A DNA stretch of 58,997 nucleotides from Myxococcales bacterium. GTDB taxonomy: Bacteria; Myxococcota_A; Polyangia; Polyangiales; Polyangiaceae. Where the stretch lies: NCBI GenBank assembly GCA_012514535.1, contig JAAZAA010000117.1, positions 1-58,997 on the forward strand. Direction: 5' to 3'. Under the pieces are notes generated by a model. That model did not search any database. It was given only the letters and a program-made list of their open reading frames with translations, and had not been told where the DNA came from. Made by a program: the position numbers and the translations under genes. Below are positions 1 through 58,997 of the stretch, piece by piece; the stretch's first letter is position 1; each line of letters opens with the position of its first letter.

Positions 1-767
1 CCGACGACTTTGCCGTCGACGTCCCGATCGGGCACGTACTGCGCGTCCACCCAGCGGAGCTGGCCGCTGCGGTGGGGCACTTGCATCTCGAAGCGCACGT
101 ACTCACCGTTCAGGGTTCGTTCGATATAGGGAGTAATGAAGGCGTCGAGGCTCTCCCCGAGCAGCTCGGGGGCGAGCCGCCCGACGATTTCCTCTCTCCC
201 TTTTCCGAACCACGCCTCGTAGTACTGGTTGACGAAGCGATAGCGTCGGTCCCGATCCAGGTAGGAGATGAGCGCCGGGGCCGCGTCCGTCACGAGCTCC
301 AACAGGTGCAGCCGCCGCTCGGCGCGCTCGCCTTCCCTCTGCACGCGTCGGGTGAGTCGGCGCGCGAGGCTGGCCGCCAGCAGCGCCGCGGCGATGGCGA
401 TCCCGTAGATCCCCATGCCGACGAGCTCTCCTTGGGTCGTGAGCTCGAACCGCCCGCCCGGCGCGACGAAGAGGTACCAGGATCCGAACAGGCCCAGGGC
501 GGCGGCAGCCAGGAACGCGCCGGGGCGCACCAGCACGACGAGGGGCAGGAGCGCGGCGGTCGCGAGCAGGAAGACCATGTGGTCCCCGAGGATGTCGCGG
601 AGCATCCAGCGGATCGCCAGGGCGACGCCGACCGTTCCCAGGGCGGCTCCGTAGTCGAGGAGCGCGCTGCGCCTCGAGAGTCCCTGCGTCGAGTGTGACC
701 AAGCGGGAACGAAGCTCCTCCTGGGTTCCGCTACCCTCCACTTGGGGATCTGTCCTTGGGCGACCAC
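1..767 (-). CDS. membrane PAS-domain sensor protein (C-terminus cut off by window edge)
   Basis: On the minus strand a frame starting at a GTG near 767 runs off the window. It encodes about four hydrophobic segments (including LLDYGAALGTVGVALAIRW and MVFLLATAALLPLVVLV) that resemble the DUF4118/KdpD-type membrane module, followed by a charged linker and a PAS domain (ALISYLDRDRRYRFVNQYYE, then RWVDAQYVPDRDVDGKVVG at the edge). The PAS core suggests a membrane-anchored sensor, most likely the N-terminus of a histidine kinase or diguanylate cyclase, but the output domain is not in view. No convincing ribosome-binding site marks the start, so the N-terminus is uncertain. It begins about 34 bases after the upstream lipoprotein gene on the same strand, so the two may be co-transcribed. 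Confidence 0.7.
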   Translation of the reverse strand, partial: MVAQGQIPKWRVAEPRRSFVPAWSHSTQGLSRRSALLDYGAALGTVGVALAIRWMLRDILGDHMVFLLATAALLPLVVLVRPGAFLAAAALGLFGSWYLFVAPGGRFELTTQGELVGMGIYGIAIAAALLAASLARRLTRRVQREGERAERRLHLLELVTDAAPALISYLDRDRRYRFVNQYYEAWFGKGREEIVGRLAPELLGESLDAFITPYIERTLNGEYVRFEMQVPHRSGQLRWVDAQYVPDRDVDGKVV

Positions 768-800
768 TGGGTCAAGCTGAGGGGGCGAGGGGAGGAGGAG

Positions 801-2129
801 TCAGGGGAGCGGGACGGGGTTGGCGTAGTAACGCACGACCGCGTCCTCGAACTGGCCACCGTCGGTGGTGATGTAGGTTTGTCCGGCGGCGCCCGTCCCG
901 AAGCACGCGCCGAGCCCGCCGACGTCGACGAACTCCTGCACGTTCTCGAAGAGGTACTTCACACGGTTGTCCCGGTAGCGGCCCGGCTCCCCGCCGGGGG
1001 TGTCGCTGGGGACGCCGAAGGGCAGCTGCCACCAGAGGACGGGTTTCTTCATCTCGTCGAACAGCCGACCCACCCAGTCGAGGTGCTCGTGGAAGTTCGG
1101 GGAGGTCTGGTTGGTCTCGTCCCAATAGAACTTGCCGCCCCGCTGGCACTCGGGGAGCTCGCCCGCCTCGAAGCAGCCGGCGTCGCGATCGAGCATGTCG
1201 ATGACGACGATGTCCGACTCCGCGCCTCCGCAGGCGTTCAGGAACTCACCGACGGCGACCGGATCGGGATCCGCCCAGAGGGATGCGTGCAAACCGATCA
1301 CCACCTGGGGCGCGTAGGTGCGGGCCAGCTTGACCCAGCAGCGCCCCACGCCGGAGACGTCGCCGGGCAGGTCGGAGCACTCCTCGTGGAGCAGGGCGGC
1401 CTGCTTGCTCGGATCACCTCCCGTCGCCTGCTGCGCGAAGCCCCAGAAATCCGGCTCGACGTGGACGAGCGCGGGGGCGCCGAGATCCTCTCCGAGGCGC
1501 TGGAACAGGAGCTTCGCCGCGTCCCAGTAGGGACCCATGAAGTCGGGCTCCGTCAGCACGTCGAGGCGGTTTTCGCCCCACGCGGCCATCCCATAGACTG
1601 TGCTCATGGGCGTGACGCCGTGCTCCACGTCGACCTCGCCGATGATGTACGGGAACCAGCCGCCCTCGTTCCAATCGGTCCAGCCCCCTTCGCCCATCAA
1701 CCCGACCAGGTAGATGTAGTGCAGGTCGAGGGTGGCCGGCAGCGTGTGCACCCCGGCCTCGCTCCAGTCGTAGCTCTCGGGCAGGTCGTTGCCCATGCCG
1801 ATCAGGAAGTTGGGTTCGCGCCCCAGCCGTCGCGCGATGTCGGCCGCGCTCGAGTCGCCGCCGCCGGGTCGCGCGCCGCCCGAGCCGCCAGAGGAGGAGC
1901 CGCCGCCGTCCGCGCCGCTGCGGCCGCCATCGCCGTCGGGCCCGCCGGTCCCGCGTCGCCCACCGCTCGCGCCCGGGCCCTCATCGCCCGCGGAGCTCCC
2001 GTCGGACGAGCCGCAGCCGAGCGCCAGGAGGCCGCCCAGGAGGGCGCCGAGGAGGGCGCTGCCAGGCCGAGGAACAAGCCCGGAGCTGCGGCGAGGAGCG
2101 GGGGAGGTGAGGTGCCGGAGGGGTGCCAT
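801..2129 (-). CDS. secreted lipoprotein of unknown function, possibly glycoside-hydrolase-like
   Basis: The protein opens with a lipoprotein signal (hydrophobic GALLGGLLALGC, Cys near residue 39) followed by a low-complexity linker of about 65 residues rich in Ser, Gly and Asp. The folded part of about 330 residues is rich in Trp, Tyr and acidic residues, with stretches such as LHYIYLVGLMGEGGWTDWNE, LVHVEPDFWGF, VVIGLHASLW and PVLWWQLPFG. Alternating hydrophobic strands ending in acidic or aromatic residues suggest a TIM-barrel, glycosidase-like fold, but I recognise no defining catalytic motif and do not assign an activity. It should sit in the outer membrane or at the cell surface. An ATG 39 bases upstream (2168) is an alternative start; neither has a clear ribosome-binding site. 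Confidence 0.75.
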   Translation of the reverse strand: MAPLRHLTSPAPRRSSGLVPRPGSALLGALLGGLLALGCGSSDGSSAGDEGPGASGGRRGTGGPDGDGGRSGADGGGSSSGGSGGARPGGGDSSAADIARRLGREPNFLIGMGNDLPESYDWSEAGVHTLPATLDLHYIYLVGLMGEGGWTDWNEGGWFPYIIGEVDVEHGVTPMSTVYGMAAWGENRLDVLTEPDFMGPYWDAAKLLFQRLGEDLGAPALVHVEPDFWGFAQQATGGDPSKQAALLHEECSDLPGDVSGVGRCWVKLARTYAPQVVIGLHASLWADPDPVAVGEFLNACGGAESDIVVIDMLDRDAGCFEAGELPECQRGGKFYWDETNQTSPNFHEHLDWVGRLFDEMKKPVLWWQLPFGVPSDTPGGEPGRYRDNRVKYLFENVQEFVDVGGLGACFGTGAAGQTYITTDGGQFEDAVVRYYANPVPLP

Positions 2130-2291
2130 GATGCGCGAGGATAGAGCCGCGGCGACGAACGAGTCCATGCGCGATCCGTCCGTGCCGACCGCGTCTGGGC
2201 TGCGTCTGGTCCGGCCCGCGCGCCGGGCGCCCGTGAGGTGATAGGGGGCTCGCGGATCGGGGGCTGGCGGATCGGGGGCACGGGTCGCGTG

Positions 2292-5200
2292 TCACGGGGC
2301 GAGACGATCGTGCTCGTCGGAGGAGGACGGAGGAGGGACCTCCGCGTGAGGTCGGTCGAGGACCTCGCGGACCTTCTCGAGCAGGGCGTCGGCGGTGAAG
2401 GGTTTGGCCAGGAAGAGCCCCTCGTGATGGGCCACGGTCTCGCGCACGAGGGAGTTCTCGGGGTAGCCCGACACGTACAGGACTCGCAGCGCGGGGCGCG
2501 TGGCCGCCAAGCGCTCCGCGAGCTCGACGCCGCTGATGCGGGGCATGACCACGTCCGTCAGCAGCAGGTGCAGCGGGCCCTCGTGTTGCTCCGCGATGAG
2601 GAACGCCTCCCCCGCGTTCTGCGCTTCGAGCACCGTGTATCCGTTCCGGCGCAGCACGGTGGCGACGAGGGTGCGCACCTGCTCTTCGTTCTCGACGAGC
2701 AGGATGGTCTCGTCGCCGCCGTGGTGGGGCTGTGGTGCGGCGTCGGACGGGCGGCTCTCGCGCTCCTGCTCCGCTCGGGGAAAGTAGATCTCGATGCGGG
2801 AGCCCGCGTTCGGTCGGCTGACGATCTCGATGTGGCCCCCGCTCTGCATCACGGTCCCCCAGACCATGGACAGTCCCAGGCCCGTTCCCCGGTCCGGAGC
2901 CTTCGTGGTGAAGAACGGCTCGAACACGCGCGCTCGGGTGGCGGCGTCCATACCCACGCCCGTGTCCGTGACGGACAGCAGCACGTAGGAGCCCGGTCCG
3001 GGGCCACGGGTCGGCGCGGCGTCCGCGTCGATGGAGACGTTGCTCGTCTCCAGGGTCAGCGTGCCGCCTCGAGGCATCGCGTCGCGGGCGTTGATGACGA
3101 GGTTCATGAGCATCTGCTCGAGCTGCCCCGGATCCGCGCGGATGGCGTCGAGGTCCGGCGCCAGGTGGAGGACGACGCTGATGTCGTCGCCCACGACCCG
3201 CCGCACCATGCGATGGGTCGTGCTCAGGGTCTCGTTCAGATCGAGCTGACGCGGGCGGAGCACCTGCCTGCGGCTGAAGGCGAGGAGCTGGTGGGTGAGC
3301 TCACCGGCGCGCTGGGCGGCCCGGGCGATCTGCGCGAGATCGGGGCGGAGAGGGCTGTCCGCGTCGAGGCTGCCGGTGATGAGCTCCGTGTAGCTCAGGA
3401 TCACGGAGAGCATGTTGTTGAAGTCGTGGGCGACGCCCCCGGCGAGCTGCCCCACCGCTTCCATCTTCTGGGACTGGCGGAGCTGTTCCTGGAGGGCCCG
3501 GCGCTCGTCGATGTCCTGGATGGCGCCGGTGACGCACACGATCTTGCCCTGGGGATCCCGCTCCGCCTGCCCGATGATGCGGGTCCAGATGCGCTTGCCC
3601 GTCGCCGTGACGAGGGGGGCCTCGAGGTCGAAGGGGGTCCCCTCGCGGAGGCACTCGTGCACGGCGTCGGCCACGGACTCCCGGTAGGCGGGATCGCAGT
3701 AGTTGAGCCCCTGGTGCAGATCGAGGGCCGCGTTCGCGGGCAGACCGATGATGTCGAAGGTCTGCTCCGACCCGATCAGCCGGAGAGAGGGCGCCTCGAT
3801 GCGCCAGGCGCCGAGTCGCGCCGTTCGACCAGCCATGCTCAGGAGGGCCTCGCTCGAGCGGAGCTTCCGCTCCGTCTCCGCCTGCTCGAAGGAGCGCGCC
3901 AGCATCTCGCCGATGGAGCGCAACAGCTCGACCTCCTCCGGCAGGAACGTGTCGGCGGGCTCGGCGGGGGGCGGGCGGACGTAGACGACCTCGACGAGGC
4001 CCCGGGGCGCCGCACCCTCGGGGACCGAGCCGAAGGTGTGGCTCAGCTTCCAAGGGCTCTCCGCGAAGCCGGGCGTCTGCGCCGTGACCTCGTCCCAGCG
4101 GAGGCGGGCCTCGCACAGATCCGGGAACTGCCAGCCGCCGGGCAAGAGCGAGACCAGCTCCGACAACAGCTTGGGCTGGGGGAGCGGGTGGCCGCGCAGG
4201 GCCCGCGAGATGGCGTGCAGGGTGCCCAGCTCCTTGACGCGCTCCTGGAGGGTGGCCACCAGACGTCGCCGCTCCCGTGCCGCTTCGACGGAGTCGACCG
4301 CGAAGGCGATGTCGTCGGCGAGGGCGGCGAGCACCCGCTCCGCTTCTCCTCGGAAGTACCCGATCTTCGAGGAGTAGATGATGAGCACGTCGTGAGTGGG
4401 GCGCCCCTGGCGGCGCATCGGGAACGCGCCGCAGGAGCGGAACCCGCGCGCCAGCGCCTCCTCCTTGGAGAAGAAATCCGGATCCGTGGCGATGTCGTCG
4501 GTGATGGCGGGCTCGTTCGAGCGCAGGGCCCGCCCGGTGGGGCCCCAGCCGAAGCGCGGGTCGCGCAGCCGCAGGTGCAGCCCGTCGAGGTAGCCGTCGT
4601 CGGTGCCGAAGCGGGCCAGCACGTCGACGTGATCGCGGGAAGGATCGTGGCGGCCCACCCAGGCGAGCCGCGCGAGCCCCTGTTCGACGGCGATGCGGCA
4701 CGCGACCAGGTAGAGGCTCTCCGTGTCGTGGACCCGGGCGATGGCCTCGTTCACTGCGCTGGAGACGGAGTACAGCTGCGCGATCTCCCGGGCGCGCTCC
4801 TCGCTCCTGCGCAGAGACTCCTGGGCACGGTCCCGGAGGATGGCCAGCGACGCGAGGTGCGTGGCCGAGCGGACCGCGGCTTCTTCGTCGGCGCTGGGGT
4901 GGCGAGGCTCGGGGTAATAGATCGCGAAGGTCCCCAGCAGGGCGCCGTCCGAGGAGAAGATCGGGCTCGACCAGCAGGCGCGGAGCCCGTGCGCCTCCGC
5001 CAGCTCGCGGTACGGATCCCAGAAGGGGTGCGTGCGGATGTCCTCCACGACGACCCGGGCTCGCCGGAAGGCAGCCGCCCCGCAGGAGCCCTCCAGGGGA
5101 CCGATGCGAGAGCCATCGAGGGCCCGCACGTAGGCCTCCGGCAGATGCGGCGCGCTCCCGTGATGGAGCGTCTGATCGCGCTCGTCGTAGAGCAGGATCG

Positions 5201-5492
5201 AGCACAAGACGCCCCGCCCGCGGGACTCGATGAGCTCGACGATGGCGTCCAGGATCGTGGTGAGGGGAGCGCCGCCTGCCAGTTGCTCGAGGATGCGCCA
5301 CTGGGCCGCTTCGAAGGATGATTCCGTGTCGCTTTCGTCCACGCCCCCGCCTCGCTCCTGCGCCGCTCCCCACGCGACGTCGGTGCCCCGAGTTTCGGAA
5401 TGGCAGGAACTCTCCTGCGCAGCAAGCGGCTCCGCGGGCGACGTTGGGTTCGCTCGCCGCGGCGCGCTCGTCCGTCGACCCTCCGGGGCCAT
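2292..5492 (-). CDS. cytoplasmic GAF/PAS hybrid sensor histidine kinase with C-terminal receiver
   Basis: About 1066 residues with no membrane segment. In order: two GAF domains (about 50-200 and 225-390; the first has RGRGVLCSILLYDE and GSCGAAAFRR typical of GAF), a third GAF-like region (about 400-530), a PAS domain (about 545-655, ending GAIQDIDERR), a HisKA domain with the phospho-accepting His in GGVAHDFNNMLSVI near 687, a HATPase_c domain (NLVINARDAMP, DTGVGMD, GTGLGLSMV) and a receiver with Asp in LLLTDVVMP near 979 and Lys in LAKPF. The HDFNN-type H-box is common in hybrid kinases with soluble sensors. It may autophosphorylate and pass phosphate to its own receiver and an unknown partner. 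TTG (5510), ATG (5492) and GTG (5342) starts are possible; the GTG would remove an Arg/Pro-rich leader of about 50 residues that looks unlike the rest. Confidence 0.9.
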   Translation of the reverse strand: MAPEGRRTSAPRRANPTSPAEPLAAQESSCHSETRGTDVAWGAAQERGGGVDESDTESSFEAAQWRILEQLAGGAPLTTILDAIVELIESRGRGVLCSILLYDERDQTLHHGSAPHLPEAYVRALDGSRIGPLEGSCGAAAFRRARVVVEDIRTHPFWDPYRELAEAHGLRACWSSPIFSSDGALLGTFAIYYPEPRHPSADEEAAVRSATHLASLAILRDRAQESLRRSEERAREIAQLYSVSSAVNEAIARVHDTESLYLVACRIAVEQGLARLAWVGRHDPSRDHVDVLARFGTDDGYLDGLHLRLRDPRFGWGPTGRALRSNEPAITDDIATDPDFFSKEEALARGFRSCGAFPMRRQGRPTHDVLIIYSSKIGYFRGEAERVLAALADDIAFAVDSVEAARERRRLVATLQERVKELGTLHAISRALRGHPLPQPKLLSELVSLLPGGWQFPDLCEARLRWDEVTAQTPGFAESPWKLSHTFGSVPEGAAPRGLVEVVYVRPPPAEPADTFLPEEVELLRSIGEMLARSFEQAETERKLRSSEALLSMAGRTARLGAWRIEAPSLRLIGSEQTFDIIGLPANAALDLHQGLNYCDPAYRESVADAVHECLREGTPFDLEAPLVTATGKRIWTRIIGQAERDPQGKIVCVTGAIQDIDERRALQEQLRQSQKMEAVGQLAGGVAHDFNNMLSVILSYTELITGSLDADSPLRPDLAQIARAAQRAGELTHQLLAFSRRQVLRPRQLDLNETLSTTHRMVRRVVGDDISVVLHLAPDLDAIRADPGQLEQMLMNLVINARDAMPRGGTLTLETSNVSIDADAAPTRGPGPGSYVLLSVTDTGVGMDAATRARVFEPFFTTKAPDRGTGLGLSMVWGTVMQSGGHIEIVSRPNAGSRIEIYFPRAEQERESRPSDAAPQPHHGGDETILLVENEEQVRTLVATVLRRNGYTVLEAQNAGEAFLIAEQHEGPLHLLLTDVVMPRISGVELAERLAATRPALRVLYVSGYPENSLVRETVAHHEGLFLAKPFTADALLEKVREVLDRPHAEVPPPSSSDEHDRLAP

Positions 5493-5612
5493 CCTTCCCC
5501 ATGAGGTCAATGGGTCCGCGTCTACCGGCCGCCCGGGCGTCGCGAGGGTTGGTCGAAGACCCGAGCTCGACGGGCGCGCCCGCGCCTCAGGTGTCGGGGA
5601 TGCTGGGAGGAG

Positions 5613-5942
5613 TCAGGCGTGGCCGCGACCGGTCACGATGGGCGAGAGCGACGGGCCCGCGAGCTCGAGGTCCTCGCGGGTACGGTGCCCGGCGTCGGCG
5701 GCGACCGCGCGTCCCAGGGTGGCGAGCAGGTCCGAGAGCGCCTCGGGGCACAGGCGCAGGGTGAGCACCCCGAGCTGCAGGTGCATGACGCCGCAATCAC
5801 ATCGATCGACGGCCGCCACGGAGCCCTGGGCGAGGCGGACCTTGCGACACTGATGACCACCGCTCGTCGCGTCTTGGGGGCGCATCGTCCGTTCCACGAA
5901 CGGCGAGGGAAGGGCTGCCCGGGTCTTGGAGCTGCGGCTCAT
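5613..5942 (-). CDS. small conserved-looking protein with CxC-G motif, unknown function
   Basis: A 109-residue protein, chosen to start at ATG 5942 just four bases after the stop of the upstream lipoprotein gene, so the pair is very likely one transcript. After a poorly ordered N-terminus comes a compact core: KVRLAQGSVAAVDRCDCGVM, then HLQLGVLTLRLCPEALSDLL. This looks like a short beta-hairpin around a Cys-x-Cys-Gly turn followed by an amphipathic helix. I do not recognise a named family and assign no activity; the Cys pair could bind metal or be redox-active, which is inference. Its position downstream of a lipoprotein that shares a Fur-box-like promoter region with a TonB receptor suggests a role in iron or heme homeostasis. 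Confidence 0.65.
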   Translation of the reverse strand: MSRSSKTRAALPSPFVERTMRPQDATSGGHQCRKVRLAQGSVAAVDRCDCGVMHLQLGVLTLRLCPEALSDLLATLGRAVAADAGHRTREDLELAGPSLSPIVTGRGHA

Positions 5943-5946
5943 GGCT

Positions 5947-6819
5947 TCACCGCGCCCCTTCCGATGGAACGTCGCCCAGGCCGCGCGTGACGCAGGAGGA
6001 GGCGGAGCAGGACCACGAAACGACCGACGGGTCCGCATCGATGGCGCCCGCCTGGTAGAGGTACATGCCCTTGGCCTTCGCGATGATCCCGAGGGCGCCT
6101 CCCCAGTGCGCTTCGCTGCCGTAGGCGGTGTCCTCCGTGAGCGTCGTGAAGTCGGAGCAAGTGGCGCCGTTCACACCATCCACCCACAGGACGAACCGCG
6201 GAGCGCGATCCACGGCGCCGTCGCCGAGGTCGAAGCACAGGGTGGAGGGACCGCCCGTGAAGGAGTGGTCGCCGGACAGGGTGGCGGAGGCCTCGCCGAA
6301 CGACACGTGCACGTCCTTGGGGGTCCCCGAGTAGAGCATGATCTTGAACTGGTCCGCGGCCAGCGGCCCCTGGGTGCTCGTCGGGGGTTCGTCGAAGCCG
6401 AGGAACAGCTGCACCGACGTGTGCCCGGCGCCCGCGTCCACGTTCTCGAGGCGCACGTGCTGGGGGGCTCCGTCGGCGGGGCGGCACACCTCGACGATCT
6501 GGGCGGTCCCGTTCGCTGCCAGCGTCGTCCGGCAGCCTCCCTCCGGCTGAGGAGGCTCGTCAGCGTCGGACCCGCCCCCCGTGTCCGCTGCGCCCGCCTC
6601 TCCGCCGAGGCCGTCCGGCGCGCCACCGCCGGTGCCCTCTTCGTCGATGGGGGCGTTGGTGTCGCCACCGCTGGCGGAGCTCCCTCCGGTGCTCTCCCCG
6701 GAGCGGCCGCCGGCTCCGTCCGGGTCGTCGCTCGAGGCCGAGCTCGACCCGCTGCAGGACGCCAGCAGGAGCAGAGGAAGCAAGAGGGAGGGACGACGGA
6801 GGTCGAGGAGAGAGCGCAT
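5947..6819 (-). CDS. lipoprotein of unknown function divergent from the TonB receptor
   Basis: The 290-residue product begins with a clear lipoprotein signal peptide (LLLPLLLLASC, Cys near 22), a Ser/Gly/Asp linker to about residue 90, and a C-terminal domain of about 200 residues. That domain has four or more Cys (GGCRTTL, VEVCRP, LCFDLGDG, WSCSASSCV) that could form disulfides, and beta-rich sequence such as FVLWVDGVNG and GIIAKAKGMYLY. No family is recognised. It is transcribed away from the TonB-receptor gene across a 307-base gap holding two Fur-box-like sites, and is followed by the small CxC-G gene. I infer a surface lipoprotein expressed under iron limitation; the function itself is not readable from the sequence. 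Confidence 0.75.
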   Translation of the reverse strand: MRSLLDLRRPSLLLPLLLLASCSGSSSASSDDPDGAGGRSGESTGGSSASGGDTNAPIDEEGTGGGAPDGLGGEAGAADTGGGSDADEPPQPEGGCRTTLAANGTAQIVEVCRPADGAPQHVRLENVDAGAGHTSVQLFLGFDEPPTSTQGPLAADQFKIMLYSGTPKDVHVSFGEASATLSGDHSFTGGPSTLCFDLGDGAVDRAPRFVLWVDGVNGATCSDFTTLTEDTAYGSEAHWGGALGIIAKAKGMYLYQAGAIDADPSVVSWSCSASSCVTRGLGDVPSEGAR

Positions 6820-6940
6820 GGAAAACTCGTTCGGCGAGGGGCCAGCCGGGGACGCGGCCGGCGCGTTGATGGTTCACGCCCCCCGGCCGCGGGTGCCGGG
6901 CACACCCGGGGAGGGCCGCCGCAAGCTAGTGGATGTCGCA

Positions 6941-6959
6941 GAAAATGAAAATCAATTTC
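6941..6959. promoter_or_regulatory. Fur-box-like site 1
   Basis: GAAAATGAAAATCAATTTC matches the classical 19-bp Fur box (GATAATGATAATCATTATC) at 15 of 19 positions, counted by eye. It is an AT-rich island in DNA of about 70% GC, which makes a chance match less likely. It sits about 120 bases upstream of the leftward lipoprotein gene and in the same gap as the rightward TonB receptor. It probably acts as an operator for an iron-responsive Fur-family repressor. Confidence 0.65.
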
Positions 6960-7029
6960 ATCACGGTGACGGGAGACGGTGTGATTGGTGGTGGAAGTCC
7001 GGATTGTTGGGATCACTCCGGGCGCTTGT

Positions 7030-7048
7030 TGAAAAGAATTTTCATTTT
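7030..7048. promoter_or_regulatory. Fur-box-like site 2
   Basis: GAAAAGAATTTTCATTTTC; read on the minus strand it matches the Fur consensus at 14 of 19 positions. It lies 79 bases upstream of the TonB-receptor ATG and overlaps a weak promoter candidate (TTGTTG at 7025, 17-base spacer, CATCTT). With site 1 it gives each divergent gene its own nearby operator, the two sites being 89 bases apart. Confidence 0.6.
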
Positions 7049-7126
7049 CATCTTGAGGGGGCAGCTCGCTCGGACTATCTCAGGCGCCGCCCCTCGCGAG
7101 CGGGTCGTCGCTCGCAGCGCTCCGTC

Positions 7127-9526
7127 ATGGCTCGTCCCCCCGTGCGCTCCAGACGTGTCCACGTCGTCGTCCTCACCCTGCTCGGCCTGCTGTCGAGCAG
7201 CCCTGCCATCGCGCAGGGGGAGGTGAGCGCGCCGCGCTTGGCCCGCTGGGTGGACGCGGATCTGCCCCCGGAGGTGTCCCTGGGCGCGCGGGGACTGCGG
7301 GTGGGCCTGCACCTGCTCGTCACACCCACCGGAGAGGTGGGGGAGGTGCAGGTCGTGGAGCCCCTGGGTGCGGTGATCGATCGGGCGGTGGAGTCCGCCG
7401 CTCGGCGGCTCCGCTTCGTGCCCGCCCGACGAGGAGGGCGGCCCGTGGCGGCGCGCATCGCCTACGCCTACGAGGTGGGCGGGGATCCGCTCCTTCGGGC
7501 GTCGCGTCCCTGGGAGGAAGCGGACGCTCACCGAACCTTGGAGCCGGCGCTCGCTTCTCGCGGGGGGGGCTCCGCCAAAGCGACGTCGCCCGCCGAAGCG
7601 ACGTCGCCGGCAGGAACGTTGCTCGGCGCCAGATCGCCCGCAGCGACGTCGCTCGCAGGAGGGTCGCCTGCAGATCCACCGCTCGAGGTGCCCCGGGCGG
7701 AACCCGAAGAAGAGGAGATCGTCGTCACGGGGGCCCGCATGGGGGAGCGCGCGGCGGACGCGGTGGTCGCCACGGACGTGATCCGTCGGCGCCAGCTGGA
7801 GGAAAATGGCTGGCGCACCGTCGCCGAGGCGTTGGAGGAGCAGCCGGGGGTTCAGGTCGTGCGCTCCTTCCGCGGCGCGGAGCTGTGGCTCCGTGGGCTC
7901 GGCCCCCGCTACACGCTCGTGCTCGTCGACGGCAACCGCGTCCCCGGGCGCTCCGGCGGAGCCATCGATCTCGAGCGCTACGCGAGCCAGGGGATCGAGC
8001 GCGTCGAGATCGTGCGGGGACCGAGCTCGGCGCTCTACGGCTCCGACGCCATCGGCGGGGTCGTGAACATCATCCCCCGCGAGCCCAAGGGAGAGCTCGA
8101 GGCGGACGCGCAGGCGCGGATCTCGAGCAACTCCCACGACGGCAGCGCCCGCATCTCGGGCCAGCCGCTGGCGGGGCTCGGCGTCGAGCTCGAAGGGGGG
8201 CGGCTGCACACGGACGCGATCCCCGGGCAGGAGGGCCCCGCCACCAGCGCCAGCGCGCGGACCCAGAACTTCGTCGGGGGCGCGGTCACCTGGGGCGAGC
8301 CCCGGCGCAATCAGCTGCGTCTGGAGTCGGATTACGTGCGGACCGAGCTGGTGGGGGTGGACGCGGGCGCCGCGGGCGCGGTGTTCGATCGCACACAGCT
8401 CCAGGAGCTGGCGCAGTTCGCCCTGCGCCAGCGGTTGTCTCGAGGCATCGTGCAGCTCGAGCAGCGCCTCGCCTACAGCATCTACCGGGAGCAGTATCTG
8501 CTCGATCAGCGGGGGGCCAGCGCTCTCGACTCCGTCGAGGAGAACCGCGACCAGGTCGCGCACCTGAGCTCGGTGCTCCGGATCGAGGGCAGCGCGCGCC
8601 ACCACACGACCGTGGGCGGTGAGCACCTCTTCGAGCACATGGAGGCGGAGCGCCTCGCGGAGCCGGGGCGCCGCACGCGCTCGGCGCTCTTCGCTCAGCA
8701 CGAGTATCGCCCCCTCGATGGGCGCCATCGTCTCCGCTTCGTGCCGGGCGTGCGCTTCGATCTCGACTCCCAGTTTGGACATCAGGTGAGCCCGAAGCTC
8801 GCGGCGCGCTTCGATCTGGGAGAGGACTGGGTGTTTCGCGGGGGCTACGGCCACGGGTTCCGCGCGCCCTCCTTCCAGGAGCTGCACCTGCGCTTCGAGA
8901 ATCCGAGCGTCGGGTACGCGGTCGGCGGCAACCCCCACCTGGAGGCGGAACGCGCCCGGGGGATCGATCTGGGCGTGGAGGGCGTGCTCAGCGACGCCGT
9001 GCAGGTGTCGGGCACGCTGTTCCGCAACGACCTCTCGAACATGATCACGCCCGTCACCACCCCGGAGGGGCAGGCGATGACCCTGTTCACCTACGACAAC
9101 CTCGCCACGGCGCGGACCCAGGGGGTGGAGTCCACCGTGCGCATTGCGCCCCTGGAGGGGGTCTCGTTTCTGGGCGGCTACACCTTCACCGACACCTGGG
9201 ACGGCGAGCACCGCAGGGCGATCCCCGGGCAGGCACGCCATCGCGTCACCGGGAGCGTGCGCGTGGAGCACCGGCCGTCCCGCGTGGTGTTCGTGCTGCG
9301 CGGCGCCACGTCCCTCGAGAGGAAGTACTACGCGAGCGCTGCGGAGGGGCAGCCGGAGCGCGAGATCGTGGCGGACGCGCTCACCCTCGTCGACGCGCGG
9401 GTGACCCACACCTTCTCGCGAACCTTCGAGCTGTTCGGCGGCGTCGACAACGTCCTCGACGTCGCGGACCCGTACACCATCGTCTTTCCTCGCACCTACT
9501 ACGTTGGCCTGCGAGGCCGGCACTGA
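7127..9526 (+). CDS. TonB-dependent outer-membrane receptor with N-terminal TonB-C-like domain (heme/siderophore type)
   Basis: 799 residues from the ATG that directly precedes a signal peptide (VVVLTLLGLLSSSPAIAQG). Residues about 30-110 look like a TonB C-terminal domain (VGLHLLVTPTGEVGEVQVVE, then SAARRLRFVPARRGGRPVAA). A repetitive Ala/Thr/Ser/Pro linker (about 145-190) leads to a TonB-box-like EEEEIVVTGAR, a plug domain (AEALEEQPGVQV, GPRYTLVLVDGNRVPG, GPSSALYGSDAIGGVVNI) and a beta-barrel ending in the usual aromatic C-terminal strand (TYYVGLRGRH). The plug and barrel belong to the BtuB/HmuR-type receptor class that imports heme, siderophores or cobalamin. The Fur-like sites upstream and the HmuY-like gene 29 bases downstream favour heme. 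A TonB-like domain fused to its own receptor is unusual; it might contact the periplasmic energising machinery directly. Confidence 0.9.
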   Translation: MARPPVRSRRVHVVVLTLLGLLSSSPAIAQGEVSAPRLARWVDADLPPEVSLGARGLRVGLHLLVTPTGEVGEVQVVEPLGAVIDRAVESAARRLRFVPARRGGRPVAARIAYAYEVGGDPLLRASRPWEEADAHRTLEPALASRGGGSAKATSPAEATSPAGTLLGARSPAATSLAGGSPADPPLEVPRAEPEEEEIVVTGARMGERAADAVVATDVIRRRQLEENGWRTVAEALEEQPGVQVVRSFRGAELWLRGLGPRYTLVLVDGNRVPGRSGGAIDLERYASQGIERVEIVRGPSSALYGSDAIGGVVNIIPREPKGELEADAQARISSNSHDGSARISGQPLAGLGVELEGGRLHTDAIPGQEGPATSASARTQNFVGGAVTWGEPRRNQLRLESDYVRTELVGVDAGAAGAVFDRTQLQELAQFALRQRLSRGIVQLEQRLAYSIYREQYLLDQRGASALDSVEENRDQVAHLSSVLRIEGSARHHTTVGGEHLFEHMEAERLAEPGRRTRSALFAQHEYRPLDGRHRLRFVPGVRFDLDSQFGHQVSPKLAARFDLGEDWVFRGGYGHGFRAPSFQELHLRFENPSVGYAVGGNPHLEAERARGIDLGVEGVLSDAVQVSGTLFRNDLSNMITPVTTPEGQAMTLFTYDNLATARTQGVESTVRIAPLEGVSFLGGYTFTDTWDGEHRRAIPGQARHRVTGSVRVEHRPSRVVFVLRGATSLERKYYASAAEGQPEREIVADALTLVDARVTHTFSRTFELFGGVDNVLDVADPYTIVFPRTYYVGLRGRH

Positions 9527-9555
9527 GCGTTACGACGCTCTCGAGAGTTCGTCCC

Positions 9556-10308
9556 ATGCCCATCCGAGACCTCACCTCAGTTCTCTTCCTCACCGCTCTG
9601 ATCGGCGGGTGCGCCGAGCGTCTGGAGCCCGAGGGAGCTCCCCTGGAGGAGCTTCCGTCCGACCCGTCGGGGCCCGAGGCGGGCTCCTTCCCGAGCCGGA
9701 GCGGCAAGTTCACCCACGTCGTGGGGAGCGACGGCGTCATCACCACCGTCGTCGACGCAAGTGATGACTCCTCCTGGCAGATCTTGGATCTGGACAGCGG
9801 TCACGCCGGCGACGAGGGCTGGGACCTGGGATTCTCGCGCTTCCGAGTCAAGTCGAACGGCGGCGTCAGCGGTGGGGGGGGAGTGCAGGTGGCGCCCCTG
9901 GACGGCGTGGAGTTCGCGTCCGTGGACGAGCCGCCCGCCTCGGGGTGGCTGTTCGATCGCGAGGCGGAGGCGAGCGACGACGCCCCCGCCTTCGTGAGCG
10001 CGCTGCGCAACGCGTTCCACCGCGAGGACGCCGAGTGGTACGAGTACGACGGCGCGACCCACATGCTGACGCCGAAGGACATCACCTTCGTGGTCGCGTC
10101 TTCGGCAGGGCGCTTCTACGAGCTGCGCTTCGACTCCTACTACGACGACGCGGGATCCCCCGCCGTGGTGAAGTTTCGGTGGGCCGAGCTCGACGGCGAC
10201 GAGCCCGAGCTGCCGCCCATCGACGTCGAGCCAGCGCCGGTCACCCCCGAGAAGGCTCGAGAACCCGACGACTTGGCCGATGCGGGGCCCGGCCGGACGT
10301 CCCTGTGA
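9556..10308 (+). CDS. HmuY-like heme-binding lipoprotein
   Basis: 250 residues with a lipoprotein signal (LTSVLFLTALIGGC, Cys 19). The mature part carries hallmarks of the HmuY family as I know it: an early WDLGFSRFRVKSNGG segment, a central YEYDGATHMLTPKDITFVV segment and the C-terminal YELRFDSYYDDAG followed by VVKFRWAELD. HmuY captures heme from host or environmental hemoproteins and hands it to the TonB receptor HmuR. Here the gene follows a TonB receptor by 29 bases and precedes a Kelch lipoprotein by 14, so the three form one operon. The heme ligands (two His in Porphyromonas HmuY, Met in some relatives) cannot be placed with certainty; His and Met near THMLTP are candidates. I leave the gene symbol blank because the homology is by motif only. 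Confidence 0.8.
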   Translation: MPIRDLTSVLFLTALIGGCAERLEPEGAPLEELPSDPSGPEAGSFPSRSGKFTHVVGSDGVITTVVDASDDSSWQILDLDSGHAGDEGWDLGFSRFRVKSNGGVSGGGGVQVAPLDGVEFASVDEPPASGWLFDREAEASDDAPAFVSALRNAFHREDAEWYEYDGATHMLTPKDITFVVASSAGRFYELRFDSYYDDAGSPAVVKFRWAELDGDEPELPPIDVEPAPVTPEKAREPDDLADAGPGRTSL

Positions 10309-10322
10309 AGGAGAAGAAGATC

Positions 10323-12446
10323 GTGAAACGTCCTTGTGTTTTGATGAGTGTTTTGGTCTCCGGCTGCGCTGGGGGGGCGCAGCTCTCCGACGCGCGGGAG
10401 CCCACTCCAGCGCCTCCCGCGCTCGAGGCGACGAGCGGCGCCGGCGCGGTGGTGGAGCCCTCCGCGGTCTCCCCCGCCACGCACGTCCGGACGACGGGAG
10501 ACCTGCTCCCGCCGATGGAGCGAGCCGTGACGAGCTTCGGCGCGGCCACGGATGGCAAGTTCGCCTACGTGCTCGGGGGGTACTCCGGCACGCCCCACGC
10601 CTACTCCAGGGAGGGGCAGTCCCGCGCGGTGCTGCGGCTCCCCCTGTCCGGTGAGGGCGGGTGGGAGGAGGTCGGGGACCTTGGGGTGGGGCTCCAGGGG
10701 CTCTCGGCCGTGAGCCACCGGGGCGAGGTCTGTCACTTCGGGGGTAACCGCGTCGACAACGCCGCCAGCGAGCCCACCGTGATGTATTCGGTCGCGACGG
10801 CCCGCTGCCTCGATCCGGGGACGGGGGTGTGGCGCGATCTGCCCGATCTGCCGAAGGGGCGCTCGTCCCACGAGGGGGCGCTCGTGGGGAGCCAGGTGTT
10901 CCTCGCGGGGGGCTGGCGCGTCGAGAAGACCTCCGAGCAGGTGGAGTGGGCGCGTGATCTGCTCGTGCTCGACCTGGAGGCGCCCGGCGCGGGGTGGCGC
11001 GGCGTGCCCGCGCCGTTCCAGCGCCGGGCGGTGGGCGTCGCGGCCGTCGGGACGCAGGTCGTGGTGGTCGGCGGCATCACCCCGGAGCGAGAGGTCAGCC
11101 AGCGCGTGGACGTGTTCGACACGGAGACGCAGCGCTGGAGCCGCGGCCCCGACTACCCCGCGGAGGCGTTCGGCGTCGCGGTGACGAGCCACGAGGGGGC
11201 CATCTACGCCTCGGCGCGGGACGGCGTGCTCCGGCGCTGGGCTCCGGGCGACGGCGCCTGGACGGACGTGAAGCCGCTGCTGTTCGGCCGCTTCTTCCAC
11301 CAGCTGGTGTCCGGCCCCGAGGGGCTGATCGCCCTCGGCGGCATCGAAGGGATGCACACGGAGGGGCGCACCCGGCAGGTGGAGCGGCTCCACCTCGGCG
11401 CCCCCGAGCCACGCGTCTCGACCCTGGAGCTCGACTTCCCGGGCGCCGCGAAGAACCGCTCCGGCTGGTTCGTCGACGGCGAGCGCCTCTACCTCTTCGG
11501 TGGGAACAACGGCCTCGAGCAGCACGACTTCGAGCCGGAGCGCTTCGTCTCCGAGGGGTGGCGCCTCCACCTCGCGGCGCTCCACTGGCAACGGATCGCC
11601 GACTTCCCCCTGCGTCGGCAGACGATGCAGACGGCGCGCGTCGGCGGAGCCGGGTTGGTCGTGGGCGGCTTCGGGCATGAGCCCGCGCCCTCGGCGAACG
11701 GCGAAGCCCAGTCCCACGGGGAGGCGTTCCTGTACGACTTTGGCGCGAACCGTTGGACGGAGCGGGCTGGCCTGTCCCGGGGGCGAACGCAGTTCGGGCT
11801 CGCCGTGCACGGCGACCGGCTCTGGATCTTCGGAGGGTTGAACTACGACGCGAGCCGTGAGGGAGCCGAGGCCTTCGATCACGTGACCGACGTGCTCGTC
11901 GCGTCCGCGCAGGACGTGCAGTCGCCCTTCGTGCCGAGTGGCGTCGAGCTGCCCGGGCCGCGGCGCGCCTTCGCCGGGGCGGTGCTCGGGGACAAGTACT
12001 ACCTGGTGGGCGGCATGCGCGGCGGGTTCGAGCTGGTGGAGGACTGCCACGCCTTCGACTTCCGGACGCGCACGTTCGCGACGATCGCGTGCCCGAGCGA
12101 GCCGCGGCTCTCGGGGGATCTCGTCGCGGTCGGCGGCAAGCTCTACCTGGTGGGCGGCTCCGTGCAGAGGCCTGTGCAGAGGCCTGCGCAGGAGTCCGCG
12201 CAGGGACCCGGACAGCGGCAGAGCGGTCTGCTGGAGAGCCGGCAGATCCAAGTCTACGATCCGGAGAACGACCGCTGGACGGACCTCGGGGTGGAGGTCC
12301 CCTTCGAGACGCGGCACATGCGCGCGCTCGCCTACGACGGGAGGCTGCTCCTGGTCTCCACGCATCAGAAGGAGGCCCGGATGCGCATCGGCCTCGTCGA
12401 GGTGGGGACGCCCCGCGAGGGGGCAACGGCTCCCGCCGCGCGCTGA
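10323..12446 (+). CDS. Kelch-repeat lipoprotein of the heme-uptake operon
   Basis: 707 residues from a GTG preceded by a good AAGGAGAAGAAG ribosome-binding site. The signal peptide is short and ends in a lipobox (VLVSGCAGG). The mature protein is built from about ten Kelch-type repeats, seen as recurring GG followed by spaced Trp or Tyr: YVLGGYSGT, CHFGGNRV, FLAGGWRV, VVGGITPER, IALGGIEGM, YLFGGNNG, VVGGFGHEP, WIFGGLNYD, YLVGGMRGG, YLVGGSVQ. That many blades suggests one or two beta-propellers, which usually mediate protein-protein or glycan contacts. A Gln/Pro/Arg-rich insertion (about 615-635) interrupts the last blades. Surface anchoring and operon position suggest a binding partner of the receptor/HmuY pair; that is inference. 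Confidence 0.85.
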   Translation: MKRPCVLMSVLVSGCAGGAQLSDAREPTPAPPALEATSGAGAVVEPSAVSPATHVRTTGDLLPPMERAVTSFGAATDGKFAYVLGGYSGTPHAYSREGQSRAVLRLPLSGEGGWEEVGDLGVGLQGLSAVSHRGEVCHFGGNRVDNAASEPTVMYSVATARCLDPGTGVWRDLPDLPKGRSSHEGALVGSQVFLAGGWRVEKTSEQVEWARDLLVLDLEAPGAGWRGVPAPFQRRAVGVAAVGTQVVVVGGITPEREVSQRVDVFDTETQRWSRGPDYPAEAFGVAVTSHEGAIYASARDGVLRRWAPGDGAWTDVKPLLFGRFFHQLVSGPEGLIALGGIEGMHTEGRTRQVERLHLGAPEPRVSTLELDFPGAAKNRSGWFVDGERLYLFGGNNGLEQHDFEPERFVSEGWRLHLAALHWQRIADFPLRRQTMQTARVGGAGLVVGGFGHEPAPSANGEAQSHGEAFLYDFGANRWTERAGLSRGRTQFGLAVHGDRLWIFGGLNYDASREGAEAFDHVTDVLVASAQDVQSPFVPSGVELPGPRRAFAGAVLGDKYYLVGGMRGGFELVEDCHAFDFRTRTFATIACPSEPRLSGDLVAVGGKLYLVGGSVQRPVQRPAQESAQGPGQRQSGLLESRQIQVYDPENDRWTDLGVEVPFETRHMRALAYDGRLLLVSTHQKEARMRIGLVEVGTPREGATAPAAR

Positions 12447-12490
12447 CTCTTCCTGCAGGCTGGCTCGCGCTGCGGCCGAGCAGCAGAGGA

Positions 12491-12526
12491 CACGGCCCCC
12501 TGGGTGTTTCTACCCGCGGGGCCGTG
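12491..12526. terminator. bidirectional terminator-like hairpin between convergent genes
   Basis: CACGGCCCC pairs with GGGGCCGTG, and the loop contains an inner GGGT/ACCC pair, giving a long nested stem. It lies between the ends of the convergent Kelch (+) and ectoine hydroxylase (-) genes, where a shared terminator is expected. There is no clean U-run on either side, so termination strength is uncertain. Confidence 0.55.
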
Positions 12527-12538
12527 GGCTTCGATCGT

Positions 12539-13447
12539 TCAGGGGACCAGCGGCTCGAAGGGCGCGGGAGCCGCCAAGTAGCGGGGGCGCGGCGCCTGAC
12601 CACTAAAGGGCGCGACCGGCTGGTTCTGCAGGCTGTTGTAGACGAAGAAGAGGTTCGTCCGGGACCAGGGGGAGGGGTTGTCCGGAGAACAATGCATCAG
12701 GTTCCCCTCGTGGAAGACCACCGTCCCTGGCGGGCCCACGACGGACTCGATGCGGTTCCCGCACAGCTCGGCGAGCTTGCGCAGGATGTGGATCCCGGGG
12801 GATCCTGCTTGCTGGACCTTGAGGGACTCCAGGTAGTTGCGCTCGGGGGTCGTGCCTGCCACCGAGACGTAGTGGCGATGGGAGCCGGGGAGGACGAGCA
12901 GAGGGCCGTTGTAGGCCCGGTTCTCGTCGAGGAAGATCCATCCAGTGAGGATGCGAGGTCGGGGGATCCCGTCCTCGACGTGCCACGTCTCGAAGTCGGA
13001 GTGCCAGGAGAAGGAGCGTCCCAGGAGCGCGGGTTTGGCGTTGACCCGGCTCTGATGGATGTACACGTCGTCCGCGAGGAGCTGTCGCGCAGGGGTGAGG
13101 ATCCGGGAATCGCGCGCGGCGGCGGAGAAGAGCTCGCTGAACTCGTGGACCCCGAAGAGGGAGCGGATCGCGTCGCTGTCGGGCTCCGTCACCACCTCCG
13201 GTCGGCCCTGCAGCTCTGGCGCGGTGGAGAGCCGATCGAGCTCGGCGCGCAGGGAGGCCACTCGATCCGCCATGATGCCCGGCAAGACGAGGAAGCCGTC
13301 CTGTTCGAACGTCCTCAGTTGCTCTGCGGAGAGGCCGTGGGGTCCTGGCGCCGAGCCTCGCCCGTGGATCACCGGATCAATCCGCTCCCGGAGCGAATCT
13401 TCCGTTGCTCCAACGCGCGACGGGTAGAAATCGGGCGAACCAGGCAT
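12539..13447 (-). CDS. ectD: ectoine hydroxylase (Fe(II)/2-oxoglutarate dioxygenase)
   Basis: 302 residues from an ATG with a strong AAAGGAG eight bases upstream. EctD converts ectoine to 5-hydroxyectoine using iron, oxygen and 2-oxoglutarate. The diagnostic EctD signature is present (SWHSDFETWHVEDG), supplying the His and Asp iron ligands, with the distal His in LMHCSPDN and a PRSN-like Arg in WSRTNLFFVYN for 2-oxoglutarate. GPLLVLPGSHRHYV and TPERNYLESLKVQQ also match EctD rather than general PhyH proteins, and the length fits the roughly 300-residue family. No ectA, ectB or ectC lies nearby, so the substrate is either made elsewhere in the genome or imported. The gene ends convergently with the Kelch gene across a terminator-like hairpin. 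Confidence 0.88.
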   Translation of the reverse strand: MPGSPDFYPSRVGATEDSLRERIDPVIHGRGSAPGPHGLSAEQLRTFEQDGFLVLPGIMADRVASLRAELDRLSTAPELQGRPEVVTEPDSDAIRSLFGVHEFSELFSAAARDSRILTPARQLLADDVYIHQSRVNAKPALLGRSFSWHSDFETWHVEDGIPRPRILTGWIFLDENRAYNGPLLVLPGSHRHYVSVAGTTPERNYLESLKVQQAGSPGIHILRKLAELCGNRIESVVGPPGTVVFHEGNLMHCSPDNPSPWSRTNLFFVYNSLQNQPVAPFSGQAPRPRYLAAPAPFEPLVP

Positions 13448-13890
13448 GGACGTGTCTCCTTTCGTCGTGTTCCCAAGCATCCGAGGGCCCGGCCGAGCGC
13501 CGCAAACGCGGGCTGCCAGTGAGGCGGCGAGAGGACACGCCGCGGGCCCGTGGGCACGGCAGGCGTCGCGGGGCACCCCCGCGCCCGCGCTCGCAGAAAC
13601 GTCGAGCGGCGGAGCCTTCGTCGGCTCTCGGCGCGTGGAGAACGTCGCGTGGCAATGACGAACGGTGTGCCCAAGGCAGTCCGCTCGTCGACACCAGAGG
13701 AACGACGAGAGCGCCGATAGGTCCTCTCGACCGGACCGGCTCTCCCTCAGTATGCAAATCGGGGGCGGCGGATCAACCTTTCTCCCCGTTCGGAATCGTC
13801 GGGAGACGCAGACGCAGCAGCCACCTGCGGTCGAACGAGCGTGCGTCGCGACGCGCGCTCCCTGCTCACGGGAGCCTCGTGCTCGACTCC

Positions 13891-15270
13891 TCAGAGCGCG
13901 GGGCTCGAGGGGCGCAGCGACGAGCGGCGTGAACGCCGGCGCGAACGGTTCCGTGCGCCCGCCTGGGCAGGCTCGGTGCGAGAGGGGCCGCCGCTCCCCG
14001 GCCTTCCATGACGCGGGTTGCCGCCGCGTGAGGCGCCGTTCTGGGGGCTGGGCCTGGAGGGCGCCGTCCTGGGAGACGTCGCCTCGGCGGCAGCTGCCCC
14101 ACCGGAAGCTGCGTTCTCCGAGGAGTGCGTGGCGGCCGTAGGGACCGGCGCCGGCGGCAGCTCGCGCAGGACCGTCATCGGCTTCTTCGTCAAGCGTTCG
14201 ATGTCCCGCAGCAGGGCCCGCTCGGCGTCGTCGCAGAAGGACAGCGCTCGCCCGGAGGCGCCCGCGCGCCCCGTCCGCCCGATGCGGTGCACGTAGCTCT
14301 CCGGATCGTTCGGCACGTCGTAGTTCACCACGTGGCTGATGCCGTCCACGTCGATGCCGCGGGCCATGACGTCCGTCGCCACGAGCACGCGCACACGTCC
14401 GTCCCGGAAGTTCGCCAAGGCGCGCAGGCGGGCGTTCTGAGACTTGTTGCCGTGGATGACCTCCGCCCCGATGCTCACGCGCCCGAGCTTCTTCGCCAGC
14501 TTGTCGGCGCCGTGCTTCGTCCGAGTGAAGACGATCGCCCGCTCGACGTCGGGTTGCCCCAGCACGCGCGCCAGCGCGTCGGGCTTCTCCGCCTGCTTCA
14601 CGAAGCAGACTTCCTGTTCGATCAGCGGCGCCGTCGACGCCACGGGGGTGACGCTCACGCGCGCGGGATCCCGCAGCACGCCGTCCGCCAGGGAGCGGAT
14701 GGCGGCCGGCATCGTGGCGGAGAACAGCAGGTTCTGACGCTGCTTGGGCAGCTCTGCGAGGATCTCGCGGATGGGCTTGATGAATCCCATGTCCAGCATG
14801 CGATCGGCCTCGTCGAGGACCAGCACCTCGACGGAGCGGAGCTCGAGGTGCTCCTGATCGTAGAGATCCAGGAGTCGCCCGGGCGTGGCCACGAGCACGT
14901 CCACGCCCGCTCGGAGCGCGGAGACCTGCGCGCCCTGTCCCACGCCGCCGAAGACGACGGCGCAGCGGACACCCAGGCGGCGTCCGTAGGTCGTGAAGCT
15001 GTCTCCCACCTGGCTCGCGAGCTCACGGGTGGGAACCAGGACGAGCACGCGCGGCTCCCGTCCGCGCCGGGGAGCGGCCGCGAGGCGATGCAAGATCGGG
15101 AGCGCGAAGGCCGCGGTCTTCCCCGTGCCGGTCTGCGCGCAACCGAGGAGGTCACGGCCGGCGAGGACGTGGGGGATGGCCTGGGCCTGGATCGGCGTCG
15201 GGCGCTCGTAGCCTTCTCGATGGACGGTCTCGAGAAGCGCCGGATGGAGCTTCAGCTCTTCGAAATTCAA
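13891..15270 (-). CDS. DEAD-box ATP-dependent RNA helicase (RhlE-like)
   Basis: 459 residues from a TTG ([20 protein letters not shown]) that matches the usual N-terminus of RhlE-type helicases; a longer frame from ATG 15351 would add 27 unconserved residues. All core motifs are visible: Q motif [12 protein letters not shown], motif [17 protein letters not shown], motif II DEAD in [13 protein letters not shown] in LLFSATMP, and [12 protein letters not shown]. The C-terminal tail of about 85 residues is Arg/Ser/Pro-rich and basic ([11 protein letters not shown]), typical of RNA-tethering extensions. It would unwind RNA duplexes in ribosome assembly, mRNA decay or cold adaptation. It stands alone with a divergent DUF393 gene. 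Confidence 0.93.
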
Positions 15271-15433
15271 GGATGTACCTTCTTCGTCGGAGGTTCGTTG
15301 TGGCAGTCGCCCGAGTGACAACGGCTCCTCGAAGAGGCGTAGCGGTATCAAGCCAGCAGCTGCTCGGTTTTTGTGGGCGGGAACCTAGCTCGCCCGAGCC
15401 CCGCGCGCCAGGAGACTTCGGCGCGGGGTCTGG

Positions 15434-15901
15434 ATGCGCCCCGAGAGATCGGTCACCATTCGCTTCGTGGCAGATCTGGTCCTCTACGATGGCGTCTGCG
15501 GGCTGTGCGATCGTTTCACGCAGTTCATTCTCGCCCGTGACCGGAGAGGACGGTTCGTCTTCGCCTCTCTCCAGAGCGAGGTCGCGGAGGCTCTCTTGAG
15601 CCGTCATGGACGCGACGCCCGGAAGCTCGACACGGTCTACGTCTGTGCGGGGTACGGGAGCCCGCAGGAGACCCTGCACGCCAAGTCCCGTGCCGTGTTG
15701 TACGTCTTCCGCGCCCTCGGTGGGGTCTGGGCGCTGAGCCGAGTGGCGGGGCTCCTGCCCACGCGCGCCCTCGACGCCATCTACGACTGGGTGGCGGCCC
15801 GCCGTTATCGGGTGTTCGGTCGTTCCGACGTGTGCCTCCTGCCGCCCCCCGAGCAGCGCGCCCGCTTCGTCGACATCGGGGCTGCTCCCGGCGGAGGCTG
15901 A
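15434..15901 (+). CDS. DCC-family (DUF393) thiol-disulfide oxidoreductase-like protein
   Basis: 155 residues. The N-terminus has the defining DCC motif: LVLYDGVCGLCDRF, where Asp-Gly and the CxxC-like cysteine pair form the proposed redox site. KSRAVLYVFRALGG and the C-terminal RYRVFGRSDVCLLPP are typical of the family. The fold is thioredoxin-like and the role is a poorly characterised redox activity. An in-frame GTG at 15467 (VADLVLYDGVCG) is a plausible alternative start that would remove an unconserved 11-residue leader. A strong hairpin begins at the stop codon, so this is probably a single-gene transcript. Confidence 0.88.
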   Translation: MRPERSVTIRFVADLVLYDGVCGLCDRFTQFILARDRRGRFVFASLQSEVAEALLSRHGRDARKLDTVYVCAGYGSPQETLHAKSRAVLYVFRALGGVWALSRVAGLLPTRALDAIYDWVAARRYRVFGRSDVCLLPPPEQRARFVDIGAAPGGG

Positions 15902-15923
15902 AGGGATCCCGCAGGATCCCTTC
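15900..15923 (+). terminator. terminator-like hairpin after DUF393 gene
   Basis: A perfect ten-base stem, GAAGGGATCC and GGATCCCTTC with a CGCA loop, starts inside the stop codon of the DUF393 gene. It lacks a long U-tract, but the position and stability fit a terminator or transcript-end hairpin. Confidence 0.6.
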
Positions 15924-16070
15924 GCCGTTCCGCTCGGGGTGGCCAGGCGGGCCTCCTCGGACCGCGCAGGCCTCCTCGGATCGCTGCCGTGGCGTCGGCC
16001 TCGCGGTGCCGAGCTCCTTGGGCTGTTTGCGGGCTTCGCCCGGGCCTGCTCCTCGAGCGCACTCCCCCCG

Positions 16071-16259
16071 TCAGAGGTCGTAAGGGAGCGGCTGGGGCCC
16101 GGGAACGATGTCGGCGATGTCCGGATCGACGTCCGGGTCCCGCGGTTCCTTGGACGCCTTCTCGGCCCGACGCTGGAGGCGGCGCTCCGCCTTGTCCCTG
16201 GCGCGGTCCTGGCGCTCTTTTTCCTTGCGACGTTTTTCGACGGTAGGGCGTGCTCTCAA
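16071..16259 (-). CDS. small highly charged conserved-type protein
   Basis: A 62-residue protein, MRARPTVEKRRKEKERQDRA and onward: an almost continuous Lys/Arg/Glu-rich helix followed by an acidic-proline tail (DPDVDPDIADIVPGPQPLPY). Similar short proteins starting RPTVEKRRKE are, to my knowledge, widespread in proteobacteria and myxobacteria without a known function. The repeated basic/acidic pattern predicts a single alpha-helix or coiled coil and possible nucleic-acid or ribosome contact. It is a free-standing gene with a strong hairpin 22 bases upstream of its start. Confidence 0.65.
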   Translation of the reverse strand: MRARPTVEKRRKEKERQDRARDKAERRLQRRAEKASKEPRDPDVDPDIADIVPGPQPLPYDL

Positions 16260-17092
16260 AATGGGCTCTTTTCGCTAGAGCGGCGATCCGCCCTCGGGTG
16301 GATCGCCGCGTCGTTGGGTGGTTGGTGTGCGCGGGCTCCGCTGGGCCTCCGCTGAGTGGGTGGTCGCGCGGAATCCATCGTGCGGTAACGTGGGGGTCTC
16401 CAGAGAGACGCTCCGTCCTGCGTCAGCGCAAAGGCCGCGAAGCAGAGGACTGGAGCAACCCGGCGGGTTACCGCTGTCGAACTTCACCATTTCCACACGA
16501 AACGCCTCGATGCAAACGGAAACCCGCCCGCAGCTGTAGGAGGCTGCGGCGCGCGTCACGCCGAGCATCGTGAACGGCTGTGGTCCGCGCGGTCGCCAGA
16601 GATCCCAATCCGGTCGAGATCGCTGGAGCAGCTTCGTCGGCGAGGGCCCCCGCTCCTCGTCCCAACGCGAGACGTACGCAGCATTGCCCCGTGCGGGGTG
16701 CTTTCGTGGGGCGCTTTTCGTGCCGGCGGTGCCGTCGGCGCAGCGCGTCGCTCGAGGCGGGCCGCGTCGACGGGGCGCATCGATCACGAGCGGTCGCTCG
16801 CCGCCGCAGCAATGACGAAGGAACGCCGTCGGATCGAAGGGAAGTTCACGTCCTGGAATTCCTCCAAGTACGGCCACGGGCCGGGGGCGCATAGGCGCGG
16901 AGGGCGGCAGCACAGAGAACGCCGAGCGGCGGAGGGGAGCCCCCGGATCCGAGCGGGCGCGGGGCGAGGTCGCGCTCTGTCTTTTCAGGAGGACCATTCC
17001 ATGAGGGCGCCTTGCCATGAGGGACCCGGGCACGTAGGCCTGGGGGCAGGCGGTCGGCTGGGGCGTGCCGTCGGGGAGTCGTTGGAGGAACG
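16260..17092. other. intergenic region without recognisable gene
   Basis: Open frames here have random-looking composition (many Arg, Cys and Pro, no family motifs) and no ribosome-binding sites, so I call none. Two dyads stand out: the hairpin at 16281-16308 and a short AACCCG/CGGGTT palindrome at 16457-16469. A ribosome-binding site (TTGGAGGAACG) at the right end serves the kinase gene that follows. A decayed gene or a structured RNA cannot be excluded. Confidence 0.4.
16281..16308. other. 9-bp-stem inverted repeat
   Basis: CGGCGATCC and GGATCGCCG form a perfect nine-base stem with a ten-base loop, 22 bases upstream of the small basic gene's start codon on the minus strand. It could be a 5'-leader hairpin or an operator; there is no U-run to suggest a terminator. 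Confidence 0.45.
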
Positions 17093-20000
17093 GTGCCGGT
17101 AGGTCAGGAGCGCAAGACCGAGACCATTTTGTACGTGTCCATCGGGGCGGTGACCGCGGCGGTGCTCGTCGCGGACCTCCTCCTGCCCCTCGGCGTCGTG
17201 ATCTGGGTCTTCTACCTGGCTCCCGTCATGCTCACGACGCTCGGATCGCGGCCGAGGCTGCCGATCGCAGCCGCCGCGATCGTGTCCTGCGCCCTCGGCG
17301 TCGGCGTCGTGTTCGGTCACGCGGGACCGCTTCCGGAGTGGGTGAACATCGCCAACCGCGGCTTCGGCCTCGTCACGGTCTGGGCCGTGGCGCTCGTGGC
17401 GAACCAGCTCGTCGCTACGCGGCGTCGGTTGGCCGTCGACGCCTGGGTGCAGCAGGTGCAGACGCGGGTGCTCGAACGTCTTCAGGGGGAGATCGACGAA
17501 GAGCGCATCGGCGACAACGTCCTCGAGCAGCTCGCCCGTGATCTGGGGATCCAGGTGGGGGCGCTCTACCTGCGAGACGGGGCCAGCCTGGTCAGGCGGG
17601 CGGGTTATGCCCTCGGCGAGGAATCGGGCGTGCCCGACCAGGTGCAGCTGGGGGAGGGGCTCGTCGGGCAGGTGGCGAAGGAGGGACGCGCGCTGGGATT
17701 CGGAGCCGCACCTCGGCACCAGCTGCGCATCGCGTCGGCCCTCGTCGAGGGGGCGGCGCTCGACGTGCTGGTTGCGCCGATGATCGCGGACGAAGCGGTC
17801 GTGGCGGTCGTCGAAATCGGAAAATCCTCTCCGTTTCGTGAGGCGGACCGCCTGCTCCTGGAACGTTTGGGGGAGCCCGTTGCCGTGGCGCTCCGCTCCG
17901 CGGCGTATCGTCGGAGGTTGCAGGAGCTCCTCGCCGAGACACAGCGGCAGGCCGAGGCACTGCAGACCCAGTCGGAGGAGCTCCGGGTCACCAACGAGGA
18001 GCTCGAGGAGCAGAGTCGCGCCCTGAAGGAGACCCACGCGCGCCTCGAGCTCCAGCAAGCGGATCTCGAGGAGAGCAACGCCCAGCTGGAGGAGCACACC
18101 CAAGCGCTGGAGACCCAGAAGCGCGAGCTGCTCGCGGCCCGAGAGGCGCTGGCCGCGAAGGCCTTGGAGCTCGCGCGGGCCAACCAGATGAAGAGCGAGT
18201 TCCTGGCGAACATGAGCCACGAGCTCAGAACTCCCCTGAACAGCTCCCTGATCCTGGCCAAGCTGCTCTCGGACAACCCCCGGGGCAACCTCGACGCGGA
18301 GCAGGTGCGCTACGCACAGACCATCTACGCCGCTGGCAACGATCTGCTGCTGCTCATCAACGACATCCTCGATCTGTCGAAGATCGAAGCGGGGCGCTTC
18401 GAGGTCCACCCGGAGACGGTCAACCTCTCTGGCCTCCTCACGTTGCTCCAGCGTTCCTTCGAGGTGCCGGCGCAGGACAAGGGGGTCGCCCTGCGGGTCG
18501 AGATCGACGCCTCGGCGCCGCGCGCGATCCACTCGGACGGCAATCGGATCCAGCAGGTGCTCCGGAACCTGATCTCGAACGCGGTGAAGTTCACCGAGCA
18601 GGGCGAGATCCGGATTGCGGTGCGGGCCAGCGGCGCCGACGCCGTCGCCTTCGAGGTGCACGACACGGGCATCGGGATCCCGGAGGACAAGCAGGCGCTC
18701 GTCTTCGAGCCGTTCACCCAGGCGGACGGGACCACCAACCGCAAGTACGGGGGGACGGGGCTCGGGCTGTCGATCTCACGACAGCTCGCCCGGCTGTTGG
18801 GGGGCGAGCTGCGCGTGAGCAGCCGCGTGGGGGAGGGCAGCACCTTCACCCTCACGGTGCCCCGCAGCATCGCCGCCAGCGCCGGGACGTTCGCGTCAGG
18901 CGCGTCGGCGCAGCCCGAGACGGTGAGCGCTTCGGTGCCGCGCGTCGCGGAGGGCGGATCGCCCGGGGGCGAGCTCCTTGGTGACGCCGTTCCTGGTGAC
19001 GCGGTTCCTGGTGGCGCGGTTCCTGGTGGCGCCGTTCCTGGTGGTTCTGGCCGTGGTGGGGGCGAGGGGCGCGCCGGCGCGCGCAAGGCGCAGGGCGACG
19101 GCGCACCCCCGTTCCCCGACGACCGGGATTCGGGGCAACGCGGGGACCGTTTGGTCCTCATCGTCGAGGACGACATCCCCTTCGCGCGCGTCCTGTTCGA
19201 CCTCGCCCATGAGCACGACTTCGACTGCGCCGTGGCGACGACCGCCGCGGAGGGCATCGAGCTCGCGCGTCGGCTCCAGCCGGTGGGGGTGCTGCTCGAC
19301 ATCCGGCTCCCGGACGCGTCGGGGCTCACCGTGCTCGAGTCCCTCAAGCGGGATCGAGAGACTCGCCACATCCCCGTACACGTCGTGTCCGCTCACGATT
19401 ACGCCGAACCCGCGCTGCACCTCGGCGCGCTCGGCTACATGCTGAAGCCCGTCGAGCGGGACGAGGTCGCCAAGGCATTTCGGCGTATCGAGCGGCACCT
19501 CGCCCACGACGTCCGTCGCGTGCTCGTGGTGGAGGACAGCCCCGAGCTCCGGGAGAACTTGAGGCGGCTGCTCGGCGACGAGAAGGTCGAGGTGGAGACG
19601 GTGGGCACCGCGCGCGAGGCGCTCGAGCGCCTGGACAGCCAGACCTTCGACTGCATGGTGCTCGACCTGATGCTCCCGGACGCGAACGGCTTCGAGCTGC
19701 TCGAGCGCATGAGCGCGGGCACCCGCTACGCCTTCCCGCCGGTGATCGTCTACACGGGGCGCTCCTTGTCCCGGGACGAGGAGCTCCAGCTGCGGCGCTA
19801 CTCCTCCTCCATCATCGTCAAGGGCGCCCGTTCGCCCGAGCGGCTGCTCGACGAGGTCTCCCTCTTCCTGCACCGGGTCGAGCGCGAGTTGCCCCCCGAA
19901 CAGAAGCGCCTCATCGAGGCAGCCCGGGACCGCGAGGCGGATTTCGAGGGTCGCAAGATCCTCGTGGTGGAGGACGACGTGCGCAACGTCTACGCCTTGA

Positions 20001-20317
20001 CGAGCATCCTGGAGCCGCGCGGAGCCGAGGTCCGCATCGCCCGCAATGGCCAGGAGGCGCTCGACGACTTGGCGCGGGCCCCGGACGTGGATCTCGTGCT
20101 GATGGACACCATGATGCCGGTGATGGACGGGCTGACCGCCATCCGGGAGATCCGGAAGGACCCGAAGTTCAAGGGCCTCCCGATCATCTCGGTCACCGCC
20201 AAGGCCATGCGGGACGATCAGGAGCTCTGCATCCAGGCGGGCGCCAACGACTACTTGGCCAAGCCCCTGGAGGTGGACCGCCTGCTGTCCCTGTGTCGGG
20301 TGTGGTTACCCAAGTAG
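17093..20317 (+). CDS. membrane hybrid histidine kinase with GAF sensor and three receiver domains
   Basis: 1074 residues from a GTG with GGAGGA upstream. Three hydrophobic segments (about 10-105) form a membrane sensor, followed by a GAF domain (about 135-270), a long signalling coiled coil (about 275-360, repeated ELxxxxxELEEQ) and HisKA with His near 375 in ANMSHELRTPLNSS. The HATPase_c domain has NLISNAVKFT, DTGIGIP and GTGLGLSIS. A repeat linker separates the kinase from three receivers with Asp near 735 (LLDIRLPD), 858 (VLDLMLPD) and 1004 (LMDTMMP). Receiver 2 lacks the usual KP motif (IIVKGA), so it may be regulatory. It leads a four-gene operon with CheR, CheB and another kinase; such kinase-CheR-CheB sets occur in soil bacteria but their targets are mostly unknown. 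Confidence 0.92.
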   Translation: MPVGQERKTETILYVSIGAVTAAVLVADLLLPLGVVIWVFYLAPVMLTTLGSRPRLPIAAAAIVSCALGVGVVFGHAGPLPEWVNIANRGFGLVTVWAVALVANQLVATRRRLAVDAWVQQVQTRVLERLQGEIDEERIGDNVLEQLARDLGIQVGALYLRDGASLVRRAGYALGEESGVPDQVQLGEGLVGQVAKEGRALGFGAAPRHQLRIASALVEGAALDVLVAPMIADEAVVAVVEIGKSSPFREADRLLLERLGEPVAVALRSAAYRRRLQELLAETQRQAEALQTQSEELRVTNEELEEQSRALKETHARLELQQADLEESNAQLEEHTQALETQKRELLAAREALAAKALELARANQMKSEFLANMSHELRTPLNSSLILAKLLSDNPRGNLDAEQVRYAQTIYAAGNDLLLLINDILDLSKIEAGRFEVHPETVNLSGLLTLLQRSFEVPAQDKGVALRVEIDASAPRAIHSDGNRIQQVLRNLISNAVKFTEQGEIRIAVRASGADAVAFEVHDTGIGIPEDKQALVFEPFTQADGTTNRKYGGTGLGLSISRQLARLLGGELRVSSRVGEGSTFTLTVPRSIAASAGTFASGASAQPETVSASVPRVAEGGSPGGELLGDAVPGDAVPGGAVPGGAVPGGSGRGGGEGRAGARKAQGDGAPPFPDDRDSGQRGDRLVLIVEDDIPFARVLFDLAHEHDFDCAVATTAAEGIELARRLQPVGVLLDIRLPDASGLTVLESLKRDRETRHIPVHVVSAHDYAEPALHLGALGYMLKPVERDEVAKAFRRIERHLAHDVRRVLVVEDSPELRENLRRLLGDEKVEVETVGTAREALERLDSQTFDCMVLDLMLPDANGFELLERMSAGTRYAFPPVIVYTGRSLSRDEELQLRRYSSSIIVKGARSPERLLDEVSLFLHRVERELPPEQKRLIEAARDREADFEGRKILVVEDDVRNVYALTSILEPRGAEVRIARNGQEALDDLARAPDVDLVLMDTMMPVMDGLTAIREIRKDPKFKGLPIISVTAKAMRDDQELCIQAGANDYLAKPLEVDRLLSLCRVWLPK
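18974..19048 (+). repeat. 15-bp in-frame tandem repeat in kinase linker
   Basis: Five units based on GTTCCTGGTGGCGCG, the first diverged, encode repeated GDAVP/GGAVP pentapeptides in the hinge between HATPase and the first receiver. Being in-frame, copy-number change would alter linker length without breaking the gene. Confidence 0.85.
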
Positions 20318-20338
20318 GGGAGGGGCGTGGGAGGCGAC

Positions 20339-21172
20339 ATGGAGGCGGGCGAGAACGAAGTCGTCGAGCTCGAGCTGAGGCTGCTGCTCGAGGGCATCCA
20401 CGAGCGGTATCACTATGATTTTCGGGGTTATACGTCGTCCTCGTTGCGGCGGCGTGTCACCAGGGCCCTGGAGCAGCTCGGGTGCGCCACGATCTCGCGG
20501 CTCCAGGAGCAGGTGCTCCGAGACGAGAACGTCTTCGCGCAGCTGCTGCAGTTCTTGACGGTCCAGGTCAGTGACCTGTTTCGAGATCCGAGTTACTGGA
20601 AGGCGCTGCGAGACCAGGTGACCCCCATGCTGGGGACCTGGCCCTCCCTCAAGCTCTGGGTCGCCGGGGTCGCCACGGGGGAGGAGCTGTATTCCCTCGC
20701 GATCCTCCTCCAAGAAGAGGGGTTGCTCGAACGGTCCCTCATCTACGCCACCGACGTCAACGCCGAGGCGCTGCGCTCGGCGGAGAAGGGGATCTTCGCC
20801 CTCGATCGGTTGAGGGGGTTCAGCGAAAACTACTTTCAGGCGGGCGGTACACGATCTTTGTCCGACTACTACACCGCGGCGTACGGGGGCGCCGTGTTCT
20901 CGAGGCGGCTCATCGAGCACGTCGTCTTCTCGGACCACGATCTGGCGACGGACAGCTCGTTCTCGGAGACCCAGCTCGTGTCTTGCCGCAACGTGCTCAT
21001 CTACTTCACGCCGCCGCTCCAGGAGCGCGCCTTGGGGTTGTTCTCGGATTCCCTGGTACACGGCGGGTACCTGTGTCTGGGGAGCCGAGAGACCATCCGC
21101 TTCTCTTCCGTCGCGGAGGATTACGAGGAAGTCGTCCCGGAGGACCGGATCTACCGGAGGGTGCGGCGGTGA
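20339..21172 (+). CDS. cheR: CheR-type protein-glutamate methyltransferase
   Basis: 277 residues, starting at the ATG that follows GGGAGGCGAC; a GTG at 20327 is an alternative. CheR transfers methyl from S-adenosylmethionine to receptor glutamates. Both domains are present: the N-terminal helical part (YDFRGYTSSSLRRRVTRAL, VSDLFRDPSYW) and the SAM-binding domain with VAGVATGEELYSLAILLQEE, LIYATDVNAEAL and SCRNVLIYF. The usual Cys of the SAGCSTGEE loop is Val here. No PAS or TPR extension is present. It follows the triple-receiver kinase by about 20 bases and overlaps cheB by four. No methyl-accepting chemoreceptor, CheA or CheW is in the window, so its substrate may be a kinase or a distant receptor. 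Confidence 0.92.
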   Translation: MEAGENEVVELELRLLLEGIHERYHYDFRGYTSSSLRRRVTRALEQLGCATISRLQEQVLRDENVFAQLLQFLTVQVSDLFRDPSYWKALRDQVTPMLGTWPSLKLWVAGVATGEELYSLAILLQEEGLLERSLIYATDVNAEALRSAEKGIFALDRLRGFSENYFQAGGTRSLSDYYTAAYGGAVFSRRLIEHVVFSDHDLATDSSFSETQLVSCRNVLIYFTPPLQERALGLFSDSLVHGGYLCLGSRETIRFSSVAEDYEEVVPEDRIYRRVRR

Positions 21173-21747
21173 GCGGCGTTCGTCCCGAGTGCGTCGTCGT
21201 GGGGGGCTCTGCGGGCGCCCTCGAAGTGCTGAACGCGGTGTTTCCGGCGCTGCCCCGCGGCTTCCCGCTCCCGGTGCTCACGGTGATCCACCAACCCGAG
21301 CATGGCTCGGGGGTGCTGGCACGCCTCTTCCGCGGCAAGTGCGAGGTCGACGTGAGCGAGGCGGAGCACGGGCAGCCTCTCACGCCCGGGATCTGCTTCG
21401 GTCCAGCTGGCTATCACCTCGCGGTCGAGCCGACCCGGACCTTGTCCCTCTCCTTGGGTCCCCCCGTGTGGTTCTCGCGTCCGGCCATCGACGTGTTGTT
21501 CGAGTCGGCGGCCTGGACCTTCGGATCGCGCTCGCTCGCGATCCTCCTCTCCGGCGCGAGCGAGGACGGCGCGCGCGGACTCGCGACCCTCCGCGCGGCG
21601 GGGGGCGTGACCTGGGTCCAGGAGCCCTCGACGGCGCTCGCGCGGACCATGCCGGAGGCTGGATTGCGGCTGGGGGGCGGGCAGGAGATCCTGTCCCCGG
21701 GACAGATGGCTGCTCGACTCCGCGGCCTCGGGACGGAGGCGACATGA
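21169..21747 (+). CDS. cheB: stand-alone CheB methylesterase domain
   Basis: 192 residues beginning at the GTG of a GTGA overlap with cheR. Only the catalytic CheB domain is present; there is no N-terminal receiver. The triad is visible: Ser in VVGGSAGALE, His in TVIHQPEH and Asp in LSGASEDGARGL, and the family segment ICFGPAGYHLAVE is intact. It would hydrolyse or deamidate methyl-glutamates made by the neighbouring CheR. Because its own receiver is missing, control may come from the free receivers on the flanking kinases; this is inference. It overlaps the next gene by four bases (ATGA), implying translational coupling across the operon. Confidence 0.92.
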   Translation: MSGVRPECVVVGGSAGALEVLNAVFPALPRGFPLPVLTVIHQPEHGSGVLARLFRGKCEVDVSEAEHGQPLTPGICFGPAGYHLAVEPTRTLSLSLGPPVWFSRPAIDVLFESAAWTFGSRSLAILLSGASEDGARGLATLRAAGGVTWVQEPSTALARTMPEAGLRLGGGQEILSPGQMAARLRGLGTEAT

Positions 21748-22859
21748 GGAACGTCAAGGCACTGCTCGTGGACGACACGGAGGAGAACCTCGTGGCGCTC
21801 GAGGCGCTCCTGCAGCCGCTCGAGATCCAGTACCTCAAGGCCCGATCCGGTCCGGAGGCCCTCGAGCTGTTGTTGCGACACGAGGTGGCTCTGGCGCTGG
21901 TGGATGTCCACATGCCGGGGATGGACGGTTTCGAGCTCGCCGAATACATGCGGAGCACGGAGCGCACGCGGAGCGTCCCCATCGTCTTCCTCACCGCGGG
22001 GCGCGATCCGGCGCGGGTCTTCGAGGGGTACGAGGCCGGGGCGGTGGATTTCCTGCACAAACCGCTCGACGGCACCGTGCTCGTCAGCAAGGTGAAGGTC
22101 TTCGTCGAGCTCTTCGAGCAACGCAAACAACTCGCCGAACGACTGGCGCAGCTCGAAGGGAGCCTGCGCATGAACGAGCTGTTCATGGCGGTGCTCGGCC
22201 ACGATCTGCGCTCCCCCCTGAGCGTGGTCACCATGGGGGCGGCTGCCCTGCAGCAGCTCCCGGACGCGAGCCCGGCCGTCTGTGCGTTGGCGCGGCGGAT
22301 GAACAACAGCGCACGCCGCATGGAGCGCCTCGTCACGGACTTGACCGACGTCGCTCGGGTGCGCAACGGGCAACCTCTGCTGGTGCGGCCCGTCCCTTGC
22401 GAGCTCGACGAGGTCGTCATGAAGGTGGTGCAGGAGCTCGAGGCGCAGGGGGGGCGGTTCGTCGTCGAGGTCACCGGGGACCTGCGCGGCCAGTGGGATC
22501 CCGAGCGGTTGGCGCAAGCGGTGACCAACCTGCTGTCCAACGCGGTCGAGCACGGTGACGGCGACGCCCCGGTGCGAGTCTACGTCGAGGGGCGCGCCAC
22601 AGGGGTACGTCTCTCCGTGCACAACCGCGGCAGCATTCCCCAGGATCTGCAGGCCGCGCTGTTCGAACCGTTTCGCACCACGCGCCATCCAGGAGATCGC
22701 CGTCGCGGGTTGGGGCTGGGGCTCTACATCGTGCATCAGATCGTGCGCGCGCACGCGGGGACGGTGACCGTGGACTCCGACCCGGCCCGAGGCACGACCT
22801 TTCGCATCGATCTGCAGCGCGTCTGCCACGCCGAGAGTGGCATCGAAGGCGTCGGGTAA
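21744..22859 (+). CDS. receiver-histidine kinase fusion (last gene of CheR/CheB operon)
   Basis: 371 residues: an N-terminal receiver (ALLVDDTEENL, Asp near 53 in LVDVHMPG, Lys in LHKPLDG), a short coiled coil, HisKA with His near 152 in VLGHDLRSPLSVV, and HATPase_c (NLLSNAVEHG, HNRGSIP, RGLGLGLYIVHQI). A kinase with its receiver at the front is usually switched by phosphate from an upstream kinase, here plausibly the triple-receiver kinase that opens the operon. The four-base ATGA overlap with cheB shows tight coupling. It has no sensor or membrane domain of its own. The operon seems to end here; the following 0.6 kb has no gene. Confidence 0.92.
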   Translation: MRNVKALLVDDTEENLVALEALLQPLEIQYLKARSGPEALELLLRHEVALALVDVHMPGMDGFELAEYMRSTERTRSVPIVFLTAGRDPARVFEGYEAGAVDFLHKPLDGTVLVSKVKVFVELFEQRKQLAERLAQLEGSLRMNELFMAVLGHDLRSPLSVVTMGAAALQQLPDASPAVCALARRMNNSARRMERLVTDLTDVARVRNGQPLLVRPVPCELDEVVMKVVQELEAQGGRFVVEVTGDLRGQWDPERLAQAVTNLLSNAVEHGDGDAPVRVYVEGRATGVRLSVHNRGSIPQDLQAALFEPFRTTRHPGDRRRGLGLGLYIVHQIVRAHAGTVTVDSDPARGTTFRIDLQRVCHAESGIEGVG

Positions 22860-23486
22860 CACCCCGGGGGGCGGTCTCCCACCACTGTCGGTCTGCTCAG
22901 CGCGCGCGGCACGAGGACACCTACGGGAGCGCTTACGTAAGCCTCGAGCGAGCGCCTGTTACTGATTCGTGACGTCCCTGTTCACGCCCAGTTCACGCCC
23001 TGACATCCGAGAGCGCGCGCCGAGGGCGCGCCTGGACGCAGAAAGCGCGGCGTGTGGCGGAGAACGGGGAGGCCGCGATGGCAGCGACCCATGAGACCAC
23101 GCCCGCGCCGAAGACGTCGTGCTTGGAGCAGAGGTCCGGATGGCGCGGGGGACACGTGGGGACGGGGTGAACCCGCGAGCCCACGGCGCGGCACATCACA
23201 CTACCGGTGACGGAAGGTTAGTTGACTTGAAACGATGACGTTGGATGATCGCGAGTCGAGGGCGCGGCGGGAGGTGTGTTGTCACTAGCGGCCCGTCCGT
23301 CCTCGAGCGCGGGACATTCCGAGCATCGATCGATGAGCAGTCAATCACGCCGAGTGAGTCCAGCCGGTCTCTCGCGATGGGAGCCAGGGTCGTCCGGGGT
23401 TGCCTTGCGCAGGGCGAGCCGAGCGTCGAGCTAGGGGGGCGAGACAGCGAGCTGGTACGAAGCCGAGCGATGGATCGAAGAAGTCG
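22860..23486. other. intergenic region with small repeats and a possible promoter
   Basis: No gene recognised. It contains a 12-bp perfect palindrome (22931-22942), a GTTCACGCCC direct repeat around 22980-22998, and a weak promoter candidate TTGACT (23222) with 16-base spacer and GATGAT (23244), which would give the next kinase gene a leader of over 200 bases. Confidence 0.35.
22931..22942. promoter_or_regulatory. 12-bp perfect palindrome, possible operator
   Basis: GCTTACGTAAGC is a perfect dyad with an AT-rich centre in high-GC DNA, 72 bases after the end of the CheR/CheB operon and well upstream of the six-PAS kinase. The shape fits a dimeric regulator's site, but no regulator is identified. 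Confidence 0.35.
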
Positions 23487-26400
23487 ATGAGAGCGAAGCC
23501 AGCCCAGAGCATCAGTCCCTCGAGTGTTCGTGAGAGCGGTGTGCATCAGACGGTGCCCCCGATCTCCGAGCGAGAACCAGCCAGCGAGGGGACCGGGGTC
23601 TATGGGCTGGACGCGGACGGGACGATCGTCTTCATCAACTCGGCGGCGCTGAGCATCCTCGGGCTGACCACCCGGGAGGCCGTGGGGCAGTCGGTCCATG
23701 GCCTCTTCCTGCGCGGAAGCCGCGAGACCTGCCCCATCCGCGCCACGCTGCGCGATGGCGTGACGCGCCGGGGTCAAGGCGACGTCTACCATCGCGCCGA
23801 CGGGACGACCTTCGAGGTGGAGTACTACGCGTCGCCGCGGCGAGACGAGACCGGGGCGCTGCGCGGCGCGGTGGTCTCGTTCCGAGATCTGACCGCGCCG
23901 CAACGGCGGGAGCAAGAGCGCTTGCAGCTGCTCGCCTTCCTCGAGATGGCCTCCAAGGTCGGGCGGATCGGCGCCTGGAGCCTCGAGCTGCCCCATCTCG
24001 TGCACCGTTGGTCTGACGCGACCCGCGCCATCCACGAGGCCGACCCGGACACCTCCCTCGGACTCGACGACCTCCTCGAGTATTACCTCCCCGAGGATCG
24101 CAAGAAGGTGCGGCGGCTGCTCGACGCGTGCATGACGGAGGGCGCGCCCTTCGACGAGGAGCTCCCCTTCGTCACGGCCAAGGGGACGCAGCTCTGGGTG
24201 CGCGTCATCGGGGAGGCGGCCCGGGACGAGCTCGGGCGCATCATTCGCATCCAAGGGGCGATTCAGGACATCACGGAGCGGAAACGGGCGGAGAGCTCGC
24301 TGCTCGCCAGCGAGAACCGCTTCCGGCAGCTGGCGGAGGCGATGCCGCTCGTCGTGTGGATGGCGAACGCGGACGGTGAGCTCGACTATCTCAACCAGGT
24401 CTTCTTCGACGTCACTGGGATGTCGCGCCGGGCGCTGGTCACGGGGACCTGGGTGGCGTGCTTGCACCCGGAGGACCGCCGACGCTGCATGCGCCGCTGG
24501 CGCTCCTGTGTCAGCACGGGAGAGCCCTATGAGGACGAGTGCCGTGTCCGCGTGGCGGCGGACGGAAGCTTTCGGTGGTTTCGGCTGCATGCGCAACCCA
24601 TCAGCGATCCGGACGGCGCGACGACGCGTTGGTACGGAACCGGCACGGACGTTCACGAGACGAAACGCCTGCAAGAAGAGTCCACCAGCCTCGCGCAACG
24701 GCTCGCGGCGATCCTCGAGAGCATCACGGACGCGTTCTTCACGGTCGATCGCGAGGGTCGATTCACGTACCTCAACGTCGAAGCGGAGCGTTTGCTCGGG
24801 CGCTGTCGCGAGGAGCTCCTCGGTCGCACCCTCGCCGTGGGGCTGGGGCGGCTCGCCGACAGCGGCGTCGCGGAGGAGCTCGAGCGCGCGCTGACGGAGG
24901 CGTCGCCGGTGACGGTCGAGCGGCATGTCCCGGCCCTGGACGAGTGGCTCGAGCTCCGCGTCTACCCCACCCACGAAGGGTTGGCGATCCACCTCAGGGA
25001 CGTGACGGAGCTGCGCCGTCATCGAGAGGTCCTCCACGCCAGCGAGGAGCGGTTCCGGTTGTTGGCGCGGGCGACGAACGACGCAATCCGCGACTGGGAC
25101 CTCGAGACCGACGAGCTCTGGTGGGGGGACGGACTCACCACGCTCTTCGGTTTCCGGGTGGACGACATGGACCCGAACATCACGTCGTGGACGTCCCGGT
25201 TGCACCCCGCGGATCACGACGCCGTCATCGCCGCGATCCGCGCGGCGGTGGCCGGCGACGCGGAGAGCTGGACGGGAGAGTATCGATTCCTCCGCAAGGA
25301 CGGGACGTACGCCTACGTGGTCGAGCGCGGGCACATCGTACGAGACGCGCACGGGCGCGCCCGACGCATGGTCGCCGGGATGACCGATCTCACCGAGCGC
25401 AAGCTCGCCGAAGAGAAGCTACGGGAGCAGGCCACGCTGCTCGACAAGGCGCAGGACGCCATCTTGGTGAGGGACCTCGGCAACCACATCCTCTACTGGA
25501 ACCGGAGCGCCGAACGCCTGTACGGCTGGAAGACCCAAGAAGTGCTGGGGCGCTCGGCGGAGCTCCTCTACACGGAACCGAAGGCGTTGCGAGCCGCCTT
25601 CGAGAGCACCCTGGCGAACGGAGAGTGGTCGGGGGAGCTCGAGCAGCGGACCCGCGAGGGCAAGACGGTGACCGTCGAGGGGCACTGGACGGTGGTGCGC
25701 GACGACTCGGGTCGGCCGAAGGCGATCCTCTCCATCAACACGGACATCACGGAGCGCAAGCGCCTGGAGGCGCAGTTCCTCCGGGCGCAGCGGCTGGAGA
25801 GCTTGGGCACTCTGGCCGGGGGGATCGCGCACGATCTGAACAACGTGTTCGCGCCGATCCTGATGACCACGTCGCTGCTCCGCCAGGACGAAGCGGACGA
25901 GGCGCGTCAGCGGGATCTGACGACGGTGCAGGCGTGCGCGCAGCGAGGCGCCGACATGGTGCGTCAGCTGCTGACGTTCGCGCGCGGCGGGACCGAGGGG
26001 CGGCCAGAGCGCATCAACCTCGCCAAGGTCGCCGAGGAGGTAGAGCTGATCGTCAGAGACACGTTCCCCAAGGACATCACCTTCGAGCTCGACGTGATGC
26101 CCGGGCTCTGGCACGTCAAAGCAGACGAGACCCAGATGCACCAGGTGCTGACGAACCTGTGCCTCAACGCACGGGACGCCATGCCGGGGGGAGGGAACCT
26201 CACCGTCTCCCTCGAGAACGCGATCGTCGACGAGCTGTACGCGGGGTCCCATCCCGACGCGAAGCCCGGGCCCTATGTCGTGCTGCGCGTGGCGGACACG
26301 GGAATGGGGATGGCTCCAGAGCTCCTCGAGCGGGTCTTCGAGCCGTTCTTCACGACGAAGGAGCTGGGTAAGGGGACGGGGCTCGGCCTCTCGACGGCCC

Positions 26401-26918
26401 TGTCCATCGTGCGGAGCCACGGCGGGTTCATTCAGATCGCGAGCGAGGCGGCGCGCGGCACGACGCTGCACGTGCACCTGCCCGCGGAGGTGGCGGGCCG
26501 GCGCGCGGAGGCTTTCCGTGACGCCGCGGAGACGCCGCCGCGAGGACGAGGTGAGCTGGTGCTCGTGGTCGACGACGAGGAGTGCATCCGGACGGCCGCC
26601 GCGCGCGTCCTGGAGGAGTTCGGCTACCGCGTCGTGACGGCCGCCAACGGCGCCGAAGCCGTGGCCTTGTATGCGCAGCACCGCCGGGCCATCGCGGTGG
26701 TCCTCACCGACAAGATGATGCCCGTGATGGACGGCCCAGCGACGGCGATCGCCTTGCGCTCTTTGGATCCCGAGGTGCGGATCATCGGGTCCAGCGGGCT
26801 CCAGGAGCGGGGGACCAAAGGGGACGGCGGGATCGAGCATTGGTTGCCAAAGCCCTATCCGGCGGAGGCGCTCCTGCGGCGGATTCACCTGGTCCTCACC
26901 GGGCCGACTGAGCGGTAG
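23487..26918 (+). CDS. multi-PAS (about six) cytoplasmic hybrid histidine kinase with receiver
   Basis: About 1143 residues, starting at the ATG after GAAGAAG. No membrane segment. Six PAS-like units can be followed: VYGLDADGTIVFINSAA, KVGRIGAWSLELPH, MPLVVWMANADGELDYLNQ, ITDAFFTVDREGRFTYLN, ATNDAIRDWDLETDELWWG and AQDAILVRDLGNHILYWN. Several end in PAC segments such as GAIQDITERKRAE. HisKA has an HDLNN-type H-box (GGIAHDLNNVFAPI, His near 780), then HATPase_c (NLCLNARDAMPGGG, GTGLGLSTA) and a receiver with Asp near 1074 in LTDKMMP and Lys in LPKPYP. Such kinases integrate several small-molecule or redox cues. It stands alone between two gaps; the nearest partner is unknown. Confidence 0.92.
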   Translation: MRAKPAQSISPSSVRESGVHQTVPPISEREPASEGTGVYGLDADGTIVFINSAALSILGLTTREAVGQSVHGLFLRGSRETCPIRATLRDGVTRRGQGDVYHRADGTTFEVEYYASPRRDETGALRGAVVSFRDLTAPQRREQERLQLLAFLEMASKVGRIGAWSLELPHLVHRWSDATRAIHEADPDTSLGLDDLLEYYLPEDRKKVRRLLDACMTEGAPFDEELPFVTAKGTQLWVRVIGEAARDELGRIIRIQGAIQDITERKRAESSLLASENRFRQLAEAMPLVVWMANADGELDYLNQVFFDVTGMSRRALVTGTWVACLHPEDRRRCMRRWRSCVSTGEPYEDECRVRVAADGSFRWFRLHAQPISDPDGATTRWYGTGTDVHETKRLQEESTSLAQRLAAILESITDAFFTVDREGRFTYLNVEAERLLGRCREELLGRTLAVGLGRLADSGVAEELERALTEASPVTVERHVPALDEWLELRVYPTHEGLAIHLRDVTELRRHREVLHASEERFRLLARATNDAIRDWDLETDELWWGDGLTTLFGFRVDDMDPNITSWTSRLHPADHDAVIAAIRAAVAGDAESWTGEYRFLRKDGTYAYVVERGHIVRDAHGRARRMVAGMTDLTERKLAEEKLREQATLLDKAQDAILVRDLGNHILYWNRSAERLYGWKTQEVLGRSAELLYTEPKALRAAFESTLANGEWSGELEQRTREGKTVTVEGHWTVVRDDSGRPKAILSINTDITERKRLEAQFLRAQRLESLGTLAGGIAHDLNNVFAPILMTTSLLRQDEADEARQRDLTTVQACAQRGADMVRQLLTFARGGTEGRPERINLAKVAEEVELIVRDTFPKDITFELDVMPGLWHVKADETQMHQVLTNLCLNARDAMPGGGNLTVSLENAIVDELYAGSHPDAKPGPYVVLRVADTGMGMAPELLERVFEPFFTTKELGKGTGLGLSTALSIVRSHGGFIQIASEAARGTTLHVHLPAEVAGRRAEAFRDAAETPPRGRGELVLVVDDEECIRTAAARVLEEFGYRVVTAANGAEAVALYAQHRRAIAVVLTDKMMPVMDGPATAIALRSLDPEVRIIGSSGLQERGTKGDGGIEHWLPKPYPAEALLRRIHLVLTGPTER

Positions 26919-27329
26919 GGCGCAAGGCCGGCGGTCCGCGCCGCCCCTGGAGCGACGAACGGTGTGCCGAGGAGCGGCTCGCTCATCGGCGGAAAAATCG
27001 ACTCGAAACCGCCGACCCGTGAGCAGAACGCCTGGCGACGAGCCGCCGCCTGGCGCGCCCAAGGGGCCATCGCCGGTATCTCGACGGACCAGGACGCCCG
27101 CCGATCTCGGGCGGCGCCCGCGCCTAAGGTATCGGCCATGCCAAGGGGGCTGACAGCTGGAGGGTCAACGCCACAGGTGGCCAACGGGGCCACGCTCTAG
27201 ACTGTTACGCCGTCGGTCCGTAAAAAGACGACACGGCCTTCGCGGACAGCGCAGGCCTTACAACTGATTTCACGAACGTGCGCCATTGATCTTTGTTACA
27301 GGCGCGCGTTCTGCTCTACTCGGGGCCCG
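26919..27329. other. intergenic region upstream of winged-helix-like gene
   Basis: No gene recognised in this 0.4 kb; frames are short and arginine-rich. The right end holds the promoter candidate described separately. The left part shows no strong dyad or repeat. Confidence 0.4.
27293..27320 (+). promoter_or_regulatory. candidate promoter for winged-helix-like gene
   Basis: TTGTTA, a 16-base spacer and TCTACT resemble sigma-70 -35 and -10 boxes in an otherwise GC-rich stretch. The expected start of transcription falls only a few bases before the ATG at 27330, and no good ribosome-binding site is seen, so the mRNA may be nearly leaderless. Confidence 0.4.
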
Positions 27330-27764
27330 ATGAACACCGAACAGGAAATCCGACAAAGAATCGAAGTTTTCGTCCGCGACCTCCAGGGGCTTCTCGTCGA
27401 AGCTGCGAAGGAGAGCCTCGTCGCGGCTCTCGGTGGTGGAGGTGCAGCACCTCGGCAGCGGCGGCGGGGCCGTCCGGCGGCTCAGCAGGCGCCCGCGGCG
27501 CGGAGCCGTAAGGCAGGAGGAGCGGCCAAGAAGGCCGCGAAGGCGAGCCAGGGCCGTGTGCGGCGGACCGCCGAGGAGCTCGCGGAGGTGCAGGAGCAGG
27601 TCGTGGGGCTCCTGACGAAGAACCCGGGGCTCACCTCGGAGGAGATTCAGGAGGCGCTGAGCCTCGAGAAGAAGGATCTCCAGCGCCCGCTGACCCTGCT
27701 GCGCGACGAGAAGCGGGTGAAGACGAAGGGCCAGCGGCGCGGTATGAAGTACTTCGCCGTCTGA
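27330..27764 (+). CDS. small DNA-binding-type protein with winged-helix-like C-terminus
   Basis: 144 residues. The N-terminus (MNTEQEIRQRIEVFVRDLQG) is an amphipathic helix suited to oligomerisation. A basic Ala/Lys/Arg linker follows (about 45-75, like histone H1-type tails), then a C-terminal domain of about 65 residues: ELAEVQEQVVGLLTKNPGLT, SEEIQEALSLEKKDLQRPL and LRDEKRVKTKGQRRGMKYFA. The helix-turn-helix plus wing pattern of this last part (EEIQ..L....DLQ..L..L...K.VKT.G...G..Y) is typical of winged-helix DNA-binding domains. I believe similar proteins recur in myxobacteria, probably as nucleoid-associated or regulatory factors. It is the only clearly DNA-binding protein seen in the window. 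Confidence 0.75.
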   Translation: MNTEQEIRQRIEVFVRDLQGLLVEAAKESLVAALGGGGAAPRQRRRGRPAAQQAPAARSRKAGGAAKKAAKASQGRVRRTAEELAEVQEQVVGLLTKNPGLTSEEIQEALSLEKKDLQRPLTLLRDEKRVKTKGQRRGMKYFAV

Positions 27765-28251
27765 GATCCACGGCTGTTTTCGGTCGAGTTCTCCGGCGCG
27801 TGCCAGATCGTTTCTGGCGCGCGCCAGAACATTTCAGGTCAGTGGTTCGGCTCCATTCGACCCCGTGGCGCGCCGAGCTCGTTGACTCGCGCGCTGGCGC
27901 TGCCGTGCGGCAATAGCGTAGAGCCAGGCAAGCCGAAGACGGGAGCACGCGCTCCCGGGCGCGATGGCCCAGGGCACGGCAGGGCGCGGCGTTGCGTCTC
28001 CCCGCGCTGAAACCAGGAGCACGCGCGCCGCGCTCCCGAGCGCGAAAGCCCCGCTCGCGGCCGTTGCCATCCAGCGCCCGCCGTACCCTCGGCGGTGATC
28101 CAGTGCGCACCCGTCTGCGTGGAGAACCGCTCGGATCGCGGGCGATGCGGGCGCTGGCGCCGTATCCGGCGACGCCGCGGGGCGACCCGCTGAGAAACCT
28201 CTGTATAGTCACCGCAGGGGGCATCGAGGCCCCGTCATCGGAGAACGAGCG
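27765..28251. other. intergenic region with strong palindrome and near-repeat
   Basis: No gene is called. It holds the 18-bp palindrome at 27812-27829, a related imperfect copy just before it (GGCGCGTGCCAG at 27795-27806), and repeated GAGCACGCGCKCC segments around 27943 and 28017. A -10-like TATAGT near 28203 lies about 45 bases upstream of the dehydrogenase gene. Confidence 0.4.
27812..27829. promoter_or_regulatory. 18-bp perfect palindrome (operator or transcript-end hairpin)
   Basis: TTCTGGCGCGCGCCAGAA is perfectly self-complementary, 48 bases after the winged-helix-like gene. Without a loop it is a better fit to a dimeric protein's binding site than to a hairpin, and no U-run follows. 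The half-site CTGGCGC recurs imperfectly just upstream. Confidence 0.45.
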
Positions 28252-29280
28252 ATGCAGATCGGCATGATTGGTCTGGGGCGCATGGGCGCCAACATGGTGC
28301 GGCGCCTCGTCGGCGGCGGGCACGAGTGTGTGGTGTACGACCGCGACCAGGAGGCGGCGCGCGCCCTGGGAGAGGCACGTGCGGCGGCGTCCTTGAGCGA
28401 CCTCGTGGCCGCTCTGCATGCTCCGCGCGTGGTGTGGCTCATGGTCCCTGCCGCGGTCGTCGACGGCACCCTCGAGGAGCTGAACGGCTTGCTGGAGCCC
28501 GGCGACACGGTGATCGACGGCGGCAACTCCCACTATCACGACGATGTGCGGCGCTCACGGCAGCTCGCGGAGCAAGGCGTGCACTACGTCGACGTCGGGA
28601 CGAGCGGCGGGATCTGGGGTCTCGAGCGCGGCTACTGCCTCATGATCGGCGGCGAAGAGGCCGTGGTGCGGCGTCTGGAGCCGCTCTTCGAGACCTTGGC
28701 TCCCGGGCAGGGCGCGGCGCCGCCGACGCCAGGCCGCGACGGAGACCCTCGGGTGGCGGGCAGCACGGCGGATCGGGGGTATCTCCACTGCGGACCCGCC
28801 GGCGCCGGTCATTTCGTGAAGATGGTCCACAACGGCATCGAGTATGGCCTCATGGCCGCCTACGCGGAGGGACTCAACGTCTTGGCGCAAGCCAACGCCG
28901 GCGCGCGGGAGCGCAGCGCCGACGCGGAGACGAGCCCGCTCCGACACCCGGAGCTCCTCCAGTATGACATCCCCGTCGGGGAGGTGGCGGAGCTGTGGCG
29001 TCGAGGGAGCGTGGTCTCGTCCTGGCTCCTCGATCTCACGGCGCGGGCGCTGCTCGCCTCGCCGCAGCTCGAGGAGTTCGCGGGGAGCGTGTCCGACTCC
29101 GGGGAGGGGCGTTGGACGGTACAGACCGCCGTGGAGCAAGGCGTGCCCGTGCCCGTGCTGAGCGCCGCGCTCTACGCCCGCTTCGCCTCGAGGGGCAACG
29201 ACACGTTCGCGAACAAGGTGCTCAGCGCCATGCGGAGTCAGTTCGGCGGCCACCAGGAGAAGCGCAAGGACGGCGCCTGA
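28252..29280 (+). CDS. gnd: 6-phosphogluconate dehydrogenase, decarboxylating (short NAD-type)
   Basis: 342 residues, within the size of the short bacterial Gnd class (about 300-340) rather than the 470-residue NADP class. It oxidises 6-phosphogluconate to ribulose-5-phosphate and CO2 in the oxidative pentose phosphate branch. Visible are the dinucleotide fold MIGLGRMGANMVRRL, the substrate loop VIDGGNSHYHDD, the SGGIWGLERGYCLMIGG turn and the catalytic HCGPAGAGHFVKMVHNGIEY with Lys and Asn. A Gly/Pro-rich insertion (about 158-182) before the catalytic helix is slightly unusual. GGAGAACGAGCG upstream supplies the ribosome-binding site. No zwf or pgl lies nearby. It converges on the K+ operon with only 15 bases between them. 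Confidence 0.93.
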   Translation: MQIGMIGLGRMGANMVRRLVGGGHECVVYDRDQEAARALGEARAAASLSDLVAALHAPRVVWLMVPAAVVDGTLEELNGLLEPGDTVIDGGNSHYHDDVRRSRQLAEQGVHYVDVGTSGGIWGLERGYCLMIGGEEAVVRRLEPLFETLAPGQGAAPPTPGRDGDPRVAGSTADRGYLHCGPAGAGHFVKMVHNGIEYGLMAAYAEGLNVLAQANAGARERSADAETSPLRHPELLQYDIPVGEVAELWRRGSVVSSWLLDLTARALLASPQLEEFAGSVSDSGEGRWTVQTAVEQGVPVPVLSAALYARFASRGNDTFANKVLSAMRSQFGGHQEKRKDGA

Positions 29281-29295
29281 GCGCCCTGGCGACGT

Positions 29296-30024
29296 TCACC
29301 GACCGCGGCTCGGCGCGTCGTCGCGGGGCGGCGGCGCGAAGCTCGCGCGGAGCGTGGACGAGCACTCCTTCTCGAGGCTGCGATCCAACAAGAGATTGAT
29401 CATCGTCATCGTGTCCGCGAGATCGCCCGCGGGCGCGCTCTGCGCCGTGCAGCGGCGTAAGCGATCTCCGTTCGTGGCCGCGCGCAGCACCGTACCGATC
29501 TCCTGCAGAGGGAGCACCAGCCGTCGCCGCAGCCGTCGCAGCGTCATGATGCCGACGACGAAACCTCCGGCGCCGAGGACGACCATCGCCCAGGCGCCGG
29601 CGATACCGAGGCGCTGGGCGGACTCGTCCGCGCTCCTCATGGCTCGCCGGTTGATGGCGCCGAGAGCGCGGAGCTCCGCGCTCAGGCGCCGCGCCGCCGC
29701 GTCATCGCCCGCGAGCGCCGGCCCCGAGAGGCGCGCGATTTCCTCGAGAGCCCGTCCTTCCGGCTCCTCCGTGACGTTCTGGCGGGCCACGGCGAGCGCC
29801 TCGTCGAAGTTGCGGCGCGCGACCTCCAGGGGTTCTCCGAGACGCGCCCGCAGCGCGGCGTCGAGCATGCCCTCCACCGCGGACACGCTCGCCACGTTCT
29901 CCTCGATGATGCGTTCGATGGCGGGCGCCATGCGCCCGAACAGGGCGACGGCGGCGAGGGAGGTCACGACGTGAAGGCCGAGGAGCACCGAGAAGGCCAG
30001 GGTGAGCTGCCGGTCCGTCCGCAT
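29296..30024 (-). CDS. HAMP-type membrane protein lacking an output domain, end of ktr operon
   Basis: 242 residues starting two bases after the ktrA stop, so translation is coupled. Layout: TM1 (LTLAFSVLLGLHVVTSLAAV), an extracytoplasmic helical region of about 130 residues (four-helix-bundle-like, many Ala/Arg/Glu), TM2 (AWAMVVLGAGGFVVGIMTL), then a HAMP-like segment (RRRLVLPLQEIGTVLRAATN) and about 45 residues with no kinase, methyl-accepting or cyclase domain. This is the architecture of a chemoreceptor or kinase sensor half that stops after HAMP. It may sense osmotic or ionic state and interact with KtrA/KtrB or with a separate kinase; no direct evidence for either. Confidence 0.75.
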   Translation of the reverse strand: MRTDRQLTLAFSVLLGLHVVTSLAAVALFGRMAPAIERIIEENVASVSAVEGMLDAALRARLGEPLEVARRNFDEALAVARQNVTEEPEGRALEEIARLSGPALAGDDAAARRLSAELRALGAINRRAMRSADESAQRLGIAGAWAMVVLGAGGFVVGIMTLRRLRRRLVLPLQEIGTVLRAATNGDRLRRCTAQSAPAGDLADTMTMINLLLDRSLEKECSSTLRASFAPPPRDDAPSRGR

Positions 30025-30026
30025 GA

Positions 30027-30686
30027 TCAGCTGCGCCCCAAGAATTTGTCGACGGCCCCGGCGCGCGCCACGACGATCAGAATGTCTCCGGTCTCGAGCT
30101 CCTCCTTGGGATCCGGGAGGCTGACCGCCTGGCTGTCCTTGCGACGCACCGCGATGACGGTGATCTCCCACTTCCGCGGGAGGGCCAGGGTCGCCAGGTC
30201 CTTGCCGACGCAGGAGGCGGGGACCTCGAACTCGGTGATGAGCAGGTCGTCTCCCAGGGACACCTCGTCGATGACCCCCGTGTGGAGCAGCCGCGTGGAG
30301 AGGCGCTCGCCGAAGGCGCGCTCCGGGTTCACCACCTGGTGGGCGCCCACGAGCCGCAGGATCCGCTCGTGGAGCGGATCCGTCGCGCGGGCCACCACCA
30401 GCCGCGCCCCCATTTGACGAAGCAGCGCCGTCACGATGATCGAGGACTCGCGGGCCTCGTCACCGATGGCGCAGACGCAGACGTCGCGGCGCTGGGGCGA
30501 CGTCTGCGAGAGCGCCACCTCGTCGGTCGCGTCGAAGCAGATGGCGTCCGCCGTGAAGGTGGCGGCCGTGCGCACGCGCTCTTCCTTGGAGTCGATCGCC
30601 ATCACGTCGACGCCCCGCGCCGCCAGGGACTGAGCCAGGGCCATCCCGAACTGTCCGAGCCCGACGACGATTGCTTGCTTTCTCAT
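30027..30686 (-). CDS. ktrA: KtrA/TrkA-type RCK subunit of potassium uptake system
   Basis: 219 residues, the usual KtrA size. The N-terminal RCK domain has a Rossmann NAD/ATP site (AIVVGLGQFGMALAQSLAAR, acidic end VMAIDSKEERV) and the C-terminal RCK_C domain ends ELETGDILIVVARAGAVDKFLG. KtrA rings bind nucleotides and gate the KtrB channel on the cytoplasmic face. The gene lies 59 bases after ktrB on the same strand. A GTCGGC/GCCGAC hairpin overlaps the ktrB stop and could adjust the ratio of the two subunits. The HAMP-type gene follows two bases after the stop. Confidence 0.92.
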   Translation of the reverse strand: MRKQAIVVGLGQFGMALAQSLAARGVDVMAIDSKEERVRTAATFTADAICFDATDEVALSQTSPQRRDVCVCAIGDEARESSIIVTALLRQMGARLVVARATDPLHERILRLVGAHQVVNPERAFGERLSTRLLHTGVIDEVSLGDDLLITEFEVPASCVGKDLATLALPRKWEITVIAVRRKDSQAVSLPDPKEELETGDILIVVARAGAVDKFLGRS

Positions 30687-30745
30687 GCTCGTTTTCCCTG
30701 GAATCGTGGCGTCTGCCCGTCGTCCTACGTGAGTCGGCGTCGCGC

Positions 30746-32782
30746 TCAGCCGACGTGCAGCTCCTCGTGGGGATAGACCCAGGCGGAGTCGTACCGCCGC
30801 TCGACCAAGACGACGAACAGCGTCAACGGGCCGACACGCCCCGCCAGCATACAGAGGATGATCAGGACCTTCCCGATCTCGTCCAGCAGCTCCGTGCCGC
30901 CGAGAGAGAAGCCGACCGTGCCCAGGGCGGAGACGACCTCGAACACGGCGATCTGGGGCGGGAGCGGCTGCGTCAGGAGGATCGCGACGAGCACGACGAA
31001 CGCCGCGAGGATGCCGATGGTCGTGATCGCCGCTGCCTTGTAGACGGAGACGTGGCTCAAGCGCCTGCCGAAGGCGACGGCCTCCGAGCGGCCCTGCAGG
31101 GCGGCGACCACCGCCAGGAACAAGGCGGCGAAGGTGGTCGTCTTGATGCCGCCGGCGGTGCTCCCGGGGCTGCCTCCGATGAACATCAGGAAGATCATCA
31201 CCGTCTGGGTCGCGACGTGGCTCTCTTTCAGGGCCACCGAGTTGAAGCCCGCGGTGCGACCAACGGACTGGAGCCACGCGTTGTGGAACCGATCGACGAC
31301 GCCGAGGTGGGCCAGCGATCCGCTCCACTCGAAGGCCAGGATGATCAGGGTCCCGAGCAGGAGCAGGGCCGCGGTCACGGTGAAGATCAGCTTGAGCTCG
31401 AGGGGGAGGGTGCGACGGCGCCGGCTCACGAGGCGGGGCAGCGCGACCACCGCCGCCGGGGAGAGGCTCCCGGCCACGACGAGCAGGGCCACCGTGTGCA
31501 GGACGAAGGGGCTCTTCTGGTAGGCGACGAGGCTGTCGCTCTGCAGGGCGAAGCCAGCGTTGCAGAAGGCGGAGACGGACGTGAACACCGCCCGCCAGAG
31601 CGCCTCGCCGCGGAGCTCACCGTCGAGGGTGAAGGCGGCGAAGAGGAGGAGCGTCCCGATGAGCTCGCAGCCGAAGGTCACCGCGAGGACCCGCCCCAGG
31701 GTGCGGAAGAGGTGCCCGCGATCGTCGATGCTCAAGGCGCCGGCGAGGGCGCGCTCGTGCCGCAGGCTCAGGCGACGGCCGAGCAGCGGGATCGCCGCGG
31801 CGTAGAACGTCATGATCCCGAGGCCGCCCAGCTGGAACGAGGCGAGGAGGACTCCCTGCCCGAACCCGGACCAGGTCGAGGGGGTGTCGAGGACGAGCAG
31901 GCCCGTGACACAGACGGCGCTCACCGCCGTGAAGGCCGCGTCGAGGGCCGAGACGGCGTGCCCTTGGCTGCTCGCGGGCAGAGACAACAGGACCGCGCTC
32001 AGGCAGGAGAGGGTGAGGAACGTCACCACCAGGAGGCGGGCGGGGTGCTCCAGGATGGATCCCCACCAGGCGGGCTCCTGCCCGCGGCCCTGCGTCCACG
32101 ACCAGAGCAACAGCAGCGCGGGGCCGACCCCGAGGATGTCGAGGCCGTGCCCGGCAGGGAGGGACCCAGCGGCGACCGCGCCGAGGCTCACGACGGGGGG
32201 AAGCCCCAGCAGCGCGATGGCCAGCAGCCGGGGGAGTGGGCTCCAGTGGGCGACGATCCGGGTCCCGCCAGTGAGCATGCACAGGCCGACGGCGAGCACC
32301 GCCGCCACCCGCGCAGGGGCGCTCGTGGCCCCCTCCCCGGGGCCGACGAGATACCAGGCGACGAGCGCCAGGCAGCAATCGGGGCCGACGGCAGCCGAGG
32401 GGAGGCGATCGGTGTCCCACGCGGTCGCGAGGGGCAGCTCGTCGTACCAGAGCCACGCTGCGCCGGCGGCCAACAGCAGCAGCACCGCCAACACGATGGT
32501 GGGGGCATGGGTCAAGACGAACGCGCTCGCCGCCGCCAGGAGGAACGCCGCCACCGAGGCCGCGCAGCGGCCGAGGAACGGGCTCCGGCGGATGACCGCG
32601 GCGGCGAACGCCAGCAACCCCGCGATGAGCGCACCCAAGGCCGCCGGGGGGAGCCCCAGCTGGAACGCCTGGCCGACCTCCAGCGCCTCCAGGACGACGA
32701 AGCTCGTCGGTGAGGCGATGAGCAGCGCGCTCCGGAGGAGGTGCAGGTGGCGCTCGCGCGTGATCGAAGGCGGGTCCCGCAT
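30746..32782 (-). CDS. ktrB: KtrB/TrkH-type potassium channel subunit with long N-terminal membrane extension
   Basis: 678 residues, about 220 longer than typical KtrB (roughly 450). The extra N-terminus holds about six hydrophobic segments (SALLIASPTSFVVLEALEVG, AALGALIAGLLAFAAAVI, TIVLAVLLLLAAGAAWLWY and more) not found in standard KtrB. The channel part has the four pore-loop motifs around the central glycines: VSAVCVTGLLVLD, VSAFCNAGFALQ, VGRTAGFNSVAL and VSALGTVGFSLGG. GGSPGSTAGGIKTTT is also characteristic of TrkH/KtrB. It imports K+ (and Na+) and needs KtrA for gating. The divergent neighbour is a LacI-like sensor gene 165 bases away. Confidence 0.92.
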   Translation of the reverse strand: MRDPPSITRERHLHLLRSALLIASPTSFVVLEALEVGQAFQLGLPPAALGALIAGLLAFAAAVIRRSPFLGRCAASVAAFLLAAASAFVLTHAPTIVLAVLLLLAAGAAWLWYDELPLATAWDTDRLPSAAVGPDCCLALVAWYLVGPGEGATSAPARVAAVLAVGLCMLTGGTRIVAHWSPLPRLLAIALLGLPPVVSLGAVAAGSLPAGHGLDILGVGPALLLLWSWTQGRGQEPAWWGSILEHPARLLVVTFLTLSCLSAVLLSLPASSQGHAVSALDAAFTAVSAVCVTGLLVLDTPSTWSGFGQGVLLASFQLGGLGIMTFYAAAIPLLGRRLSLRHERALAGALSIDDRGHLFRTLGRVLAVTFGCELIGTLLLFAAFTLDGELRGEALWRAVFTSVSAFCNAGFALQSDSLVAYQKSPFVLHTVALLVVAGSLSPAAVVALPRLVSRRRRTLPLELKLIFTVTAALLLLGTLIILAFEWSGSLAHLGVVDRFHNAWLQSVGRTAGFNSVALKESHVATQTVMIFLMFIGGSPGSTAGGIKTTTFAALFLAVVAALQGRSEAVAFGRRLSHVSVYKAAAITTIGILAAFVVLVAILLTQPLPPQIAVFEVVSALGTVGFSLGGTELLDEIGKVLIILCMLAGRVGPLTLFVVLVERRYDSAWVYPHEELHVG

Positions 32783-32947
32783 CCAGGCGCGCCGATGCTA
32801 CAGCGGTTTCAGCCCGGATGTCGCAGGTTCCGGCCGAGGTGCCCCAAGTCCCCGGCGGGCTGACTCCCGGGCCGACGCCTCGCCCCGGCGTCGTCCCGGC
32901 GGATTTTTGCGGCTCGACCAAAGAGGGTCCAAGGGGCCGACCGACTC

Positions 32948-34774
32948 GTGCTAGACAAGCAAGTGTCGCGCTCGGTCCGTCCGAAGTTCAGCCTGTTGCA
33001 TCAACCCCCGCCTCGCGTCGGCCTCTTCGTCGACTGGCTCATGGATCCCTACCAGACGGCCGTGCTGGCGGGGGCGAGGGCCGCGGCGGAAGAGTGGGGG
33101 GCCAGCCTCATTGCGTTCCCCGGGGGCATCCTCGGCTCACCCCATCGGAACGGTGCGCAACGGAATCACCTCTTCGACGTGGCCGGCCGAGAACAGCTCG
33201 ACGCCGTCGTCGTGCTCGGGGGCACCCTCGGCAATCACCTCGGCGTCGAGGCGCTGGCGGAGCTGTGCGCGCAGTTCCGCGGGAAGCCGGTGGTGAGCAT
33301 CGCCGTCGAGGTGCCCGGGTGTTCGTTGGTGCGGGTGAACAACGGCGCAGGGATGCGCGAGGCGCTCGAGCACCTGATTCGGCAGCACTCGCGTCGTCGC
33401 GTGGCATTCATCCGCGGTCCGCGCGCGAACGCCGAGGCGGAGGCGCGCTTCAGCGCCTATCGGGAGGCGCTCGAGGGGGCGGGGCTCCCCCTCGACGAGG
33501 CGCTGGTGGCCCCCGGGGCCTTCCAGCGGAGCTGCGGCCGGGACGCCGTGCGGCATTGGCTGGACGAACGTCGGATCCCCGTGGGCGAGCTCGACGCGAT
33601 CGTCGGCGCGGCGGATCTCATGGTCCTCGGGGCGCTCGACGAACTCACCGAGCGCGGGGTGCGGGTACCGGAGGACGTGGCGCTGGTGGGGTTCGACGAC
33701 ATCGACCAGGCGCGCTTCACGACGCCACCCCTGAGCACGGTGCGCCAGCCGCTCTTCGAGCAGGGGCGCGAGGCGGTCCGCATGGCCCTCCTCCAGATCA
33801 ACGGGGAGCAGAGCACCGGGTCGCAGCGGGAGCCGGAGCGCCTGGAGTTGCCCACCCGCTTCGTGGGGCGCAGGTCGTGCGGGTGCTTCTCCCGGGAGCC
33901 GGCGGAGGGGAGCTTCCCGCCGATCTCTTCGCGTCTGAGCCTGAACGCGCAGCTCGTCGCGCGCCGACAGATCCTGCGGGCGGAGCTCGCCCGAGCTTCT
34001 CGGGGCTCCTTCACGGGCGCCGGCGCCGGCTGGGAAGATCGTCTGCTCAACGCCCTGGCGGAGGAGCTCGACGGGCGCTCCGGCGCGTTCGTCGACGCCT
34101 ACTATCGTGTCCTCCAAGCCGTGATGGTGGCGGGCGGGGACTTGAGCGTCTGTCATCCGGTCATCGGGGCATTGCGCCGACAGCTGCTCGCGCTCGTCGG
34201 GGACGACGCCGTCACCCTGCGTCGCGTGGAGCACCTGCTGCACGAGCTGCGGGTGATGACGTCCGAGATCCTCGAGCGCCATCAGGCGATGCAGCGCATC
34301 CAGGCGGAGGCTCGCGCGCGGGAGCTGTCTCAGGTCAGCGCCCGGCTGGTGGCCGCCCTCGAGTTCGATCGCTTGACGGCGAGCATTCGTGAGGAGCTCC
34401 CGCGACTCGGCATCGGGAGCTGCCTGGTCGTCCGTTACGTCGACGCGGAGCACGTGGAGCCCGTCGCGGGCTATCTCCCTGGCGGAGAGGAGGTGCCTCG
34501 CAGCCGCTATCCGGCCAAGGAGATCGTGCCGCGGGCGATCTTCGACGAGGCCGCGGCGGTCCAGCTCACGCTGATTCCTCTGAGCTTCGACGGACACCCC
34601 TTCGGCTACGTGGTCTTCGAGCTCGGGCAGCTCGATGGCCATGTCTACGAGTCTCTCGGCGAGATCATCGGGGCCGCGCTGCGCAGCGCTGGGTTGACGG
34701 CGATCCTGGCCCGGACCACCGGCTCCTCGCACCCCCTGGCTGCGCGCGAAGCGGCCGGAACGCCGACGACCTGA
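32948..34774 (+). CDS. LacI/periplasmic-binding-like sensor protein with C-terminal GAF-like domain, no HTH, no output
   Basis: 608 residues from a GTG with AAGGGG upstream. Residues about 20-320 form a LacI/PurR-type ligand-binding domain (VGLFVDWLMDPYQTAVLAGA, DAVVVLGGTLGN, EDVALVGFDDIDQARFTTPP, LSTVRQPLFEQGREAVR), followed by a RRSCGCF motif that I have seen closing this domain in diguanylate cyclases and kinases. There is no helix-turn-helix in front and no signal peptide, so sensing is cytoplasmic. A helical region (about 330-475) and a GAF-like domain (about 480-590, GSCLVVRYVD, FGYVVFELGQ) follow, but no GGDEF, kinase or phosphatase domain. It may be a sensory adaptor, or a protein that lost its enzyme domain. 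Confidence 0.8.
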   Translation: MLDKQVSRSVRPKFSLLHQPPPRVGLFVDWLMDPYQTAVLAGARAAAEEWGASLIAFPGGILGSPHRNGAQRNHLFDVAGREQLDAVVVLGGTLGNHLGVEALAELCAQFRGKPVVSIAVEVPGCSLVRVNNGAGMREALEHLIRQHSRRRVAFIRGPRANAEAEARFSAYREALEGAGLPLDEALVAPGAFQRSCGRDAVRHWLDERRIPVGELDAIVGAADLMVLGALDELTERGVRVPEDVALVGFDDIDQARFTTPPLSTVRQPLFEQGREAVRMALLQINGEQSTGSQREPERLELPTRFVGRRSCGCFSREPAEGSFPPISSRLSLNAQLVARRQILRAELARASRGSFTGAGAGWEDRLLNALAEELDGRSGAFVDAYYRVLQAVMVAGGDLSVCHPVIGALRRQLLALVGDDAVTLRRVEHLLHELRVMTSEILERHQAMQRIQAEARARELSQVSARLVAALEFDRLTASIREELPRLGIGSCLVVRYVDAEHVEPVAGYLPGGEEVPRSRYPAKEIVPRAIFDEAAAVQLTLIPLSFDGHPFGYVVFELGQLDGHVYESLGEIIGAALRSAGLTAILARTTGSSHPLAAREAAGTPTT

Positions 34775-34982
34775 GAAGCGGCGCCCCTGCCACTCAGCCA
34801 CCGAGCCACGGGGCCTCACGCGCGTCACCCCGGGTGCGACCCCGGTCCGGCAGTGAGTCCGTGGGCCGCGACGGCCCAACCGGGGGGAGGAGTGAATCGA
34901 GCGCGGGCGCCTCGGGCGCGTCACAATGACGGGCGGTGACCGGAGCCTCGGATCCGGCGGGGGAAGCAAACGGGAGGGATCG

Positions 34983-36014
34983 ATGCGCGTCTTGTTGACG
35001 GGAGCGACGGGGTTCGTGGGCAAACACCTCTATCCGACGCTGGTCGGCGCGGGGTACGAGGTCGTGTGCGCGTCACGACACCCCGAGCGGGCGCGGGCGC
35101 TCGAGCCCGAGAAGCGGTGGGTGCAGTGTGACGTGTCGGATCCGGATTCGACGCGGCGCGCCCTCGAGGGGTGCGATGTCGCTTACTACCTCGTCCACTC
35201 CCTCGCCTCGGGGCCCGGCTGGCCCGAGCGCGAGGTGCGCACCGCGGAGGTGTTTCGCGGCGCCGCGGCGGCGCAGCGGCTCGAGCGCATCGTGTACCTC
35301 GGGGGCATGGCCCCCAAAGGCGTCCCGTCTCCGCACCTGCAGAGTCGGCTCCTGTGTGGTGAGATCCTGCGTGGGGGGCTCGTGCCGACCTTCGAGCTGC
35401 GCGCAGGGATGATCATCGGCGCCGGCAGCGCCAGCTGGAAGATGGTGCGGGACCTGGCGGAGCGCTTGCCCGCCATGGTGCTGCCTCGCTGGATGTCGAA
35501 GCACTCCTGGCCCGTGGCCATCGACGACGTCGTGCACGGGCTCCTGAGCGTGTTGGAGCTGCCCAAGGAGCTCGCGCACCACTACGACCTCCCCGGGCCG
35601 GAGCGCATCTCCCACCAAGAGGTGCTGCTCCGGGTGGCCCACCTCCTGGGCAAGCACCCGGTGCACTTGCGCGTGCCGCTCGTGAGCCCGCGGCTGTCGA
35701 GCTATTGGATCGGTCTCGTGAGCGACGTCGACTTCGAGCTCGCGCGCATCCTGGTCGCGGGTTTGAGCTCAGACTTGGATCCCAAGCCGCCCACGCTCTG
35801 GTCGCTGTTGCCGCCGCATCGACGCCTGACCCTGGAGGAAGCCGTGGAAAGGGCGCTCCAGGCGGAGAGCCTGGGTGGGCCGGCGGTGAGCGCCGCGGTC
35901 AGGGGCGAGCCCGGTGTCGAACCCGGCGCCGAGCCGCGCCCCGCGCTCCGCTCGGAGAGCGCGCCAGGGAGCGTGGGGCACGGTCGAGAGCCCCCCAGCG
36001 CTCCCGCCCCCTGA
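34983..36014 (+). CDS. NAD(P)-binding atypical SDR / epimerase-like protein
   Basis: 343 residues starting at the ATG after GGGAGGG. A classic Rossmann start (RVLLTGATGFVGKHLYPTL, GxxGxxG) and SDR segments (VQCDVSDPDSTRRALEGCDV, YYLVHSLASG, ERIVYLGGMAPKG, LRAGMIIGAGSASW, WPVAIDDVVHGLL) place it in the NmrA/DUF2867-related atypical SDR group often annotated as NAD(P)H-binding or nucleoside-diphosphate-sugar epimerase. The classical YxxxK catalytic pair is absent, which is normal for that group; the substrate is unknown. The C-terminal 45 residues are Gly/Pro/Glu-rich and probably disordered. Confidence 0.85.
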   Translation: MRVLLTGATGFVGKHLYPTLVGAGYEVVCASRHPERARALEPEKRWVQCDVSDPDSTRRALEGCDVAYYLVHSLASGPGWPEREVRTAEVFRGAAAAQRLERIVYLGGMAPKGVPSPHLQSRLLCGEILRGGLVPTFELRAGMIIGAGSASWKMVRDLAERLPAMVLPRWMSKHSWPVAIDDVVHGLLSVLELPKELAHHYDLPGPERISHQEVLLRVAHLLGKHPVHLRVPLVSPRLSSYWIGLVSDVDFELARILVAGLSSDLDPKPPTLWSLLPPHRRLTLEEAVERALQAESLGGPAVSAAVRGEPGVEPGAEPRPALRSESAPGSVGHGREPPSAPAP

Positions 36015-36066
36015 CGGGGCCGTGAACGGGGCCGTTAACGGGCCGTGTCCTTGGGCCAGGTCCTCG

Positions 36067-36114
36067 CATGCGTGGATTGCATGAATTCCCGTCGATCCAT
36101 GCGTCGATTGCATG
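36067..36114. repeat. pair of 17-bp direct repeats upstream of dps
   Basis: CATGCGTGGATTGCATG (36067-36083) and CATGCGTCGATTGCATG (36098-36114) differ at one position. Their starts are 31 bases apart, close to three helical turns, and each copy begins and ends with the tetramer CATG. Such phasing suggests cooperative binding of a regulator. They lie 257 bases upstream of dps and about 50 after the SDR gene. Confidence 0.6.
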
Positions 36115-36328
36115 GGTTGCCTCGCTCGAGGCACCGATGTTTGCCCGTCGTTCGGGGGACACCCGTTCGAGGGGGGGGGGCGGCCGCTGGGCCGGAGGTG
36201 CCGTCCTCTCCGGGGGCACCGGTTGGTTCCAGGGGCGTTGTCCGAACGTTTCGCGGAGGCGTGGGGATGGGCGGTGGCGGAGCGACGTGGACTGTGAATG
36301 TCACGAGGTCCTCACAGGTAGCCCCCTG

Positions 36329-36344
36329 GGATCAGTTGTGATCC
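36329..36344. promoter_or_regulatory. inverted repeat in the dps promoter
   Basis: GGATCA-GTTG-TGATCC is a perfect six-base dyad located 27 bases before the dps ATG. It is immediately followed by TAGACT (36356-36361), a -10-like hexamer, so the dyad overlaps the -35 region, an ideal repressor or activator position. The regulator is unknown. Confidence 0.5.
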
Positions 36345-36370
36345 GTCGCGAAATGGTAGACTCAAGAGAT

Positions 36371-36847
36371 ATGTACAAGAGCCCCAGCCATCTACCGGAA
36401 GAAGCCAGGACCAAACTCGCGGCAGCGCTCAACGCGCGGCTCGCCGACGGCCTCGACCTGCACAGCCAGATCAAGGTCGCCCACTGGAACATCAAGGGAC
36501 CGCAGTTCGCCGCGCTCCACCCCCTCTTCGAGACCTTCGCGGTCGGGCTCGCGCTCCACAACGACACCATCGCCGAGCGCGCTGTGACCCTCGGGGCCAA
36601 CGCCTATGGCACCGCCCGTCACGTCGCGCAGCACTCACGTCTCCCGGAGTACCCCCAGGACACGAAGCGCGACATGGACCACGTGAAGCTGCTCGCCGAG
36701 CGCATCGACGTGTACCTCGAGGGCCTGCGGGAGTCCCGCGCCCTCGCCGAAGAGCTCGGGGACACGGACACCGCCGACGTGTTCACTCAGGTCGTCACGG
36801 AGTTCGAGAAGCACGCCTGGTTCCTGAGGGCGTCCCTGGCGGTCTGA
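36371..36847 (+). CDS. dps: Dps-family ferritin-like DNA-protection protein
   Basis: 158 residues, typical for Dps. The ferroxidase region is clear: KVAHWNIKGPQFAALHPLFE with His and the downstream Asp/Glu (ALHNDTIAERAVTLGANAYG), and the C-terminal helix FEKHAWFLRASL. Dps dodecamers oxidise and store iron, often with peroxide, protecting DNA during starvation and oxidative stress. The N-terminus is short with one or two Lys, so DNA binding may be weak. The start follows a short CAAGAGAT leader; two regulatory elements upstream (direct repeats and a promoter dyad) are listed separately. It ends 28 bases from the convergent DoxX gene. Confidence 0.93.
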   Translation: MYKSPSHLPEEARTKLAAALNARLADGLDLHSQIKVAHWNIKGPQFAALHPLFETFAVGLALHNDTIAERAVTLGANAYGTARHVAQHSRLPEYPQDTKRDMDHVKLLAERIDVYLEGLRESRALAEELGDTDTADVFTQVVTEFEKHAWFLRASLAV

Positions 36848-36875
36848 GTTCCCCCGAGCGTTCGCGCTGGTGTTC

Positions 36876-37313
36876 TCACCCCTTCGCGGACGTGCCGCGC
36901 CTCGCGAGCCGCGCACCGTCCCAGCTCGCGGGGCCGGGGCCGCGACAAGCCAGGTACAAGAAGAACAAGCAATAGATCAGGGCGAGCTCCCCCTTGTTGA
37001 CCGGAGGGAAGAAGCCTGCGCCGAAGTCGAGCTTCCAATGGAATTGCACGTAGGCGACGGCCATGGTCCCGCTCGCCAAGAACGCCATCCAGGGCGTGGC
37101 GATCCCCAGAGCGATGGCGCTCCCCGCGGTCAACTCGATGATGGCACCGAACCAGAGCTGCGTGCCCGGCGCGGGGACGGTTCCGCCGAGAACACCGAAC
37201 AACTTCTGCGCACCGTGTAAAGCAAACATCGTGCCCGCGACGATGCGCAGGGCGGCAAAGACGACTTCGGCGCGAGGGCGTAAGACTCGTTGCAGCATTC
37301 CAGAGCATTGCAC
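36876..37313 (-). CDS. DoxX-family membrane protein
   Basis: 145 residues with four predicted membrane helices: AALRIVAGTMFALHGAQKLF, WFGAIIELTAGSAIALGI, WMAFLASGTMAVAYVQFH and ALIYCLFFLYLACRG. The early FALHGAQKLFG and the PVNKGELALIYCL segment are typical of DoxX/YphA proteins, which are linked to redox stress and membrane thiol metabolism in some species but whose reaction here is not known. It faces dps tail to tail. A kinase gene follows downstream on the same strand beyond a 53-base gap. Confidence 0.9.
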   Translation of the reverse strand: MQCSGMLQRVLRPRAEVVFAALRIVAGTMFALHGAQKLFGVLGGTVPAPGTQLWFGAIIELTAGSAIALGIATPWMAFLASGTMAVAYVQFHWKLDFGAGFFPPVNKGELALIYCLFFLYLACRGPGPASWDGARLARRGTSAKG

Positions 37314-37366
37314 GAAACACCCCTCTGGCCATCCCCGATACCTTAGGCGCGGGCGCCGTCGCTCCT

Positions 37367-41479
<4,113 letters not shown>

Positions 41480-41768
41480 CGCGATGAGGTGCGGTGGGGA
41501 GTGGGTGGGAGATGACCCCAACGGAGGCAGCGGCTGCGGTGGGCCTCCGGCGAAGTGGCTCTATTCAATCGCGCACGCCCAGGCGCCGCAAGGAGGGACC
41601 GGGGCGCCGCGAGCGGGGAACGGGGGCCGCCGCGCGAGCCTCTGCAGATCCAGTTCAAGTGGGCGCTCCCGTTGGCTCACCGAGGGTCCGGACGTCGGCG
41701 CGCACGGGGGCCGCCGCTCGACGGTTCGGTTCGCTGCGCTATACCGTGTCGAGGGAGGGGGAAATCGG

Positions 41769-42287
41769 ATGAACGCGATCGATCTGCTGTTGGCGCAGCA
41801 CCGCGAGATTGAGAACCTGTTCGGTCAGTGCAAGAAGGCTTCGGGGGAGGACAAACTCGAGCTCTTCCACGCCATCGCGGACCTGCTGGTCCTGCACACC
41901 TCGATCGAGGAGGAGCACTTCTACCCGGCGGCGGCGACCGGTGGCATTCCCGAGGCGCAGGTGCGGGAAGCCCTCGAGGAACACCTTCTCGTCAAGCGCA
42001 GCCTGGCGGATCTGCTCGCTCAGGATGCGGTGGATGCCGAGTTCGACGCCAAGCTCCAGGTCCTCGAGGAGCTGGTGGCGCACCACGTGAAGGAAGAGGA
42101 GGACGAGCTCTTCCCCGCGGTGGAGAGCAAGCTCTCGAAGACGAGGCTGCGGGAACTGGGGGCCGCCCTCGAGAGCATGACGACCGAACTCGAGGAGGAA
42201 GAAGCCCTCTACGAGCGCGTTCAGGACGTCGATGAGCTCGCGCGGGCTGCCCCGTTCTCGCAGGAGGAGCCGCGCCCCCGAAGCTGA
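41769..42287 (+). CDS. hemerythrin HHE-domain protein
   Basis: 172 residues. Helical diiron-site residues recur as expected for a hemerythrin-like four-helix bundle: LLAQHREIENLF, LVLHTSIEEEHFYPA, EALEEHLLVKRSLADL and LVAHHVKEEEDELFPA. These supply the His and Glu ligands (H-HxxxE-H-HxxxxD/E type). HHE proteins bind or sense oxygen, nitric oxide or iron, or repair iron-sulfur centres. The last 40 residues are a Glu-rich helix and tail. It is divergent from the CheR-kinase gene and ends nine bases from the convergent unknown gene, so it is a single-gene unit. Confidence 0.92.
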   Translation: MNAIDLLLAQHREIENLFGQCKKASGEDKLELFHAIADLLVLHTSIEEEHFYPAAATGGIPEAQVREALEEHLLVKRSLADLLAQDAVDAEFDAKLQVLEELVAHHVKEEEDELFPAVESKLSKTRLRELGAALESMTTELEEEEALYERVQDVDELARAAPFSQEEPRPRS

Positions 42288-42296
42288 GCGCGTCGG

Positions 42297-43598
42297 TCAG
42301 TCTTGAAGGAGGTCCAACCGGGCGGGGCCGAGGTCATCGCGTTGCCCGTGCGCTTGGAGGTCCACCCAGCTCAGCGGGTGATGGGGCGGGGACGCGGCAC
42401 TGGGAACTCGTGACCAGCTCCACCGCGGCTCGACCCGGACGATCTCCTCGAAGCGGGCGCGGTCCAGGTAGTGGTCCAAGGCGTCCGTCGAGGAGTCGCT
42501 GGGGATCCAGAAAGGGATGGATCCGGTCCGGAGCACCTGCGCGGGATCGACGGGGCCGGACTCCACCGCGAGGCGGTGGGGAGCCCGGTCCCCCACCACC
42601 CGGCTGCGATACAGCTCCGCGATCCACGGGCTCAGGTCGTCGGGGGCGCGAAACGAGAGCCGCAGGAGTCGATAGCCGTGGCGGTCCGCGAAGCGGAGCG
42701 CGTCGGTGGTCAGCTCCGCAGCGTAGCCCCAGCGTGCGTCCGCGACGGTCGTGGTCTCCGAAATGTCCGTCGGGGGAGTCGGGGCGAGGTGGACGAAGTG
42801 CCGTTCACTTGCCTGGAGACAAGCCCGTGGGCTGTCGCAGTCGACGAGGACGAGGGTCCCTCCGGGGGCGAGATGTTTGAGAAGGAAGCGCTCGTAGCTG
42901 GGGCCGAGGGTGATTCGCTTCAGACGAAGCTCGACGATCCCGGGGCGGAAGCGACCCCGATCCTCGAGGACCTGGTGCACCTGCACGTCCGGCGCCGCTG
43001 CCAGGAGGGGGCGGACGAGCGCCGCGGCGCGCGCCGCGGCTCGCCGGGGGTCTCCCGAGTCGAGGGGAGAGCCGAGGGGAGAGTCGAGGCTGGAGTCGCG
43101 GACGAGGGTGAGTGACGTTTGGGGGAGCCAGGGGGCGCCGACGGCGGCGGCGAGGTGGATGGCGGCGCCGTTCGTCGCGCCGACGAGGACCACGGGGTAG
43201 GTCCGGCGGGGATAGTTCCCCGTGACCCACCGTGAGACGGCCTCCGAGGAATAAGAGCGCAGCGCCCGGGCGGGGACGGCCGTGGTCCAGGCCCCGAGTC
43301 GCGCCGCGATGGTCCGCCGGTCTTCCGGCAGCACATTCAACGCTCGCGGCGTCGTCTTTCGGAGGAGCGACGGCCTTCGCCGCGGCGCGCCCTCGCTCCG
43401 CAGGAACGCCGCGAGAGAGCTCAGGAATAGGGTGGCCGTGTCGCAGGAGGAGACGTGTCGAGGGGCGACCCCACAGCCCGCGAGCGCGTGGGTGAGGGTC
43501 GAGGGGGTGGCGAGGCTCTTCATGGGCCGGGTGGTCGGCGGAGGCGGGGCGGTTCCCCAGGCCCCGATTGAGACGGCCTGGACCCGGACGGGGCTCAT
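42297..43598 (-). CDS. unrecognised protein, possibly alpha/beta-fold, downstream of ABC export operon
   Basis: 433 residues from ATG 43598; ATG 43523 (MKSLATPSTL) is the alternative. No signal peptide or membrane helix. A central block, TYPVVLVGATNGAAIHLAAA followed by VGAPWLPQTSLTLVRD, looks like the strand-elbow-helix of an alpha/beta hydrolase, but the elbow residue is Thr/Asn instead of Ser. A second segment, LAPGGTLVLVDCDSPRACLQ, resembles a methyltransferase-like strand-turn. I cannot assign a family or an activity. A short DSPLGSPLDS repeat occurs near residue 175. It starts 24 bases after the adaptor gene of the export operon and may be its last gene. Confidence 0.7.
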   Translation of the reverse strand: MSPVRVQAVSIGAWGTAPPPPTTRPMKSLATPSTLTHALAGCGVAPRHVSSCDTATLFLSSLAAFLRSEGAPRRRPSLLRKTTPRALNVLPEDRRTIAARLGAWTTAVPARALRSYSSEAVSRWVTGNYPRRTYPVVLVGATNGAAIHLAAAVGAPWLPQTSLTLVRDSSLDSPLGSPLDSGDPRRAAARAAALVRPLLAAAPDVQVHQVLEDRGRFRPGIVELRLKRITLGPSYERFLLKHLAPGGTLVLVDCDSPRACLQASERHFVHLAPTPPTDISETTTVADARWGYAAELTTDALRFADRHGYRLLRLSFRAPDDLSPWIAELYRSRVVGDRAPHRLAVESGPVDPAQVLRTGSIPFWIPSDSSTDALDHYLDRARFEEIVRVEPRWSWSRVPSAASPPHHPLSWVDLQAHGQRDDLGPARLDLLQD

Positions 43599-43622
43599 GA
43601 GTGATCGTTCAGGTTCCGTCGT

Positions 43623-44846
43623 TCAGCGGCGAGGAGCGACCGCGACGCCGTCCCGGATGCGATCGCTCGGGTGCGCCACGACCTCCGCGCCTGGGGCGAG
43701 GCCCTCGGTGATTTGCACCGCGGAGGGGGTCCGCTCGCCGATCTTCACGGGCACGAGCCGCACGAGCTCACCCTCCACTTGGTACACGGCCCAACCGTCG
43801 CCGTGGCGAAAGAGAGAGCTCGGCGGGACCTGGACCACGTCCGCCGCTTCCCACACCACGATGTGGGCCTCGACCCTGTAGCCGTCCCCCAGGGACGCCC
43901 ATTGCTCCCGCGGAGCGACGAGGTCGATGATGACGTTCACGCGCTGCTCCTCCACGCCGAGCGCGCTGGTGCGCGAGAAGGCGCTGGGCTCGACCAGGCG
44001 CACGCGCCCCTCCAGGGCGGGCCCACCCCAGCGATCGAGCACCACCCTGTTGCCCGGCGAGATGCGGACGGCGTCGCCGGTGAGGACGTCCGCGACGACC
44101 TCGAGCGCCCCGGGATCCGCGAGCTCGAGCAACGGCGTACCCAGCTGAACCACACCCTCGCTCTCCTGGATCACCTTCAAGACGCGTCCCGTGACCGGCG
44201 CCGGGACCTCGAGCTGATCCTCGGCCTTCGTGCCTTGCCCGGTGAGGCGGCCCAATACGGCCCGCGCCATGCGCACCTCCGAGTCGGCGACCTGTGCGCC
44301 GAAGCGGGCAGACTCGAGCTCCGCCGTCGCGGTGCGGAGCTGCAGCTCTGCTTGCTCTCGCTGGAGCTCCGTGGCGACGCCCCGATCCGCGACCTGCCGC
44401 ATGCGTTCGGCGTTCACCTGCGCGAACTCACGGGCGGCCTCGGCGCGCTCGACGAGGGCGCGGGCCTGGCGTTGTGCGGCGAGCGCAGCGGCGACGCGGG
44501 CCTCCGCCTGGCTGCGGGAGCGGACGTCGAGGAGCGGCGCGTCCAGGGGGACGATGCGGGCGATGACGGTCCCTGCCTCCACCGCGTCGCCCGGGTGGAG
44601 CTCCGGTCGCGCCAGGCTCCCGCTCAAGGGCGCGGACACGACGTGCCGGTTCTTCACGCGCGCTCGCCCGTCTTCGTGGACGGTGACGACCAGGGGGCCA
44701 CGTTTTACCTCGACGACGTCGGCCGGGACGGGCCGCGGCTGAAACGCCAGGACCAGGACGACGATCGTGGCGAGGATCGCGGACGACAGGAGGACGCGCT
44801 TGAGCCAGCGAACGAAGGAACGGGAACGGGGAGCCGGGCTCGTCAT
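43623..44846 (-). CDS. HlyD/RND-type periplasmic adaptor of ABC export system
   Basis: 407 residues with one N-terminal membrane anchor (VLLSSAILATIVVLVLAFQP). Typical adaptor layout: barrel-sandwich halves (VTVHEDGRARVKNRHVVSAP, PELHPGDAVEAGTVIARIVP and later VPAPVTGRVLKVIQESEGVV), a helical hairpin of about 100 residues rich in Ala/Arg/Glu between them, and a beta-barrel and membrane-proximal domain (VVDRWGGPALEGRV-like, VVWEAADVVQVPPSSLFRHG). It would link the inner-membrane transporter to an outer-membrane channel that is not in the window. It begins two bases after the permease stop, so the operon order is ATPase-permease-adaptor, as in DevBCA-like exporters. Confidence 0.9.
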   Translation of the reverse strand: MTSPAPRSRSFVRWLKRVLLSSAILATIVVLVLAFQPRPVPADVVEVKRGPLVVTVHEDGRARVKNRHVVSAPLSGSLARPELHPGDAVEAGTVIARIVPLDAPLLDVRSRSQAEARVAAALAAQRQARALVERAEAAREFAQVNAERMRQVADRGVATELQREQAELQLRTATAELESARFGAQVADSEVRMARAVLGRLTGQGTKAEDQLEVPAPVTGRVLKVIQESEGVVQLGTPLLELADPGALEVVADVLTGDAVRISPGNRVVLDRWGGPALEGRVRLVEPSAFSRTSALGVEEQRVNVIIDLVAPREQWASLGDGYRVEAHIVVWEAADVVQVPPSSLFRHGDGWAVYQVEGELVRLVPVKIGERTPSAVQITEGLAPGAEVVAHPSDRIRDGVAVAPRR

Positions 44847-44848
44847 GG

Positions 44849-47209
44849 TCACTCTCTGGTTTTCAGGACGGCTATCAGGTCGAGGGAGTCGAGCTTGCGG
44901 CGCACCACCAAGGCGCTCAGCAAACTGGCGATGAGCGTCACCAGGGTCGCGAAGGCGTAGCTCCGGACGGTGACGAGCAAGGGGAGGCGGTAGGTCTCGG
45001 GGTCCATCGTCGTGCCGAGAGCCCACACGAGCCCGCGCCCGAAGAAGAGCCCCAGGGGGATGGCGAGCAGCACCTGGACGCCCATCTCGCCGAGCAGCAT
45101 GGCGGAGACCTCGGCGCGGGTGAAGCCGAGAACGCGGAGGCTCGCCAGGTCACGAGACCTCTGCGAGAGCGCGACGCGGGCGTTGTTGTAGACGACCCCG
45201 AACGTGATGGTGACCGCGAAGAAGGTGATGATCAGGGTGAACACGAGGATCATCCCCGCGCTCTGTTCCCGAAATCGCTGCAGCAGCTCGTCGCGCGAGC
45301 CCACCGCGGCGACCGCAGGGAGGTCCGTCAGGCGACGGTGGAGCTCCCGTGAGTGCGCGGGGTCGACCTGGAGGAGCACGCTCGAGACGAGGGGCTCCTG
45401 CCGGACCAGCTGGCTGAGAGCCGTCAGGTGCATGTGCCCCTGGAGGCCGAAAGATTCGTCGACGAGGCCGCTCAAGGTGACCTCTTCGTGAGCGCGGCTG
45501 CCCTCGCGGAGCTCGAGGGTGAGACGATCCCCCACCTCGAGGCCCAGCAGCTCCGCGAGCTTGTCCGTCAGCACGAGACCCCCGGGCGGGATGGACACTG
45601 CCCGGCCATTCTTGTCGCGGAGCGCCCGCAGCTCGGCGTCCTCGGGGTACCCGATGACCACTCCGTCGCGGAAGCGATGCCCCGCTCGAAACCGCACCGG
45701 GAGCTCCCGGCGGCCTTCCGCGCGCAACACGCCGGGCAGGTGCCCGAGCTCCCGCACCGCTCGCTCCGGGCGGGGCCCCGTGAGGGTGACGGTGACGTCC
45801 TCCCGCATGACGTCGAAGAACTGTGTGCGCACGAGCTCCTCGGTGGCGTCGTAGTAGAACCCGCCGACGACGGTCAGGCCCACGGAGGACGCGATGGCCA
45901 CCGAGGACAGCAGGGTGCGCAGGGGACGGCGCCGGAGCTCCCGGAGCACCATCTGGGGTGCGGTTCCGACGAGGCGACCGAGCTCCAACCGATCCAGCCA
46001 GGATCGCGTGTAGCGTGCGGGGGGCGGCGCCTGCATGGCCTCCGCGGGCGCGAGCCGCAGGACGCCGCGCACCGCCGCGAAGGTGCCGATGCCCGAGGCG
46101 AGCAGGGTCACCAGCAGAGAGCCGATCGCCGAGGAGAGATCGAAGCGGAATTCGAGGTTCGGGAACTTGAAGTAGTGCTGGTACAGCTCGGTCATCGCGG
46201 CGCCGAGCCAGGCGCCCGCCGCTGCGCCGAGGCCGGCCCCCGCCAAGGCGATCAAGACGACGAGCTTGGCGAAATGGAGCCCGATTTCGCCGCTGTGGTA
46301 GCCGAGCGCCTTCAGCGCGGCGATCTCTCCCCGCTGCAGGAGGACGAGGCGCGACAGCACCAGGTTCAGGAGCAGCGCGGCCACGGCGAGGAAGATGGCC
46401 GGCACCACGGAGCTCATCGAACGGAGCTGGGTGAGCTCGCCGGAGACCATGTAGTTCGACGGCTGCCGGGCGCGCGGATAGGCGCCGAGTCCCCCGTAGG
46501 GCTCGAGGCGTAGGTCGAGCTCGTGCAGCACGGCCCGCTCGGAGGCGCCCGGTTGCAGGGTGACCGCGACGTCGTTGAACGCGCCTTCCATGGCGAAGGC
46601 CGCCGCCACGGCCTCTTCCCCCATCCACATCACCGCGAAGCGCGTCGGATCGGCGGCGAGGTCCCCCGGGGCGACGGCGAACACGTACTCGGGGGAAGCG
46701 ACGAGGCCCACCACGCGCATCTCTCGCCTGCGGCCGTTCAAGACGATGGGGAGCCGGTGACCGGGCTCGATGCCGCGGGCCAGGGCGAAGCCCTCGAGCA
46801 GCAGGATCTCGTCGTTCCTGCCCGGCTCGAGGAGACGCCCCTGCCGCAGATCGACTCGGTTCAGGCTCGCTCCGTGGGGCGGCACCGAGACCACGCGCCC
46901 GCTGATGGGGCGCACTCCGGGCTCCAGGGGCACGAGCACCCCCTCCACGATGCGCCCCTCCGCGCGGGCGACACCGGGAATCGCCTCGATGTCCGCGAGC
47001 AGGGAGCGCGGCGCCCGCTCGAGGCTCGCGAAGGCCGCCGCGAACCCGTAGCGCTCGTAGTAGGTGGTCCGCGCCAGCTCGAGAGAGGCGTAGTTGCCGC
47101 GCAGGGCCACGAAGCTCGCCACACCACAAGCCACCACGAGGGCGATGGTCAGGATCTGACCACCCAGGTGGCGGAGATCGCGCAGGAGCTTTCGATCGAG
47201 GGCTTTCAC
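44849..47209 (-). CDS. FtsX-like ABC transporter permease
   Basis: 786 residues from a GTG that overlaps the ATPase stop by four bases (GTGA). Membrane segments lie near the N-terminus ([20 protein letters not shown]), then a large periplasmic MacB-like domain (about 45-260), three helices ([58 protein letters not shown]), a second half beginning with a further membrane helix, and a final block [40 protein letters not shown] and [19 protein letters not shown]. Two FtsX domains fused in one chain is the LolC/E- or AttF-like arrangement. Substrate is unknown; lipids, lipoproteins or peptides are typical for this class with an HlyD-type adaptor. Confidence 0.92.
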
Positions 47210-47934
47210 CAGGTCAGCTCGCGGGCGTCGGCCTTCTCGGTGGGGCGCTCCTCCCCAACGATGCGTCCGTCGGCGAGGGTGATCACGCGGTCGGCGAGGC
47301 GCGCGATCGGCGCGTTGTGGGTGATGATGGCCGTCGTCGTCCCGAGCTCGCGGTTGATCTTCTGCAGGACCTCCAGAACGAGGACACCGGTGCGGTAATC
47401 GAGGGCTCCGGTGGGCTCGTCGCAGAGCAGGAGCTCGGGGCGCTTCGCCACGGCGCGGGCGATGGCGACGCGCTGTTGCTCGCCGCCCGAGAGCTGCGCA
47501 GGGAAGTGATCGAGGCGCGGCCCGAGCCCGACGAGCTCCAAGGCCGCCTCGGGGGACATCGGATCGTCGGCGATGTCCGTGACGAGGGCGACGTTCTCGC
47601 GGGCGGTGAGGCTGGGGATCAAATTGTAGAACTGAAAGACGAAGCCGACGTGGCGCCTGCGGTAGCGGGTGAGCGTCTTCTGATCGGCGGCGGTCAGCTC
47701 CTGATCGCGAAACCAGAACCGTCCGCTGGTGGCGACGTCGAGCCCGCCGAGGATGTTGAGCAGGGTGGACTTGCCGCTGCCCGACGCTCCCAAGAGCACG
47801 ATCATCTCGGAGCGGTGGAAGGTGCAGTCCACACCGCGCAGGGCGTGCACCTCCACCTCACCCATGAGGTAGACCTTGGTGAGTCCTTCGGCGCGGAGGA
47901 TCGAGTCGTCGGGGGGCGGGGTCACGACGGTCAT
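47206..47934 (-). CDS. ABC transporter ATP-binding protein (LolD/MacB type)
   Basis: 242 residues. All nucleotide-binding motifs are present: Walker [16 protein letters not shown]-loop [10 protein letters not shown], signature [14 protein letters not shown], Walker [13 protein letters not shown] and H-loop [25 protein letters not shown] at the front and the EPTGALD form put it in the LolD/MacB/DevA family that powers FtsX-like permeases. It heads an ATPase-permease-adaptor operon on the minus strand and overlaps the permease by four bases. Upstream lies a 367-base divergent gap shared with a globin-coupled kinase. Confidence 0.93.
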
Positions 47935-48301
47935 CTTCCCAAGCGTCGAGGCGCAGCGACACCGTGGCTCGCTCCGTGGCTCGCTCCGTGGTGGGGCGCC
48001 GGGTGCTGTGGTGCCTGCTCCACCGTACGCCGTAGGGCCGTGCACGGGGCCAGAGCGTGCCGCGCCGAACCGCTCCGTACCGCGGTGTTCCGTAGTGCGG
48101 CGTACTGGTTTCGGGCAGCGTTCACAGGGTCGGAGATAGCACCGATGGGCCATGGGGAGACAGCCCCCGACGCGCGCGTGTGGCGGGGCTCGGCGCCACG
48201 CACGTCCTCGTCGTCGAGCGAGACCCCCTGACGCGCGAGTAGGGCGGGGGCGCGGCGCGCCGGCGGCTGGATCGCAGCCCCCGCGGGTGTACGCTCTGCC
48301 C
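47935..48301. other. divergent intergenic region with short tandem repeat
   Basis: No gene is recognised between the export operon and the globin-coupled kinase. It contains two and a third units of GTGGCTCGCTCC (47964-47991) and a cluster of CCGTAC/CCGTAG/CCGTGC variants around 48023-48110. No convincing sigma-70 boxes are seen in this GC-rich stretch. Confidence 0.4.
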
Positions 48302-49486
48302 ATGGATGCGGCGCAGTTCGCCCTCGCCAAGGCGTACATCGACTTCGACGCCACCTCGGAGGCGGCGCTGCGGGCGTTTCACCCGGTGGCGGCGGCGCAC
48401 TTCACGGCCATCGTCGACGACTTCTACGGGCGCGTCGAGGAGGTGCCCGCGGCGCGAGCCCTCATCACAGGCGGCAAGGAGCAGATCGCGCGGCTCAAGC
48501 TGACCCTCCGGGAGTGGCTGGATCGCCTGCTCCAGGGGCCCTACGACGAGGACTACCTCGAGGCTCGGTCTCGGATCGGCCGCGTCCACGTGCGCATCGG
48601 CATGTCCCAGGAGTTCATGTTCACCGCCATGAACCGGATGCGGGTGCGCCTCCAGGACGTCGCCCTCGACGGCTATGCGGACGATCCGCAGACGTGTCGC
48701 GCGGTCGTTCGCGCCGTGGGCCAGGTCCTCGATCTCGAGCTCGCGATCATGCTCGACACCTACCGCGAGTCGTTGCTGGAGGACATGCGGGCGACGGAGC
48801 GCCTCGCCACCATCGGCCAGCTCGCCGCCAGCATCGGTCACGAGCTGCGCAATCCGCTCGGCACCATCGACTCCAGCCTCTTCCTGGTGCGTCAGCGTCT
48901 GAACCGTCTCGGTCTGGAGGATCCACAGCTCACCAAGCACCACGATCGGATCGGGACGCAGGTCGAGCACTGCGGCAAGATCATCAACAACCTCCTCGAC
49001 CTGGCGCGAGAACGTCCTCCTCGACGCAAGCGGACCTCCGTCGCGGAGTTGATCCAGTTGGCGCTCGAGCGCGCCGCCCTCCCCGAGGGCATCGCGGTCG
49101 AGGTGGAGGAGCTCGGCGCCCACACCATCGACGCGGACGCCGACGACATCAGCCACGTCCTCGTCAACCTCCTCGGTAACGCCGCTCAGGCTCAGGGGGG
49201 CAGCGGCCGTGTCCGCATCACCGCCTACCGCTTCAAGGGGGGGACCACGCTCACGGTGACCGACGCGGGTCCCGGGGTCCCCCCCGAGATTCGGCACCGG
49301 ATCTTCGACGCCCTCTTCACGACGAAGGCTCGGGGGACCGGCCTGGGTTTGGCCCTGTGCCGGCGCATTCTCCACGCGCACGGGGGCGAGATCGACTTGG
49401 AGCCGAGCGAGGTGGGGGCAACCTTCCGGGTCTGGGTCCCCGACAGCGAGCTGCTCGGGGGGGACGAGGCTCCGTCGGCGAGCTGA
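48302..49486 (+). CDS. globin-coupled sensor histidine kinase
   Basis: 394 residues. The first 165 residues are all-helical and match a protoglobin/globin-coupled sensor domain: [20 protein letters not shown] in the early helices, then [19 protein letters not shown], where the His near 96 (VHVRIG) is the expected heme-ligating proximal His. Next come HisKA with His near 180 ([16 protein letters not shown]) and HATPase_c ([31 protein letters not shown]). Globin-coupled kinases sense oxygen, NO or CO through heme. There is no membrane segment. A double-receiver gene starts 45 bases downstream, followed by a receiver-PAS kinase, forming a likely three-gene phosphorelay. Confidence 0.9.
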
Positions 49487-49530
49487 CGTCTTCGGTTGCG
49501 CGGCTGCCGGCTGCTGCCTAGGCTTCCGCC

Positions 49531-50271
49531 GTGCGCGACGTGAAAGGTCACATCCTCGTCGTAGAGGACGATCCGGAGCTCGCGGACAATTTGGTCGAGA
49601 TCATGGAGGGCCTCGACTGGCAGGTGGACGTCTCGAGGAGCGCCGAGCGGGCGCTGGAGCTGCTCCGCGAACGCTCTTACGAGGGCGTCCTCACGGATTT
49701 TCGCTTGCCCGGGCTCGGGGGCGTGGAGCTGATCTCCCGGCTGAGGGAGGCGGGCGCGCACGTGCCCGTGGTGGTCATGAGCGCCTTCATGGACGAGTCG
49801 GCGGCGGACCAGGCCGAGCGCGCCGGAGCCCTCGACGTGCTGGCGAAGCCCGTGGATCTCGAGCGCCTCTTCGGCCACCTCGAGACGTTCTCGCGCACGA
49901 ACCGCCTCGTCCTCATCGTCGAGGACAACGTGTCCCTGGCAGAGAACGTGGCGGAGGCGCTCCGTGAGGAGGGCCTCGCTTCCGAGGTGGCGCCGGACGG
50001 GCTCGGGGCGCTGTCGCGGCGGCTGCTGCCCCAGGTGGCCTTGATCGATCTCCGCCTCCCGGATCTGAACGGGGTCGAGGTAGCGCGGCGTTTGCTCGCG
50101 CGGGATCCCACGATCAAAATCCTCTTCGTCACCGCGCACGCCGAGGAGCTGCGCGCCGAGGTGGAGCGGGCGCAGCGTGAGCTCAAGAACGTCCGCCCCG
50201 ACACCGCGTGCCTGCTCAAGCCCTTCAGCGTGCCCGACCTGGTGCGACGCATTCGGCAGGCCGTGCAGTGA
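49531..50271 (+). CDS. double-receiver response regulator without output domain
   Basis: 246 residues from GTG 49531. Two complete CheY-like receivers: the first with Asp-Asp pocket VVEDDPEL, acceptor Asp in VLTDFRLPG and Lys in LAKPVDL; the second with IVEDNVSL, LIDLRLPD and LLKPFSV. Nothing follows receiver 2, so it is a phosphate shuttle rather than a transcription factor or enzyme. It lies between the globin-coupled kinase and the receiver-PAS kinase and overlaps the latter by four bases (GTGA), which suggests it carries phosphate between them. Confidence 0.92.
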   Translation: MRDVKGHILVVEDDPELADNLVEIMEGLDWQVDVSRSAERALELLRERSYEGVLTDFRLPGLGGVELISRLREAGAHVPVVVMSAFMDESAADQAERAGALDVLAKPVDLERLFGHLETFSRTNRLVLIVEDNVSLAENVAEALREEGLASEVAPDGLGALSRRLLPQVALIDLRLPDLNGVEVARRLLARDPTIKILFVTAHAEELRAEVERAQRELKNVRPDTACLLKPFSVPDLVRRIRQAVQ

Positions 50272-51707
50272 CGTCGAGCGCCAAGCCCAACGTCCTCGTC
50301 GTGGACGACAACGCGGATCTCTTGGACAACGTCTGTGAGATCCTGGAGACCGTCGAGGACCTCGAGATCCGCCCCGCGCTGGCGCTGAATCGCCACGAAG
50401 CCATCGAGGTGTGTCGCTCGGCGAGTACGGCGCTCGACCTCGCCCTCGTCGACCTGCGCTTGCCGGACAGTGACGGGCTGCGCCTCTCCTCGGAGATCCA
50501 GGAGCTCTGCCCCTTCGCCGCCGTGGTCCTGATCACCGGGGACGCCAGCCTGGAGAGCGCCATCGCGGCCCTCGAGCAGCGGGCCTTCGCGTACGTCACG
50601 AAGCCGTTTCGCGCCCCGGAGCTCCTGCGCACGGCGCGCTCCGCGATCGCCAAGGCCCGCGCGGAACGGGAGAGTGAGCTCTTGAAGCAGAGCCTCGAGG
50701 CGTCGGAGCGACGTCACCGCGAGGTGGTGGACGCGGTGCCGGCCTTCGTGCTCGCCCTCGACGCGGAGGGGCGGATCGCCCTGTGGAATCAGGAGCTCGA
50801 GCGGGTCACCGGCTACGAGCGCAGCGAGATGCTGGGACGGCCCGGGCGGGAGTGGGTGGGCGAGGGGGGCGAGGCGCGCCTCCCGCTCAAGGACGGAGGA
50901 CATCGCCTCGCGCGTTGGCAGAGCACCCAGCTGGTCGGTCCCGAGGGGACACCGGTGACCTACGCCCTGGGGCTCGACGTGACGGAGGAGCGCGACATGC
51001 TCCGGCGCACCCTGCAGACGGAGCGGCTCGCCGCCGTGGGCACGCTGGCCGCGGGGCTCGCCCACGAGGTGCGCAACCCGCTCAACTCCGCGCTCTTGCA
51101 GCTGCAGGTGCTCCGCCGGCGCGTCGAGAAGGGGCAGCGAGAGCCAGCCTCACTGCTCCCCGTCGTCGAGGTCGTCGGCGGTGAGATCCGGCGCCTGGAC
51201 CGGCTGGTCAGCGACTTCTTGGCGTTCGCGCGGCCGCGGCCCCTCGAGCTGCGCCCCGTGCTCCCCAACGAGTTCATGCAGGCGATGGCGGACCTGGTCC
51301 GGCCGGAGGCCGAAGAGCGGGGCATCGCGGTGGAGCTACGCCTGGACCGGAACGTCGGCCCCCTGGATGGAGACCCCGAAGGCCTCCGCCAGGTGATCCT
51401 GAACCTGGTGCGGAACGCGATCGAGGCGATGGGGACGTCCGGCACTCTGCTCCTCGCGACGGAGCCCGCGGACGCGGAGGGCAACCTGGCCCTGGTGGTG
51501 CAGGACGACGGACCCGGCTTCCAGGAGTCCGCGCCCGTGTTCGACGCCTTCTACACCTCGAAGGAGGGGGGGACCGGCCTGGGCCTCGCCATCGTCCACC
51601 GCCTGGTCACGGAGCACGGGGGCAGCGTCGCCGTGGAGACGCGCCCAGGACGGACCCGGTTCACCCTGCGCCTCCCCCAGCGAGCCGCCGACCGGCCGCC
51701 ACGCTGA
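50268..51707 (+). CDS. receiver-PAS-histidine kinase
   Basis: 479 residues starting at the GTG of the GTGA overlap. N-terminal receiver (VLVVDDNADL, Asp near 61 in LVDLRLPD, Lys in VTKPFRAP), a coiled-coil linker, a PAS domain (about 150-250: VPAFVLALDAEGRIALWNQE), HisKA with His near 265 (AGLAHEVRNPLNSA) and HATPase_c (NLVRNAIEAMG, DDGPGFQ, GTGLGLAIVHRL). The HEVRNPL H-box is typical of NtrB-like kinases. A receiver placed in front of a kinase suggests it is switched by the upstream globin-coupled kinase/double-receiver pair. Its own downstream partner is not in the window. Confidence 0.92.
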   Translation: MTSSAKPNVLVVDDNADLLDNVCEILETVEDLEIRPALALNRHEAIEVCRSASTALDLALVDLRLPDSDGLRLSSEIQELCPFAAVVLITGDASLESAIAALEQRAFAYVTKPFRAPELLRTARSAIAKARAERESELLKQSLEASERRHREVVDAVPAFVLALDAEGRIALWNQELERVTGYERSEMLGRPGREWVGEGGEARLPLKDGGHRLARWQSTQLVGPEGTPVTYALGLDVTEERDMLRRTLQTERLAAVGTLAAGLAHEVRNPLNSALLQLQVLRRRVEKGQREPASLLPVVEVVGGEIRRLDRLVSDFLAFARPRPLELRPVLPNEFMQAMADLVRPEAEERGIAVELRLDRNVGPLDGDPEGLRQVILNLVRNAIEAMGTSGTLLLATEPADAEGNLALVVQDDGPGFQESAPVFDAFYTSKEGGTGLGLAIVHRLVTEHGGSVAVETRPGRTRFTLRLPQRAADRPPR

Positions 51708-52062
51708 GACCGAGTCGTGAGGCGAAGGCGTCGACCGATTCGCTGGCTTTGCACCCTCACGACAACAGCGCCGAGCTCGAGTCTCGAGGGGGCGCGTCGA
51801 CCGGTCCGCTGGCGTTGCACCCCCGTTGCACCCTCACGATAACGACCAGCTCACGGTTGCTCGCCGGGGAGCGTGGCCGGACTCTCCGGTCGGGTCACGC
51901 CCTTGACGAATCCGTGAAAAAGCTGCGTTACGGCCCTGAAGTGCCGACGCATTTGCGCGTTTTCAAGAATGGGTTCGGGGGGCGAGCGGTCGGGGCGCGG
52001 GGCGTTCGCGGGGAACGGGCACTGGCACGGACGTTGCTCTCCTGTCGAGGGACGTGATCAAT
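51708..52062. other. intergenic region upstream of PCMT-like gene
   Basis: No gene is recognised. The left half is the direct repeat listed separately. TTGACG near 51904, followed 18 bases on by a weak TTACGG, is a poor promoter candidate. GAGGGA at about 52047 is the ribosome-binding site for the ATG at 52063. Confidence 0.4.
51728..51843. repeat. imperfect direct repeat of about 40 bp, one copy with internal duplication
   Basis: Copy one (51728-51766) and copy two (51794-51843) share GCGTCGACCG, CGCTGG and TTGCACCCTCACGA; copy two has an extra internal TTGCACCC. They are 66 bases apart and follow the receiver-PAS kinase stop. They may be a local tandem duplication. Confidence 0.6.
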
Positions 52063-52791
52063 ATGAGCGGGGGAAAGGGCGTCGTGATGGGAGTTTCGGT
52101 CGTAGCGATGGGTGGTCGGGTGGGTCGTGGTAGGAGTCTGACGAGTGCGTTGGCTGCGGCGGGGTGTACGGACCCCGCGGTGCTTCGCGCGATGTCACGC
52201 GTGCCCCGCCAAGATTTCCTGGCCGAGGAGCTCCGGGAGGAGGCGTACCTCGAGCGCTCCCTTCCCATCGGAGAGGGCCAGCGGATCGCCGCGCCGTCCC
52301 TCGTCGCGCGAACGCTACAACTGCTCTCCTTGGGGCCTCAGGACAAGCTGCTCGAAATCGGAACAGGGAGTGGATACTCCGCGGCGGTCGCCTCGCACCT
52401 GGCGCGGGACGTGTACACCGTGGAGCGCAACGCGAACCTGGCGCGGGCGGCGAGCTGCTTCCTGGGTCGGCTCGGTTACCGCAACATCCACGTGCGCCAT
52501 GGAGAGGGGGTGGACGGCTGGGCCGAGCACGGCCCCTTCGACGCGATCTCGGTCACTTTCCCAGCCCCGTCGCTGATCCGACCCCTCGTGCAGCAGCTCA
52601 CCCTCGGCGGCAAGCTCGTCATGGCCATGGGGCACAGCGGCATCAACGACGCCCTCTTGCTCGTGACGCGCACCGTCGACGGGTTCGTGGAGAACTCGGT
52701 GCTGGGTGCGCGCCCGGGGCCGTCGATCGCGCCGTACCCCCTCGCCGCGGGTTCCCAGCAGGCGACGCCGTATCCCCGCTCCTGCGCGTGA
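52063..52791 (+). CDS. pcm: protein-L-isoaspartate O-methyltransferase family protein
   Basis: 242 residues from the ATG that suits the GAGGGA ribosome-binding site; GTG 52054 is an alternative. PCMT repairs isoaspartyl residues using S-adenosylmethionine. Key segments are present: VPRQDFLAEELREEAYLERS, the pre-motif PIGEGQRIAAPSLVAR, motif I LEIGTGSGYSAAVASHL, TVERNANLARAA and FDAISVTFPAPSL. The usual hydrophobic C-terminal ending (FVPL) is absent and replaced by an Ala/Pro/Ser tail, and motif II reads SVTFPAP instead of the common VTAAAP, so activity is likely but not certain. It ends two bases from the convergent ABC exporter gene. Confidence 0.88.
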   Translation: MSGGKGVVMGVSVVAMGGRVGRGRSLTSALAAAGCTDPAVLRAMSRVPRQDFLAEELREEAYLERSLPIGEGQRIAAPSLVARTLQLLSLGPQDKLLEIGTGSGYSAAVASHLARDVYTVERNANLARAASCFLGRLGYRNIHVRHGEGVDGWAEHGPFDAISVTFPAPSLIRPLVQQLTLGGKLVMAMGHSGINDALLLVTRTVDGFVENSVLGARPGPSIAPYPLAAGSQQATPYPRSCA

Positions 52792-52792
52792 C

Positions 52793-54604
52793 TCAGGCGC
52801 CGGCCGGGCTGCCCAGGGGGCTCCAGGTCGCGACGGACAGTCGCTCCGGGAGAGGCGGCGCGAGCCCCTTGAGCTGCTTCTGCACCAGGCTCGCGTAGTA
52901 GCCGCGACGCTGCAGGAGCTCCTCGTGGCGCCCGGCCTCGACGATCCGTCCGTCGCGGAGCACGACGATGCGATCGGCCCCCACCACGGTGGCCAGCCGA
53001 TGGGCGATCACGAAGGTCGTGCGGCCACGCACGAGTCGATCGAGCGCCTCCTGGATCAGCTCTTCGGACTCGGCGTCGAGGGCGCTGGTCGCCTCGTCGA
53101 GGATCAGGAGCGGCGGGTCCTTCAGGAGCGCCCGAGCGATGGAGATGCGCTGGCGCTCGCCGCCGGAGAGGCGCCCGCCTCGCTCGCCAATCACGGTGTC
53201 GTAGCCCTGAGGGAGGCGTTGGATGAAGTCGTGGGCGTTGGCCGCCTGCGCCGCCTTCACGACCTCCTCGAAGGGCGCCTCCGGACGACCGTAGGCGATG
53301 TTGGCGCGGACCGTGTCGTCGAACAGGGTCCCGTCCTGGAGGACCACGCCGATCTGGCGGCGTACGCTCGCCTGCTTCAGAGACCGGAGGTCATGACCAT
53401 CCAGCAGGATGGCTCCCGAGCTCGGGTCGTAGAAGCGCTGGAGCAGAGCCATCGTCGTGCTCTTGCCCGAGCCGCTCGGGCCGACGAGGGCGACGCGCTC
53501 TCCGGGGCGCACCTCGAGGTTCAGACCATCCAGGACGGGGCGCTGGTCGGACCGGTAGGCGAAGGACACGTCACGGAACTGCACCGCTCCGGTGAGATGC
53601 CCGACTTCCCGGGCGTCGGGGGCATCCCCCAGGTTGTCCTGCTCGTCCAAGATCGAGAAGACGTCGTCGATGGACACCGACGCCTTGTGGAGCGTCCGGT
53701 AGACGCCCGTCAGGCCCTGCACGGGGCCAAAGACGCCGGCGAGGTACCCGAGGAACGCCACGAGGGTGCCGATGGTGCCCTCTCCCCGCAGGATCAGGTA
53801 CCCGCCGAGGGCGATCGCCGCAATGCGGGCCAGGGCCACCACGAGCCCCTGCTGTGCGGAGATGCGCGAGTCGAGCTTCACGCCCCGCAGCACCAGCTGG
53901 TTGGCTTCCTGCACGCCGCCGAGGAAGCGGCGCTTCTCCGCGTCCTCCATGGCGTAGCTGCGCACCGTGACGATCCCCGAGAGCACCTCGTTGAAGCGGC
54001 TGTAGATCTTGGTCCAGCGATCGAGCAGGGAGCGCTCACGCTGCGTTTGCTCCGGAGCGGCGCGCGCTGCCAACAGAGCGGGGAGCGGGGCAAACGCGAG
54101 CACGAGCAGCGCGAGGCGGTGGTCGAGCTGCAGCATGATGCCGACGGCGATCGCCAGGTACACCACGCTCGGCAGGATGTTGCAGGTGATCTCCGTGACG
54201 GCGCTCAAGAACCCCTGAATGCCGCGATCGAGGCGGGTCATGATGGCGCCGACGCCGTGGCTCCGATGGAAGCCTACGGGGAGGGTGTGCAAGCGGCCCA
54301 CGGTCTCGTCGAGGAGCGCCTGGTGGACGTGCAGTCGGGTGCGCCAGGCGAGCCAATTGCTCGCCGCCGTGAACCCTTCGCGGAGCAGGGCGACCCCGAG
54401 GAGCCCGCCCACGCCATACGCGATCAAGCGGAGAGAGCCCCCCGAGCTCAGGTCGTCGACGACGAGGCGGAGCAACAGCGGCTCCAGCGCGCTCGCGACC
54501 GCGGCAGCCAAGGTGAGGAACACCATCAGCGCGAGGGGCGCGAGGCTGGGCCGCAAGTAGGAGAGGGCTCGGCGCAGGGAAGCGCGCTTCTTCTCGGGAA
54601 CCAT
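52793..54604 (-). CDS. ABC exporter, fused membrane and ATPase domains (MsbA/LmrA type)
   Basis: 603 residues from the ATG preceding VPEKKRASLRRALSYL; longer frames upstream add an unconserved leader. Six membrane helices (including PLALMVFLTLAAAVASAL, LIAYGVGGLLGVALLREGF, LPSVVYLAIAVGIMLQL, LVVALARIAAIALGGYLIL) form the exporter domain. The ATPase has Walker A VGPSGSGKSTTM, signature LSGGERQRISIARALL, Walker B LLILDEATSALD and H-loop VIAHRLATV. Half-size exporters of this kind dimerise and flip lipids, lipid A, drugs or peptides; I cannot tell which. It is convergent with pcm and upstream of no evident partner. Confidence 0.92.
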   Translation of the reverse strand: MVPEKKRASLRRALSYLRPSLAPLALMVFLTLAAAVASALEPLLLRLVVDDLSSGGSLRLIAYGVGGLLGVALLREGFTAASNWLAWRTRLHVHQALLDETVGRLHTLPVGFHRSHGVGAIMTRLDRGIQGFLSAVTEITCNILPSVVYLAIAVGIMLQLDHRLALLVLAFAPLPALLAARAAPEQTQRERSLLDRWTKIYSRFNEVLSGIVTVRSYAMEDAEKRRFLGGVQEANQLVLRGVKLDSRISAQQGLVVALARIAAIALGGYLILRGEGTIGTLVAFLGYLAGVFGPVQGLTGVYRTLHKASVSIDDVFSILDEQDNLGDAPDAREVGHLTGAVQFRDVSFAYRSDQRPVLDGLNLEVRPGERVALVGPSGSGKSTTMALLQRFYDPSSGAILLDGHDLRSLKQASVRRQIGVVLQDGTLFDDTVRANIAYGRPEAPFEEVVKAAQAANAHDFIQRLPQGYDTVIGERGGRLSGGERQRISIARALLKDPPLLILDEATSALDAESEELIQEALDRLVRGRTTFVIAHRLATVVGADRIVVLRDGRIVEAGRHEELLQRRGYYASLVQKQLKGLAPPLPERLSVATWSPLGSPAGA

Positions 54605-54773
54605 GGCGGGGGGCGAGGCGGTGGCGCCGAGCCACGACCGCGCCTCCTCTAGCACCCGGATCACGAGGAGCACGGACCTTCGAACGACGTCGCCAGGAAT
54701 TTTCGCGGGCAGCCCCCTGCGCGACTGAGTCAGCTCGCTTGGAGGTGAGCAGTCTGTGTGCGGCGGGCTGGGC

Positions 54774-55544
54774 TCAGTCGGCGGGCGTGTGCCCGACGTC
54801 GGGAGTCTTGGGGAGCCCGGTGACACCCCCGACGAGCGGTCGCGCGTTCTTCGTCATGCGGATGTTCAACAGCTCGACCGCGAGGGAGAAGGCCATGGCG
54901 AAGTAGATGTACCCGCGCTCCACGTGCTGATCGAATCCCTCCGCGACCAGCATCACGCCGATCAGGATCAAGAACGCGAGGGCCAGCAGCTTGATGGCGG
55001 GGTGCTTCTCGACGAAGCCGCCGATGGCGCCCGCGAACGCCATCATGACTCCGATGGCGACGATGACCGCGGCGACCATGATGGCCAGCTCGTTCACCAT
55101 GCCCACGGCCGTGATCACGGAGTCCAGGGAGAACACCAGATCGATCAGGACGATCTGGATGAGGACGGCGCCGAAGGATGCCGCACCGATCGTCGAGGTG
55201 CCGTCGTCGACGTGGTTCACCTTGTGGTGGATCTCGTGGGTGCTCTTGGCGATGAGGAAGAGCCCACCGACGATCAGGATGAGATCCTTGCCGGAGATGC
55301 CCGCCCCGAAGAGCTCGAAGAGCTCGGCGGTGAGGCGCATGACCCAGGTGATGCCGAGCAGGAGCAGGATGCGAGCCCCGAGCGCGAGGCCCAGCCCGAT
55401 GAAGCGCGCCCGGGCGCGCAGCTCTGGCGGGAGCTTTCCGGCCAGGATCGAGATGAAGATGATGTTGTCGATCCCGAGGACGATCTCGAGCGCCGTGAGC
55501 GTGAGGAGGGCGATCAGGTTCTGAGAGGTCAGCAGCTCCGCCAT
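54774..55544 (-). CDS. TerC-family integral membrane protein
   Basis: 256 residues with about seven membrane helices. Family hallmarks: LEIVLGIDNIIFISILAGKL in the first helix, FIGLGLALGARILLLLGI, GGLFLIAKSTHEIHHKV, and VLIDLVFSLDSVITAVGMVN, whose two Asp-bearing helices form the proposed metal-binding site. TerC proteins take part in tellurite resistance loci and, in several species, in manganese export or metal loading of secreted enzymes. The C-terminal tail is short and cytosolic. It is separated by 169 bases from the ABC exporter on the same strand, so operon membership is uncertain. Confidence 0.92.
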   Translation of the reverse strand: MAELLTSQNLIALLTLTALEIVLGIDNIIFISILAGKLPPELRARARFIGLGLALGARILLLLGITWVMRLTAELFELFGAGISGKDLILIVGGLFLIAKSTHEIHHKVNHVDDGTSTIGAASFGAVLIQIVLIDLVFSLDSVITAVGMVNELAIMVAAVIVAIGVMMAFAGAIGGFVEKHPAIKLLALAFLILIGVMLVAEGFDQHVERGYIYFAMAFSLAVELLNIRMTKNARPLVGGVTGLPKTPDVGHTPAD

Positions 55545-55718
55545 CCTGCGCGAGCGTACGCCCGTGAGCGGCGGACGGAAGGGGATGACCTCACAGGATC
55601 TCAGCGACGTGACCGGACGGACCAGGCCGCGCGTGCCCGGGCGCGCGGGACCTGGGGCGCTCGGATGTCGAAGTGCTCGGGATTCGGGGCGCCCTGGCGG
55701 GATCTCGTTGGGGGCCGC

Positions 55719-56315
55719 TCAGGAGTCGGGCCGCACGCTGTCCAGCAGTCCGTGGAAGCGATCGCGCTGGTTCGCGACGGTCGCGGAGGGCCCGGTCAGC
55801 TTGAAGAAATAGCTCCCGCTCGGGCTCTCCACGATGGCGCCGAGCAGGGCGTAGTCGGGTTTGGGGACGGCGGGCGCGCCGGGCATCCCCGACGCGAAGG
55901 TGCCCCGCGGGATCTCCACCACGTGCACCGGAGCGCCGGCCGAGGTCCTCTTCTCGGTGCGCACGACCTCTGAGCTCGGCACGTCGGAGAACTGTCCGAC
56001 CCAGCGCGTGATGTTCGCCTCGATCCCACCGCCATCGCCGGGCCCGAAATGGAAGACCGCGAGCTCGGCGGGGGAGGCGTCGTCGCTCCCGGGCACATGG
56101 TAGGTCGCCAGCCGCATGGGCCGCTGCTTGGGATCCTTCGTCCAGCCCTCGGGATCGGTCCAGGTCAGCTTCGCGACGGTGGGCGTTCCCCTGGCTGGTG
56201 GTGTGGACTGCGCCACCTGCGCCGGTCGGGTGGAAGCGGGCTCGGGCGGGGCCTTGCTCTCACATCCCGCGTTCAGGAGGAGAGCGAGGCCAAGGAGGAG
56301 GCTGGGACGCGACAT
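55719..56315 (-). CDS. lipoprotein of unknown function
   Basis: 198 residues from ATG 56315 (a GTG three codons upstream is possible). Lipoprotein signal LLLGLALLLNAGCESK, then a short Pro/Thr linker and a compact domain of about 150 residues: LTWTDPEGWTKDPKQRPMRL, ATYHVPG, ELAVFHFGPGDGGGIEANIT, RWVGQF and the C-terminal GPSATVANQRDRFHGLLDSV. I recall similar lipoproteins in myxobacteria and planctomycetes, with the same W..P..W / RLATY / GGGxxxNxxRWxxQF pattern, but no established function. It lies 26 bases after the 3' end of the diguanylate cyclase gene on the same strand and may be co-transcribed with it. Confidence 0.8.
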   Translation of the reverse strand: MSRPSLLLGLALLLNAGCESKAPPEPASTRPAQVAQSTPPARGTPTVAKLTWTDPEGWTKDPKQRPMRLATYHVPGSDDASPAELAVFHFGPGDGGGIEANITRWVGQFSDVPSSEVVRTEKRTSAGAPVHVVEIPRGTFASGMPGAPAVPKPDYALLGAIVESPSGSYFFKLTGPSATVANQRDRFHGLLDSVRPDS

Positions 56316-56349
56316 TGGCTTCACGGGTTCAGCGACGGTTCGACCGCGA

Positions 56350-57444
56350 TCATCGAGGGGTCATCGAGGGCTCGAAGAGCACGACACGATCTCGCCCCTC
56401 GGACTTGGCCCGGTAGAGCGCGAAGTCCGCGGCCCTCACGAGGTACTCGGCTTGGGCGTCGGAAGCCAGATCCGTGGAGGAGGAGACACCGATGCTGACG
56501 GTCACGGAGAGCTGCGTGCCGTCGAACTCGATCTCCAGGGTTCGCGCGACTTGGAGGAGGCGGTGGGCCACCACCGCTGCATTCTCCTTGCTCGTGTGCG
56601 GGAGGAGCACCGCGAACTCCTCGCCACCATAGCGGGCGGCCAGATCGACCTCGCGCAGGTCCGCCGCGAGCCTCTGAGCGACCGTTTGGAGCACCTGATC
56701 GCCCGCGTGGTGACCATGGCGATCGTTGATGCTCTTGAAGTGATCGATGTCGATCAGGAGGCAGCTCAGGGGGTTCTTGTACCGCTTGGTGACCGCGAAC
56801 TGGTTCCTGAGGACGTCCGTGAACCTCCGGCGATTGTAGAGACCCGTGAGGGCGTCGGTGATCGCCATGGCCTCCACGTGGTGCAACATCGCCTCGAGCT
56901 CGCTGTTGCGACGTCGGAGCTCCGACTGGGCAGCCTGCACCCGCAGGGCCGCGAAGATGTGGGCCTCGAGCTCCTCATCGGTGCAGGGCTTCGTGAGGTA
57001 GTCGCTGGCGCCGAGGTGCAACCCTCGCACGCGATCTTTCACGTCGCCCTGTACGCTGAGCATGATCACCGGGATGTCCCGTGTCTCCGGACGCATCTTC
57101 AGCCATCGGCACACGGCGAAGCCGTCGATGTCCCCGAGCACGACGTCGAGGATGGTCAGATCCGGCGCCTCGGATTGGGCGAGCACCAGGCCTTCCGCGC
57201 CGGACCGGGCCCACAAGCTGGCGTAACCGAGGCGCTCCAGCGCGGCGAGGAGCTCTCCTGCTTGGGTGGGATGGTCCTCGACGAGGAGGATTTTCGCCTT
57301 GGGCGTGGGGCGCGGAGTGTCCACGTCCTGCTGAGGATGTCCGAAGCGAAGGGGGCCTCGCAAGGTGCACCCATCCGGTAGAAATTTGAGGTAATCTTCA
57401 ATCTTACCACGACTCCGAGGCGTCGTGGCGCGGCGCGTCGACAT
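56350..57444 (-). CDS. receiver-GGDEF diguanylate cyclase
   Basis: 364 residues from ATG 57444; GTG near 57323 (VDTPRPTPKAK) with AGCAGGAC upstream is a credible shorter start. A receiver (ILLVEDHPTQAG, Asp in LTILDVVLGDIDG, Lys in LTKPCTD) is joined by a coiled coil to a GGDEF domain: DALTGLYNRRRF, LLIDIDHFKSIND, GHHAGDQVL and the active-site GGEEF. An inhibitory RxxD site (REVD) sits five residues before GGEEF, so product feedback is expected. It should make cyclic di-GMP when phosphorylated (PleD/WspR-like logic). The cognate kinase is not adjacent. This is the only clear c-di-GMP enzyme in the window. Confidence 0.93.
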   Translation of the reverse strand: MSTRRATTPRSRGKIEDYLKFLPDGCTLRGPLRFGHPQQDVDTPRPTPKAKILLVEDHPTQAGELLAALERLGYASLWARSGAEGLVLAQSEAPDLTILDVVLGDIDGFAVCRWLKMRPETRDIPVIMLSVQGDVKDRVRGLHLGASDYLTKPCTDEELEAHIFAALRVQAAQSELRRRNSELEAMLHHVEAMAITDALTGLYNRRRFTDVLRNQFAVTKRYKNPLSCLLIDIDHFKSINDRHGHHAGDQVLQTVAQRLAADLREVDLAARYGGEEFAVLLPHTSKENAAVVAHRLLQVARTLEIEFDGTQLSVTVSIGVSSSTDLASDAQAEYLVRAADFALYRAKSEGRDRVVLFEPSMTPR

Positions 57445-57654
57445 CCGAGTGGGATGCGGGGACGTGGACCGTGCGCGAGGGCGTTCGGTGTTCGCCGGGG
57501 GCGAAGCGGCGACCTCGGCGGTCGTGGTGCCCTCGCGGCGAAGATTCCGTCGAAGTAGTCGCTTGCGAAGTGCGCGTGTGTGATGAATTCGCGCGGGACC
57601 TGCGACACGAGAGCCCCCAACTGAGGCCGGTGGAGCCTGCACTCGCGAGCGCAC

Positions 57655-57770
57655 CGAACGAAGGCGGCGGAGGCTTCATGGACCTTCATCGCTACGGGCG
57701 CGTCCAACGAAGCCGGGAGGGGCCAGGGAGGGGCCTCATCGTCATGGGCGCGTCCAACGAAGGCGGCGGG
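57655..57770. repeat. imperfect 50-bp tandem repeat (about 2.3 units)
   Basis: The core CGCGTCCAACGAAG recurs at 57699 and 57749, and a diverged CGCACCGAACGAAG at 57650, giving a period of 49-50 bases. The intervening sequence (GGAGG...TCATCG..ATGGG) is also partly shared. Confidence 0.65.
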
Positions 57771-57857
57771 GCTCCCTCCGCGCCGAAAGACCCTTCGGCG
57801 AAGGGAGGGGATCCAGCGCGACGAGGAGGTCGCTGGCGGCGTGGGCGGACGTCGCAA

Positions 57858-57905
57858 GCGCTACCGAGCGTCCGGCTACGCGCGCTACCGAGCGTCCCGC
57901 CACGC
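57858..57905. repeat. 24-bp tandem repeat, two units
   Basis: GCGCTACCGAGCGTCCGGCTACGC is followed directly by a copy differing at two positions (CCGCCACGC end). Confidence 0.7.
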
Positions 57906-57923
57906 GATGATGGCGCGCACGGA

Positions 57924-57958
57924 GCTCACATCATGCCGATGGCTCACATCATGCCGAG
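57924..57958. repeat. 18-bp tandem repeat over the uppP stop codon
   Basis: GCTCACATCATGCCGAT and GCTCACATCATGCCGAG, starts 18 bases apart. The second copy contains the uppP stop (TGA on the minus strand) and the codons before it; the first duplicates that ending downstream, giving a second in-phase ATG-ATG-TGA. Confidence 0.7.
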
Positions 57959-58753
57959 GAAGAGGAGCACACCGACGCTCGCGGCGGCTCCGAGCCGCCA
58001 CCAGCCGAACACGCCGAGGCCCCGGTGGGTGAGCCAGCTCACCATCCAGCGAATGGCCAACACCGCGGAGATCCAGGCGGCGGCGAAGCCCGCGGCGAGG
58101 GGAAGCCACCCGTAGGTCGTCAGCATGGCACCACCGCTCTGCAGCGTCTTGTAGGCGGTGGCGGCTCCCAGCGTGATGAGCCCCAGCAGGAACGAGAACT
58201 CGACAGCCGCTGACATCGACAAGCCGAGCAACAGGGCGCCGAGGATCGTCGCCAGGCTTCGGCTCACCCCCGGCCAAAGGGCGGCGCATTGAGCCACTCC
58301 GATGAGGAGGGCGACGCGGGGCCCGATGTCCTCGATGGGGAGGCCGCCGCGACCCCGGAGCTTCGCGCCGAAGACGAGCAGCACGACACCGCCCAAGGCC
58401 CACGCCACGACGATGGGCCACGGCCCGAAGAGGTGCTCTTCGATCATGTCGTCGAAGGCGAGGCCCACGATCGCGGCAGGCGCAAAGGCGATCAGGAGCG
58501 CGGTGGCGAGTCGAGCCCCTTGGCCGTCTCGTCCGAGCACACCACGGCACATGCGGGCGAGCCGCTCCCGGTACAGAACCATCACCGCCGCGATGGCACC
58601 GGCCTGGATCGCGATCGCGTACGCGTTGGCGGCTTCGGTGGCCGGGATGCCGAGGATCCGCTGAGCGACCAGGATGTGTCCCGTCGAGCTGACGGGGAGA
58701 TACTCGGTGAGACCCTCGACCAATCCGAGGAGAATGGCTTGCCAGAGATCCAT
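57944..58753 (-). CDS. uppP: undecaprenyl-diphosphatase
   Basis: 269 residues and about eight membrane helices, the normal UppP/BacA size. It dephosphorylates undecaprenyl pyrophosphate to recycle the lipid carrier for peptidoglycan and other envelope polymers, and gives bacitracin resistance when overproduced. Both catalytic signatures are present: LVEGLTEYLPVSSTGHILVA (Glu-rich motif) and WPGVSRSLATILGALLLGLS (PGxSRS), plus AIAIQAGAIAAVMVLYRERL. The start ATG is unambiguous. It is probably the first gene read toward the diguanylate cyclase but is separated from it by a repeat-rich gap. Confidence 0.94.
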   Translation of the reverse strand: MDLWQAILLGLVEGLTEYLPVSSTGHILVAQRILGIPATEAANAYAIAIQAGAIAAVMVLYRERLARMCRGVLGRDGQGARLATALLIAFAPAAIVGLAFDDMIEEHLFGPWPIVVAWALGGVVLLVFGAKLRGRGGLPIEDIGPRVALLIGVAQCAALWPGVSRSLATILGALLLGLSMSAAVEFSFLLGLITLGAATAYKTLQSGGAMLTTYGWLPLAAGFAAAWISAVLAIRWMVSWLTHRGLGVFGWWRLGAAASVGVLLFLGMM

Positions 58754-58924
58754 GGAACTTTGCGCTGGAACTTTCTCTCGGGTTCTCTCGGGTCAGGTCG
58801 CTCCACCCCGTTGGCTGCTGGAACCAGGACCTCTCCCTCGCCGCAGTTCCCCGGGCAGGCGCTCGCTCGAGGGCACAGCGTATAGCTCACGGCGTTGGGG
58901 AGGTCGACGCGATGCGTGGTCGGA

Positions 58925-58997
58925 TCATCGGCCGCTCTCGTCCGGACCGCCGGGCTCGGTCCTGGAGCAGTCCTTCTTGGGGCGCTCGGCTTGGGGC
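58925..58997 (-). CDS. possible C-terminus of a gene cut by the window edge
   Basis: On the minus strand one frame enters from the right edge and ends at TGA 58925, giving PQAERPKKDCSRTEP and a hydrophilic tail. The length is too short to identify, and only the end of a gene would look like this. It is listed because the adjoining 170 bases hold nothing else. Confidence 0.25.
   Translation of the reverse strand, partial: PQAERPKKDCSRTEPGGPDESGR

Follow-up and report, generated by a model that had tools for sequence, protein, structure and literature searches.

A TonB C-terminal domain at the front of a predicted heme receptor and of many other TonB-dependent receptors of the Myxococcota

A gene of a Myxococcales bacterium encodes a TonB-dependent receptor that begins with the C-terminal domain (CTD) of TonB, and receptor frames fronted in the same way recur across the phylum Myxococcota. 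The gene lies in the window, which is the whole stretch of DNA that was analyzed (58,997 nucleotides, contig JAAZAA010000117.1).

Layout of the receptor

The open frame at 7127-9526 (+ strand) encodes a protein of 799 amino acids, designated P0001 (C19 in the numbering of its own genome). Profile matches, a structure model, and inspection by eye showed the predicted order of parts expected of a TonB-dependent receptor with one addition: a signal peptide, a TonB CTD, a flexible linker, a TonB box, a plug, and a barrel. The features are as follows.

7127-9526, + strand: TonB-dependent receptor with N-terminal TonB CTD (open frame; Pfam TonB_C, Plug, and barrel)
7127-7213, + strand: signal-peptide-like stretch, residues 1-29 (RR, hydrophobic core, AIA/Q; read by eye)
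7223-7480, + strand: TonB CTD, residues 33-118 (Pfam 58-115; model and fold match 33-118)
7481-7711, + strand: low-complexity Ala/Ser/Pro/Gly linker, residues 119-195, 77 residues (sequence, low pLDDT, and poor identity)
7715-7738, + strand: TonB box EIVVTGAR, residues 197-204 (sequence; core invariant in orthologs)
7757-8062, + strand: plug domain, residues 211-312 (Pfam PF07715, 84.6 bits; cutoff, 23.9)
8267-9454, + strand: 22-strand-type beta-barrel region, residues 381-776 (Pfam PF00593, 153.2 bits; cutoff, 27)

A reading made from the sequence alone had proposed that the domain is followed by a TonB-box-like EIVVTGAR and then the plug, and both were found at the expected places (box at residues 197-204, Pfam Plug at 211-312). 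Residues V199, V200, T201, G202, and R204 of the box are invariant in an alignment of 9 orthologs. The sequence also supports the proposal that the domain is exported with the receptor and has no membrane helix. The start of the protein resembles a signal peptide, about 3 residues separate the likely cleavage site from the CTD, and inspection by eye found no hydrophobic helix before the CTD except the signal-peptide-like stretch. Neither an inner-membrane helix with a motor-binding motif nor a proline-rich periplasmic spacer was seen by eye before the CTD of P0001, unlike the TonB and FusB transducers, with which it shares the CTD fold. An assembly artifact was rejected because the ortholog L126, from a Polyangiaceae MAG, and 43 other receptors also carry TonB_C before the receptor.

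Identity of the N-terminal domain

Pfam TonB_C matched residues 58-115 of P0001 (E = 4.1e-7; 30.8 bits against a cutoff of 24.6). A phmmer search with residues 25-126 against PDB sequences gave six matches at an E value of 10 or below, all six of them to TonB (best E, 8e-4). The fold was evaluated with an AlphaFold model of P0001 residues 25-335, made from 40 sequences, only two of which covered the CTD (mean pLDDT, 77.9; pTM, 0.49). Blocks of 10 residues within the CTD part (model residues 11-90) had mean pLDDT values of 87-96, and the linker (model residues 101-146) had values below 50. The elements of the CTD follow one another as a short strand, a helix, two strands, a helix, and further strands. 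A single-sequence model of the CTD alone (mean pLDDT, 52) was not used.

In a plain Foldseek search, the 50 matches listed were to the plug, and the CTD was therefore judged from VIA-align. There, 9 of the 50 listed matches fell in the CTD part, and all nine were TonB-family CTDs. The best was the CTD of P. aeruginosa TonB (6i97_D; Z of 9.3 over 85 of 90 residues, rmsd of 2.4), and the others included E. coli, Salmonella, and Neisseria TonB as well as FusB (7zc8 and 9hi3).

An STN or carboxypeptidase-like N terminus was rejected because Pfam finds TonB_C in P0001 and neither STN nor CarboxypepD_reg at E values up to 1. STN was also absent from the 16 Pfam families found across 44 TonB_C-bearing receptors. 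No STN fold was among the 50 VIA-align matches listed, an absence that by itself excludes nothing. A chance match was rejected as well, since the PDB phmmer matches and the fold matches were all TonB. These results confirm that the N-terminal domain of P0001 is a TonB CTD, as the sequence-only reading had it, with limits of residues 33-118 rather than 30-110. The structure comparison that it had suggested, TonB-C against STN, returned TonB CTDs, and the STN or carboxypeptidase-like fold that would have spoken against it was not found.

Distribution of the layout

The layout is not confined to P0001. Members of the MxcH family carry it, and among 95 genomes sampled from the phylum, presumed to be Myxococcota, CTD-fronted receptor frames were found in at least 58 (56 from the MxcH profile survey and 2 from the TonB_C survey), in at least 18 of 29 families. 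The possibility that P0001 is an orphan was rejected for the same reasons. In its own genome, TonB_C matched in 12 places and Plug in 14, and seven receptors bear a CTD (C19, which is P0001, and C48, C132, C149, C190, C275, and C68). The CTD of C68 was found with the home-made and MxcH profiles and not with Pfam TonB_C. Both C48 and C68 exceed the cutoff for MxcH, the myxochelin receptor.

Among the best 150 TonB_C matches in the 95 Myxococcota genomes, 39 lay in frames of at least 800 amino acids. These 39 frames were combined with receptors of the own genome, P0001 included, into a chosen set of 44. TonB_C and the MxcH profile each matched all 44, Plug matched 43, CarboxypepD_reg 34, and the barrel model 30. 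In the MxcH profile survey, 94 of the 150 matches listed were receptor-sized frames starting with a CTD (match start at position 25 or lower, open frame of at least 700 amino acids, no internal stop), and these came from 56 genomes. The Pfam check of the frames counted covered 38 of them and those of the own genome.

A set of 50 genomes, chosen for holding receptors like P0001, yielded 19 such frames, in 5 genomes titled Polyangiaceae, Sandaracinus, Myxococcales, or Myxococcota. None was in the 45 genomes titled as other groups, among the matches listed. The nearest exception outside Myxococcota was at G161:C76:16068-16499, where a TonB_C match runs through an internal TAG into a receptor-sized frame of 688 amino acids. 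This frame looks as if tonB and receptor genes had been joined head to tail.

A free TonB frame lies beside the receptor in 5 of 43 loci. In the own genome, one (G000:C190:37774-38501, locus L014) is followed directly by a receptor with TonB_C, a CarboxypepD-like stretch, and a plug, and similar neighbors occur at L093, L109, L118, and L119. TonB_C was also found at the end of a peptidase-like membrane protein of 623 amino acids (G000:C237; L015:1761-3632), M56/BlaR1-like by eye, where a weak plug-like match (22.4 bits, below the cutoff) comes before it.

Neighboring genes and predicted role

The surroundings of the receptor gene contain the following features.

5947-6819, - strand: divergent lipoprotein-like gene (open frame; relatives beside ortholog L039)
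6941-6959, no strand assigned: Fur-box-like site, 15/19 against the E. coli consensus (best of 58,979 window positions)
7031-7049, no strand assigned: Fur-box-like site, 14/19 (one of two window positions with 14, the other at 29392)
9556-10308, + strand: HmuY-family lipoprotein gene, directly downstream of the receptor (Pfam HmuY, 49 bits; cutoff, 27)
10305-12446, + strand: kelch-repeat lipoprotein-like gene, third in the row (Pfam Kelch)

Both Fur-box-like sites lie in the intergenic stretch 6820-7126, between the receptor and the divergent lipoprotein-like gene, which had no Pfam match at an E value of 0.01. The sites were scored against what we take to be the E. coli consensus. In the 330 bases upstream of the receptor at nine ortholog loci, which include L040 and L126 with apparently the same protein, a Fur-box-like site of 13-15/19 was present in six, and the other three reached only 8-9. 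Of 15 ortholog loci, many of them short, 11 had an HmuY match next to the receptor and 4 had a kelch relative. Downstream of the receptor at L038, L039, L041, L128, L129, and L130, separate tblastn matches mark two or three tandem HmuY-like genes or stretches. The four flanking frames from 2292 to 12446 gave Pfam matches to a kinase, to nothing, to HmuY, and to kelch, respectively, and no sigma or anti-sigma match.

The best partial NCBIfam matches of P0001 were to CirA-like, vitamin B12, and heme receptors, all below cutoff; for the heme receptor subfamily TIGR01785, the score was 161.4 bits against a cutoff of 316.85. Prevotella and Bacteroidales receptors were among the relatives of P0001 in a contig search. 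Because an HmuY gene adjoins the receptor gene and two Fur-box-like sites lie upstream of it, P0001 is probably an iron-regulated heme importer that works with the HmuY lipoprotein. HmuR-HmuY of Porphyromonas gingivalis likewise pairs a TonB-dependent receptor of the heme/CirA/BtuB kind with an adjacent HmuY gene. P0001 differs in its N-terminal TonB_C, its Myxococcota host, the kelch gene in the row, and a ligand that is predicted to be heme.

Origin of the domain

Close orthologs differ in the CTD, which P0001, L040, and L042 have and which L038, L039 (same genus), L041, and L124 lack. All seven form one clade (support, 100/100) in a barrel tree of 21 receptors with and 23 without the CTD, a tree in which long branches meet and from which L130 was excluded for its wrong frame start. 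In the domain tree, built on a small number of columns (86 of 89 kept) and with a bootstrap that has not settled, the domains of P0001 and L040 are paired (100/94) within a group (97/88) that also holds L125, L017, and L100. By score, L017 and L100 are MxcH members (1061.1 and 1098.6 bits; cutoff, 925), and L125 groups with both of them by barrel (100/100). Because the P0001 domain sits with MxcH domains of another barrel class and its barrel sits in the HmuY-linked clade, the domain looks borrowed from, or common to, MxcH-type receptors. On the evidence of the trees, domain shuffling from an MxcH-type receptor is the probable source of the CTD. The label receptor-borne or free changed 6 times on the domain tree, compared with 27.1 times in shuffles, and the receptor-borne domains may have had one origin or several.

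The fraction of residues identical between P0001 and L040 was 38/81 for TonB_C, 200/478 for the barrel, 76/125 for the plug, and 4/38 for the linker. Identity in the CTD is similar to that in the barrel, whereas the linker has diverged; the CTD evolves under constraint. A "middle" row and the duplicate L066 were removed before the domain tree, conservation, and charge comparisons were made. Two pairs of proteins, L040 and L126 and L054 and L127, are apparently identical. A contig search led by plug motifs returned at least 80 barrel relatives, and among those listed only L126 had a CTD, as judged with the home-made profile.

Receptor-borne and free domains compared

We compared 46 receptor-borne domains with 36 free ones; with relatedness among the rows and a free set that was not sampled at random, the p values serve only as a guide. 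The net charge of helix 1 was -0.87 in the receptor-borne domains and +1.14 in the free domains (Mann-Whitney p = 1.3e-5), and thinned sets of 30 and 27 rows still differed (p = 4.4e-4). Whole-domain mean charge was -2.83 for the receptor-borne and +3.17 for the free domains. The last strand, which binds the TonB box, had a mean charge of 1.50 in both sets, with 11 of the 36 free rows lacking much of this strand in the alignment, and it keeps its alternating hydrophobic pattern in the receptor-borne domains. At a position that presumably corresponds to W213 of E. coli TonB, tryptophan was found in 6 of 46 receptor-borne domains versus 24 of 36 free ones, and the loop that joins strand 2 to helix 2 was one residue shorter in 45 of 46 versus 11 of 36.

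Helix 1 of P0001 is neutral, and the free TonB adjoining the C190 receptor has a charge of -1 there. The phmmer alignment places an arginine of P0001 opposite R271 of P. aeruginosa TonB (counted from chain start 251). Two P. aeruginosa TonB residues, R271 of helix 1 among them, bind the FoxA barrel (PMC6699858). With helix 1 altered, the strand kept, and a helix 1 residue binding the barrel in FoxA, the receptor-borne domains would fit box binding without barrel docking.

Possible functions of the domain

The sequence-only reading had offered three roles for the domain: recruitment of a partner, competition with free TonB, and signaling. The TonB CTD binds the TonB box by strand addition (PMC11658791, PMC10907165). 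A receptor-borne CTD could be a periplasmic docking module that controls the access of TonB to the receptor. The long linker would tether the CTD to the receptor's own TonB box, and the CTD would cap this box, or that of a neighboring receptor, once the box was released. ExbBD-linked TonB would have to compete with the CTD for the box, and energized opening would come to depend on the ligand being tightly bound or on the amount of TonB. Our tentative reading, which may well be wrong, is that in P0001, a probable heme importer, a CTD that was probably shuffled in most likely caps the receptor's own TonB box and makes TonB compete for it. The retention of the TonB box in P0001 is consistent with this reading. 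Against it, the model contains no confident contact between the CTD and the TonB box, with the linker below a pLDDT of 50 and a pTM of 0.49, and helix 1 of P0001 is neutral rather than acidic, with one arginine aligned with R271. The TonB box is not recognizable by a simple pattern in many other CTD-bearing receptors. The CTD is also dispensable, because orthologs without it exist, one of them (L039) in the same genus. Apo FoxA keeps its TonB box within the barrel (PMC6699858), and capping would thus come into play only once ligand had bound.

It is conceivable, if somewhat improbable, that the receptor-borne CTD instead forms a pair with the free TonB's CTD and keeps TonB close to the receptor until the box is released. 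Such pre-docking would assist TonB and not compete with it. TonB-family CTDs can dimerize, as illustrated by FusB-CTD in a monomer-dimer equilibrium (PMC13253070), and in FoxA a segment upstream of the TonB box gives constitutive binding to TonB (PMC6699858). The acidic average of the receptor-borne domains and the basic average of the free ones would suit such a mixed pair, and the free TonB frames found beside receptors in 5 of 43 loci are consistent with it. However, the neutral helix 1 of P0001 and the charge of -1 on that of the free TonB beside the C190 receptor do not follow these averages.

The patchy presence of the CTD among orthologs would be expected if the domain were a relic or a spacer, or made contact with peptidoglycan, with no role in energizing the receptor. 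Such an explanation is unlikely given that the CTD is as conserved as the barrel while the linker has drifted, and that the domain has been retained phylum-wide. It is more unlikely still that the domain is a signaling tail that talks to an inner-membrane regulator as STN does: it occupies the place of STN and is periplasmic, but STN was not matched in P0001 at E values up to 1 or among the 16 families of the 44 receptors, and the four flanking frames gave no sigma or anti-sigma match, which lends signaling no support. A domain that handles substrate or hemophore, as the FusB CTD binds ferredoxin in import, is very unlikely, because the same domain type occurs on several barrel classes with presumably different ligands, even though FusB CTDs (7zc8 and 9hi3) are among the fold matches, FusB directly binds its protein substrate (PMC13253070), and the adjoining gene encodes an HmuY hemophore-like protein.

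Relation to known systems and implications

The closest known layout is that of MxcH (NCBIfam NF038079), whose members share an N-terminal TonB_C before the plug and barrel. C48 of the own genome scored 1061.1 bits over model positions 1-790 (cutoff, 925), with a TonB_C match of 53.7 bits. In contrast, P0001 matches only model positions 1-251, at 91.2 bits, far under 925; its TonB_C groups with two MxcH members, and its barrel is of another class. The FecA/FpvA/FoxA transducers (STN, plug, and barrel) likewise have an extra periplasmic domain before the TonB box, which in P0001 is TonB_C and not STN. An N-terminal extension is also shared with Oar/SusC-type receptors (CarboxypepD_reg, plug, and barrel), and CarboxypepD_reg is present in 34 of the 44 TonB_C receptors, whereas P0001 itself has no match to it at E values up to 1.

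A survey of 34,893 receptors with Pfam 31 recognized five N-terminal architectures, with none, CarboxypepD_reg, STN, and AMIN as the extensions (Gomez-Santos 2019; PMC6434023), and TonB_C is not among the domains named in the portions of that survey available. TonB_C-fronted receptors are likewise not mentioned in the available portions of a 2025 study of TonB/TolA evolution (PMC12204202) or of a 2024 review (PMC11658791), and those of a list of M. xanthus receptors (PMC3222651) name no such domain. NCBIfam includes TonB_C in MxcH without remark, as far as its listing shows. In the open-license literature we found no account of a TonB-dependent receptor that begins with a TonB CTD and no functional test of such a domain. 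Thus, the parts are known and one named family, MxcH, has the layout, but we found no description of its phylum-wide use inside receptors.

How a small number of TonB molecules serve many receptors and what keeps TonB off empty ones are long-standing questions. A receptor in which a TonB CTD accompanies the receptor's TonB box offers a natural experiment, in that the CTD can be removed or mutated without touching the plug, box, or barrel. Receptors inflate the counts of "TonB" genes that are made from domain matches in Myxococcota, because 39 of the best 150 TonB_C matches in the 95 genomes lie in receptor-sized frames. The main interest is less this gene than the phylum-wide use of the receptor-binding domain of TonB inside receptors. 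It is possible, though doubtful, that a large share of the TonB-dependent receptors of one phylum carry the TonB CTD as a sixth N-terminal architecture that would gate their own energizing.
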